From Synechococcus sp. MU1642 (lineage in GTDB: Bacteria; Cyanobacteriota; Cyanobacteriia; PCC-6307; Cyanobiaceae): 44,403 nucleotides of DNA. The DNA is taken from positions 1-44,403 of the forward strand of contig NZ_VTKZ01000014.1 of the NCBI RefSeq assembly GCF_020514115.1. The letters run 5' to 3'. The stretch's first letter is position 1. The number at the start of each line of letters is the position of its first letter. The notes below the pieces were generated by a model. That model was not told where the DNA came from, searched no databases, and was given only the letters and a program-made list of their open reading frames with translations. The position numbers were made by a program, and so were the translations under genes. This document shows positions 1-44,403 of the stretch, in pieces.

Positions 1-123
1 ACCTTCTACACCAAGAACATCCTTCTGAATGAAGGTCTGCGTGCCTGGATGGCACCGGCTGACCAGCCGCACGAAAACTTCGTCTTCCCTGAAGAGGTTC
101 TGCCCCGCGGCAACGCCCTCTGA
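1..123 (+). CDS. psbD: Photosystem II D2 protein, C-terminal fragment
   Basis: The first 40 codons read in frame from base 1 to TGA at 121-123. They end in the characteristic D2 tail, with [20 protein letters not shown] as the last residues. D2 is the thylakoid-membrane reaction-centre subunit that pairs with D1 and binds P680, pheophytin and the QB-side cofactors. Only the lumenal C-terminal tail lies in the window and the gene continues to the left. A strong terminator follows within 25 bp, so this is the end of its transcript (psbD alone or psbDC; the order cannot be seen). Identification is very secure because this tail is almost invariant in cyanobacteria. Confidence 0.97.
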
Positions 124-145
124 TCGCGGAGTCGACGTTTCCTTC

Positions 146-170
146 AACCGCCCGACAGGGCGGTTTTTTT
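146..170 (+). terminator. Rho-independent terminator of psbD
   Basis: A perfect 8-bp stem (AACCGCCC at 146-153 and GGGCGGTT at 158-165) with a GACA loop is followed by a T run to 170. It lies 22 bp after the psbD stop. The T run is only on the plus strand, so it does not obviously terminate the leftward gene ending at 173. Confidence 0.9.
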
Positions 171-172
171 GT

Positions 173-982
173 TCAGTTTTCGGCTGAATTAGTGCCCAGA
201 CGCAAGGTGAGATCAATGCAGTTGCATTGATCGAGCAGCGCTCGCAGAAGTGCATCGATCAGCAAAATAATGCCAAGCAGCTCCAAGGCTTCCTCCAAGC
301 CTGTGATGGCCCCGTACCACGGGCTATGCAGGCGGATCAGGCTGGATCGAACGGCGAAACTGCCCACCATTTCCATGCCGATGGCACCGCCGATGTAAAC
401 GGCACCAGATCGCAGCAACCGTGATGCTGTTGCTCTGGAGAGCGAGCCGAGGAGGCGGCGAAAGCGCCATAGCAGGATGAGGACAAGGACGGCATAGGGC
501 ACCACCCAGGTGGATGCCAGGGCTGGGTGCACCTGGTGCCTGAGCCCTGGAATGATCAGGATCTCGTGGATCTGAAGGGCTTCGTCGAGTGCCAGAAAGA
601 TAAAAATCTTCGACAGCAAACGCCAGTCTTGGGCTGCGATGTGATCGCTGCTTTGCCCCAGTCGTCGCATCAACAAGGCCGCTATCAGCAACAGCGCGCT
701 GCTGAACAGGGTGGGCAGGTTGAGCTCCCGGTCCATGTTGAGGCTGTCGAGCCAATGCTTCTCCGCCCCGAAGCCGTAAATGCCCACTTGCACGACGCTG
801 TGGGCCACCAAAAGCCCTGCGGTGATGGCCATCAGAAGTTGGCGAATCGATCTTGGCGTGAGGGGAATGATTCCGATCTGGCTTGGATCCGTTGCAGTGG
901 GTTGCTGAATCACGGTTGGCTTGTGCGGAGGATGAACCCCGGTCTCAGACTCCGGTTCTAAACCTCTGCTTAACCTGCGCAT
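173..982 (-). CDS. Multi-pass membrane protein of unknown function (paralogue of 26002-26715)
   Basis: 269 codons from ATG at 982. About six hydrophobic segments are visible. Conserved polar motifs sit in or next to them: a LNLPTLF block, a DWRLLSKIFIFLALDEALQIHE-like region (LDEALQIHE), HPALASTWVVPY, and GLEEALELLG near the C-terminus. The same blocks in the same order occur in the AT-rich gene at 26002-26715, so the two are paralogues. That paralogue begins next to the TPRSIRQ region here, about 35 residues into this ORF, so the true start may be downstream; a GTG at 913 (residue 24) is one option. I do not recognise a named family. The acidic/His motifs within membrane segments could be catalytic or metal-binding, which is inference. 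It is divergent from the membrane gene at 1001. Confidence 0.8.
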   Translation of the reverse strand: MRRLSRGLEPESETGVHPPHKPTVIQQPTATDPSQIGIIPLTPRSIRQLLMAITAGLLVAHSVVQVGIYGFGAEKHWLDSLNMDRELNLPTLFSSALLLIAALLMRRLGQSSDHIAAQDWRLLSKIFIFLALDEALQIHEILIIPGLRHQVHPALASTWVVPYAVLVLILLWRFRRLLGSLSRATASRLLRSGAVYIGGAIGMEMVGSFAVRSSLIRLHSPWYGAITGLEEALELLGIILLIDALLRALLDQCNCIDLTLRLGTNSAEN

Positions 983-1000
983 CGCGTAAGAGTCGGTTCG

Positions 1001-1960
1001 GTGGCATTGATCTACACACGGGGTCGCGCTCTTAAGACCGCCATTACCGGTTTGTTTGTAGTCGTTGCCGCAGCGTCACTGCTGACGGTGTTGGTGCAAC
1101 TGGTTTTCGCGGCCTCGGGCGGACCGCCCCTGGATCCCGGCTGGGGGGTCATAGCTGGGGTGAGCACGGCGGTGGCAATCTGGACCACCCGTTCTCAGTG
1201 GCTGTTGCGGTTGCTGTCGGTTGCCGATCCATGGGCCCATCAGAGCCGCACCAGAGCGGTGTGGGGTCTGCTGGCGCTTGTGGTTTTGTTGGTTGTGGGC
1301 TTGAAGACCGGCTCGCCGGACCGTGACGCCTACAAAAACCTGGTGTTTGGTGAGGGGGGCCTGGTGGAGTGGAGCCAAGTGCTGGTCCTGGTGCTCGCCA
1401 CCCGGGCAGCCTGGTTGATCGGCGCCGATTTGAATGCGCGTTTGCAGGAACGCCGACCCGGGCGTTTGTTCCAGTGCGGCGCCGCATGTCTAGCCCTGGT
1501 CTTGATGGAGGAGCTCGCCTGGGGGCAGGTGATTTTCAGTTGGCGGACTCCGCCCTTGTTGAACGAGATCAACGCGCAGCACGAGACGACCCTGCACAAC
1601 ATCGGTTGGTTACAGGATCGACTGGATGTGGGCACCTTCCTGGCGACCCTTGGGGTTTTGGCTGTTGTGGTTCTGGCACCTCGTTGGATGCGAGTTCTTA
1701 CAACGAACTGGTCTGAATCGATGGCGGCCGTGACCCGGGCCCTCACGCCAGCTTTCTACAGCTGGCCGTTGTTCATGGCCGTTTCCGCACTCGCGTTTTG
1801 CATTGCCACTCGCACCTTCTCCGATCTGATCCTCAATCGGGATCAGGAGTGGGGTGAGCTGGTGCTCTATGCATCTCTCCTCCTCTTGCTTCTACGGACG
1901 CGAGTTCTGTTGGGTGCGGTGGAACCTCAAGCTCCTGATTGCGATGTAGAGGATCCTTAA
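1001..1960 (+). CDS. Multi-pass membrane protein with EExxWGQ motif, unknown function
   Basis: 319 codons from a GTG start, with about eight hydrophobic segments. The recognisable feature is a MEELAWGQ motif (around residue 170) followed by WRTPPLLNEINAQHETTLHN. The pattern E-E-x-x-W-G-Q, then N-x-Q-x-E, then LHN, recurs in uncharacterised bacterial membrane proteins I have seen near glycosyltransferase genes; I cannot attach a function. It starts only 18 bp from the longest possible start of the divergent neighbour and ends 27 bp before the DUF2079-like gene, so it probably heads a two-gene rightward unit. The conserved Glu, Gln and His residues in a hydrophobic setting suggest an intramembrane enzyme or binding site (inference). 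Confidence 0.78.
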   Translation: MALIYTRGRALKTAITGLFVVVAAASLLTVLVQLVFAASGGPPLDPGWGVIAGVSTAVAIWTTRSQWLLRLLSVADPWAHQSRTRAVWGLLALVVLLVVGLKTGSPDRDAYKNLVFGEGGLVEWSQVLVLVLATRAAWLIGADLNARLQERRPGRLFQCGAACLALVLMEELAWGQVIFSWRTPPLLNEINAQHETTLHNIGWLQDRLDVGTFLATLGVLAVVVLAPRWMRVLTTNWSESMAAVTRALTPAFYSWPLFMAVSALAFCIATRTFSDLILNRDQEWGELVLYASLLLLLLRTRVLLGAVEPQAPDCDVEDP

Positions 1961-1987
1961 CCTTCCTCTATTGGACGTCAGGTTTGC

Positions 1988-3616
1988 ATGAGCGATCCCA
2001 GCGCATCTGCTGCCCCATCCCGAGGTTCGATGCCAGCTCCGGTGGTGATCCTGGCAGCTGGATTTTTTTTGGCATGTCTGACCATTCAGGTCTGGCGGCT
2101 CGAGAGCCTTAGTGCCACCTATGACCAGGCCCTCTTCCTGCAAGAGCTCTGGTCAACGGCGCGGGGGCGGCCCTTTGAAAGTAGTTTGTCATCAGTGCTG
2201 TCCGCCGCTGTGAAAGTGGGCGGTGAGCTGCCGTCGGTGAGTTATCTCCACCTTGGTCAGCATGCCAATTTCCTCACGCTTTTGATTGCACCTTTGGTGC
2301 TTCTGCTCGGCAGCTGGGCGCTCCCACTGGTGCAGGTCTCTCTGTTGACTGCAGCAGGTTTGGTGCTTTGGCGGATTGCTGCCCGGCGACTGCCGGAGTC
2401 ACTGGCGATCCGGATTACCGCCGCTTTTTACCTCAGTGGTGCTGTGATCGGCCCAGCCCTTGAAAACTTTCACGATCTGATCTGGTTTCCCCTGCTCGGG
2501 TTCCTTGTGGTAGAGGCACTCCTGGAGCAGCACAACCGTCAGCTCATTCTTTCCGCAGTGATGTTGTTGTTGGTTCGGGAAGACAGCGGGCTGGTGTTGT
2601 TCTCCTTGGGGCTTTGGGCATTGGTTCGTCAGCCCGCCGCTCGCTTGAAGGGTGTCGGCTTGATGGCGGGGTCGTTCTTCTGGGTCTTGCTGGTCACCGG
2701 ATGGATCCAGCCGGCGGTTGATTCATCGTTATCCGATCGCTTTCTCCAGGAGAAGTTTGGTCATTTGGTGGATGACGTTTCGGGCGGCACCCTCTCGGTA
2801 CTGGTTGCGATGTTGCGGAATCCACTGGCGGTTCTGCAGGCGATCCTTTCTCCCCCTGGAGCAACACTTGGTTTCCTGCTGGCCCTCAGTCTTCCTCTGC
2901 TGTTGATCCCGTTGCTGTCGGCCGATTCAGCTCTGTTGGTGGCCGTTCCTCTTTTTATCGCTTTAGTTTCGCAAGGGCGCTCGGCGCTGTCTGTGACGCT
3001 TCGCTATGTGTTGGCCCTGGTTCCTGGCCTTTATCTGGGCTCAGTTCTCTGGTGGCAGCGCCATGCATCGGTTTGGTCTATGCCTTGGATCCGTCGCTGC
3101 TGGTTTGGTGCTTTGGCGCTTGGTTTAACGCTCACCTTGGTGGCGAATCCCCATCGCAGCTTGTCGGCCCTCGTGCCCGATAGTTTTTCGCCTTGGGTTC
3201 ATGTGTCTCCCGCGGCGATGCTCGAACGCCGTGCTGCATTAAGTGAAGCTGTGGCCTTGATCCCTGAGCAGGCCAGTGTCTCTGCCGATACGTCCGTGCT
3301 GCCCTGGCTGGCGCAACGAGAGATTCTGATTCGTTTCCCGATGTCCACGCAATATCTCGATCGTGCTGGAGAGCCTCAGTCGGTTGATTGGGTGGTGGCC
3401 TTCCCCGGTTACTACACACCGTTGGCACCGGTGTTCAAGCTCGAGCGCAATCTGCAACGCTGGATTGGCCGCAAGCTTTCAAAACTTGTTGCGACTGGGG
3501 ATTATCAGCTGGTGCACTGTCATGAGGGGGCAGTGGTCTTGAAGAGGGTTTCAACTCAGGGCGGAACATCCGCTGAAGCTGCACTCGATCCTCGTTCCTG
3601 TTCGTGGTTGAACTGA
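1988..3616 (+). CDS. DUF2079-like polytopic membrane protein
   Basis: 542 codons from ATG. The N-terminal ~430 residues are strongly hydrophobic (ten or more segments). An early loop reads ATYDQALFLQELWSTARGRP, later comes HLGQHANFLTLLIAPL, then ENFHDLIWFPLL and REDSGLVLF. This order (Y/F-D-x-x-x-F/L, H-x-x-x/F-L-L-A-P, E-x-F-H, R-E-D) matches DUF2079, a GT-C-like family of predicted membrane proteins with no established substrate. The ~110-residue C-terminal part is soluble (IPEQASVSADTSVLPWLAQR), as in other DUF2079 proteins. It follows the 1001-1960 gene closely and is convergent with the glycosyltransferase operon on the other strand. A role in surface-polysaccharide or lipid-linked sugar metabolism is inferred from family resemblance and location. 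Confidence 0.8.
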   Translation: MSDPSASAAPSRGSMPAPVVILAAGFFLACLTIQVWRLESLSATYDQALFLQELWSTARGRPFESSLSSVLSAAVKVGGELPSVSYLHLGQHANFLTLLIAPLVLLLGSWALPLVQVSLLTAAGLVLWRIAARRLPESLAIRITAAFYLSGAVIGPALENFHDLIWFPLLGFLVVEALLEQHNRQLILSAVMLLLVREDSGLVLFSLGLWALVRQPAARLKGVGLMAGSFFWVLLVTGWIQPAVDSSLSDRFLQEKFGHLVDDVSGGTLSVLVAMLRNPLAVLQAILSPPGATLGFLLALSLPLLLIPLLSADSALLVAVPLFIALVSQGRSALSVTLRYVLALVPGLYLGSVLWWQRHASVWSMPWIRRCWFGALALGLTLTLVANPHRSLSALVPDSFSPWVHVSPAAMLERRAALSEAVALIPEQASVSADTSVLPWLAQREILIRFPMSTQYLDRAGEPQSVDWVVAFPGYYTPLAPVFKLERNLQRWIGRKLSKLVATGDYQLVHCHEGAVVLKRVSTQGGTSAEAALDPRSCSWLN

Positions 3617-3656
3617 CCTTTGTCCTCTTTCCCGGCACGAACGTTGTGGATCGGAA

Positions 3657-5192
3657 TTAAAAATTCTCTGGCAACCCCTCAATCGGAAGCAGGTAAGTTT
3701 GCTTTCGTGGATCAATCCAGGCGCCTGAGCTGGAAGCTGCCAGCTTTTCAAGCATCGTGCGCCGTTCTTTTGGCAGTGGGCTGTAGGTCTCTTCCCAGCG
3801 GAAGCCACCTGTGATGTGACTGGCTCCGGCGCGTTTCAACTTCGCGATGCGTTCCGGGGTGAGCTTCTTGTTTGAGATCAGCCAGCCCTGTCGTTGGGCC
3901 AGATTGAGCAGTGTCGGGTCGGGCCCTGTGACACTCACGATTCGGGCTTCGGACGGGAGTTCGCGGCGGATGGTGTCTGCAACTGGCATCCAGATGCTGC
4001 TCTGCCGTGCCTCTACAGCCCAGTAATCGAATGACAGCACCATCAAGCTGGTGAGGACTGCGAGGCTTAGCAACGTCTGAACCAGCCAGCGTCGCTGTTT
4101 GGATTGCCAGATTTGCCATCCCAGTCCCACCAATGGGGAGCTGAACAGCAACAAAGGGAACTGGTAGTACTCATGCACGGTGCTTGATTTCATCGTGGCC
4201 ATGGTGCAGAGCAGCAATCCGATTACGCCTCCCAGGGCGATGCGCCCTCCCCCGAGCCGCCAGCTTCGAATGCTGCCGATCACGAGGAAGGGAATCCCCA
4301 CCAAAACCAATGCGCGCAGCCCGGTTCGGATGCCAAGGTTGACCCAGCTCGAGAGATCCAGCACCAACGCGATGTTGCTGCGATCACTCTCCGCTCCCCA
4401 GAAGCCGAAGGTCAGACCGCTGGCTTCCCCCAATTGATAAGCGTGCAGATACCAGGCGGACGTCATGGCCAGGGCCGTTGCGGTGTAGACCCAGAACCAT
4501 GGATTAAGCAGCAAACGCCTGATCCGTTGCAGCATCTGTTGAGGAGATTCAGCTGCTGCTTGGGGTGATGGGGTGAGCTGCACCATCAGCAGGGGCAGTC
4601 CCAGCCAAAGCAGTGGAATCACCTTGATCAGACCAGCGGTGGTGAAGCACATCCAGCTCAGGGCCAGGGCCCAGGGCAGCCGTCGTTCACGCCAGAGGCT
4701 CAGGCTCTCCAGGGCTCCTGCGGCACAGAGCAGCAAAAGGGCTTCGGCCTGAAAGGTGCGTCCGAAATACACCCCCAAAGGTGCGATGGCAAAGGCCAGG
4801 CCCGCCCACCAACCGGCTTCGGGGTTGAACCAACGTCGGCCCAGGCGCATCACCAGCCAGATAGTCAGTGCGCTGCAGAGCACTGATAGACCGCGACCCA
4901 GCCATTCCTGCACGCCCATCAGGTTGTAAAGGCGGCTCACCAGGTAGGGGTAGAGCGGAAATTCCGATTCCACAAAGCCGGCACTTGCACCGCCCCAATC
5001 GACCTGCGGCATCCAGATCGGTGTGCCTGCCTGGCTGAAATGCCTGGCCATGGCTGCAGTGTCGGCCTGCCGCCAGCTGTGAACGCCGACCACTGGCATC
5101 CAGATCTGCACCATCCGCAGCAGGCTTCCCAGGCCGATGGGCAGCCAGGTCGGCCTAGGGGCTGTTCCAGACAAATCGGGATGAGGCCGCAT
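3657..5192 (-). CDS. GT-C membrane glycosyltransferase (PMT/ArnT-like, GT39 type)
   Basis: 511 residues from the ATG at 5192; an earlier in-frame ATG at 5243 would run deep into the upstream gene. An N-terminal membrane anchor is followed by a large first loop with GVHSWRQADTAAMARHF (residues 37-53), whose Asp is the usual catalytic acid position of PMT/ArnT-type enzymes. Next come ESEFPLYPYL and about ten further membrane segments, then a soluble C-terminal domain. Such proteins move a sugar from a polyprenyl phosphate to an acceptor on the outer side of the cytoplasmic membrane. The start overlaps the 3' end of the GT2-GtrA gene by 38 bp, so translation is likely coupled. The acceptor and the sugar cannot be read from sequence. 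Confidence 0.85.
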   Translation of the reverse strand: MRPHPDLSGTAPRPTWLPIGLGSLLRMVQIWMPVVGVHSWRQADTAAMARHFSQAGTPIWMPQVDWGGASAGFVESEFPLYPYLVSRLYNLMGVQEWLGRGLSVLCSALTIWLVMRLGRRWFNPEAGWWAGLAFAIAPLGVYFGRTFQAEALLLLCAAGALESLSLWRERRLPWALALSWMCFTTAGLIKVIPLLWLGLPLLMVQLTPSPQAAAESPQQMLQRIRRLLLNPWFWVYTATALAMTSAWYLHAYQLGEASGLTFGFWGAESDRSNIALVLDLSSWVNLGIRTGLRALVLVGIPFLVIGSIRSWRLGGGRIALGGVIGLLLCTMATMKSSTVHEYYQFPLLLFSSPLVGLGWQIWQSKQRRWLVQTLLSLAVLTSLMVLSFDYWAVEARQSSIWMPVADTIRRELPSEARIVSVTGPDPTLLNLAQRQGWLISNKKLTPERIAKLKRAGASHITGGFRWEETYSPLPKERRTMLEKLAASSSGAWIDPRKQTYLLPIEGLPENF

Positions 5193-6285
5193 AGTTCCAG
5201 ACGTAGACGACAACAATGCCCGCCAGTTGGGCCCACAGTGCATTGGCCTGGATCAGGGTGTAAAAACTGGTTGCAAGGCCGACGTTGGCGAGCGCCGGTA
5301 GGGAGGCCACCAGTAGGAACTTCAGCAACCCTTGGATCAATTGCCGTCCGCTCTGGCGTCGGTCGCGGAAAGTGAGGGCGTTGTTTACAAGGTAGTTCGA
5401 GCTTGCGGCTGTAATCACGGCCACCGGAAGCGCCTGCTGAAACGCCAGGTTGAACAAGCTCATCAGCAGTGCTGTTGACAGCAGCTGAACCATCACCCCG
5501 GAAGCTCCCACAAGCCCGAAACTGATCGCCCGTCGCGGCAGCAGACGCAGGGTTGCGGTGTGAATCAGGGACACCATGAAGTCCCAGAGGATGGCGAGAT
5601 CGAGTTTGGAGCTGCCATGCAGCCGTGGCTGAAAGTTCAGTGGAATTTCTCCCACCTGCAGGCTGCCTTCGCTGATGGCCAGGAGCTCATAGAGGAATTT
5701 GAAGCCGTTGACGTCTACCTGCCGCACCAGCGGTAAGCAGCGGTTGAGGCGCAGCACGATGAAGCCGCTCATGCAATCGCTCAGGTGCCCATACGACCTG
5801 GGAAGACTCCATCGGGCCAGGCGGTTGGCGAGGGTGGAACCATCGGTGCGTCTATCGCTGAGCCCTCGGATTTCGGATTGGTCAAGGAAACGGCTCCCCG
5901 CTACGAGATCTAGCCCTTCTCGATTGAGGAACTGCACGGCCTCCACCACGGAGCCAGGTTCGTGCTGGCCATCGCTATCCATCACAACGGCGGTGGGATT
6001 GAGGGCTGCGATCAGGCCTTCTTTAATAGCGCTGGCAAGCCCGGAGCGTCCCACCCGTTGAATCATCCGGATCCTGGGGTCTTGGCGGGCGAGTGAGCGA
6101 ACTAGATCAGGGGTGCCATCCCGGGAATCGTCATCAACGACCAGGATCTCGATCGGATGCTCCGTCTCAAGACGGAGCAGGGATTCGATCACTTGGCGGA
6201 TCGAACCGCCCTCGTTGAAGGTGGGAAGCACAATCGACAGGCCGCTGTGGCTTGTCGCTCCTTCACGTTCCGAGGTGGACGACAC
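5155..6285 (-). CDS. Polyprenyl-phosphate glycosyltransferase (GT2) fused to GtrA-like membrane domain
   Basis: 376 residues from a GTG start. Residues 16-240 are a DPM1/DPMS-like GT2 domain: LSIVLPTFNEGGSI, VVDDDSRDGT (DDDS at 51-54) and MDSDGQHEPG (DSDGQ at 103-107). From about 245 to the end is a four-helix GtrA-like domain (RAISFGLVGASGVMVQLL, then SNYLVNNALTFRDRR, then VYVWNYAASSRFVW). The GT2 domain would charge a polyprenyl phosphate with a nucleotide-sugar on the cytoplasmic side; GtrA domains are proposed to help move the product across the membrane. It lies 23 bp after the ArnT-like gene and overlaps the next GT-C gene, making a three-gene operon in which this protein plausibly supplies the donor for both membrane transferases. 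Function by family is secure; sugar identity is unknown. Confidence 0.9.
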   Translation of the reverse strand: MSSTSEREGATSHSGLSIVLPTFNEGGSIRQVIESLLRLETEHPIEILVVDDDSRDGTPDLVRSLARQDPRIRMIQRVGRSGLASAIKEGLIAALNPTAVVMDSDGQHEPGSVVEAVQFLNREGLDLVAGSRFLDQSEIRGLSDRRTDGSTLANRLARWSLPRSYGHLSDCMSGFIVLRLNRCLPLVRQVDVNGFKFLYELLAISEGSLQVGEIPLNFQPRLHGSSKLDLAILWDFMVSLIHTATLRLLPRRAISFGLVGASGVMVQLLSTALLMSLFNLAFQQALPVAVITAASSNYLVNNALTFRDRRQSGRQLIQGLLKFLLVASLPALANVGLATSFYTLIQANALWAQLAGIVVVYVWNYAASSRFVWNSP

Positions 6286-6308
6286 AGTGTGCTCCAGTCG
6301 AAATCAGG

Positions 6309-7910
6309 TTACCGACAGTCGGCCAGCGTCCACCGCCCCGCTCGGCCTTCGACGATGCAACCCTCTTGGAGTTTGTCGCTTAAACGCCGGCTTGGGCCTT
6401 TTTTAAAACGACGGATGGGTTGTTCGGCATACCAGTTCAGGCTGGGGCGTTCGTCGTAACCCTTCAGCCTGATCTCACGTCCAGGGTTCGCTCTGGCTAA
6501 AGCTGCAACCGGTTGCACGGGCCAGGTTTCGTTGAGCTCCCATAGCCATAGGGGGGAGTGAAACAGCAGGGCCAACGCCGCCACGTTGCCGCAGCTCAGG
6601 CTCATCACCCCAAGGCGTCGTCGTTGCGGTGCGTCAGATCGCATCCACCATCCGCCGCCGCACCAGCCGAGGCCCAACACGGCCGCCAGGCTGCGATAGG
6701 GCGCCAAGGTGCTGCCAAGAAAGGTGAAGCTGCTTAGCCAGAGAAGAAGGAGCAAGAGCCCCAGCCCGCACCAGAACGAGGGAAGCCCTAACAGCAGCCA
6801 GCGGCATGGTGGCCTTGGGCTGTCGGGTGAATCTGATGCAGATGCGGGGGAGGATCGCTCTACCAGCCAGACCAACAGAGGAGCACAGAGGAGAGCGATG
6901 GGCAGCCAGAGTGGGTGGCTGTACCAGGGGAGCTGGGTGCGCAGCGGAAGAATGGCCCCGCCCAGGGTGACAAGGCAGGCCAGCGACCAGCGGCCCCAAC
7001 GGCTCTGACGGCGCCGCCAAGCCCAGATCAGGGCGAAGGGCAGCAGCGGCAGCCAGGGCCAGCCCCCCTCCAGTACTTCGATCACCGGGACCCGCCAGCC
7101 CAGATCACTTCCTTCTCCAGCATTCAAAAGAACCCTCCCGGCGCCATCTCCGCCCCACAGCCAGAGCGCCTGGCTCCCGCGGATGTAGGCATGCCAGAGA
7201 TGCCAGCCGATCCCCGGTGCCAGGCACAGCATCATTCCGCTGCAGGCTGCTGTGCGGTTGTTCCAGGCTTTCCATTCCTGGCCCCAGGCCAGCGCCAAGC
7301 CGCCGGCCACCACTGCCGGAACCAGCAGTGGGGCTTTAAGCAGGAGCATGGCGCTGGCCATCAGGCCGGCGAGTGCTCCCCAAAGTGCGCTGCAGCGGCT
7401 GCGGTTGAGCTGCAGCAGGGCCAGCCAGAACAGAGCCATGGCCGTCAGCTGGGTGCCATCAAGCATGGCCAGACGTCCGTGCCTGGCCACTGGCAACAGC
7501 GTCAGGAGGATCGCGCTGGTGGCGAGGGCGCTAGAGCGATCCCCCGGTCGCAACACCCATTGCAGCCAGCCTCCCAGGGGCACCACCAGACATGACAGCA
7601 ATGCAGGAATCAGACGGACCGTCCACTCCGAGGGGAGTTGGTCGGGTCTGGTTGTTGCACTGATCACGAGGGCGATCAGGCTGTGCAGACCAGGGGCTTT
7701 GTTGAGGTAAGGCTTGTCCCAGAGGGTGGGTAGCAACGGGGCGCCCCCGAGCCCGTGGCGGAATTCCAAGGACACCCGGGCCACGGTGGCTTCATCGAAG
7801 TCCCGCAGGGGCAGATCACCGAGGCCGATCAGGGCCAGAACAGCAGCGGCTAAGCCGAGCCCTGCCAATGCGATCCAGGGGGCTGCCTTTTGAGCTGAGC
7901 CGGAGCGCAT
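6309..7910 (-). CDS. ArnT-like membrane glycosyltransferase (GT39/GT83 type)
   Basis: 533 residues from ATG. The first periplasmic loop has LRDFDEATVARVSLEFRHG (DFDE at 37-40), then LLPTLWDKPYLNKAPGLHSL. The D-x-D/E pair and the P-x-L-x-x-x-x-Y-x-N-K-x-P-x-x-x-x-L signature are those of undecaprenyl-phosphate aminoarabinose transferase-like enzymes. About twelve membrane segments precede a short soluble tail. It is the first gene of the leftward operon with the GT2-GtrA and second GT-C genes. In cyanobacteria the acceptor is not known; lipid A-core, O-antigen or a surface protein are all possible. The actual ArnT reaction (Ara4N to lipid A) should not be assumed. Confidence 0.87.
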   Translation of the reverse strand: MRSGSAQKAAPWIALAGLGLAAAVLALIGLGDLPLRDFDEATVARVSLEFRHGLGGAPLLPTLWDKPYLNKAPGLHSLIALVISATTRPDQLPSEWTVRLIPALLSCLVVPLGGWLQWVLRPGDRSSALATSAILLTLLPVARHGRLAMLDGTQLTAMALFWLALLQLNRSRCSALWGALAGLMASAMLLLKAPLLVPAVVAGGLALAWGQEWKAWNNRTAACSGMMLCLAPGIGWHLWHAYIRGSQALWLWGGDGAGRVLLNAGEGSDLGWRVPVIEVLEGGWPWLPLLPFALIWAWRRRQSRWGRWSLACLVTLGGAILPLRTQLPWYSHPLWLPIALLCAPLLVWLVERSSPASASDSPDSPRPPCRWLLLGLPSFWCGLGLLLLLLWLSSFTFLGSTLAPYRSLAAVLGLGWCGGGWWMRSDAPQRRRLGVMSLSCGNVAALALLFHSPLWLWELNETWPVQPVAALARANPGREIRLKGYDERPSLNWYAEQPIRRFKKGPSRRLSDKLQEGCIVEGRAGRWTLADCR

Positions 7911-8053
7911 GGGTGCCCCTCGTTACGTCAAAAACTGAGTATGGTCCGGGTGTACAGGATGCAGCGGCGTGGAATGGTGAATCCTTCCTTCGGGAGGCGG
8001 TCACCCTTCCGAAGGCGTTGCCGGCATTCACAATCCTTCAGGAGGAGGTGTCC

Positions 8054-8107
8054 ATGATTTCCAGTTGTTCGATTCAGGGTCTGCTGATCGCGGAGAACGC
8101 CGGCTGA
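8054..8107 (+). CDS. Possible 17-residue micro-ORF with strong Shine-Dalgarno
   Basis: ATG at 8054 lies 5 nt after an unusually good ribosome-binding sequence (AGGAGGAGG in 8040-8048). It opens a 17-codon frame, MISSCSIQGLLIAENAG, ending in TGA at 8105-8107. It is in the 433-bp gap between the leftward ArnT-like gene and the first porin. Two stable hairpins follow. There is no homologue I recognise. It could be a leader peptide, the coding part of a small dual RNA, or chance; the ribosome-binding site is the main argument. Confidence 0.35.
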   Translation: MISSCSIQGLLIAENAG

Positions 8108-8129
8108 ACGGCGCCTTCTGATTGATCAT

Positions 8130-8189
8130 CCGGTTCCGCGGCAAAAGCGGACCCGGCGAGAGCCCCCGCCCGGTTTGCCGAGCGGGGGC
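8130..8189 (+). other. Two stable hairpins downstream of the micro-ORF
   Basis: First hairpin 8130-8156: CCGG outer and TCCGC/GCGGA inner pairs around a GGCAAAA loop. Second hairpin 8162-8189: perfect 8-bp stem GCCCCCGC / GCGGGGGC around CCGGTTTGCCGA. There is no T run after the second stem, so it is not a canonical terminator, though it could end or stabilise a short transcript covering the 17-codon ORF. The rest of the 7911-8343 gap shows only a TATGGT candidate -10 box at 7940-7945 and the porin leader. Confidence 0.45.
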
Positions 8190-8303
8190 ATCGTTCATGT
8201 AGGGGAAATTTGCCGAGGCTTAAACGGTATCTGTGGATACATGTCGATGTAAGCACCGGCACAAGCTTCATTGGATAACGAGTGACCAGCCCTCAAAATC
8301 CGG

Positions 8304-8323
8304 ATTGGCGTAGTAGCGCCAAT
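8304..8323 (+). promoter_or_regulatory. Leader hairpin just upstream of porin A ribosome-binding site
   Basis: A perfect 7-bp inverted repeat, ATTGGCG (8304-8310) and CGCCAAT (8317-8323), has a 6-nt loop. It sits 5 nt before the GTGTGAGGA element and 20 nt before the porin start codon. Its position suggests an mRNA leader structure that presents the ribosome-binding region; as DNA it could also be an operator. No equivalent perfect hairpin is seen in front of the second porin. Confidence 0.45.
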
Positions 8324-8328
8324 TTCCT

Positions 8329-8337
8329 GTGTGAGGA
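8329..8337 (+). promoter_or_regulatory. Predicted Yfr1 sRNA pairing site overlapping porin A RBS
   Basis: GTGTGAGGA at 8329-8337 serves as the Shine-Dalgarno region (GAGGA, 6 nt before ATG 8344). It is the exact reverse complement of UCCUCACAC, the core of the ultra-conserved motif of the cyanobacterial small RNA Yfr1. Yfr1 is known to repress som porin mRNAs in Prochlorococcus by pairing at the start region. The pairing here is inferred from sequence only; the yfr1 gene itself is not in this window. Confidence 0.6.
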
Positions 8338-8343
8338 ATTCAA

Positions 8344-8780
8344 ATGAAGCTTTTCCAGCAACTGCTGGTGGCTCCTGCCGCCCTTGGCCTTCTGGCCACC
8401 GGCGCCAATGCCGCCGAGCTGAACATCAACGGCGTTTCTGATTACGCGGCTTCCGCTGATCAGGTCACCAGCGTCACCCAATTCTCCGACGTTTACCCCA
8501 CCGACTGGGCCTATCAGGCTTTGGCTGGTTTGGTTGAGACCTACGGCTGCGTCGCCGGCTACCCCAACGGCACCTTCCGTGGTAACCGGGCCATGACCCG
8601 CTTCGAAGCGGCTGCCCTGCTGAACGCCTGCCTCGATCGCGTCACCGAAGTGACCGACGAGCTGCGTCGCCTCATGGCTGAGTTCGAGACCGAGCTGGCC
8701 ATCCTTAAGGGTCGCGTTGATGGCCTCGAGGCCCGCGTCGGCGAACTGGAAGCAACTCAGTTCTCCACCACCACAAAGCT
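8344..8780 (+). repeat. Direct repeat copy 1: porin 5' block
   Basis: This 437-nt stretch encodes the signal peptide, SLH domain and coiled coil of porin A. It recurs at 9981-10418 with only three kinds of difference by eye: CAA to TAA at codon 6, and TAC to TTC plus one inserted C at 10177-10179. Identity stops abruptly at AAAGCT on the 3' side, where the barrel begins, and at the ATG on the 5' side. Confidence 0.95.
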
Positions 8781-9771
8781 CAAGGGCTACACCGCTTGGG
8801 TTGCTGGTGCTGTTGACGGCATCGATGGCTCTGAAGCTACCACCCTCAACTACGACCTCCGCCTCAAGCTGGCTACCTCCTTCACTGGTAAGGACCAGCT
8901 GACCACCGTTCTGCGGTCCGGCAACTTCAACGATTCCATCTTCGGCACTGGCCTGACTTTCGTTGAAACCGCCATGAGCAGCGGTAACAGCGTGAAAATC
9001 GGCCGCTTGTTCTACACCTTCCCCGTTGGTGACTCTTTGAGTGTCACTGCAGGTCCCATCGTCCGTACGGACGATGCTTCCATGTACGCCGGCTATGCCA
9101 CGTATTACCCCTCTGACCTGCTGCTGGACTTCTTCACCTACGGCGGTGCTCCTACCACCAACAACCTGGCTTACACCGGTTCTGGTATTGGAGCTGTCTA
9201 CACCCTGGGTGATAGCGGCTTCAAAGTGAGTGGTAACTACGTTGCTGTTGATGGCGACGATTCCTCTAAGGGCATCGGTACCGACGACGGCACCACCACT
9301 TCTTCTTGGCAGTTGTTCTACGAAGGCGAAGTCTTCGATGGCAACCTCCTGGCTCAGGTTGGTTATTCCTACGAGCAGAATGCTGGCCTGGCTATTGGCA
9401 CTGCTTCGACAACCGCTGACCGTAGCGGCTACAGCGTTGCTGCTGCCTGGAAGTCTGCTGATGCGGGATTCCTTCCCTCGATTAGCACTGGCTATTCATG
9501 GGCCGATGTAGACGGCACCTCCGACGACATTGACTCTTGGTATCTGGGCCTTGAGTGGAGCGATGTGTTCATCGAAGGCAACTCCTTCGGTGGCGCAATC
9601 GGTGAAGCTCCTAGCTTCGAAGATGAAGACTCCAGCACCATGTGGGAACTCTTCTACAGCTTCGCTGTGACCGACAACGTCACTATCACTCCTGCCATCT
9701 TTGGCATTGATGATGGTGGTGACGCCGATGAGGTCTTTGGTGGCTTGGTTAAGACGACCTTCGTCTTCTGA
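8344..9771 (+). CDS. som: SLH-domain outer-membrane porin (Som type)
   Basis: 475 residues from ATG. Residues 1-23 are a Sec signal peptide (cut after ANA). An SLH domain spans about 46-95 (FSDVYPTDWAYQALAGL ... GYPNGTFRGNRAMTRFEAA), which in cyanobacterial porins anchors the protein to peptidoglycan. A short coiled coil follows (about 97-138, LRRLMAEFETELAILKGRV), then a β-barrel of aromatic/Gly-rich strands ending in a terminal Phe (TTFVF), typical of outer-membrane insertion. This matches the OprB/Som family, the abundant porins of marine Synechococcus. The 5' 437 nt are repeated almost perfectly in the next gene, but the barrel is not. Its leader has a predicted Yfr1 site and a terminator follows the gene, so it is probably monocistronic. 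Confidence 0.95.
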   Translation: MKLFQQLLVAPAALGLLATGANAAELNINGVSDYAASADQVTSVTQFSDVYPTDWAYQALAGLVETYGCVAGYPNGTFRGNRAMTRFEAAALLNACLDRVTEVTDELRRLMAEFETELAILKGRVDGLEARVGELEATQFSTTTKLKGYTAWVAGAVDGIDGSEATTLNYDLRLKLATSFTGKDQLTTVLRSGNFNDSIFGTGLTFVETAMSSGNSVKIGRLFYTFPVGDSLSVTAGPIVRTDDASMYAGYATYYPSDLLLDFFTYGGAPTTNNLAYTGSGIGAVYTLGDSGFKVSGNYVAVDGDDSSKGIGTDDGTTTSSWQLFYEGEVFDGNLLAQVGYSYEQNAGLAIGTASTTADRSGYSVAAAWKSADAGFLPSISTGYSWADVDGTSDDIDSWYLGLEWSDVFIEGNSFGGAIGEAPSFEDEDSSTMWELFYSFAVTDNVTITPAIFGIDDGGDADEVFGGLVKTTFVF

Positions 9772-9814
9772 TAGTAAGAATTTGGGGTCCCTTGGATCCT
9801 CATTTTCGGGAACT

Positions 9815-9845
9815 GCTCTCCACTTCGGTGGGGAGCTTTTTTTTT
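9815..9845 (+). terminator. Rho-independent terminator of porin A
   Basis: Stem GCTCTCCAC (815-823 of the 9 kb block) with GTGGGGAGC at 9828-9836 (one T-G wobble), UUCG tetraloop, then a nine-T run. It is 44 bp after the porin stop. Confidence 0.9.
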
Positions 9846-9964
9846 GGCGGATGGCGGATGGTCTTAACCGATACATAAACGCTGCTTCGCTAGTCCTTAC
9901 TGAAAAAGTGATGTCACATCAATATCTTCGAAGCTCCGGCATGTCTTGCTGGAACTGTTCTCAT

Positions 9965-9972
9965 GGTGTGAG
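9965..9972 (+). promoter_or_regulatory. Weaker Yfr1-like pairing site before porin B
   Basis: GGTGTGAG at 9965-9972 complements CUCACACC, the 3' part of the Yfr1 conserved motif. It lies 8 nt before the ATG at 9981. The match is shorter than at porin A because the following GGA is missing, and the sequence gives only a poor Shine-Dalgarno. The surrounding leader otherwise differs from that of porin A. Confidence 0.4.
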
Positions 9973-9980
9973 ATTCCAAA

Positions 9981-10418
9981 ATGAAGCTTTTCCAGTAACT
10001 GCTGGTGGCTCCTGCCGCCCTTGGCCTTCTGGCCACCGGCGCCAATGCCGCCGAGCTGAACATCAACGGCGTTTCTGATTACGCGGCTTCCGCTGATCAG
10101 GTCACCAGCGTCACCCAATTCTCCGACGTTTACCCCACCGACTGGGCCTATCAGGCTTTGGCTGGTTTGGTTGAGACCCTTCGGCTGCGTCGCCGGCTAC
10201 CCCAACGGCACCTTCCGTGGTAACCGGGCCATGACCCGCTTCGAAGCGGCTGCCCTGCTGAACGCCTGCCTCGATCGCGTCACCGAAGTGACCGACGAGC
10301 TGCGTCGCCTCATGGCTGAGTTCGAGACCGAGCTGGCCATCCTTAAGGGTCGCGTTGATGGCCTCGAGGCCCGCGTCGGCGAACTGGAAGCAACTCAGTT
10401 CTCCACCACCACAAAGCT
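9981..10418 (+). repeat. Direct repeat copy 2: porin 5' block
   Basis: A 438-nt near-perfect copy of 8344-8780, offset by 1637-1638 bp. The sharp ends at the start codon and at the coiled-coil/barrel junction suggest gene conversion or a recent tandem event that homogenised only the anchor-encoding part. Confidence 0.95.
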
Positions 10419-11484
10419 AAAAGGAAAAGTCACCTTTGTAACTGGTGCCATTGATTCCCAGGACGATGGTGCCAAGGCTGATAACGACAAATTCAGCTTC
10501 TCTTACGACTACCGTCTCGGCCTGAAGACCTCCTTCACTGGAAAGGACCTTCTGTTTGCTCGCCTGCGTGCCGGCAACATGAAAGATGGTTCCGCTTTCT
10601 CCGGTGGCTTCCGAAAGTTGGATGTTTCCGGTATGTCCGGTAACACCCTTAAGTTGGACCGCCTGTACTACAAGTTCCCGGTCGCTTCAGGCTTTGAAGC
10701 CATCGTTGGCCCAATGGCCCGTAACACCGAAAGCCTTGGCATGAAGCCCACGGCTTACACGGTGAAGACCCTGAACATGTTCGGTGGGCAGTTTGGTGCT
10801 GGCAATGTCTACACCAAAGAGACCGGCGGTCTCGTTGGTGTGATCTGGAAGCAGAAAGTTGCCAAGGGTGAGCCCCGCCTGACAGCTGCTTTGAACTACG
10901 TCGCTGATGACGGAGAACAGGCCGATTCTTCTAAAGGCATGTTTACTGCTCAATCCAAGGGCAATACCACCGCTCAGATCGGTTACGGCACCAAAAAGTG
11001 GGGCGCTGCTCTCGGTTACCGCTATGGCCAGTGTGGTGCAGGCTTCGGCACCGCCTACAAGTCTGTTAAGCAGAGCTGTGGCAGCGACAATGTCGACTCC
11101 CAGAACTTTGCTCTGAACGGCTTCTGGAAGCCTGAAGAGACTGGTTTCATTCCTTCTGTAAGCCTTGCTTATGGCTGGTCTGATCTCGAGGGCAGCACCG
11201 TCGACGAGGCCCGCACTTGGATGGTGGGTCTGCAGTGGGACAAAGTCGCCAATACTCCCCACAGCCTGGCTGTTGGTTTCGGCGCCCCCCTTTATGTCGA
11301 GTCCCAAGACGGCACTGATCCCGATGCTCCCGAGCTTGCTTGGGAAGCCTCTCTGAAATACAAGGTCTCCAAGAACATCACCATGATTCCGGCAATCTTC
11401 TATCTGCCTGAGTCCAGCTCCAGCCAGGGCGTATCTGGTAAGGAGCAGTTTGGTGCCGTCCTCCAGACCGTCTTCAAGTTCTGA
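9981..11484 (+). pseudogene. som: Second Som-type porin, disrupted by nonsense codon and frameshift
   Basis: ATG 9981 opens the same MKLFQ sequence as porin A, but codon 6 is TAA (9996-9998) where porin A has CAA. An extra C in the CCC run at 10177-10179 then shifts the frame inside the SLH domain. From about 10171 an open frame continues without further stops through the rest of the SLH domain, the coiled coil and a full β-barrel to TGA at 11482-11484, ending in FKF as porins do. The barrel is unrelated in detail to that of porin A and has two Cys (QCGAGFGTAYKSVKQSCGS). Restart at the GTG at 10005 would bypass the stop codon but not the frameshift, and would cost the basic N-terminus of the signal peptide. 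Either a recent pseudogene, a silent cassette, or sequencing errors; the intact barrel argues that any inactivation is recent. Confidence 0.85.
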
Positions 11485-11490
11485 TCATTT

Positions 11491-11510
11491 GGCCCAACTT
11501 CGGTTGGGTC
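11491..11510 (+). terminator. Hairpin after porin B
   Basis: GGCCCAAC / GTTGGGTC around a UUCG tetraloop, 7 nt after the porin B stop. It has no T run, so it may protect the 3' end or act as a weak terminator ahead of the stronger one at 11541. Confidence 0.55.
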
Positions 11511-11540
11511 ATCAGAACATTTTCCTTACACACACATTTC

Positions 11541-11569
11541 AAGCCCTTCTCCTACGGAGGGCTTTTTTT
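11541..11569 (+). terminator. Rho-independent terminator after porin B
   Basis: AAGCCC ... CTCC TAC GGAG GGCTT stem (11541-11563) with a small bulge is followed by seven T. It separates the porin pair from the cysteine synthase gene that starts 29 bp later. Confidence 0.85.
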
Positions 11570-11597
11570 ATGGTCGTTCTGCGGTCAAGCTGCAGCC

Positions 11598-12566
11598 ATG
11601 AGCATTGCTCCTGACATCACCGCCTTGATCGGCGGTACACCTCTGGTGAGGTTGAACCGCTTACCTCAGGCCTCCGGTTGCCAGGCCGAGATTCTGGCCA
11701 AATTGGAAAGCTTCAATCCTTCCGCCTCGGTGAAAGACCGCATCGCTAGCGCCATGGTGCTTGAGGCGGAGCAGGCCGGCACGGTCGTTCCCGGCCGAAC
11801 GGTGCTGGTGGAGCCCACCAGCGGCAACACCGGGATCGCCCTGGCCATGGTGGCGGCGGCCCGGGGGTACCGGCTCATTCTCACCATGCCGGACACCATG
11901 AGTACTGAGCGTCGCGCGATGTTGCGGGCCTATGGCGCCGAGTTGCAGCTCACCGATGGTGCCCAGGGCATGAATGGGGCCATCGCGCTGGCCAAGGAAT
12001 TGGTGGCGGAGATCCCCAACGCCTATCTGCTTCAACAGTTCGATAACCCGGCCAATCCAGCCGTGCATGAACGCACCACGGCTGAAGAGATCTGGCGCGA
12101 TACCGAGGGCCAGATTGATGCCTTTGTGGCAGGGGTGGGGACTGGCGGCACCATCACCGGCTGTGCCCGTCTGTTGAAACAGCGCCAGCCTCAGCTTCAG
12201 GTGATTGCCGTTGAGCCCGAGGCCAGTGCTGTGCTTTCAGGTAAGCCCCCTGGGGCTCATCGTATCCAGGGGATTGGGGCTGGTTTTGTTCCTGTGGTGC
12301 TGGAACTGGACCGGATTGATTCGATCCTCACGGTTAGCGATGAGGAGGCGATGCAGGTGGGCCGGAGTTTGGCCCGGGAGGAAGGTCTGCTCTGCGGGAT
12401 CAGCAGTGGCGCGGCAATGGCAGCGGCCCTTCGGGTGGGCCAAGACCCCTCGATGGCGGGCAAACGCCTGGTGGTGATGCTGGCTAGTTATGGCGAGCGA
12501 TACCTCTCCACCCCGATGTTTAGTGCTGCGTCGCAACTCCCCGCTCGGAGGGATGGTCAGCTGTGA
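11598..12566 (+). CDS. cysK: Cysteine synthase (O-acetylserine sulfhydrylase)
   Basis: 322 residues, the usual length. It makes L-cysteine from O-acetylserine and sulfide in the cytoplasm. Visible features: [10 protein letters not shown] at 11-20, the PLP-binding Lys in [11 protein letters not shown] (K46), the substrate loop TSGNTG (74-79), the phosphate-cradle GTGGT (181-185), and the Ser of CGISSGAA near the C-terminus. ATG 11598 is the only sensible start. The stop overlaps the GTG of the DnaJ-domain gene (GTGA), so the two are translationally coupled. CysK versus CysM cannot be settled by eye; the C-terminal YLSTPMF tail fits CysK (Y-L-S-T-x-L/M-F). Confidence 0.93.
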
Positions 12567-13231
12567 GCGACCCCTACACCGTGCTCGGAGTCAGCAGCAC
12601 CGCTAGCAACGCTGAGATCAAGGCGGCTTATCGCCAGCTGGTTAAGCAGCACCATCCCGACGCTGGAGGCGACGATCAGCAGATGCTTGCCCTCAATGCC
12701 GCCTGGGAAGTTCTCGGGGATGTCGAGCGCAGGAAGGCCTTTGATCGCACGCGGCCTCAGCCGGGCCGTGCCGCATCCCCGACGGATCTGCACCGGGCCA
12801 GCCGTGCCCATGAGCGTGCTGTGGCTGCGGATGATGCCCTGGTGGAGTGGTTGCGGCGGGTTTATGCCCCCATTGACCGCATGCTTGGTGAGGTGATCAA
12901 TCCCTTTCCCAAGCAACTCAAGGCACTGTCGGCTGATCCCTACGACGACGAGCTGATGGAGGCGTTCTGCAGCTATCTCGAGGCGAGCGGTCGCCGGATG
13001 GACAAGGTCAAGCAACTGTTCCAGTCATTGCCCACACCGGTCCCGGCCCGTGGCTTCGGTCTGAGCCTGTATCACTGCCTTTCGGAAGTGGAAGACGCTC
13101 TGGTCGAACTGGAGCGTTACACCATGGGTTACGTGGACGGGTACCTCCACGATGGTCGCGAGATGCTGCGAGAAGCAAAGCAGCGACGCAAGCGGCTCCA
13201 AGATGAACGGCGTCGCTTGGAGATCGTGTGA
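12563..13231 (+). CDS. DnaJ-domain (J-domain) protein
   Basis: 222 residues from GTG 12563. Residues 3-62 form a J-domain: [20 protein letters not shown], then [10 protein letters not shown] with the HPD tripeptide at 31-33 needed to stimulate DnaK ATPase. There is no Gly/Phe region, zinc finger or C-terminal substrate domain, so it is a type III J-protein. The rest is mainly helical and charged, ending in [15 protein letters not shown]. Both ends overlap neighbouring genes by 4 nt (GTGA), so it lies in a tight cysK - dnaJ-like - glycosyltransferase operon. The client is not evident. Confidence 0.88.
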
Positions 13232-15294
13232 AACAGCGCTGGCGCTTCTGGGCTTCGGTTGGCCTGATCTGGGCGCTCTCCACCCTGGTGGATCGGCTGT
13301 GGTGGACGATGCAGACCGGAGTCCCTGCCTGGGATCAGGCTGACTATCTCAATAGCGCCATGGACCATGGCCGCGCCTTGGGCTTGCTGCCTGGCGGCGG
13401 TTGGCAGGGTTGGCAGGCGCTGCTGGATCTGTCACCGAAGATTCCGCCCCTGGCCTCGCTGGTGAACGGCAGTGTGATGGCCCTCAGTGGCGATGCCCCG
13501 GAGCAAGCGGCTTGGAGCCTGAGCCTCTGGCATGGGTTGCTGCTGGTGGTGATGGCGGGCTGGGGTCGACGGCTGCAGGGGGATGGCCTGGCATTGATCG
13601 CCTGCCTCTTGGCGGCTTTGACGCCAGCCTTTCTGGGTCTACGCACGGACTACGTGCTGGAGATGGCTCTGATGGCCAGCTGCAGTTTGGCGCTTTGGCG
13701 TCTTGGGATCTGGTGTGATCTCCAGAGCGGTGGCCGCTGGGGGCAGGCCTGGGGTTGCACCCTGGCAGCCATTGCTGCGGTGCTGGTGAAGCAAAGCGCC
13801 CTTCTGGTGCTGGCCTCCGCCGGTGTCTGGGCTGCAGGAATCGCGCTGCGACGTGGTGGCCCTTGGTTGCGGCAGGCCCTGCTCTTGCCCCTGCTCACCG
13901 CGGTGCTGATAGGCCCCTGGTTGCGTCATAACTGGATCACCAGTCTGGGCGGCACCAATCGGGCTGTGTTCGAGTCGGCGGTACGGGAGGGGGATCCAGG
14001 CGCGCTCAGTCTGACCAGCTGGCTTTGGTATCCCAGGATTTTGCCGGAACAGCTGGGCAGCGTGTTGTTGTTGGTGGGGCTGTCGGGGTTGTTGCTCTGG
14101 TGGCTGCAGCGCCAGCAGTCTTCAACCGATCACGCCTGGTCCTGGCGTTGGCTCTTGATCAATCTGGTGGCGGCCTGGGTGTTAACCACCCTGAGCCCGA
14201 ACAAGGACGCTCGCTACATCACGCCGCTTTTACCGTCACTGGTATTGCTGCTGTCCCGGGGTTGGTGGCAGTGGGGCCAATGGTTGAAAGTCAGGCTTTC
14301 AAGGCTGGTGTGGCCCCTATTCGGAGCTGGGCTGCTGGCCTGCGTCCCTGCGGGTTGGTCTCATCAGCTGCATCGTTTTGAAGACCGGCCCCGTGGTCCA
14401 GTGCAGGCTTTGGTGGAGGCCGCCGGCGGTGCGGATCCCAGCAAGCCTCCTGCCACTTTGATCGTGGTGCCCAGCACCTCCGATCTCAACCAGCACAACG
14501 TTAGTTTTTACGGCCGTCGCCACGGGGGACGGACCGTTGGCCGGCAGCTGGGGGGCAGTCGCCAAGACCGTGAGCCTGTGCTGGCACGGACGGAGTGGGT
14601 GGTGTTAGCCGAAGGGAACCAGGGCTCGGTGCGCGAGGCGGCGATGCAGCTGGATCAAGCGGTGCGCAGCAGCGGTGTTTTCGAGCAGGTGCATCAGTTT
14701 GAGCGTACCCGGGGCGGAAGTTATTCCCTCTGGCGCCGCCGCGCAACGCATCCGATTGTGGGCCCCTCTTTTGTGGAGGTCTTCCCCGAGCTCGCCGCTG
14801 GTCTGGCGGCAGGGCCGGTAGGGCTCGATCCGGTGTTTGCTGTGGTGGGGCGGGAGCACATGTTGGGGGGCCATTTCAGCTATCGAGCTCCCGTGCGCTC
14901 TAAAGCCATGGAGGCCTTGGCCCAGGATCCCGATTCTGTTCAACCGCGTTGGACCCTTGCTCTGCTGGCGGTGCTGGAAAACCGCCCGGCGCAGGCAGCA
15001 GAGCAGTTCGAGGCTCTGGAACGGCTGTTGCCCGATAACCCCTGGCCAGCGGCTTACCGCAGTGTGGTCAGCTTGGCGGGTTGGGACCCCTGGCAGGCCG
15101 CCGCCGCTGCGGATGGGGCCAGCGTTTCGAATCCTGTGTTGGCTGCGCTTGGGGATCTCAGCGGCGTGCTTTCCGGTGCTGTTTGGCGCATCCCCGCAGC
15201 CATCACGTCAGTTCCTACGGCTGTCACTTCTGTGGAGGAGGCCCTGGAGCCCGCCTCCAATCAACGGCAGGGTCAGGAGCAGGCTTCCAGCTGA
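13228..15294 (+). CDS. GT-C membrane glycosyltransferase with C-terminal soluble repeat-like domain
   Basis: 688 residues from GTG 13228 (GTGA overlap with the J-domain gene). Residues 1-390 hold about eleven membrane segments. The first loop has [19 protein letters not shown] (Asp 36 and 39), matching the acidic pair of PMT/ArnT-like enzymes, then [14 protein letters not shown]. Residues 390-500 are an extracytoplasmic soluble domain. The last ~170 include [20 protein letters not shown] and [20 protein letters not shown], which read like TPR helices. Long GT-C proteins with a helical tail are uncommon, so the tail may recruit a partner. The 3' end overlaps ndhO tail-to-tail by 22 bp. Acceptor unknown. 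Confidence 0.82.
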
Positions 15295-15527
15295 TCCATG
15301 CGTAGCCACACATCGGGCACTGGACGGTTCCATCGCACCTGGCCGTAGTCCCCTCTTACCACCAGCAGTTCGCCGGGGCCTTCGAAGATGTAGTCGGGGG
15401 CAGTGGGGTCGCTGGCAGAGGCCTCAAGGCTGGCGCTGTAGGCGGCCTTGTTCACCTTGACCAAAGCACCTTTGCGCAACGCTGCAGGCTTGGCCTTGGC
15501 TGGGGCGGCGGCGTCGGATTCGGCCAT
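15273..15527 (-). CDS. ndhO: NAD(P)H-quinone oxidoreductase subunit O
   Basis: 84 residues from ATG 15527. NdhO is a small peripheral subunit of the photosynthetic NDH-1 complex on the stromal side of the thylakoid. Recognised from [10 protein letters not shown] near the N-terminus, [10 protein letters not shown] in the middle and [20 protein letters not shown] at the end. A much longer open frame runs upstream to 16241, but it is the antisense of the TIGR01777 gene; the ATG chosen gives the family length. The gene is divergent from 15609 and overlaps the glycosyltransferase gene at its 3' end. Confidence 0.93.
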
Positions 15528-15608
15528 GGCAGGGGAGGGTGATCCCAACAGGCTAAAACCAATCGCCCACGAACCCCTTAGCCTCCCAGCCGCACCACCA
15601 CCGCTTTC

Positions 15609-16538
15609 ATGCGTCTGCTGCTTTTCGGCTGCACTGGTTTTGTTGGCCGTGAGCTCCTGCCGCTCCTGCTTCAGGCCGGACATCAGCTCACGGTGATCAG
15701 CCGCCGGTTGGCCCGTTCCTATGACGCTGAACGGGCGGATGGGCGACTGACCTGGATGCAGTTCGACCCTGCCAGCAGCAGCACCTGGGCCGACACCGAG
15801 TTGTTGGATGCCCTTAACCAGGCCGATGCGGTGGTCAACCTGGCGGGCGAACCGATTGCCGAGAAACGTTGGACCCCGACCCACCGGCAGCTGCTTGAAA
15901 CCAGCCGTCTGGAGACGACCTCTCAGTTGGTGAAAGCGATTAAGGCTTGTGCAACGCCACCGAAGGTGCTGGTGAATGCCTCGGCGATCGGCTTCTATGG
16001 ATCCAGCCTGGACAAGCGTTTTCTCGAATCGAGTACCCCAGGCGACGACTTCCTTGCGAGCTTGTGTCAGCGCTGGGAAGCAGCGGCCGAGGCGGTGCCT
16101 TCTGCGGTTCGGCAGGTGACCTTGCGCATCGGCATCGTTCTGGCCGCCGACGGTGGCGCACTCGGAAAAATGCTTCCGATTTTCCGCACAGGGTTTGGCG
16201 GTCCGATCGGCAGTGGCAGGCAGTGGATGAGTTGGATCCACCGCAGTGACCTATGCGCTCTGATCCTTCAATCCCTCACGGACGAGAGCTGGAGTGGCGT
16301 GATCAATGCCGTGGCTCCGGAGCCTGTCTCCATGACGGCCTTCTGCAAGCAGCTGGGGCGCAGCCTGGGCCGTCCCAGTTTGTTGCCGGTGCCAGCCCCT
16401 GTGCTGCAGGTGCTTCTGGGTGACGGCGCCAAGGTGGTGTTGGAGGGCCAGGAGGTTGCTTCGGAGCGGCTTGATGCCCTGAACTTCAGCTTCCGCTACC
16501 CCGATCTGGCTTCAGCACTCGCCGCTGCCACCAGCTGA
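15609..16538 (+). CDS. TIGR01777 family NAD(P)-binding epimerase-like protein (SDR39U1/YfcH type)
   Basis: 309 residues from ATG. The N-terminal Rossmann motif is MRLLLFGCTGFVGRELLPLL, with family signatures NLAGEPIAEKRWTPTHRQ (about 79-96), LVNASAIGFYGSS and LRIGIVLAADGGALGKMLP. The C-terminal half has the usual FRTGFGGPIGSGRQWMSWIH, then INAVAPEPVSM. This is an extended SDR of unknown substrate, conserved through bacteria and plastids (the plant member GC1/SulA homologue is plastidic). Its last 53 nt overlap the leftward small membrane-protein gene on the other strand. Confidence 0.9.
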   Translation: MRLLLFGCTGFVGRELLPLLLQAGHQLTVISRRLARSYDAERADGRLTWMQFDPASSSTWADTELLDALNQADAVVNLAGEPIAEKRWTPTHRQLLETSRLETTSQLVKAIKACATPPKVLVNASAIGFYGSSLDKRFLESSTPGDDFLASLCQRWEAAAEAVPSAVRQVTLRIGIVLAADGGALGKMLPIFRTGFGGPIGSGRQWMSWIHRSDLCALILQSLTDESWSGVINAVAPEPVSMTAFCKQLGRSLGRPSLLPVPAPVLQVLLGDGAKVVLEGQEVASERLDALNFSFRYPDLASALAAATS

Positions 16539-16758
16539 AGATGCCGCTCACCAGGGCGGCCATGATCAGCAGGCTGATGGCTGGGGCGAACAGGGGTTGC
16601 CACAGCACCTGAACCTGGTCCATCAGCCAGTCATCGCCTTGGCCCTGTCTGACCACAGCAACGGCGAAGACTCCTGCTCCGATAAACACCAGCAGCACAT
16701 TCACCATCAGCAGGCGGTCGAGCCAGCGTTTCCAGGCCGGTTCTGACGGGGCACTCAT
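16486..16758 (-). CDS. Small membrane protein, unknown function
   Basis: 90 residues from ATG 16758; the ATG overlaps the stop of the LpxB-related gene (ATGA), which fixes the start. Two hydrophobic segments are clear: LLMVNVLLVFIGAGVFAVAV and a stretch around LFAPAISLLIMAALVSGIF, separated by a hydrophilic GQGDDWLMDQVQVLWQ loop and followed by a basic WWQRRVLK tail. Not a family I can name. Position and coupling suggest work at the inner or thylakoid membrane together with the LpxB-related protein. The 3' end overlaps the TIGR01777 gene by 53 bp. Confidence 0.78.
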   Translation of the reverse strand: MSAPSEPAWKRWLDRLLMVNVLLVFIGAGVFAVAVVRQGQGDDWLMDQVQVLWQPLFAPAISLLIMAALVSGIFSWWQRRVLKPDRGSGS

Positions 16759-17924
16759 GGAAGCAGTGCGCAAATGGCTGCAGCCATTCTCAGACCTCCA
16801 CCCGCTTCTCCAAGGCGTCGTTTGGCTTCCACTTGGCATTGCTGTTGCAAGCCAGGATCCCTTCGCGCACGATCCAGCAGAGCCATGGCCAGCTCCGCTG
16901 TGGCCTTCAAGGCCTCACGGCTGCCACTCTCTCCGGAGGCGCAGAACACTGTGGGGCCCAGCAGGCGCCGTTGGGCTTCAGCGAATGCTTCTGTGAATTG
17001 AGGCCCCTGGCCCGGCACCTGCAGCACCGGTTTGGCCAGCCCAACGGCCTGCTCGATGGCGGTACCCGCCATGCCGATCACCAAGTCGCTGTGCTGAAGC
17101 ACGGCACTGAAGCTCCCTCGGCAAACTTTGATCGCCCGGGCACCCTCTCTTTGCAGCATTCCCCTCTCCAAATGCCAACCGCTTCGTTCGCTGAGCCGCT
17201 GCAAGTTGTCGTCATTGAGGCTGGGCACCAAGGCCAAATCCACGTTGCAGCGAACTGTGCCGGGCAGCAGCTCGATCAGCAGCAGCAGTAGTTGCAGGTT
17301 CTGCTCCAGTTCCGGTCGGCGGCTGCCGGGCAACAGAGCGATGCGTGCTGTGCTCGTGGGCGGTGGTAGTGCCGCTGTGAGCACCGAATCCATGAAGGGA
17401 TTGCCCAGGAAGGTCACCTGCCGTTGCAGTTGCCTGCTGAGGTCCTCGGCGGTGCGTTGATCGCGGCTGTACAGCGCTTTGAACCGGCGACTTTTCAGCA
17501 GAGCGGCGCAGGGCCAGGGCAGGCGCAGCGTCCCTTCGTAGTGACTGGAGTAGGCCACCAGATAGGTCGCCACTGGGCGATGGCTGAGCCATGCCGCTAT
17601 CACGGGGATCACATCCCCCACCACCAGGATCAGATCAAAGTGATGCCGGTAGCGGATCAGACGGATCAGGCGTCTGAGCAGATACAGCACTTGACCCTGG
17701 AGGATCTCGGTGAGGCGACCGCGAAGACTGGTGTAGCCAATGCCACCGGTGCTGAATTCATAGCTGCTTCCCAGGAGCCGCATTCCGGCGTTTCGATAGG
17801 GACTGCCAAGTCCAGCGAGCGGTAGTGCTTGCACGCTGTGCCCCTTCTGCTGCAGCTCCTTGGCCAGCAGCGCGCCCGACAGGTCTTCGCCGTGGCCATT
17901 GCTCAGTAGAAGGATGCGTGCCAT
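16755..17924 (-). CDS. Lipid-A-disaccharide synthase-related protein (TIGR03492 type)
   Basis: 389 residues from ATG 17924. It begins MARILLLSNGHGEDLSGALL (GHGED in place of the GEASGD of LpxB), contains VVGDVIPVIAAWL, YSRDQRTAEDL, FLGNPFMDSVL and IALLPGSRRPE, and ends with GMAGTAIEQAVGLAKPVLQVPGQGPQF, a GT-B type nucleotide-sugar site. These are marks of the cyanobacterial and plant-type LpxB-related family, distinct from true LpxB. It is presumably a cytoplasmic or peripheral membrane glycosyltransferase; the substrate has not been established. The gene is followed immediately by the small membrane protein. Confidence 0.88.
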   Translation of the reverse strand: MARILLLSNGHGEDLSGALLAKELQQKGHSVQALPLAGLGSPYRNAGMRLLGSSYEFSTGGIGYTSLRGRLTEILQGQVLYLLRRLIRLIRYRHHFDLILVVGDVIPVIAAWLSHRPVATYLVAYSSHYEGTLRLPWPCAALLKSRRFKALYSRDQRTAEDLSRQLQRQVTFLGNPFMDSVLTAALPPPTSTARIALLPGSRRPELEQNLQLLLLLIELLPGTVRCNVDLALVPSLNDDNLQRLSERSGWHLERGMLQREGARAIKVCRGSFSAVLQHSDLVIGMAGTAIEQAVGLAKPVLQVPGQGPQFTEAFAEAQRRLLGPTVFCASGESGSREALKATAELAMALLDRARRDPGLQQQCQVEAKRRLGEAGGGLRMAAAICALLP

Positions 17925-18024
17925 CGCAGGGGTGCCTTTCACCACATCCAGGTGTTCGGAACCGAACGATCCGATGGAGGCCGCTCGTAAAACCTGGACG
18001 GTAGGCGGTTGATGGTCCAGGTGG

Positions 18025-18050
18025 CTGTCATGCAGGGTCTGTCATGCAGG
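18025..18050 (+). repeat. Short tandem repeat, 2 x CTGTCATGCAGG
   Basis: CTGTCATGCAGG occurs at 18025-18036 and again at 18039-18050, a 14-nt period. It is in the 143-bp gap between the leftward TPR gene (end 18068) and the LpxB-related gene (start 17924). It may be an operator pair or a slippage product. Confidence 0.6.
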
Positions 18051-18067
18051 TCGACCGTCCGTTGTGA

Positions 18068-18487
18068 TCAGAGCTCAAGCCAGGCTTTCACTTTTTCGAG
18101 AGCCTTCCAGCCGGGCTTTCGCTCGAGCCCATCGGCGATCGAGGCCTTGAGTTCACTGGACACCTCAGGGGCCAGGGCCATCACCTGCTGCACCACCTGG
18201 ATGTGGTCGCGCACGCCCTTGGATTGGGTCTCAAGCAACGCCAGGCTCAGATTGATCCTGGCCTGGGGGTCCTGGCCGTTGAGTTTCACGGCGAAACGTG
18301 CCGACCGCAGCGCCTCTTCCGCCTGGTCGCAAAGCAGCTGCAGCCAGGCCAGGCAGGTCCAGCCAGCCGATTGGCGAGGAGCGGCTTCAACGATGCGGGC
18401 GAAATCAGGCAGAACCTCTTCGGCCGCGGCGCCGGCCTGATAGCGGGCCATGGCCTGTTCAAACAGGCTGTCCTGGGAAGTCTCCAT
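18068..18487 (-). CDS. TPR-like helical protein
   Basis: 139 residues from ATG 18487 (a TTG lies one codon before). The middle holds two or three TPR-like helix pairs: SAGWTCLAWLQLLCDQAEEA, SARFAVKLNGQDPQARINLS, ALAPEVSSELKASIADGLE. It has no signal peptide or membrane segment, so it is probably a cytoplasmic adaptor. It is 49 bp downstream of the IscA/SufA-type gene on the same strand and probably co-transcribed with it, which hints at a role tied to Fe-S delivery or photosystem assembly (inference only). Confidence 0.8.
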   Translation of the reverse strand: METSQDSLFEQAMARYQAGAAAEEVLPDFARIVEAAPRQSAGWTCLAWLQLLCDQAEEALRSARFAVKLNGQDPQARINLSLALLETQSKGVRDHIQVVQQVMALAPEVSSELKASIADGLERKPGWKALEKVKAWLEL

Positions 18488-18536
18488 CAACAGGGAGAGG
18501 GCAGTGATCTCCCCTCAGATTCCCACGCGGCTTCGC

Positions 18537-18929
18537 TCATACGGCGAAGGAACTACCGCAGCCACAGGTCTGGCTGGCGTTGGGGTTGGTGAAGTTGAAG
18601 CCACCACCGATCAGGGCAGTGCTGAAGTCCAGCTGCATTCCGTAGATGTAAAGCAGGCTTTTCGGATCACAGATCACCCGGAAGTTCTGGCCATCAGCGG
18701 CCACGTATTCGTACATCTCGTCGTCGTCGAGGGTGTCTGAGGCGGGCACGAAATCCATCGTGTAACTCATGCCGCTGCAGCCCCCGGAGCGGACCCCGAC
18801 GCGCAGCACTTGGTTCTCACCTTGTTCGCCACACAGCTTCGCCAGCTGCTGCATCGCGGGTTCAGTAATCAGGATGCCCTTGCCGTCTTTGGCGGTATGG
18901 GCCGGCGCGGTATCGGGGGTGGAAGTCAT
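18537..18929 (-). CDS. sufA: A-type iron-sulfur cluster carrier (IscA/SufA/HesB family)
   Basis: 130 residues from ATG. The core GILITEPAMQQLAKL ... VGVRSGGCSGMSYTMDF and the C-terminal QTCGCGSSFAV give the three conserved cysteines (C51, C122, C124) that bind an Fe-S cluster or iron. Family proteins pass clusters to apoproteins in the cytoplasm. A short Thr/Pro/Ala-rich N-terminal extension (1-17) precedes the core; a later start is possible but no alternative ATG is obvious. It is divergent from crtQ, so the 70-bp gap holds both promoters. Symbol is tentative: SufA, IscA and ErpA cannot be told apart by eye. Confidence 0.9.
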   Translation of the reverse strand: MTSTPDTAPAHTAKDGKGILITEPAMQQLAKLCGEQGENQVLRVGVRSGGCSGMSYTMDFVPASDTLDDDEMYEYVAADGQNFRVICDPKSLLYIYGMQLDFSTALIGGGFNFTNPNASQTCGCGSSFAV

Positions 18930-18999
18930 GGTCGACGCAGGCTCGTGCTCTCACTCTATGAACGCTCATACATAGAGTCGGTTTAGTTGACCAGATCTT

Positions 19000-20466
19000 G
19001 TGCGGGTCGCGATCGTTGGTTCCGGCCTCGCCGGCCTCTCCGCTGCAGTTGACCTCGTGGATGCAGGCCATGAGGTAAATCTCTACGAAGCCCGCCCCTT
19101 CATGGGCGGCAAGGTGGGCAGCTGGGTGGATGAGGGCGGTAACCACATCGAGATGGGGTTGCACGTCTTCTTTTTCAACTACGCCAACCTCTTTGCCCTG
19201 ATGCGCAAGGTGGGAGCGTTCGAGAACCTTCTGCCGAAGCAGCACACGCACCTGTTCGTGAACAAGGGGGGTGATCTGCGGGAGCTGGATTTCCGCTTCC
19301 CCATCGGTGCCCCCTTCAACGGCCTCAAGGCGTTCTTCACCACACCGCAGCTCAGCTGGATCGACAAGCTGCGTAATGCCCTGGCCTTGGGTACCAGTCC
19401 GATCGTGCGGGGTCTGGTGGATTACGAGGGGGCGATGCGCACCATCCGAGCCCTCGACTCCGTCAGTTTCCAGGACTGGTTTGTGGGCCATGGCGGCAGC
19501 CCCGAAAGCATCCGGCGGATGTGGAATCCCATTGCCTATGCGCTGGGCTTCATCGACTGCGAGGCCATCTCCGCCCGCTGCATGCTCACCATCTTCATGA
19601 TGTTCGCGGCCAAGACTGAAGCCTCCAAACTCAATCTGCTGAAGGGATCACCCCACCGCTGGCTGACGGGTCCGATTTTCGACTACATACAGCAGCGTGG
19701 GGGCAAGTTGCATCTGCGTCACCGGGTGAAGCAGGTGGATTACAACGAGGGTGACTCCCCTGAGATCACAGGCCTGCAGCTGGGAACGCCCGAAGGAGAC
19801 ATTCGTGTTGAGGCTGACGCCTACTTGGCTGCCTGTGACGTCCCCGGGATTCAGAAACTGCTGCCCGAGGCCTGGAACTGTTACCCCCAGTTCAAGGCGA
19901 TTCATCAGTTGGAGGCCGTGCCCGTGGCCACCGTTCAGCTCCGCTACGACGGCTGGGTGACTGAGCTGGGCGATGCCCAGGAAGCCCAGCGCCGGGATGT
20001 GGCAACACCCACTGGGCTCAACAACTTGCTGTATACAGCTGATGCCGATTTCAGCTGTTTTGCTGATTTAGCCCTGGCCAGCCCTGAGGATTACCGCAAG
20101 GAGGGAGAAGGCTCCCTGCTCCAATGCGTGCTCACCCCTGGTGACCCCTGGATTCCAAAGTCGGTGGACGAGATCGTGGCCCACACCGACCACCAGGTGC
20201 GCGAGCTTTTCCCCTCGGCTCGCAACCTTAAGCTCACCTGGAGCAACGTGGTGAAACTGGCTCAGTCGTTGTATCGGGAAGCCCCGGGCATGGAGCCTTA
20301 CCGCCCGGAGCAGCGCACGCCGATCCGTAATTTCTTCCTGGCCGGTAGTTACACCCGTCAGGACTACATCGATTCGATGGAGGGGGCCACGATGAGCGGT
20401 CATCTGGCAGCGGCTGCCATCCTCGATCAGCCTGCGAAGCTGGCCACCAACGCGGCGGTGGCCTGA
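19000..20466 (+). CDS. crtQ: Zeta-carotene desaturase
   Basis: 488 residues from GTG 19000. It desaturates 9,9'-di-cis-zeta-carotene to lycopene at the thylakoid or cytoplasmic membrane. The dinucleotide motif [17 protein letters not shown] starts at residue 3, and [13 protein letters not shown] follows, typical of the PDS/ZDS-type FAD desaturases. Diagnostic ZDS blocks include [38 protein letters not shown] and [20 protein letters not shown] near the end. ZDS rather than phytoene desaturase is chosen from these blocks. The SRPBCC gene follows with a 1-nt stop/start overlap (TGATG), and a lipoprotein gene comes after it. Confidence 0.95.
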
Positions 20467-20903
20467 TGGGACGCTGGCTCGAACACACGGTCACCTCCGA
20501 GGTGCAGGCACCGGCTGCCAAGGTCTGGGAGGTCTGGAGTGATCTTGAAGCGATGCCCCGTTGGATGCGATGGATTGAATCGGTTAAGCCCCTGGAAGAT
20601 CCCGATCTCACCGATTGGACCTTGGCGGCCCAGGGCTTCCGCTTCAGCTGGAAAGCCCGAATCACGCAGCGGGTCGAAGCCCAGCAATTGCACTGGGAAT
20701 CGGTGGGGGGGCTGCCCACCAAAGGGGCTGTGCGTTTCTACCCCGAACCCAATGACCGCACTACGGTCAAGCTGAGTGTGACCTACGAATTGCCAGGGGT
20801 CTTGGCACCGCTCATGGAACCCAGCATTCTGGGGGGCATCGTGACCAAGGAGCTCCAGGCGAACCTCGACCGTTTCCGTGATCTGGTGGAAGCAGACGGC
20901 TGA
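20466..20903 (+). CDS. SRPBCC (polyketide cyclase/dehydrase-like) family protein
   Basis: 145 residues, ATG overlapping the crtQ stop. The N-terminus GRWLEHTVTSEVQAPAAKVW followed by VWSDLEAMPRWMRWIESVKP is the β-strand/helix opening of the START/SRPBCC fold (ligand-binding helix-grip). The C-terminal helix ILGGIVTKELQANLDRFRDL closes it. Members bind hydrophobic ligands. Consistent coupling to crtQ makes a role in handling carotenoid or quinone intermediates reasonable, but this is inferred from the neighbourhood. Confidence 0.87.
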   Translation: MGRWLEHTVTSEVQAPAAKVWEVWSDLEAMPRWMRWIESVKPLEDPDLTDWTLAAQGFRFSWKARITQRVEAQQLHWESVGGLPTKGAVRFYPEPNDRTTVKLSVTYELPGVLAPLMEPSILGGIVTKELQANLDRFRDLVEADG

Positions 20904-21376
20904 GCGCTGGCTTGCCCTTGTTGCCGTGTTGGTGGTCGTGGGTGGCTGTAGCGGTGAAACGCCAACGGCCACAGTGCTGCTACCGGTTCCAGTGAAACCT
21001 GCGCTGCTGTCGGAAACTTCAGCACCGGCGGCTCCACCGATAGGCCTCAACCCTCTGCCTTCTGCTAAGGAGTTGCAGCAGGCTGCCCCCGGCGGACGTG
21101 CGGATCCCTTTGGCCCTCTGGTTGTTGCCGATGCTCAGGCCCCCCATGACCGGCCTCACCTTGACGGTGGTTCCGCTTGTGGGAAAACAGAAACGAGCCG
21201 TGGTGACCACCCCCACCGGTAGCGGTGTGATTTGTATGGGATCTGATGGCCGCTGCGGCGAGGATGCACCGGTGCTGCTTCCGAGAGGATGGTCGGTGCT
21301 CAGCATCGATGTGGCGCCCGGCTGCATTCGCCTGGCGATGAACGATGAGCCTCAGGATCCCTTCTGCATCGCCTGA
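20878..21376 (+). pseudogene. Lipoprotein-like gene with a frameshift in a C6 run
   Basis: GTG 20878 opens a frame with a hydrophobic N-terminus and lipobox (WLALVAVLVVVGGC), a Pro/Ala/Thr-rich linker, and GGRADPFGPLVVADAQAP. It then meets CCCCCC at 21140-21145. Removing one C joins it to the second frame, which reads MTGLTLTVVPLVGKQKRAV ... GVICMGSDGRCGEDAPVLLP ... GCIRLAMNDEPQDPFCIA to TGA 21374-21376. Together they give about 165 residues of an exported lipoprotein; the G-R-x-D-P-F motif resembles that of pilus or secretion-associated proteins (weak). As written the reading frame is broken. A sequencing error in a homopolymer is as likely as a real mutation. The 3' end overlaps hemD by 25 bp. 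Confidence 0.75.
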
Positions 21377-22149
21377 GCGCAGGCTGCGGCTAACCCTTCG
21401 AGATCGTGGGGGTTGGCCTCAGCATCCATCCGGCCGAAGCATTGGAGGCAGCTGCGGCTGGTCTGGGGGCCGATTGAAATCACCTTTACCCCCTCCAACC
21501 GTTCAGCCCAGCCAGCGCCGAAGCGTTGCTCCAGCAGTTGCGCGGTGTGCTCCGCTGTCTTGCCGCTGCTGAAGGCGATGGCATCGACCCTGCCCTCTTC
21601 TAGGGCTGCTGCTGTTGGCTCCGGCATTGCGGCGGGGCAGCCGGACTCGTAGGCCGCCACTTCCACCACCCGCACCCCGGCCTCACCGAAGGCGTCCGCC
21701 AGCAGGGTGCGACCACCGCTTTGCACCCGTGGCAAAAGCATCTTGAGGCCCCAGCCCGAGACTGGGAAGTGATCGATCAAGCTGTCGGCCACGAAGCTCG
21801 GGGGCACGAAATCTGCGGCTGCCCCAATGTCGTCCAGCACCTGCGCCGTTTTGCGACCCACCGCCGCAATCTTGAGGCTGGCGGGGCGTCGGGCCAGGCA
21901 ACGGCCGAGGCGCTGCAGCCGCTCCTCCACGGCCTGTACGCCATTGGCGCTGGAGAACACCAGCCAGTGAAAGCTTTCCAAGTCTTCGAGGGCATCATCC
22001 AGGGGGCCCCAGTGGTCGGGTGGTCCGATCACCAGGGCAGGAAGGTCCAGCACCGTTGCCCCAAGCTCTTCCAGTAGCTGTCTCGCGGCCCCCTGCTGGT
22101 CGGCCGCGCGGGTGACGATCACTGTTCGGCTCTGCAAGGGATGGCTCAA
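21352..22149 (-). CDS. hemD: Uroporphyrinogen-III synthase
   Basis: 265 residues. It closes hydroxymethylbilane to uroporphyrinogen III, the precursor of chlorophyll, haem, phycobilins and B12. Sequence identity in this family is low, but RTVIVTRAADQQGAARQLLE at the start, SFHWLVFSSANGVQAVEERL, then KIAAVGRKTAQVL, LLPRVQSGGRTLLADAF, VVEVAAYESG and DAIAFSSGKTAEH, and VKVISIGPQTSRSCLQCF follow the HemD pattern in order. The start is TTG at 22149 with a TTGA overlap to the upstream gene's stop. It is the last gene of a five-gene leftward unit. Confidence 0.92.
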   Translation of the reverse strand: MSHPLQSRTVIVTRAADQQGAARQLLEELGATVLDLPALVIGPPDHWGPLDDALEDLESFHWLVFSSANGVQAVEERLQRLGRCLARRPASLKIAAVGRKTAQVLDDIGAAADFVPPSFVADSLIDHFPVSGWGLKMLLPRVQSGGRTLLADAFGEAGVRVVEVAAYESGCPAAMPEPTAAALEEGRVDAIAFSSGKTAEHTAQLLEQRFGAGWAERLEGVKVISIGPQTSRSCLQCFGRMDAEANPHDLEGLAAACAQAMQKGS

Positions 22150-23348
22150 GCCACAGCCTCCCCGTTCAGCTTCACGATCCCCCGCACCTTCTCGCGCAGT
22201 TGCTCAGCCGCGTCTGCGCTTCCTTGCGCCTGAAGCAGGTTGATGGCGCGGATGAAGCTGCTGCGAGAGGCGTCGATGTTGCCGCCCATTAATTGGGCTA
22301 CAGCATTGTTTTGATGGCACTCGGCGTTGTTGGGATCCAGGGTGAGAGCACGCCCATAGGCCTCCAGGGCGTGCGCGAGGTCGCCGCGCCTCCGCTGCAT
22401 CAGCCCCAGGTTGTACCAGGCAAGGGCCACTTCAGGAGCACGCTGGGTGGCAGTTTGGGTGAGGCTGATGGCTTCCTCCAGGCCCCCCTGTTCCATCAGT
22501 CGGGCTGCCAGGTTGAGACGCGCTCCAAGACTCACCCTTGTGTCTAGGGGAATCTCGAGGGCTTGCCGGTAGCAGCTCACCGCTTGGGTGGGATCATTGG
22601 GGCTCAGGGCCATGCCCAGATTCAGCAGCAGCTCATAGCGTTCGGCACTGGCCGTCGCGCACTGCTTTAGGCCGTTTTGCAGTAGGGGGATGGCGTCTTC
22701 GGTCTTGCCTTCGCTGATCAACAGTCCCCCGAGCTTGGCGCTGGCGTAGGGATCACCGGGACGGTTCTTCAGATCGTTTTCCATCGCCCTCCGCAGCCGA
22801 TCTGCCTTGTCGCTGCGGGCGAGCAGCTCAGGTCGGTAGCCGTCATGGAGGATTGCCGGCTCACTGCAATCGGCGATGCGCCACTGGAGTTCTGTCTCCA
22901 GCAGGGTGCGAACGCTGTCGTCGATCATCGAGTGGTACGGCCGGCTCCACTGGATCGAGGGGTGGCGGCGGAACAGACGACTGACGCTGGAATAGGGCGC
23001 CATGGCGGCCCCAACTTCGTAGCGCAGCAGGTTGATCACCAGCACATCGGGCTGGGCCATCAGGGCTTTGAGTGCGGGGATGGCCTCAGGTCGAAGCTGC
23101 TCGTCCGCGTCCAGCACCAGCACCCAGTCACCGTTGAGAAATTCAAGGGCCTGGTTGCGGGCTGGAGCGAAGTCACCCGGCCAGGTGATCTGTTCAACCC
23201 TGGCTCCAGCAGCCTTGGCAATAGCCACCGTGGCATCGGTGGAGCCGGTATCTACCAACACCATCTCGTCGGCGAAGCCCAGCACAGAGCGCAGACACTC
23301 TCCGAGACGCGCCTCTTCATCGCGCACGATCATCGAGAGGCTGAGCAT
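22146..23348 (-). CDS. Family-2 glycosyltransferase with C-terminal TPR repeats
   Basis: 400 residues from ATG 23348 (a longer frame from 23438 lacks support). It starts MLSLSMIVRDEEARLGECLR; VDTGSTD at 32-38 and DADE at 80-83 are the nucleotide-sugar/metal-binding motifs of SunS/WaaE-like GT2 proteins. From about residue 190 there are several TPR motifs (e.g. PEVALAWYNLGLMQRRRGDL, AYGRALTLDPNNAECHQNNA). No membrane segment is visible, so it is a soluble cytoplasmic enzyme. It lies between nagZ and hemD. The acceptor could be a lipid-linked sugar or a protein; not determinable. Confidence 0.85.
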   Translation of the reverse strand: MLSLSMIVRDEEARLGECLRSVLGFADEMVLVDTGSTDATVAIAKAAGARVEQITWPGDFAPARNQALEFLNGDWVLVLDADEQLRPEAIPALKALMAQPDVLVINLLRYEVGAAMAPYSSVSRLFRRHPSIQWSRPYHSMIDDSVRTLLETELQWRIADCSEPAILHDGYRPELLARSDKADRLRRAMENDLKNRPGDPYASAKLGGLLISEGKTEDAIPLLQNGLKQCATASAERYELLLNLGMALSPNDPTQAVSCYRQALEIPLDTRVSLGARLNLAARLMEQGGLEEAISLTQTATQRAPEVALAWYNLGLMQRRRGDLAHALEAYGRALTLDPNNAECHQNNAVAQLMGGNIDASRSSFIRAINLLQAQGSADAAEQLREKVRGIVKLNGEAVA

Positions 23349-23410
23349 GGGCAGGCTGGAGGTTGGCGCGAGATTAGATGCGGTTGGCCAGTGCAGTTGG
23401 TTGGCGGTGG

Positions 23411-25027
23411 TCAGTCGGTGAATGCACTGCTGTTGCAAGCTGGCGATGCGGTGGGGAACAGCGCGGTGAGTACTTGGTGCTGGGCTTCCTGCATCTGGCC
23501 TGCGGAATAGGCGGCAGGGCAGTCGCTGGGTAGAACAGGCTGCAGGCTGTCCCAGAGGTAAGGACTGCCGTAGATCACCACTCCCGCGAGTCGGTTGAGG
23601 GCGATCAGTTGTTGGATCGCTGCGGCCCAGGGTTCTTGGGCATCTCGCCCGGCGCGGAAGGGGTTGCCCCGCAGGAACAGCTGCAGCATCACTGCTCCAT
23701 CTCCGAGGCGGTCCAGCGCCAGGGGAGCTTCCGGCTGGCCGCTCCAGGGCGACAGGCCCTCGCCATGCAGCACGATCGAGCGGAACCCCTGGGCTTCGGG
23801 GAGGCGCAGGGCCGGTGACCAGCCGCTGAGGACGGCTGCGCTGGGAAGCAGTGCATCCACGCGCACCAGGTTGATTCCTGCATTCGGTTGAACCGCTGCG
23901 CCGCTGACCGTGATGCTGTGACGCACCAGCTCAGTCTCAAGGGCTTGCTCGGCTGCGCTGACGATCGGACCTGAAGGTGTGCTGGTTGGGATCGATGCCA
24001 GCGCATGAGCCCGGCGCTGCACGCTCTCGTCCAACCTCGCGAGGGGTAGCCGGCCGCTGCTGAAACCGTCGCAGAGACCATCGATGGCGGCATCCGCATT
24101 CGCCGGCATCAGAATCAGATCGGCCCCGGCTTCAAAGGCCAGCACAGCTGCTTCGGCGGCGCCGTGTCGTGCGCTGATTGCTTCCATCACCAGGGCATCT
24201 GTCACCACCAGCCCGTTGAACCCCATCTGGCGCCGCAGCAGATCGGTGAGTACGGCTTTGGAGAGGGTGGCAGGCTGCTGCGGATCCAGTTCCGGAAGCA
24301 CCAAATGGGCCGTCATTACGCTGTCCACACCGGCGGCAATGGCGGCACGGAAAGGCGGCAGTTCGATCTGCTCCAGCCGTTCGCGGCTGTGGGGCAGCAC
24401 CGGTAAGTACAGATGGGAGTCTCTGGTGGTGTCACCGTGGCCGGGAAAGTGTTTGGCGCATCCAAGAACACCTGCTTGCTTCAGCCCCTCTAGGAAGGCC
24501 ACAGCCAGGGCGCTGGCACTGTTGGGATCTTCGCCCCAGGCCCGCACATTGATCACTGGGTTGACGGGGTTGTTGTTGACGTCGCACACCGGGCCTAGCA
24601 CCCAGTTCAGGCCGCAGCGGCGGGCCTGTTCGCCGGTGCAGCGGCCATAGCGCTCAGTCAAAGTCACGGCCAGCTCGGGCTCCCGCTGGTGGAGACGTCC
24701 GAGGGCCAGGGGCGGCACCAGCCAGCTGGCACCTTCGAAGCGCTGGCCAACGCCCTCTTCAACGTCTGCGCAGAACAGCAACCGTTGCTCACTCCAGCTC
24801 TGCAGTTGCTGGGTTCGTTGTTGCAGCTCCACGGCGCTGCCCCCCAGCAGAATAACGCCACCAACACCATCCCGCAGCAGACGCTGTAGTTCGCTCTTTG
24901 GAAGCTCCCACTGCGGGTAGCGACGCTGCTGGTCGCTTAGATGACCACTGGCCCGAACCACCAGCAGTTTTGCCACCCGGCGCCGCAGACTCTCATTCAC
25001 TGGATTGTCAGTCGTCGGGCTGTTCAT
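23411..25027 (-). CDS. nagZ: Glycoside hydrolase family 3 β-N-acetylhexosaminidase-like protein
   Basis: 538 residues from ATG 25027. The GH3 signature KHFPGHGDT lies at 192-200, with the nucleophile Asp in [10 protein letters not shown] (D277). These are the NagZ-type motifs; NagZ removes GlcNAc from muropeptides during peptidoglycan recycling. A ~170-residue second domain follows the (β/α)8 barrel, so it is longer than single-domain NagZ (~340). The N-terminus lacks an obvious signal peptide. The start overlaps rbfA by 20 bp. The presence of this cell-wall hydrolase gene between rbfA and a GT2 gene suggests co-transcription rather than shared function. Confidence 0.88.
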
Positions 25028-25412
25028 CACTGCCCGGTGGAATCTCGCCACGCTGCTGCCGCTCGTCTTCAAGGCGATTCAGCAGTCCCAGTACAGAGGT
25101 GCCGCGCTCCAGTCCCCGATCCAGTTGGAACACCACGTCGGGGGCGCGCCGCATCTGCAGCCGCCGCCCCAGTTCTCCCCGCAGGAAGCCGCTGGCGGCC
25201 TGAAGCCCCTCGAGCACTTTGTCGCGCTCCTGAGCTTCCCCGAAGACGCTCACGAAGATCTTGCAGTGCTGCAGATCACCGGACACCTCTACCTCGGTGA
25301 TGCTCACCATGCCCTGGTGCACCCTTTCATCCCGGATGCCGTTGATCATCAGTTCGCTGACTTCTTTGCGGATCAGAGCGGCTACCCGCTCCACTCGACG
25401 CCCCTGTGCCAT
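25008..25412 (-). CDS. rbfA: Ribosome-binding factor A
   Basis: 134 residues from ATG 25412. RbfA helps 16S rRNA maturation and 30S assembly. Recognised from [20 protein letters not shown] at the start, [20 protein letters not shown] in the middle and [20 protein letters not shown] towards the end (KH-like fold). The C-terminal tail is acidic (GSDEQPDD). ATG overlaps the DUF751 stop (TAATG), and the 3' end overlaps nagZ by 20 bp. Confidence 0.95.
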
Positions 25413-25618
25413 TACGCCATCGGTGCTGAATGCACCATGGCACGCAGCACCAATGTGAGGCTGATTCCCCCGCTGATCAAGGCGCCGATTAAGGCCACGG
25501 CAGTGATTGGATTGCTCCTGCGTGCGGCCAGGGGTTCAACGACGGAATTCATCACCCCGAGGGTGAAAGCCACCAAGTAGCGGGGGTAACGGGAGACATT
25601 GAGGAAAAATTCTTTCAT
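25412..25618 (-). CDS. ycf33: DUF751 / Ycf33-like small membrane protein
   Basis: 68 residues. [20 protein letters not shown], followed by [10 protein letters not shown] and a second hydrophobic segment ([20 protein letters not shown]), matches the DUF751 (Ycf33) family found in cyanobacteria and algal plastids; its role is unknown. It is the first gene of the leftward operon; the ribosome-binding and promoter region lies in the AT-rich gap above it. It shares one nucleotide of its stop with the rbfA start. Confidence 0.88.
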
Positions 25619-26001
25619 ATCCAGCTGTTGCAGTGAGTTAGAAGATCTTAGTAGAACTTCGAAGTTTCTCCGACATTGGCAACTGTCGCTGCACAGGTCA
25701 CGCTCTGTAGCGGATTAGAGCGAGATGCAAGCAAGTATGGAGTGTATCCAATGAAAAAATGCGTGAGATCTTTCTTGCGCATTTATATGGTCGAGCGCTT
25801 CGGCACTGCGCTTATCATTGAGAAAGTTTCTCGAGATTTATTTTAACGGCGATATTGCCTTTATTTTGCCAAAATAGCTTTATAGAATTCCGTTGATTTT
25901 AAGGAATTCCCAAAACTTAAACGACTAAAATACAATATGAGTAGTTAGTCCATAAAAACCCCATAAAGATGTGCTATAAAAGGACACGTTAATATAAGCT
26001 A
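25619..26001 (+). other. AT-rich intergenic region, no confident gene
   Basis: About 380 bp, noticeably AT-rich from about 25740 onward. It holds the promoter of the leftward DUF751 operon and of the rightward gene at 26002. Seen: a 31-codon frame (25751-25846, MKKCVRSFLRIYMVERFG...) with a weak GGAG upstream, which I do not trust; an inverted repeat GAATTCC / GGAATTC at 25885-25909 with an 11-nt spacer; a palindrome ATTTTGCCAAAAT at 25863-25875; and TACAAT (25931) and TATAAA (25975) as candidate -10 boxes. No tRNA, transposase or att-like repeat was recognised. Confidence 0.55.
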
Positions 26002-26715
26002 ATGGGCAAGAAGCTTTCGCTTGGGCGTGCGACCCCTCGGCAAATTTGTTCACTCCTGTGCAAAATATCCTTAAGTTTTTTTGTTCTGCACATTGCGAGC
26101 GAGGCGCTGATAAACTTCTATGGGGTTTCAGAGAGTTTTTACCAAGATTTTTTTGATGCAATCAATCTCGACGAAGAGTTTAATTTACCCGCAATATACA
26201 GTGGTCTGTTGCTTTTTGTGTGCTCTTTATTGTTGAGCCAAATTGGTGTCTCGTGCAAAACAGCCGAAAGAAAAGATTGGATTTTGTTAAGCAGGGTGTT
26301 TTTATTTCTTTCATTTGATGAGGTTTTTCAAATACATGAGCTTTTTGTTGTCTCTGAATTGCGACAATACGTGCATCCCTCTCTTGCGTCAATCTGGGTG
26401 ATTCCTTACGGAATTTTATTCTTGTTATTTTCGTTTAGGTTTGTGCCTTTTTTCCTGCGCCTTCGTGGGCAAATGTCTTTTTTACCATTCGTCGCTGGTG
26501 GTATTTATGTGTCGGGTGCCATAGCCGTCGAGGCTTTAAATAGTTGGCTTGTTAGGACAAGTCAAATATCCCGAAGTGGCTTTTATTATGAAGCAATTTC
26601 AGGATTTGAGGAATTATTCGAAATGCTCGGGGTGATTATCTTTTTGTATGCAATTTTGCTAGAGTTGCAATCCCGAAATGGTCGCTTAAGCTATATCTTT
26701 AGCGTAAGTAAATAG
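26002..26715 (+). CDS. Multi-pass membrane protein, paralogue of 173-982, AT-rich
   Basis: 237 residues from ATG 26002. Hydrophobic segments and conserved motifs match the 173-982 protein in order: ATPRQICSLL near the start, FNLPAIYSGLLLF, DWILLSRVFLFLSFDEVFQIHE-like region (SFDEVFQIHE), HPSLASIWVIPYG, and GFEELFEMLGVII. Unlike its neighbours it is AT-rich with codons such as TTT, ATT and AAA, while the paralogue at 173 uses the GC-rich host style. The simplest reading is that this copy came from a lower-GC relative or mobile DNA. There is no ribosome-binding site of note and no mobility gene nearby. Function unknown. Confidence 0.85.
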   Translation: MGKKLSLGRATPRQICSLLCKISLSFFVLHIASEALINFYGVSESFYQDFFDAINLDEEFNLPAIYSGLLLFVCSLLLSQIGVSCKTAERKDWILLSRVFLFLSFDEVFQIHELFVVSELRQYVHPSLASIWVIPYGILFLLFSFRFVPFFLRLRGQMSFLPFVAGGIYVSGAIAVEALNSWLVRTSQISRSGFYYEAISGFEELFEMLGVIIFLYAILLELQSRNGRLSYIFSVSK

Positions 26716-26851
26716 TAGGCAATTGCATCGAATTATTTGTTGATTTTGATTTTAATTGTATATAAGCGATCTTATCGACAAAATCTTCTTTGCTTTTGAC
26801 CGCTTCTGAAACTTGCTAGCTATTGTGCTTGCCATCCTGGCTGTTTTGGAC

Positions 26852-27577
26852 ATGTTGGAACTGCATCAATTCCGCCATTCCGCATTTTGCCTCAAGGTGC
26901 GGATGGTGTTGCAGGCCAAGGGGCTGAGTTTCCGCACCGTGGAGGTGACCCCTGGCGTTGGTCAGGTGGCGGTGTTCCGGCTGTCCGGTCAACGGCAGGT
27001 TCCCGTGTTGGTTGATGGCGATCAGGTGATTGCCGACTCCAGCGCCATTGCGCTGCATCTAGATCAGCGGGAGCCGGACCCTGCCCTGATTCCTGTTGAT
27101 CCGCGCCAGGCCGCCCAGGTGCATCTGCTGGAGGACTGGGCCGACACCACGCTGGCGATGGCGGGCCGATCTTCTCTGGTACAGGCCGCGGCACTCGACC
27201 CCGAGCTTCGGGTTGCTCTGCTGCCTGACGATCTGCCCGACCCCGTGCGTTCCGTGATGGGTGTGATTCCCGGCGGTTGGGTCAGCAACATCACCGAACT
27301 GGTCAACCAGAGGGAGCGCACCGAGCTGCTTGCCAGCTTGGAGCAGCTCGCCACATCCGTGCAGGCCAGCCCCTGGTTGGTGGGCGACTGCATGACCCTG
27401 GCCGATATCGCCGTTGCCGCTCAGTTGTCGCTGCTTTGCTTCCCCTCCTCTGCAGGCTCAGCCTTAGCAGGCAGGGGGGTACCTGGGCTGAGCGATCACC
27501 CCAAGCTCCAGCCGCTGTTCCAGTGGCGGGACCAGATCGAACTCAAATTGATGGAGCGGACCCTGGAAGAGGTGTGA
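26852..27577 (+). CDS. Glutathione S-transferase family protein
   Basis: 241 residues from ATG 26852, chosen over a longer in-frame GTG/TTG start because MLELHQFRHSAFCLKVRMVL is a typical GST opening (thioredoxin-like N-domain with the active-site region S-A-F-C). It continues QRQVPVLVDGDQVIADSSAI, the cis-Pro and Glu/Ser γ-Glu-binding turn, followed by an all-helical C-domain with SPWLVGDCMTLADIAVAAQL (N-capping/hydrophobic staple motif). It probably conjugates or reduces glutathione-linked substrates in the cytoplasm; specific substrate unknown. The gene begins at the end of the AT-rich patch and overlaps the convergent exported-protein gene by 35 bp. Confidence 0.87.
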   Translation: MLELHQFRHSAFCLKVRMVLQAKGLSFRTVEVTPGVGQVAVFRLSGQRQVPVLVDGDQVIADSSAIALHLDQREPDPALIPVDPRQAAQVHLLEDWADTTLAMAGRSSLVQAAALDPELRVALLPDDLPDPVRSVMGVIPGGWVSNITELVNQRERTELLASLEQLATSVQASPWLVGDCMTLADIAVAAQLSLLCFPSSAGSALAGRGVPGLSDHPKLQPLFQWRDQIELKLMERTLEEV

Positions 27578-28220
27578 AGCGCAATTGGTAGTGGTGCTGG
27601 GCGATGGCCTGATCCCGCAGGCTCTCGCCCGGTGAGGCGTAGCGCCCCTGCCACTGCTCAGCGCAGATGTCCTCGCCGCAACGGTTGTATCGGCTCAGAG
27701 TTTCGATCCGGCTCAGCCGAGGCGGGCCGGGAGCATGCAGGATCTGCAGCACCAACTCGTCGGCCAGGAAGGTGTCGGTGCTCGGGCGCTCCTGACGGCG
27801 GCCCGTCACCGTGGTTTCGAGATAGAGATCGCCTTTGAGTCGCGCGATTTGGCGGTTGGCGGAGTCGGGGTCTTCTTCGACCCCCAGCAGCTGCTCCCCA
27901 AGCAGGGCACGACCGATGGCCGTGGCATTGAAGCTGCGATCGCCGATCAGTCGACCGCGTCGATCGACTTGGAACCGTGCTTGATGCAGCAGTGGTGGAA
28001 CGTCTGGGGCATCGAGATCAACGTTCTCCACCTGCCACACCCCAGCAAACCAGTCGGGATAGATCAGGTCGTCTCGATTCGAGGGCCGCGGCAAGGGTGC
28101 CGGCAGGCTCCAGTCGGGCCAACTTTTCAACCGCTGTTCAAGACCTCCCTGAGCCCAGGCGGGGCCGCCATTGAGCAGGATGGTGAGGCCGATCAGAAGC
28201 ATCCAAAACCCCCGTTCCAT
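27543..28220 (-). CDS. Exported conserved cyanobacterial protein
   Basis: 225 residues from ATG 28220. A signal peptide (MERGFWMLLIGLTILLNGGP, cut after AWA, residue 23) precedes a soluble domain with IYPDWFAGVWQVENVDLDAP, a pattern (P-x-W-F-x-G-x-W) I associate with a cyanobacterial/plastid lumenal or periplasmic family (perhaps DUF6816; not certain). A later CGEDICAEQWQGRY has a Cys pair that could be oxidised. Its ATG overlaps the ATG of the divergent CRR7 gene within CATG at 28218-28221. Likely location: periplasm or thylakoid lumen. Confidence 0.72.
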   Translation of the reverse strand: MERGFWMLLIGLTILLNGGPAWAQGGLEQRLKSWPDWSLPAPLPRPSNRDDLIYPDWFAGVWQVENVDLDAPDVPPLLHQARFQVDRRGRLIGDRSFNATAIGRALLGEQLLGVEEDPDSANRQIARLKGDLYLETTVTGRRQERPSTDTFLADELVLQILHAPGPPRLSRIETLSRYNRCGEDICAEQWQGRYASPGESLRDQAIAQHHYQLRFTPLPGSAPSI

Positions 28221-28482
28221 GTCTGATCCCCTGATCCGTGCTCTTGATGACTATGTGGTGCTGGAGCCAGGCAAGCCGGAGCAGCTGCTCAGCGCTGCCG
28301 ACACGTTGACATGGCTGAGCGGTTGGTTGCGCAACCTTGATCAGTTGCCGGCCGATTTGGCTGATCAACCCGATGAGGAATCAGCTGCTCAGCGGTTGAT
28401 CGATACGGCCTGTGATTTGGAGATCAGCCCCGGGATGACTTTGCAGTGGTTTGCGGTGCGGTTGGAGCCGCCAACGGCTTGA
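28219..28482 (+). CDS. CRR7 (chlororespiratory reduction 7) family protein
   Basis: 87 residues from ATG 28219. DDYVVLEPGKPEQLLSA at the start and LIDTACDLEISPGMTLQWFA before VRLEP at the end match the CRR7/DUF3571 family. In plants CRR7 is needed for assembly of the chloroplast NDH complex; in cyanobacteria the function is less clear. ndhO in the same window is the natural functional relative. The start shares CATG with the divergent exported-protein gene, and its stop lies 2 bp from the convergent aroK stop. Confidence 0.82.
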   Translation: MSDPLIRALDDYVVLEPGKPEQLLSAADTLTWLSGWLRNLDQLPADLADQPDEESAAQRLIDTACDLEISPGMTLQWFAVRLEPPTA

Positions 28483-28484
28483 GT

Positions 28485-29060
28485 TCAGTCGGACCGGCGT
28501 TGGGTCGGATCCTTCAGCAGGCTTGGCAGCAGTTGCAGGATCCCGTCAGCCACGGTCTCTGGAGTTTCCTCGTTGATGACCACCGTTAGATCGGCTTCGG
28601 CATAGAGGGGACGGCGCTCGTTCAACAGCGCGTTGAAAGCCGCTTCAGGATCTGAGGTCTGCAGCAGCGGGCGCACCGTGCTGTCTGCGTTCAACCGTTG
28701 CAGTAACTGATCGGGAACCACATCGAGCCAGATCACAATGCCGCTGTGCAGCAATCCCCAATTCTCCGGCTGGCTCACCACACCGCCGCCGGTGGCCACT
28801 ACCAGGGAGTGGCGCTGACTGATGGCACTGAGCACTTGGCTTTCCAGGCTGCGGAAGCCCGCTTCGCCATCCCGATCAAAGATCTCCGGAATGCCGCAGC
28901 CGGCCGCTTGTTCGATTACCGCATCGGCATCCACAAAGCCGTAGCCCAGGCGTTCGGCCAGGGGTCGGCCAGTACTCGTCTTACCGCTGCCCATCATTCC
29001 CACCAGATAAAGACTGCGCCCGCCAAGACGCTGCTTGAGGGTGAGGGTGGAATCCGCCAT
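28485..29060 (-). CDS. aroK: Shikimate kinase
   Basis: 191 residues from ATG 29060. It phosphorylates shikimate to shikimate-3-phosphate for aromatic amino acids, tocopherol and quinones. The P-loop GMMGSGKT lies at 21-28; the shikimate-binding D-x-D is [12 protein letters not shown]; then FRSLESQVL and the GGGVV motif at about 93-97; the lid carries [10 protein letters not shown]. It is divergent from the PTPS gene (51 bp gap). Confidence 0.95.
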
Positions 29061-29111
29061 GACTCAAAAACGGCAATAGCTCATTAGGATGCCTCGCGGC
29101 CGGAACGTCAC

Positions 29112-30032
29112 ATGACTGAAACGAAGTCACCAGCACGGCACGGCCAAGGTCGTGGTTGTGTCATTACCAGGAGGGCCTGTTTCAGTGCCAGCCATCGCTA
29201 TTGGCTGCCCGAACTGTCAGCTGATGACAATGCTGCCCGTTTCGGGCCCTGCGCTATGGCTGCTGGCCATGGCCACAACTACGAGCTGATTGTGTCCATG
29301 GCTGGCGGTCTGGACGCCGACGGCATGGTGCTCAACCTTTCTGAGGTGAAGCACGCCATCCGCAATGAGGTGACGGGCCAGCTCGATTTCCGCTTCCTCA
29401 ATGAGGCCTGGCGAGAATTTGACGTTTCCACCCCTGCAGGTTGCCTCCCCACCACTGAGGCCCTGGTGCGGGTGATTTGGCGACGCCTCAGCCCTCATCT
29501 GCCGATCACGGCGTTGCGCCTCTACGAACAACCGGGCCTTTGGGCCGACTATCTCGGACATCCCATGGACGCCTTCCTCACCATCCGCACCCACTTCGCC
29601 GCCGCTCACCGACTGGCCCGCCCGGAGCTCAGCCAGGAGGAGAACGAAGCGATCTACGGCAAGTGCGCCCGTCCCCACGGTCATGGCCACAACTATTTGG
29701 TGGATGTGACTGTGCGCGGTGAGATCGATCCCCGCACCGGCATGGTCTGCGACCTCTCCGCGCTGCAGCGCCTCGTGGATGATCTGGTAGTCGAGCCCTT
29801 CGACCACACCTTCCTCAACAAAGATGTGCCCTTCTTTGAGGAGTGCGTTCCCACGGCAGAGAACATTGCCCTTCATATCGCTGATCGTCTCTCCAGCCCG
29901 ATTAAGGCCATCGGCGCCAGCCTCCACAAAGTGCGGCTGCAGGAGAGCCCGAACAATTCGGCCGAGGTCTACGCCGAAGCACCCCAGCTGGAGGTGTCTC
30001 CGGCAGCTCTCGATGCCGTGGCTGCCGTCTGA
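29112..30032 (+). CDS. Tandem-domain 6-pyruvoyl-tetrahydropterin synthase / QueD-like protein
   Basis: 306 residues containing two PTPS-fold domains, where a single QueD/PTPS has about 120-140. Domain 1: CFSASHRYW (H28), FGPC (C47), GHGHNY (H53, H55). Domain 2: FAAAHRLAR (H166), YGKC (C185), GHGHNY (H191, H193). Zn ligands and the catalytic Cys are kept in both. The catalytic Asp-His pair is DHTFLN (D230-H231) in domain 2, but LDFRFLN (D92-F93) in domain 1, so domain 1 has lost the His. Likely one active half and one structural or regulatory half. It makes 6-pyruvoyl- or 6-carboxy-tetrahydropterin from dihydroneopterin triphosphate, feeding cyanopterin or deazapurine synthesis; which one is not decidable. 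A RibD_C reductase gene follows 11 bp later. Confidence 0.9.
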   Translation: MTETKSPARHGQGRGCVITRRACFSASHRYWLPELSADDNAARFGPCAMAAGHGHNYELIVSMAGGLDADGMVLNLSEVKHAIRNEVTGQLDFRFLNEAWREFDVSTPAGCLPTTEALVRVIWRRLSPHLPITALRLYEQPGLWADYLGHPMDAFLTIRTHFAAAHRLARPELSQEENEAIYGKCARPHGHGHNYLVDVTVRGEIDPRTGMVCDLSALQRLVDDLVVEPFDHTFLNKDVPFFEECVPTAENIALHIADRLSSPIKAIGASLHKVRLQESPNNSAEVYAEAPQLEVSPAALDAVAAV

Positions 30033-30043
30033 TCGACGGCTTG

Positions 30044-30721
30044 ATGCCACAACGCCCCACCCCTTCACGCCCCTTCGTTCGGCTGGTGCTGGCCATCAGC
30101 ATCGATGGCCGCTTGGCTCCGCCGGATGGGGGTGCCGCCCAGCTGGGGGGTGAGGGCGACCGTCGTGCTCTGGAGCAGGCACTCGCCTGGGGGGATGCCT
30201 GCCTGATCGGTGCCGGAACCCTGCGGGCCCATCAGTGCACTTGTTTGATCCGCAACCCTCAGCTGCTTGAGCAACGTCGCCGCGAGGGGCGGGCGGAGCA
30301 GCCGGCTGCTGTGGTTGTGAGCCGATCCCCTGACTTCTCGAGCACCTGGCGTTTCTTTGATCAGCCGCTTCAACGTTGGCTGCTGGCTCCTGAGCCTGTG
30401 GATCAAGGCTTTGATCGTTGGTTGCCTTTGGCACCAACCTGGCTGGAGCGGCTCAATGAGCTTGGAGAAGCTGGGATTCAGCGTCTGGTGCTTCTGGGTG
30501 GCGCCCAACTCAGCGCCGATCTGTTGCAAGCCGATTGCGTCGATGCGCTTCAGCTCACCTTGGTGCCCCAGCTCCTAGGCGGCCGCTTCAGTTGGTTGCC
30601 TTGCACCGATGCGCGGTTGCCAGCTGCTTTGACGCAACTGGGTGCTTGGCAGTCCGACGGCGCTGAGGATCTCGGGGATGGGGAGTGGCTTGTTCGCTAC
30701 CAAAGGATCCGTCCTGGTTAA
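30044..30721 (+). CDS. RibD C-terminal domain / dihydrofolate-reductase-like reductase
   Basis: 225 residues from ATG 30044 (a TTG lies one codon earlier). It starts FVRLVLAISIDGRLAPPDGG, the NADPH-binding opening of the RibD_C/DHFR-like fold, then GDACLIGAGTLRAHQ (about residues 50-64), and RLVLLGGAQLSADLLQADCV, the second signature. There is no deaminase half, so it is not a full RibD. It could be the pyrimidine reductase of riboflavin synthesis or, given the PTPS gene just upstream, a pterin reductase. Next comes a FemAB-like gene 33 bp later. Confidence 0.85.
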   Translation: MPQRPTPSRPFVRLVLAISIDGRLAPPDGGAAQLGGEGDRRALEQALAWGDACLIGAGTLRAHQCTCLIRNPQLLEQRRREGRAEQPAAVVVSRSPDFSSTWRFFDQPLQRWLLAPEPVDQGFDRWLPLAPTWLERLNELGEAGIQRLVLLGGAQLSADLLQADCVDALQLTLVPQLLGGRFSWLPCTDARLPAALTQLGAWQSDGAEDLGDGEWLVRYQRIRPG

Positions 30722-30754
30722 GGTCATCGCAACAAGGCCAAAGACACCGTCGCA

Positions 30755-31930
30755 ATGACGTCACTCACGGCCCGCTGGCATCGCTCCATCAACGAAATCC
30801 CGGAGCAGCAGTGGAACAGCCTGGTGGGAGCCGACGCGATCCCCTTTTACCGATGGAGCTGGCTGGAGGCTTTGGAAAGCTCAGGCAGCACCGTCCCCGA
30901 GCAGGGCTGGCAGCCCCTCCATCTGGCCCTCTGGCGCGATGACACGCTGATTGCGGTAGCTCCTCTGTTCCTCAAGGGCCACAGCTATGGCGAGTTTGTG
31001 TTCGACCAGACCTTTGCCCGTCTTGCGGCGGATCTGGGGCTGCGCTACTACCCCAAGCTCCTAGGCATGAGTCCGGTCAGCCCCGTGCTGGGCTACCGCT
31101 TCCATGTGCGATTTGGAGAAGACGAGGCTCTGCTCACCCGGGAGTTGTTGCGGGCGATCGATCGCTTCTGCGAACAGAACGGCATCCTCAGCTGCAATTT
31201 TCTCTACGTGGATCCGCAGTGGCGGCCCCTGGCGGAAGCCGCCGGTTGTGCCGCTTGGCTGAATCAGCAAAGCCTGTGGAGCCGCGGCGATGACCAGAGT
31301 TTTGAGGATTACCTCAAGGGCTTCAATGCCAACCAGCGCCGCAACATCAAGCGGGAACGCAAGGCTGTAGCCAAGGGCGGGATCACCGTGACACCCCTCA
31401 GCGGCGACCAGCTGGACCTGGCGCTGTTGCAGACCATGCATCGCTTCTATGAGCAGCACTGTGCTCGCTGGGGACCGTGGGGCAGCAAGTACCTGGAGGA
31501 GAGCTTTTTTCAAGCGTTGGCACGGCTGCACCGCGATCAGCTGGTGCTCTTTTCAGCCCATCGCGGTGATCCGCTCGATCCGGTGGCGATGTCGATGTGC
31601 GTGCAGGACGGTCGTCAGCTTTGGGGCCGCTACTGGGGCAGCCACGAGGAGGTTGATTGTCTTCACTTCGAAGTCTGTTACTACGCCCCGATCGAATGGG
31701 CCCTGGCCAATGGCATCGTCAGCTTTGACCCTGGAGCTGGCGGCAGCCACAAACGCCGGAGAGGCTTTGTCGCACGTCCCCACGCCAGCCTGCACCGTTG
31801 GTATCAGCCCCAGATGGATCAATTGATCCGCACCTGGTTGCCCAAGGCGAATGGCTTGATGCTGGAGGAGATCGAGGCCATCAATGCGGACCTGCCCTTC
31901 AAAGCGGAACCTCAGGCCTTGGCTTTGTAG
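30755..31930 (+). CDS. FemAB-like / GNAT acyltransferase family protein (COG3146 type)
   Basis: 391 residues from ATG. It opens IPEQQWNSLVGADAIPFYRW, and then has HSYGEFVFDQTFARLAADLG, LLGMSPVSPVLGYRF, NFLYVDPQWRPLAE, DYLKGFNANQRRNIKRERK, and near the C-terminus GRYWGSHEEVDCLHFEVCYY with FDPGAGGSHKRRRGF. This order matches the PF04339-type FemAB-like proteins, cytoplasmic GNAT-fold enzymes whose substrates are not known; the family annotation as peptidoglycan-related is only by fold. It sits in a rightward run behind the PTPS and RibD_C genes and 9 bp before DUF4346. Confidence 0.87.
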   Translation: MTSLTARWHRSINEIPEQQWNSLVGADAIPFYRWSWLEALESSGSTVPEQGWQPLHLALWRDDTLIAVAPLFLKGHSYGEFVFDQTFARLAADLGLRYYPKLLGMSPVSPVLGYRFHVRFGEDEALLTRELLRAIDRFCEQNGILSCNFLYVDPQWRPLAEAAGCAAWLNQQSLWSRGDDQSFEDYLKGFNANQRRNIKRERKAVAKGGITVTPLSGDQLDLALLQTMHRFYEQHCARWGPWGSKYLEESFFQALARLHRDQLVLFSAHRGDPLDPVAMSMCVQDGRQLWGRYWGSHEEVDCLHFEVCYYAPIEWALANGIVSFDPGAGGSHKRRRGFVARPHASLHRWYQPQMDQLIRTWLPKANGLMLEEIEAINADLPFKAEPQALAL

Positions 31931-31939
31931 GTTGAAGGC

Positions 31940-32347
31940 ATGACCACCACCCCGGAAGCACCGGCATCCACCGCCGCGGCGATGGATGCTCTGGATCAGC
32001 GACTTTCCCAGCGGTTCATCGCTCTGGATCCCAGTGGCTATTTCTTGATCAAGCTGGATCGTGAAGCCGCCGAACTGGTGCTGGAGCGTTACTGCAACAC
32101 CATCGATGACAAGGGGTTGGCCAGGGATTCGGAAACCGGTGAGGTGTTGCGCTGCGACGGCGGCAATCCTCCACGGCGTCCCTCAGCCGTCTATCGCGGC
32201 AATACAGCTAAACAGCTGGGCATTCAGCTCACGGAAGGCGAAGGCCCACACCCGGTCACTTGCCTCGACCATGCTCTCTATCTGGGGAGGGAGTTGCAGA
32301 AGGCCGAGCAGTGCCTGCGCGATGGCACGGTCTATGTCCAGGACTAA
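31940..32347 (+). CDS. DUF4346 domain protein
   Basis: 135 residues from ATG. After a short Thr/Ala-rich start, RFIALDPSGYFLIKLDREAA, NTIDDKGLARDSETGEVLRC and the final TCLDHALYLGRELQKAEQCL ... VYVQD match the DUF4346 family of cyanobacteria, also found joined to a thymidylate-synthase-like domain in some bacteria. No catalytic function is established. Last gene of the rightward run; stop at 32345-32347. Confidence 0.85.
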   Translation: MTTTPEAPASTAAAMDALDQRLSQRFIALDPSGYFLIKLDREAAELVLERYCNTIDDKGLARDSETGEVLRCDGGNPPRRPSAVYRGNTAKQLGIQLTEGEGPHPVTCLDHALYLGRELQKAEQCLRDGTVYVQD

Positions 32348-32384
32348 CGATCAGGCGGGCTGCAGTTCTTTTGTTGCCGTGGAT

Positions 32385-32510
32385 TCAACCGGTCTCCCCC
32401 CGTTCCAGGGCATCTAGGAACATCGACAGGGTGTTTTCCCCTTCGTCGAGAATTTTTTCGTAACTCCAGAAAGTCTTCGGGAACTCTGGATAAACGAAAA
32501 GAGTGCGCAT
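32385..32510 (-). pseudogene. Remnant of a B12-binding radical SAM gene
   Basis: A 41-codon frame on the minus strand, ATG at 32510, TGA at 32385-32387. It begins MRTLFVYPEFPKTFWSYEKI, which is the N-terminus of a widespread cyanobacterial B12-binding-domain radical SAM family (those proteins run on through ELVNRKVLLPPLG). It then jumps directly to LDEGENTLSMFLDALERGET, which resembles the end of the same B12-binding domain (L-x-x-G-E-x-T-L-P-x-F-L-E-A-L). The ~100 residues normally between and the whole radical SAM domain are missing. The simplest reading is an internal deletion plus loss of the 3' part. Family recognition is from memory of the motif. Confidence 0.6.
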
Positions 32511-32596
32511 GGCCTCGGGCGTTGGTGGATGGACGTCTGGTTGGCCTTGCTGGAGATACTTTTCAATCGGTGTCAGCTGCTCACAAACCCAAAGCG

Positions 32597-32620
32597 CACT
32601 GGCCTGAACCCAGGCCAGTG
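32597..32620 (+). other. Perfect 9-bp inverted repeat upstream of petL
   Basis: CACTGGCCT (32597-32605) and AGGCCAGTG (32612-32620) with a 6-nt GAACCC loop. No T run follows on the plus strand. It may be a terminator or barrier between the DUF4346 and petL transcripts, or a leader structure for petL. Confidence 0.5.
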
Positions 32621-32654
32621 GGTGATCTAATGGTGATCACCTCCGTACTTGCAC

Positions 32655-32747
32655 ATGGGCGTCGGCATCTATCTCGGCCTGGTTGGTTCTGGTCTGGTGA
32701 CGGCTTTTGTGCTCACCAAGCTGCTCAAGGGAATCAAGCTCATCTAA
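32655..32747 (+). CDS. petL: Probable cytochrome b6f complex subunit PetL
   Basis: 30 residues, MGVGIYLGLVGSGLVTAFVL followed by a basic [10 protein letters not shown] tail. One transmembrane helix and a C-terminal L-K-G/x-I-K-L-I end agree with PetL, the small hydrophobic stabilising subunit of cytochrome b6f. It is too short to be found by length-based gene calls. It has a leader with CACTGGCCT inverted repeat upstream; its 3' end overlaps the convergent MFS gene by 8 bp. The alternative is another one-helix thylakoid protein. Confidence 0.68.
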   Translation: MGVGIYLGLVGSGLVTAFVLTKLLKGIKLI

Positions 32748-33963
32748 GAGGCTCCAACGTTTTCGCACCTCGCTTTCGCATCCAGAGCACAGCCACAGCA
32801 GCGCTGAGCCCACCCGTGACTGTGAAAGCCGTGGAGAGGCTGCTGATCATCACCATCAGGGCAACGATCAATCCACTGATCCCGCCTCCGCCCAGGAAGG
32901 CGATCTGGCTAAGCCCAGCCATGCGACCGCGCATCACCTGCGGTGAGCCGATCTGACTGATCAAGTTGCAGCTGCTCAGCAGCCCTGCTGTGCCGGTGCC
33001 GATCAGAAATGCCATGGCCAGGCAGAAGAAAGGCCCTGGCGTCCGGGCCATTCCCAGCTGGGCCACTGCGGTAATCAAGCCAAAGCCCCCGAGGGTGAGG
33101 AACGGGCGCCGGCAGAAACGCTGGCTGTTGCGTTGCAGCACCAGGCCGCCCACGATGCTGCCGCTCGCCAGCACGCTGGTGAACAGCCCCAGATCCGTGG
33201 GCTTGGGCCCCAGTTGATCGAAGGCAATCAACGGGGCTAGTCCCGGGTGATAAAACCCGATCAGACACAGCACTGCGGTGAAGCTGAGCACCCCCTGCAT
33301 GGTGCTGCCGCACTGGCGCCAGGCATTGAGCAAGCTGGCGTCTCGGCCGCCGCTGCTCCGCACTTCCTGATCCCTATTCGGGTTGAGCATGAACGTCACA
33401 CTGGCGATTGGCAGGAGATAGCTGGCCGCATCAATGCCCAGGGCCCAGGCCGGGCCAGTGGCCGCCAGCAACAACCCGCCGATCGGGGGGCCCACCAGCT
33501 TGCCCACGTTGAACACCACCGAAAAGCTCGTGAGGTAGCCCGCCAGCTGGTCGGGGCGTTCCACCAAAATTGAGCAGTATTTGTTGCGAGCCGTCAGCTC
33601 GTAGGCTCCTGCGATTCCTACCAGCAGGGTGCTGAACAGCAGCAGCAGTACCTGGGCTGTGCCTTCCAGCAGGGGGATCGCCAGGGCTCCTAGGCCAGAA
33701 GAGGCCAGCAGTGCCCATTGCGCCTGAACCAGCACCTGTTCACAGCCAACGCGGTCGGTGCGCACTCCCGCAGGACCACTCACCAGCAGTGTGGGCAGCG
33801 ATAGCGCGGCGAAGTTCAAGGCAAGCACGAAGGGATCCACGCCCCCTTTCATCAGAATCCAGCCCTTGGCGGTGATGCCGGCGAAAGAACCCGCCGTGCT
33901 CATGCCGGAGGCGATCAGAAAAAGCTGGCGTTGATGTTCGGCCCGCAGTTGGAGAAGGGTCAA
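32740..33963 (-). CDS. Major facilitator superfamily exporter (EntS-like)
   Basis: 407 residues. Twelve hydrophobic segments are visible. Features: [20 protein letters not shown]-like N-terminus ([10 protein letters not shown]), [20 protein letters not shown] (the MFS motif A region), a central loop [20 protein letters not shown], and a second-half [20 protein letters not shown]. This pattern is that of the DUF894/MFS_3 group with EntS as best-known member, which exports siderophores or drugs; substrate here unknown. Start is TTG at 33963, overlapping the rimO stop (TTGA). The pair is co-transcribed leftward. Confidence 0.88.
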
Positions 33964-35336
33964 CCCTGGCGTCTCGCTGCGGCCACCATGGCGCGGGCAC
34001 CAACAACCCGCCCGCTGAGGTCGTAGATGTCGGCCCCGGTGATCTCTACTGGTACCAGGCTGCCTGGAGCGGCCTGCTGACCATCGTCGCCGGGTTGCAC
34101 CCGCACTTCACCGTCCACTTCGGGTGCAAAGCGGGCGCAGCGACCGATCATTTCGCCGTTTTGCGGGTTGTGCTGTTCGATCAGCACGTCAACAGTGCGC
34201 CCTACCCAGCGGCTGTTCCGTTCCGCCGAAATGGGTTGTTGCAGAGCCATCAGTGCATCCTTGCGGGCCTGAGCCACCTCGGGATCGACGCGATCTGGCA
34301 GGTCGGCAGCTGCCGTGCCGTCCTCAGGGGAAAAGGTGAACACACCCACGTGATCAAAGCGCTGGTGCTCGAGGAAGCCCATCAGATGTTGGAAGTGCTT
34401 TTCGGTTTCGCCAGGGAACCCCACGATCAGCGTGGTGCGCAGCACCGCGTCGGGGAGTTGTTCGCGGATCTGATCCAGCAGGCGGTCGTTCACATCCGCC
34501 TGCCAGGGGCGATTCATCGCCCGAAGCACCTCCGGATGGCTGTGTTGCAACGGCAGATCGAGATAAGGCACCACATTGGGCACCTCCCTGTAAGCGGCCA
34601 GCACATCTGGGGTCAGACCGGTGGGATAGGCGTAGTGCACCCGGATCCAAGGGATCTCCACCTCGCCCAGGGCCCGCAGTAGTTCTGCCAGCTTGGGTTT
34701 GCCGTAAAGGTCAAGGCCGTAGTTGGTGGTGATCTGGCTGATCAGGATCAGCTCCTGCACCCCCTGTTCGGCCAGTTGGTGGGCTTCGGCCACGATCGAT
34801 TCAATCGGTCGGCTGCGCTGATCTCCCCGTAGCTTCGGAATGATGCAGAAGGCGCAGCGATAGTCGCAGCCTTCAGCCACTTTGAGGAAGGCCACTGCTT
34901 GGTCGGTGGTGCGCTGGCGCGGCAGGTGTTCGTCACCCACAAAGGTGGGAACGGCGCTGACCTGGTTCACCCGCTCCCCCGCTTCCACCCGTTGCAGCAC
35001 ATCCACGATGTGCTGGTAGTCGCCGGTTCCCACGATGGCTTTGGCCTCGGGGATCGACTCCAGCAACTCCTCCTGGAAATGCTGGGCCAGGCATCCCGCG
35101 ATGATTAATTCCTTTCCCTGTTCCGCCAGACCCACCAGGATGCGAACCGATTCTTCGCGGGCGTCCTGGATGAAGCTGCAGGTGTTCACCACCACCACGG
35201 CGGCATCGCGTTCATCGGTGCTGACGCCATAGCCCGCTTCCGCCAGCAGCCCCACCATGTGTTCGGTGTCTACCCGATTTTTTTCGCAGCCCAGGTGGGC
35301 GAAGGCGACCTTCGGTTTCGTCGGGGTGCTTGTCAT
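33960..35336 (-). CDS. rimO: Ribosomal protein uS12 methylthiotransferase
   Basis: 458 residues from ATG 35336 (a GTG is one codon earlier). N-terminal UPF0004 domain with cysteines C17 ([14 protein letters not shown]), C53 (NTCSFI) and C82 (AGCLAQHF) for one Fe-S cluster; radical SAM site C157-x3-C161-x2-C164 ([12 protein letters not shown]); C-terminal TRAM-like domain. HLGCEKN rather than TLGCQMN and the SFIQDA sequence point to RimO, not MiaB. It methylthiolates Asp89 of S12. MFS gene follows. Confidence 0.95.
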
Positions 35337-35355
35337 CACGTCGCCGGCAGGCCAA

Positions 35356-35407
35356 TGATCAGCCTACGAAGCGGTCTGATCACGCCAGAACTGACAGAAT
35401 CTGATCA
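35356..35407 (+). promoter_or_regulatory. Three TGATCA palindromes in the rimO/VKOR divergent promoter region
   Basis: TGATCA occurs at 35356-35361, 35377-35382 and 35402-35407; the last two are within identical TCTGATCAC 9-mers. All lie in the 85-bp gap between the divergent rimO and VKOR genes. They may be a regulator's binding sites; no known cyanobacterial regulator motif is matched. Confidence 0.35.
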
Positions 35408-35421
35408 CTTGAAGATCAAGG

Positions 35422-36351
35422 ATGGGCACCACCCGTCTCATCAGCCGTCGCCGCCAGGATTCCGGGGCTAAGTGGTCTCGCATTGCCATGGCGGTGCTGG
35501 CAACTGCAGGGTTGATCGACACCGGTTCGATCACCCTGAAGCGCTGGGGTCTGCTCGGCAACCTCACCTGTCCGATGGGGGCCGATGGCTGCGACAAGGT
35601 GCTCAACAGTGCTTGGGGGACGCTCTTCGCCGGGATTCCGCTGTCGATGGTGGGGGTGTTGGCCTACGGGGCCGTGCTGCTGATGGCGCTGCTGCCTTTG
35701 CTGCCTGGGCTGCAGGAGAACAAGAGCGACCTGTCACGCCGCACCTGGTGGGGCCTGTTCACGGTTTCTCTGGCTATGGCTGTCTTCAGCGGTGTGCTGC
35801 TGGGGGTGATGATGCTCAAGATTCAGGCCTTCTGCTTCTTCTGCGTTCTCTCCGCAGGGCTGTCACTCGCCCTGTTCGTGTTGTCCATCGTTGGTGGCGG
35901 TTGGGACGACTTGGGGCAGCTGCTATTTCGCGGCGTGCTTCTGGCCCTGACGGTGCTGTTGGGGGGCTTGATTTGGGCGTCTGTGGTGGATCCGAATCGG
36001 CCAGAGGCCGTGGCCAGCGGATCCGGCGTCGCACCGCTTGTCACCACCAAGAGCACGCCAGCTTCGATTGCCTTGGCTGAGCACCTCACCAGCAGCGGCG
36101 CCGTGATGTACTCCGCCTACTGGTGCCCCCACTGCCATGAACAGAAGGAGTTGTTCGGCAAGGAGGCCTCCGATCAGCTGAAGGTGGTGGAGTGTGCGCC
36201 GGATGGTGAGAACAACCAGGTCGAACTGTGCCGCAGCAAAGGATTGGAGGGTTTCCCTAGCTGGGAGATCAACGGCAGTATTGATTCCGGGGTGAAAGGG
36301 CTCGACGCCCTGGCGGAACTCAGCGGCTACAAGGGCGACACCGAATTCTGA
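35422..36351 (+). CDS. VKOR-thioredoxin-like fusion protein (disulfide bond formation)
   Basis: 309 residues from ATG. Residues 18-180 are a VKOR domain with four membrane helices: C50 and C57 as loop cysteines (TCPMGADGC), Ser/Thr in the following helix, and the CFFC motif (C138-C141). From about 205 a thioredoxin-like domain bears YWCPHC (C235, C238). Bacterial VKOR-Trx fusions oxidise protein thiols in the periplasm or thylakoid lumen and pass electrons to quinone; the plant LTO1 homologue aids PSII assembly. Two additional cysteines (C258 and C270) might form a second pair. Topology places both active sites outside the cytoplasm. It is convergent with nadB and shares a divergent promoter region with rimO. 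Confidence 0.93.
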   Translation: MGTTRLISRRRQDSGAKWSRIAMAVLATAGLIDTGSITLKRWGLLGNLTCPMGADGCDKVLNSAWGTLFAGIPLSMVGVLAYGAVLLMALLPLLPGLQENKSDLSRRTWWGLFTVSLAMAVFSGVLLGVMMLKIQAFCFFCVLSAGLSLALFVLSIVGGGWDDLGQLLFRGVLLALTVLLGGLIWASVVDPNRPEAVASGSGVAPLVTTKSTPASIALAEHLTSSGAVMYSAYWCPHCHEQKELFGKEASDQLKVVECAPDGENNQVELCRSKGLEGFPSWEINGSIDSGVKGLDALAELSGYKGDTEF

Positions 36352-36364
36352 ATCAGGGATGCTC

Positions 36365-38023
36365 TTAGTCCCGGACGGCACGGGTGATGATGCCTCGCTG
36401 CCGTTGCTGCCGGGAATGCTGCATCCATTGCGGCAGCGGGGCGGGAGCATCGCTGCGGTAGTGCCCTCCTCGACTTTCTTCGCGAAACATGCAGGCCTCC
36501 AGCATCAGACGGCTTGTCAGCAACCTGTGGTGGAGATCCAGCAACAGGTTTAGATCGCGTCGGCTGCTTTCAGCTAAATGCCTGGGGGCACAGGGGTCCT
36601 CCTGCAGGAGGGCTTGCAGCAGCGCCTGCTGCTCCAGGTGCTGTTCGTCGGTTTTGACTTTGCCGATGGCCTGGCGCAGTCCAACGGCGGATCGTTCCAC
36701 CCCTGCCCGTCGCCAGCAGAGCTGTCGAAGCTGCTCGATCGCGTCTATCAATTGCGAGCTGCTGCCGCCGTCGAGGTCCAAAGCGAGCTTTTGCGATGTG
36801 CCTTGGGCGCGGGCCGTTGGGACGGGGCCGAGCTCGATCTCTTTGAGGCGATGGGCGAACACCAGGCATTCCATCAGGGAGTTGCTGGCCAGTCGGTTGG
36901 CGCCATGCAGGCCAGTGCATGCCACCTCCCCCACGGCATAGAGCCCCGGCAGCGTGGTGGCGGCCTGCAGGTCTGTGGCCACACCTCCCATCCAGTAGTG
37001 GGCGGCTGGGGCCACGGGGATCGGCTGTTCCAACGGATTCAGTCCGAGTTCGTCGCAGCGGTCCAGGATTGTTGGAAAGCGTCGCTCCGCCTGGTCGCGT
37101 GGGATGGCGGCGAAGTCGAGCCACATCTGTTTCACCTGCTGCCGCTGCATGGCCTGCATCAAGGCTCGGCTCACCTGGTCCCGCGGTGAGAGGTCGCGTT
37201 GGGGCAGGTGGGCCACAGGGCTGCCTCCGAGTGCATCCACCAGCACCCCGCCCTCGCCACGAACTGCTTCGGAGATCAGAAAGCAGGGGGCGTCATCCAG
37301 GCGGATGGCCGTTGGATGGAACTGGACGAATTCCAGATCTTCCACGGCTGCGCCTGCCTGCCAAGCGAGAGCGATGCCTTCGCCGCAGGCCTGGGCAGGG
37401 TTTGTGGTGTTTGCGAACAGATGGCCACCCCCGCCGCTGGCCAGCACCACGGCGCGAGCTTCGATCCCGTGAAGATGTGCCCCATCCAGCACCTGTATGC
37501 CGCAACAGCGCCCATCGCGCACCAGCAGCTGCGTTACGCGAACGCCGCGGCGGTGCAACAACCCCGGCCGCTGCTCTACACGATCCCGCAGCACATCCAC
37601 CAGGGCTCGCCCGGTGCGGTCTTGCACATGCAGCACTCGTCTGTGGCTGTGGGCTGCTTCCAGGGTGGTGGCCAGGCCGTCCTGATCCCGGTCGAAGGCC
37701 ATCCCCAGCTGCCCCAGGCGCTCCACGCAATGGGGTGCCTCATGTACCAACAGCCGCACCGCATCGCCATCACAAAGGCCGGCTCCAGCCAGAATGGTGT
37801 CCTCCGCATGGTTTTCGGCGCTGTCCTCTTTGCGGGTCACTGCGGCGATGCCCCCCTGGGCCCAGCGGCTGCAGGAACGCCGTCCTGTGTTGCGGTTGAG
37901 CAGCAGCACCTTGAGCCCAGGGGGCAGATCAAGGCAGGTCATCAAGCCAGCAGCCCCGGCACCGATCACTACCACGTCCCAGGGACCTGAGGGGATGGGA
38001 TCAGAGCTGCGGGGCTGGGTCAT
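36365..38023 (-). CDS. nadB: L-aspartate oxidase
   Basis: 552 residues from ATG 38023. It oxidises L-aspartate to iminoaspartate, first step of NAD synthesis. N-terminal FAD motif VVIGAGAAGLMTCLDL; RSCSRWAQGGIAAV (the substrate-loop Arg region); LASGGGGHLFANTTNP; EFVQFHPTAI and ISEAVRGEGGVLVD; and GLYAVGEVACTGLHGANRLA with LMECLVFAHR near the C-terminus. Family length 500-550 fits. Earlier in-frame M at 38062 reads into the psbU terminator and was rejected. Confidence 0.95.
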   Translation of the reverse strand: MTQPRSSDPIPSGPWDVVVIGAGAAGLMTCLDLPPGLKVLLLNRNTGRRSCSRWAQGGIAAVTRKEDSAENHAEDTILAGAGLCDGDAVRLLVHEAPHCVERLGQLGMAFDRDQDGLATTLEAAHSHRRVLHVQDRTGRALVDVLRDRVEQRPGLLHRRGVRVTQLLVRDGRCCGIQVLDGAHLHGIEARAVVLASGGGGHLFANTTNPAQACGEGIALAWQAGAAVEDLEFVQFHPTAIRLDDAPCFLISEAVRGEGGVLVDALGGSPVAHLPQRDLSPRDQVSRALMQAMQRQQVKQMWLDFAAIPRDQAERRFPTILDRCDELGLNPLEQPIPVAPAAHYWMGGVATDLQAATTLPGLYAVGEVACTGLHGANRLASNSLMECLVFAHRLKEIELGPVPTARAQGTSQKLALDLDGGSSSQLIDAIEQLRQLCWRRAGVERSAVGLRQAIGKVKTDEQHLEQQALLQALLQEDPCAPRHLAESSRRDLNLLLDLHHRLLTSRLMLEACMFREESRGGHYRSDAPAPLPQWMQHSRQQRQRGIITRAVRD

Positions 38024-38032
38024 CAAGGGGAC

Positions 38033-38059
38033 AAAAAAACCGCCGGTGGTCCGGCGGTT
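38033..38059 (-). terminator. Rho-independent terminator of psbU
   Basis: On the minus strand AACCGCCGG (38051-38059) pairs with CCGGCGGTT (38038-38046) around a 4-nt loop and is followed by seven T (plus-strand A 38033-38039). It lies 35 bp beyond the psbU stop and 10 bp before the nadB start, so psbU does not read through to nadB strongly. Confidence 0.9.
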
Positions 38060-38093
38060 CAACCAGTTACAACCAGTGTGACGGAGTTAAAAA

Positions 38094-38501
38094 TCAGCGG
38101 TATTGGCCGTCATTGATGCGGTCGTCGCCCTCGTTCAGAGCAATTGAGGGAGGGGTGACGGTGAAGTTGTCGCGGTACTTAGCGAACAACTCCTGCTGAC
38201 GCTCGGTCAGATCAAGCGACAGCACATCGTCGACGCTGTCGTAAGGACCACCCAGAACGATCTTTCCAGCCATGGTCGGATACATCCCAGGGAACTGCTG
38301 GAAACGCCGGACGGAAGAATTGTTGAGGTCAACTTTTCCTTCACGTTCAGCGATCTTGTCGTCAACAACGTTGCGGATCACGTTGCCGGAATACTTGTCG
38401 CGAAGGTCGTCTTCGGCGTGGACGCTGCTGGGAAGCACAAGGCCTGCCATCAGACTTGCCATAACCAGGGCGCCGGTCAGCCAGCTCAGAAGCCGCTTCA
38501 T
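38094..38501 (-). CDS. psbU: Photosystem II 12-kDa extrinsic protein
   Basis: 135 residues from ATG 38501. A signal peptide (cut after VHA, residue 29) sends it to the thylakoid lumen. The mature part has KVDLNNSSVRRFQQFPGMYP, IVLGGPYDSVDDVLSLDL and YRDNFTVTPPSIALNEGDDR, all typical of PsbU, a helix-hairpin-helix fold which stabilises the oxygen-evolving complex. It has its own terminator. Presence of PsbU fits Synechococcus rather than most Prochlorococcus. Confidence 0.95.
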   Translation of the reverse strand: MKRLLSWLTGALVMASLMAGLVLPSSVHAEDDLRDKYSGNVIRNVVDDKIAEREGKVDLNNSSVRRFQQFPGMYPTMAGKIVLGGPYDSVDDVLSLDLTERQQELFAKYRDNFTVTPPSIALNEGDDRINDGQYR

Positions 38502-38615
38502 CTCAACTCTCGATCAGGGGGGTCGGAACGGGTCGACCGGCGGTGCCGGCTCCGGAAGACTACAAGTCGTTGCGCCGTTCAAGCCCCTGAATCGGTGGAG
38601 CTTTTGCAGTTCGTT

Positions 38616-39326
38616 TCACTCGATCAGGCCACTTAGCCCGGGCTGCAGCAAGGCCGAAAGCAGGAACAAGCCGTCCACCCACAGGGTGGTGATTAAGACG
38701 GCAGCTGCCATGGATCCAGCATCACCTGCGAAACCGCTGATGTTTTTGCTCAGGCGACGCCCAGCCATCAGCACCAGGAGTGCTGAGATCAGCAGGGTGG
38801 CAAGAGGGAGGGGTTGGAGCAGATACACCCCCGCTTGATGAAGCAGTAGCGGCGCTTGATCCAGGGAGGCGGTTACCACCGCGGGCCAGAACTGCATCAC
38901 TCCGGTGGCCGCCATGGCCAGGTCTGTACAGGCTGTGCCCACCAGGGACGACAGATAAAACGTCGCCGCCAGGCGCCAGCGCCCTTGTAGGCCTCCCAGG
39001 GCCACAGGTAAAGCGAAAGCTTCCACCGGTAGGTGCAGTACGGGATGGGCTCGCAGCCAACCCCAGAAAATACAACCCGCGAGCCAGCTTCCGCTGAAGC
39101 CCACCATTAGTGAACCCAGGTCGGATGCCGTCTGGGAGCGGCTCTGATGCAGTACAAGGCCGGCTGCAATCAGCACCGCAGTGAACAACGTGGCCGAAAA
39201 CGGATCCAGTCGCACCCAGGGAGCTTGAAGGAACACCGGCAGCACCACCATTGCTGCGGCGATGCGGGCCACAGGGAAGGACCACGACCGCGCGGGGGCT
39301 GAGGTTTGCCAGGTACCGCCGATCAA
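38616..39326 (-). CDS. DUF3120-like membrane protein
   Basis: About 236 residues if started at the TTG at 39326; an internal ATG at 39251 is also possible, while the longer frame to 39455 overlaps the uppP start and is unlikely. Visible: VVLPVFLQAPWVRLDPFSAT, QTASDLGSLMVGFSGSWLAG, FWGWLRAHPVLHLPVEAFAL, about six hydrophobic segments, and a Leu-rich C-terminus. These blocks match the cyanobacterial DUF3120 family of unknown function, as far as I recall. It is divergent from uppP. Confidence 0.75.
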   Translation of the reverse strand: MIGGTWQTSAPARSWSFPVARIAAAMVVLPVFLQAPWVRLDPFSATLFTAVLIAAGLVLHQSRSQTASDLGSLMVGFSGSWLAGCIFWGWLRAHPVLHLPVEAFALPVALGGLQGRWRLAATFYLSSLVGTACTDLAMAATGVMQFWPAVVTASLDQAPLLLHQAGVYLLQPLPLATLLISALLVLMAGRRLSKNISGFAGDAGSMAAAVLITTLWVDGLFLLSALLQPGLSGLIE

Positions 39327-39430
39327 ATGTCCATTGTGAAGAAAGTCACGGAACCTTAGAAGACATCTCCAAGTGACGCGGCTGACATGCCCGCTACGCC
39401 TGCCGGGGATACCGTCAAAGCGACATATAT

Positions 39431-40300
39431 ATGTTGATGGCGGACCCCTCTGCATCCCTCACCCTGCTTGAGGCCTGCTGGCGTGATCTGGTGTTGGGGG
39501 TGATCCAAGGGCTCACTGAATTTCTGCCGATCAGCAGCACCGCCCATTTGAAGGTGGTTCCTGAGCTTTTGGGTTGGGGCGATCCGGGTGTCTCCGTGAC
39601 CGCTGCCATTCAGCTGGGCAGTGTCATTGCCGTCATCGCCTATTTCTGCACCGATCTCAGCCAGGTGCTGCGGGGTATCAGCCGCGCCTTTCGCTATGGC
39701 CAGTGGCGTGAACCAGAGGCGCGTCTTGGGTTCGCCATGGTGTTGGGCACCCTGCCGATTTTGCTGATCGGTTTAGGGATCAAATTCACCTGGGCCCAGG
39801 GCTATGAACATTCACCCCTGCGCAGTATTCCCTCTATTGCCATCGTCTCGATTGTGATGGCGCTGCTGCTGGCCCTGGCTGAACGGGTCGGCGCTCGGCG
39901 CAAGCAGCTTCCAGTGGTTTCAGGTCGTGATGGCCTTCTGGTGGGACTGGCCCAGGCGCTTGCGTTGCTCCCGGGGGTGTCGCGTTCCGGCAGTACCCTT
40001 ACAGCGGCTCTATTCGACGGCTGGCAGCGTGCTGATGCAGCCCGCTTTTCCTTTCTCTTGGGCATTCCCGCCATCACCATCGCGGGTCTGGTGGAGCTCA
40101 AGGATGCTTTGAGCGCTAGCCCTAGCACCGGTCCCCTGCCGTTGCTGGTCGGAATTGGTTCGGCTGCAGTGGTGTCGTGGCTGGCGATCGATTGGTTGCT
40201 GAATTTCCTGCAGCGCAACAGCACCTGGCTTTTTGTCGCCTACCGGCTGCTCTTCGGGCTGCTGCTGCTGGTCTACTGGGGCGTTTACGGCGCACACTGA
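39431..40300 (+). CDS. uppP: Undecaprenyl-diphosphate phosphatase
   Basis: 289 residues from ATG 39431 (an ATG at 39437 is equally possible). It hydrolyses undecaprenyl diphosphate to the monophosphate, recycling the lipid carrier for peptidoglycan and surface glycans. The catalytic Glu region is GLTEFLPISSTAHL (E30 and ISSTAH), and the second motif PGVSRSGST lies at 181-189. About eight membrane segments. The TIGR03279 gene follows 19 bp later. It would also serve the glycosyltransferase genes elsewhere in the window. Confidence 0.95.
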   Translation: MLMADPSASLTLLEACWRDLVLGVIQGLTEFLPISSTAHLKVVPELLGWGDPGVSVTAAIQLGSVIAVIAYFCTDLSQVLRGISRAFRYGQWREPEARLGFAMVLGTLPILLIGLGIKFTWAQGYEHSPLRSIPSIAIVSIVMALLLALAERVGARRKQLPVVSGRDGLLVGLAQALALLPGVSRSGSTLTAALFDGWQRADAARFSFLLGIPAITIAGLVELKDALSASPSTGPLPLLVGIGSAAVVSWLAIDWLLNFLQRNSTWLFVAYRLLFGLLLLVYWGVYGAH

Positions 40301-40319
40301 GTTCAGATGAAGCCGGCTT

Positions 40320-41717
40320 GTGTGGAATGAGCCATCCGCCGGGGTTGCTGTTGCAGCTCTGGATCCAAGTAGCAATGGTCGTCAACCGCAGCCGGCGGTG
40401 GTGGCGTCCGTGGAGCCCGGCTCGATTGGGGAGGAGCTGGGTTTTGAGCCGGGCGATCAGTTGCTCAGTATCAATGGCATTCGCCCACGCGATCTGATCG
40501 ATTACCGCTACCTCTGCGCGGAGGAGGAGCTTTGTCTTGAGGTGCGTGATGCAAAGGGTGCGCTGCATCGGGTGGAGCTGGAGAAAGATGCCGATGAAGG
40601 CCTTGGGCTGGCCTTCACCGAGGCTCTCTTCGATGGCTTGCGCCAGTGCAACAACAACTGTCCTTTCTGTTTCATCGATCAGCAGCCCCCTGGGCGGCGC
40701 GACAGCCTGTATCTCAAAGACGACGATTATCGGCTGAGTTTTCTGTACGGCTCCTATCTGACGCTCACCAACTTGGGCGAGGCCGACTGGAAGCGGATTG
40801 AGGAGCAGCGCTTATCGCCTTTGTTTGTTTCGGTGCATGCAACGGATCCCGAGTTGCGCTCACGACTGCTGGTGAATCCGCGGGCTGCCCAGGTAATGGA
40901 CCAATTCGCCTGGTTTGACCAGCGTGATCTACAGATCCATGCCCAGGTTGTCGTTTGCCCAGGGCTGAACGACGGTCCTGCCCTGGAGAGAACGCTGAAC
41001 GACCTCGCCTCCTTCGCGGCAGGCCCTCTGCCGGCGGTGCTGTCTGCGGCGGTGGTGCCGGTGGGGCTCACCCGCTTCAGGCCGGCGGACGACGGCTTGG
41101 CTCCTGTGGATCTTGACTGCGCCCGCAGGGTGATTGCTCAGGTGGAACCTATGCAGCAGCATTTTCAGGAGGTATTGGGCACCCGTTTTGTTTGGCTCTC
41201 CGATGAGTGGTATTTGTTGGCGGGATTGCCTTTGCCTCCCCGGGATAATTACGAGGATCTCCCGCAGCAGGAAAACGGCGTAGGCAGCATCCGTGCCTTC
41301 CTTGAAGCATTGGATGCCGCAACTGAGGATTTGCCCAGCATCGTCCCTGGGCCCCGTCGTTGCAGCTGGGTGGTCGGACAAATCGTGGCTCAGGCGTTGC
41401 AGCCTGTGGCTGAACGGCTGAATGCTGTTGATGGCGTCGAGTTTCATCTGATCGGGTTGCCGAGTCCCTATTGGGGGCAAGAGCAGGTGGTGACCGGACT
41501 GCTGACGGGACAGGATCTGCTCACTGGCCTGCAGGGTCAAGAGCTGGGCGATGAGCTGCTGCTTCCGTCGGTGATGCTGCGACAGGGGGAGCCTGTCTTT
41601 CTGGATGACATGACCCTGGAGGCCCTGGCCGCACAGCTGCCGGTCCCCATCCGGATCGTGCATGGGGCGGCTGACATCGTGGCCTCGGTTTTGGATGCAC
41701 TAGGAAAAAGTCCCTAA
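40320..41717 (+). CDS. TIGR03279 PDZ-radical-SAM-DUF512 protein
   Basis: 465 residues from GTG 40320. Residues about 27-60 are a PDZ-like segment (VEPGSIGEELGFEPGDQLLS). A radical-SAM-type cysteine set follows, C110-x3-C114-x2-C117 in RQCNNNCPFCFIDQ, then FLYGSYLTLTNLGEADWKRI and SVHATDPELR. The C-terminal DUF512 region contains VGLTRFRPADD. This is the cyanobacteria-wide version of a family whose reaction is unknown. Immediately between uppP and a TolC-type gene. A later start at residue 27 would also keep the PDZ part. Confidence 0.9.
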   Translation: MWNEPSAGVAVAALDPSSNGRQPQPAVVASVEPGSIGEELGFEPGDQLLSINGIRPRDLIDYRYLCAEEELCLEVRDAKGALHRVELEKDADEGLGLAFTEALFDGLRQCNNNCPFCFIDQQPPGRRDSLYLKDDDYRLSFLYGSYLTLTNLGEADWKRIEEQRLSPLFVSVHATDPELRSRLLVNPRAAQVMDQFAWFDQRDLQIHAQVVVCPGLNDGPALERTLNDLASFAAGPLPAVLSAAVVPVGLTRFRPADDGLAPVDLDCARRVIAQVEPMQQHFQEVLGTRFVWLSDEWYLLAGLPLPPRDNYEDLPQQENGVGSIRAFLEALDAATEDLPSIVPGPRRCSWVVGQIVAQALQPVAERLNAVDGVEFHLIGLPSPYWGQEQVVTGLLTGQDLLTGLQGQELGDELLLPSVMLRQGEPVFLDDMTLEALAAQLPVPIRIVHGAADIVASVLDALGKSP

Positions 41718-41741
41718 GCTCAGCTAAATACTTTTTGTGTT

Positions 41742-43472
41742 GTGCGCCGGATCACTGCGGGTATCTGCCTCGTTGCTGGCGTTGTTTTAACCGATTTTCT
41801 CCCTGCTCTCAGCGAACACGCTGTTCAGGCTGAGTCTGCCTTGGTTGACCAGACAATGCTCCCGGATGCGATTGATCTGAAGGGTGCTCGTCCCAAGGCA
41901 GACCCCTCAAGTTTTCCTCCAGCAGTGGATGCTTTGCCGCCATCCCTCGAAAATCTGGTTGCTCCTCCACCTTTGGCTCTTCCAGATGTTCCCTCTCAGG
42001 TGCGCATCCATGAGCTGCGTCCTCTCACGCTCACAGAAGCCATTCAGCTGGCCGAGGTCAATAGCCCAACACTGAAGGCTGCGGCTAGTCAGGTTGATCA
42101 AGCGAAATCATCTTTGCGTGCAGCTGTTGCCGCCTGGTATCCCACCATCGACCTGTCTGCAAGCGGTCTCCCTGAATACTTTGCTTCCTACTCCTATCGG
42201 AACCCAGATTTCGTCACCACAGATCCTCTGACAGGCAATCCCAACAATGAGCTCTATGGCCGCGAGTGGCGGGTCAATGGCAGCTTGCAGTTCAGTTGGG
42301 ATCTGATTAACCCCGCCCGCGTTCCTCAGATTGCTGCAGCTCGAGATCGCTTCGAGCGAGCCGGGGACTCCTATTTAATTGCTCTTCGTGATCTTCGTCT
42401 CGAGGTGCAGACGGCCTACTTCGCGCTGCAGCAAGTCGATGAAGGCGTACGTATCGGCCAGGACTCTGTTAAAGCGTCACTGGTCAGCTACCGCGATGCG
42501 CGGGCGCGTTTCAACGCAGGGGTGAATACAAAGCTGGAGGTCCTCGAAGCGGAGACCCAGCTGGCTCGTGATCGCAACATCCTGACAACCAATCTGCGTG
42601 ATCAGGACACTCAGCGCCGCAACCTGGCCAGTCTGCTCGACCTCCCTCAGGACGTCACTCCCACCGCCGCGACGCCCTCGTCACCCTTGGGGTTATGGGA
42701 GCCCTCACTTCAAGAAAGCATTATTGCTGCTTACAACTACAGCGAAGAACTCGATCAACTGATCCTTGACATCTCGATCAACAACAGTCAAGCCAATGCG
42801 TCCCTTGCGGCAGTGCAGCCTGTCCTGAGATTCGTGAATTCCACCTCGGTGTCGCGCACGGAAGGGCAAAACGGCCAAACTTCTTTAGGTGATATCGATA
42901 TGGGGGATTTCACTTATGGTGTGCAGAACAGCACTGCCCTGACAGCGAGCTGGCGCTTGTTTGATGGTGGGCGTGCTCGTGCTGAATACAGGCGCTCTAA
43001 GCAGGCTGCGGAAGAAAGCCGCCTCAATTTTGCGAGAACTCGCGATCAGATCCGTCTTCAGGTGGAGAGAAGCTTTTTTGGTTTGCGAGCCGCCATTCAG
43101 AGTATTGACACCACAGCCACCGAGGTTCTTTCATCACAAGAATCTCTTCGGCTGTCTCAGCTGCGAGTCCAAGCGGGCGTTGGGGTTCAGAGAGAGGTGG
43201 TTAACAGCCAGCGTGATCTCACTCAGGCTGAGTTGAAATACGCCCGTGCCATTAATGATTACAACACCAATTTGGCGACCCTTCAGCGCCGCACAGGACT
43301 GGATGCCTTGATCGCCTGCAACGCGGTCTCCCTACCTGGGACCAAGCCAGAGCCTGATCAAGAACCGATTCCTATTGAGCCAAGGCCGCTCAAGACCGCC
43401 TGTCCATCTGTGGCTACTGGAGGTTCGTCGGTAAATCAAACTAATGACAGTCCTGTTCAGCCTCCGTGGTGA
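41742..43472 (+). CDS. TolC-like outer-membrane efflux protein
   Basis: 576 residues from GTG 41742. A signal peptide (residues 1 to about 30) is followed by a ~70-residue Pro-rich linker (PSSFPPAVDALPPSLENLVA) and then two outer-membrane-efflux-protein repeats: LTLTEAIQLAEVNSPTLKAA with AAVAAWYPTIDLSASG in the first half and TASWRLFDGGRARAEYRRSK, AEESRLNFARTRDQIRLQVE in the second. It would form a trimeric outer-membrane channel for type I secretion or efflux. The MFS exporter is far away, so no partner is evident. Starts 24 bp after the TIGR03279 gene; overlaps the IMPase gene. Confidence 0.92.
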   Translation: MRRITAGICLVAGVVLTDFLPALSEHAVQAESALVDQTMLPDAIDLKGARPKADPSSFPPAVDALPPSLENLVAPPPLALPDVPSQVRIHELRPLTLTEAIQLAEVNSPTLKAAASQVDQAKSSLRAAVAAWYPTIDLSASGLPEYFASYSYRNPDFVTTDPLTGNPNNELYGREWRVNGSLQFSWDLINPARVPQIAAARDRFERAGDSYLIALRDLRLEVQTAYFALQQVDEGVRIGQDSVKASLVSYRDARARFNAGVNTKLEVLEAETQLARDRNILTTNLRDQDTQRRNLASLLDLPQDVTPTAATPSSPLGLWEPSLQESIIAAYNYSEELDQLILDISINNSQANASLAAVQPVLRFVNSTSVSRTEGQNGQTSLGDIDMGDFTYGVQNSTALTASWRLFDGGRARAEYRRSKQAAEESRLNFARTRDQIRLQVERSFFGLRAAIQSIDTTATEVLSSQESLRLSQLRVQAGVGVQREVVNSQRDLTQAELKYARAINDYNTNLATLQRRTGLDALIACNAVSLPGTKPEPDQEPIPIEPRPLKTACPSVATGGSSVNQTNDSPVQPPW

Positions 43473-44269
43473 CGTTGGTGCTCAGTGACGATCAACTGGG
43501 CGCCGTTCATCTGTTGCTGAATCGCATCCGTGCTCGTCAACTCCAAGATTTTGGCCAGATCGGTTCCGATGTAAAGCCTGATGGTTCGTTAATCACAGAT
43601 TGCGATCGCTGGAGTGATGCAGCTTTGGTGGAGGGGTTGGCAAGCATCGCCCCTGGGGAGGGTGTCCTCAGCGAGGAGGGATCAAAAACAGTTCCTACGT
43701 CGCGGGCCTATTGGGTGGTTGATCCCCTAGATGGAACCACTAACTTTGCGGCCGGCATTCCCTATTGGGCGATTTCGGTGGCGCGCTTCGTCGATGGTCG
43801 TCCCAGTGAGGTTTTCCTGGATGTGCCAGCGCTGGACCAACGCTTTGTCGCTTTGCGTGGTCGCGGTGCCACACGAAACAATCAACCGCTGACGTCGGAG
43901 ACCCGAGCCTTGGCCACCAGTGCCTGTGTTTCGCTCTGCAGCCGCTCGATTCGTGTGCTGCAGCGCAAGCCTGATCAGCGCTTCCCAGGAAAGATTCGTC
44001 TTTTTGGTGTCGCCAGCCTCAATTTGGTGAGTGTTGCGATGGGTCAGACCATCGCTTCACTGGAGGCCACGCCAAAGATTTGGGATCTGGCAGCTGCATG
44101 GTTGGTGCTTGACGAACTGGGTTGTCCGATTCGCTGGTTGGATGCCGATCCTGCGCAGCTCTCTCCTGGAGAAGACGTCGCTGACAGTGGATTCCCGATG
44201 TTGGCGGCCGGTTCATGGGCTCATTTGGCGTGTTTCCTCCCCTGGGGAGAGGCTCTGGTGCAGCGCTGA
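43469..44269 (+). CDS. Inositol-monophosphatase-family phosphatase
   Basis: 266 residues from GTG 43469 (GTGA overlap with the TolC-like stop; another GTG lies one codon earlier). Metal- and substrate-binding motifs: DVKPDGSLITDCDRWSDAAL, LSEEGSK, and WVVDPLDGTTNF (D-P-x-D-G-T-x-N) for motif A; KIWDLAAAWLVLDELG for motif B (W-D-x-A-A). It fits a Li-sensitive Mg-dependent phosphatase; substrates in the family include inositol phosphates, histidinol phosphate, PAP and fructose-1,6-bisphosphate, and choice between them cannot be made here. Co-transcribed with uppP, TIGR03279 and TolC. Confidence 0.9.
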   Translation: MTLVLSDDQLGAVHLLLNRIRARQLQDFGQIGSDVKPDGSLITDCDRWSDAALVEGLASIAPGEGVLSEEGSKTVPTSRAYWVVDPLDGTTNFAAGIPYWAISVARFVDGRPSEVFLDVPALDQRFVALRGRGATRNNQPLTSETRALATSACVSLCSRSIRVLQRKPDQRFPGKIRLFGVASLNLVSVAMGQTIASLEATPKIWDLAAAWLVLDELGCPIRWLDADPAQLSPGEDVADSGFPMLAAGSWAHLACFLPWGEALVQR

Positions 44270-44303
44270 AACATTGCTATTGCACCCCAGAAGGTGGTGG
44301 TGT

Positions 44304-44403
44304 TATGGTTTTGTCTTGCGCGGGAGCCGAGAGGCTGTTGCGCAAGCCGAAGCGCTTGAGGCGAAAGCCTTGATGTGTCTGAGGCGACTTACGAGACCAA
44401 GAG
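44304..44403 (+). ncRNA. Possible structured RNA at the right edge (partial)
   Basis: After the phosphatase stop a candidate promoter (TTGCAC 44280-44285; TATGGT 44304-44309, 18-nt spacer) is followed at once by a hairpin-rich stretch. A 7-bp stem CTTGCGC (44315-44321) / GCGCAAG (44340-44346) contains an inner AGCC GAGA GGCT hairpin. Then comes AGGC GAAA GCCT (44359-44370). Both inner loops are GNRA type on the plus strand. A third weak pairing GTCT / AGAC spans 44377-44397. No convincing reading frame. I cannot match it to a named RNA, and the window ends inside it; it could also be the leader of the next gene. Confidence 0.35.

Follow-up and report, generated by a model that had tools for sequence, protein, structure and literature searches.

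Porin genes of a marine cyanobacterial cell tend to share a near-identical first third, very likely copied between genes, and their exposed pores differ and are lost or replaced in sister species

The comparison of porin genes that we report here, which starts from a tandem pair in one marine cyanobacterium, makes it very likely that the wall-anchor module of these proteins evolves in concert by recombination between the porin genes of a genome. The same anchor homology can also delete the barrels that follow it, and probably helps to replace them.

The window analysed is the whole of contig C11, a stretch of 44,403 nucleotides belonging to a draft genome (G000) of 2.117 Mb in 22 contigs. It carries, in tandem and on the forward strand, as are their parts, their leader motifs and the gene downstream, two porin genes. 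Porin A (8344..9771) is intact, encodes 475 residues and combines an SLH domain near the N-terminus (Pfam E 4.8e-10; 7.3e-06 in the frame-shortened B) with an OprB-type barrel (Pfam 3.2e-17 in A, and 1.7e-11). Its anchor block (8344..8780), delimited by repeat comparison, Pfam and structure prediction, is followed by a barrel of type T6 (8781..9768) for which 16 strands are predicted. In the predicted monomer model (mean pLDDT 72) strand 1 of the barrel starts at residue 143, so that the block shared with B corresponds to the signal peptide, the SLH domain and the stalk; the latter, a predicted coiled coil, is modelled as helices at residues 105-121, and residues 123-140 have a pLDDT below 50. 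Copy B (9981..11484), recognized by comparison of reading frames and repeats, is broken in its anchor block (9981..10418, one base longer than that of A) and open in its barrel of type T5 (10417..11481), which contains no internal stop and is 86-91% identical in nucleotides to its orthologues in G004, G013 and G028. The alignment locates the break in a TAA stop at codon 6 (9996..9998, C to T) and in a frameshift (10177..10181) made of an inserted C (10177-10179) and an A-to-T change (10181). A motif scan finds GTGTGAG, the complement of the Yfr1 seed, 15 nt before the start codon of each copy (8329..8335 for A, 9966..9972 for B). The gene downstream (11598..12566), which from its appearance we take to be cysteine-synthase-like, marks by synteny the locus called here LOC1. 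Elsewhere in the window, at about 32344-32743, the genes of 524-525 codons that G028 and G022 hold between the same neighbours have no match.

The 437 nt of A (8344-8780) are repeated in B (9981-10418), from which they differ by two substitutions and by one base that B has in addition. The block runs to codons 146-147, and up to there no synonymous difference was found between the copies. The nucleotide alignment confirms what the sequence-only reading of this locus had described: a recurring block of that length with a substitution at codon 6, a second substitution, one insertion and no synonymous drift. Each difference either disables B or belongs to the frameshift event. Exact identity begins 2 nt before the start codons and continues for 8 nt within the codons of the KL-G boundary; the barrels of A and B are 52% identical in nucleotides. 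The anchor of A differs from those of three sister genomes at 14-16 of about 93 silent sites, so that chance or slow drift fails to account for its identity with the anchor of B. Moreover, A and B have in common three states, at 8603, 8757 and 8775 (alignment positions 254, 408 and 426, the window coordinate being 8349 plus the position), which are absent from the 32 anchors of eight sister genomes. Orthologues of barrel A are present in G013, G004 and G024 and those of barrel B in G013, G004 and G028, both barrels having separate orthologues in G013 and G004 at 81-91% nucleotide identity. Because the barrels have orthologues elsewhere and the private anchor changes are common to A and B, the duplication must be old and the identity between the two copies young, which points to conversion and not to duplication as its origin.

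To place this pair, we collected the porins of 18 genomes of the genus, one of them being G000. Their flanks define LOC1, the locus of the tandem next to the gene at 11598, as well as LOC2, LOC3 and a small number of additional loci. LOC1 holds from one to four or more copies per genome, of several barrel types, and the LOC3 barrel is of type T1 in 14 of 14 cases. The window's genome has a third intact porin (C15:285731-287260), and its LOC2 is a remnant (L005 1524-2113; G000:C15:271524-272112) left by a clean deletion that removed some 970 bp retained in G028; among the matches found, two intact porins of the SLH-OprB kind are left in this genome. Silent sites and trees were studied in 12 of 19 genomes at least 90% complete, the others being diverged and partly masked (G005, G006, G007, G021 and G025) or fragmented (G030 and G033). 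This set retains 44 of its 45 rows, the one at 757101 in G024, with an anchor identity of 61-62%, having been dropped, and copy B is absent from the trees.

Anchors of different loci within one genome differ at a median of 4.8% of their silent sites (pS 0.048; 56 pairs, 12 genomes), and tandem anchors at 3.2% (pS 0.032; 8 pairs). Between genomes, the anchors of the same locus reach a pS of 0.238 at LOC2 (45 pairs) and 0.328 at LOC3 (66 pairs), so that at silent sites paralogues are closer within than between genomes, with the exceptions given below. The barrels, compared within genomes, stand at 0.676. The trees of the 44 genes give the same picture: that of the anchors requires 16 changes of genome label (the minimum being 11) and 21 changes of locus label (20.3 on average when labels are shuffled), and that of the barrels requires 38 changes of genome label and 4 of locus label, which is the minimum. 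The barrel tree, with these 4 locus changes, makes the paralogues older than the similarity of their anchors. The sequence-only reading had proposed a local conversion restricted to the anchor. Conversion is upheld by the private changes, the silent sites and the trees, but its confinement to the tandem pair is not, since unlinked loci are linked in the same way: anchor identity reaches 99.8% between LOC4 and LOC1 of G002, 99.8% between LOC3 and LOC1 of G004 and 99.3% between LOC3 and LOC1 of G001, and in G004 and G002 the tandem anchors are less similar to each other than those of one unlinked pair. The same reading would have taken an equal identity with porins elsewhere in the genome as a sign of general conservation; this applies by half, the unlinked third anchor of the window's genome being 95.9% identical to A, against 99.5% between A and B.

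This homogenisation extends beyond the genus and is uneven across genomes. Eight genomes from six other genera were picked, among the matches listed in 71, for carrying several anchors of like score, and are therefore not a random sample; in seven of the eight, anchors are closer within the genome than to those of the other seven. In G046, three loci share 99.8-100% anchor identity and the nearest of the seven other compared genomes is at 76%. The exception is G080, whose values within the genome (90.6-97.3%) do not clearly exceed the 92.0% to another genome, that of its nearest relative. Within the genus, the exceptions are the third anchor of the window's genome (pS 0.15), the anchor pairs of G024 (pS 0.17-0.22, with the one diverged copy mentioned above) and the LOC2 anchors of G013 and G028 (pS about 0.20). 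The five more diverged genomes agree in part, and all five also carry diverged copies: anchor identity is 82-91% among three anchors of G007, 87% in G006, 94-97% among three copies of G005 (partly masked), and, in both G021 and G025, 99-99.8% for one anchor pair and 79-80% for the first copy.

The ends of the shared tracts were compared in 28 homogenised pairs of equal length. At the 5' side, 16 pairs share at least 19 exact nt upstream of the ATG and the rest 0-3 nt, so that the sharp edge formerly described at the start codon is true of A and B and is not general. At the 3' side, identity mostly stops 5-14 nt from the TTTKL codons. The tracts are thus bounded near the ATG and at the barrel, and in LOC4/LOC1 of G002, where 659 of 660 nt are identical, the tract continues into a barrel of the same type. 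As far as the alignments can tell, the tracts would stop wherever homology gives out, which is what homologous recombination would lead one to expect. The motif GTGTGAG stands at -13 to -17 in 50 of the 56 porin leaders; the six leaders devoid of it belong to two genes whose starts were mis-called inside barrels, two LOC2 genes and two T11 copies. Yfr1 itself is found in the window's genome with 67.5 bits (cut-off 38). Together with the repression of PMM1121 by this RNA in Prochlorococcus MED4, these data suggest that most of these porins probably have one common small-RNA control, and conversion need not reach the leader for this control to persist.

The comparison of the locus between sister strains, which the sequence-only reading had recommended, reveals joints of two kinds. 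LOC1 of G028 consists of one gene that begins with the flank, the leader and the anchor of A and continues with the anchor, the barrel and the downstream gene of B; an A-type barrel was not found in G028, in which three matches have 55-57% identity. To judge from its sequence, this gene has the structure expected of a crossover between tandem anchors. As the joint is taken from a draft assembly, a collapsed repeat is possible, and the lost barrel would then be expected elsewhere. The second kind is seen between G024 and G002, both of which are closed, single-contig genomes. Identity along LOC3 is mostly 90-100% in the flanks, 93-100% in the anchor and 60-82%, by windows, in the barrel, and it returns to 98-100% immediately beyond the gene; the first copy of LOC1 has a similar profile, with a dip to 77-86% just upstream. 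The pS values are 0.184 for the anchor and 0.653 for the barrel at LOC3, 0.158 and 0.655 at LOC1, and 0.141 for rpoB; the LOC2 barrels of the same two genomes differ by a pS of only 0.20. Barrel values of 0.65, above those of the anchors (0.16-0.18) and of rpoB (0.14), show replacement of the barrel and not selection on the protein. The LOC3 barrel of G013 has a pS of 0.253 to G002 and 0.718 to G004, and its anchor shows the opposite order (0.220 and 0.164). A barrel swap in one step by recombination in the anchor had been anticipated: joints of this nature exist, between species, in the G028 fusion and the G024/G002 replacement. In the rpoB tree, in which 8 of the 16 inner branches are starred, G000 and G028 have G022 as their closest neighbour, yet the barrels that G022 carries at LOC1 match the types of G002, G008 and G023; LOC1 barrel content is at odds with this tree, which comes from a single gene and is too little to serve as a species tree.

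Several other explanations have to be weighed against concerted evolution. Purifying selection on the anchor, codons and RNA included, might keep the copies alike without recombination, and between species the protein sequence of the anchor does change little (pN 0.04-0.05). However, the silent sites of the anchors diverge by 24-33% between genomes and the anchors sort by genome, not by locus; silent sites and trees rule out such selection as the sole cause, and we consider it very improbable. The least probable reading of all is that A and B are a recent tandem duplication whose barrels diverged fast, which the tandem order and the near-perfect 5' identity would recall: it is ruled out by the separate orthologues of both barrels in G013 and G004, and the barrels have diverged at silent sites as well. 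More serious, albeit unlikely, is the possibility that an assembly artefact at the 437-nt repeat created the identity of A with B or the two lesions of the latter. The genome is a draft, the two events in B are both disabling, an improbable pair by chance, and near-identical anchors do break short-read assemblies, as illustrated by Prochlorococcus MIT 0701, in which contigs L201, L202, L207 and L208 end inside anchors 98-100% alike, the 100 nt upstream not being alike. Against an artefact, the contig spans both copies, and 32 of the 36 G028 open reading frames that match the window are uninterrupted, the exceptions being the porin, one antisense frame and two small ones. The deletion that took most of the LOC2 porin from the window's genome is clean, and closed genomes display the same anchor identity together with broken porin copies; these tandem or extra copies lie at L065 about 1100-2765 in G024 and at L072 (1998311-1999890) in G025, both of them single-contig genomes.

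Copy B had also been viewed as a silent barrel cassette, a donor for the antigenic variation of A comparable to pilS or vls. The break of B upstream of an open barrel and the exact 5' homology that joins it to A are in line with this idea, which we nevertheless judge very improbable and reject in view of B's own expression signals and the one-sided homology. B has its own start codon and its own leader, in which a Yfr1 site is present, where a donor devoid of expression signals would be expected, and its orthologues are intact in G013, G004 and, as a fusion, G028. Such an exchange also involves homology to the left and to the right of the variable part, which is missing here: the comparison of A with B yields a long repeat at the 5' side only, no homology flanking the barrels in 3', and 51 nt at 76% inside them, so that a two-sided swap would be without its second crossover site and a single crossover would delete instead. 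The pN/pS of barrel B is 0.10-0.19 against its three orthologues, and that of intact pairs is 0.08-0.20; this likeness and the open barrel suggest that the break is recent or an artefact, and B has the appearance of a normal porin gene, interrupted in this strain or mis-assembled. Finally, phages or grazers using the porins might drive the loss and replacement of barrels, the common anchor being maintained for that exchange. Barrels of the same locus do differ sharply between sisters with alike flanks, and broken or deleted copies are recurrent; nutrient uptake is equally able to drive such change, the homogenisation of the anchors, whatever its possible benefit, may occur simply because nothing prevents it, and a single scan of viral contigs from porin A found no relative of it. 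We regard this explanation as doubtful, to about the same degree as the artefact.

In the model of concerted evolution that we favour, each cell holds several SLH-OprB porins at separate loci, and homologous recombination between their genes, presumably gene conversion of the RecA type, would repeatedly overwrite the 5' third encoding the signal peptide, the wall-binding SLH domain and the stalk. The outcome is the observed 5' third, near-identical within the genome. The barrels would be too diverged to recombine mutually and would therefore retain the identity of their locus, and for the same reason the conversion tracts would stop at strand 1 of the barrel and, on the other side, at the start codon or a little upstream of it. 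Crossing over between tandem anchors would delete a barrel and fuse one leader to the barrel of the next gene. At some loci, a different barrel has come to stand between the conserved anchor and the 3' flank, the anchor possibly acting as the source of the 5' crossover. In the window's strain, if the assembly is right, B would have been converted recently and then broken.

In Helicobacter pylori, gene conversion between the bab and hom genes is reportedly credited, in a review, to Pride and Blaser in 2002. These genes offer the closest precedent in the excerpts available: in babA/babB and homA/homB, one segment is closer within a strain than between strains owing to gene conversion between loci, and recombination makes chimeric genes (PMC3960876). 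The likeness lies in the paralogous genes for surface proteins, the segment alike within the strain and the chimeras. According to the same excerpt, however, it is the 3' segment of the H. pylori genes that is homogenised while the 5' or middle part diverges, in contrast to the 5' wall-anchor module here, which moreover concerns up to five loci per genome in a whole cyanobacterial family, with barrels of about 50% nucleotide identity. The architecture itself is known: the SLH-OprB type is described with an N-terminal SLH domain, a coiled-coil stalk and a C-terminal barrel (PMC10628300), and our porins resemble in SLH domain and barrel, and perhaps in their stalk, the cyanobacterial Som porins and the OmpM of Veillonella (PDB 8bym, 8byt, 8bys and 8bz2), the available part of that description making no mention of gene conversion between paralogues (PMC10628300). 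As for regulation, excerpts on Prochlorococcus MED4 present PMM1119 and PMM1121 as duplicates with a Yfr1 target in the leader, and Yfr1 represses PMM1121 in a reporter assay (PMC6778093). Our porins are likewise duplicated with a Yfr1 site in the leader, but two duplicates are described there, against several loci with homogenised anchors here. In the open-licence literature searched, no title or abstract matched the conversion of cyanobacterial porin anchors.

In conclusion, if this reading is true, the proteins that chiefly govern permeability in very abundant marine phototrophs would evolve as two modules with different tempos, a uniform tether being shared cell-wide and the barrels remaining specific to their locus. 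Whole-gene porin phylogenies would then mix two histories, and the breaking or loss of porins at anchor repeats in draft assemblies would be explained. Could the wall-anchor module even be a standing recombination adapter? We put this forward as a tentative idea, less likely to be right than wrong: the 5' module would be continually re-stamped on every porin gene, and a barrel from another locus or another strain, whether it brings such a module or recombines into one, would at once receive the signal peptide, wall ligand and stalk of its host cell, and often Yfr1 control. If so, the surface of these cyanobacteria would be modular, with barrels lost, gained or replaced in single steps, possibly under the pressure of phages or grazers, and this would provide a concrete and checkable route for surface change.
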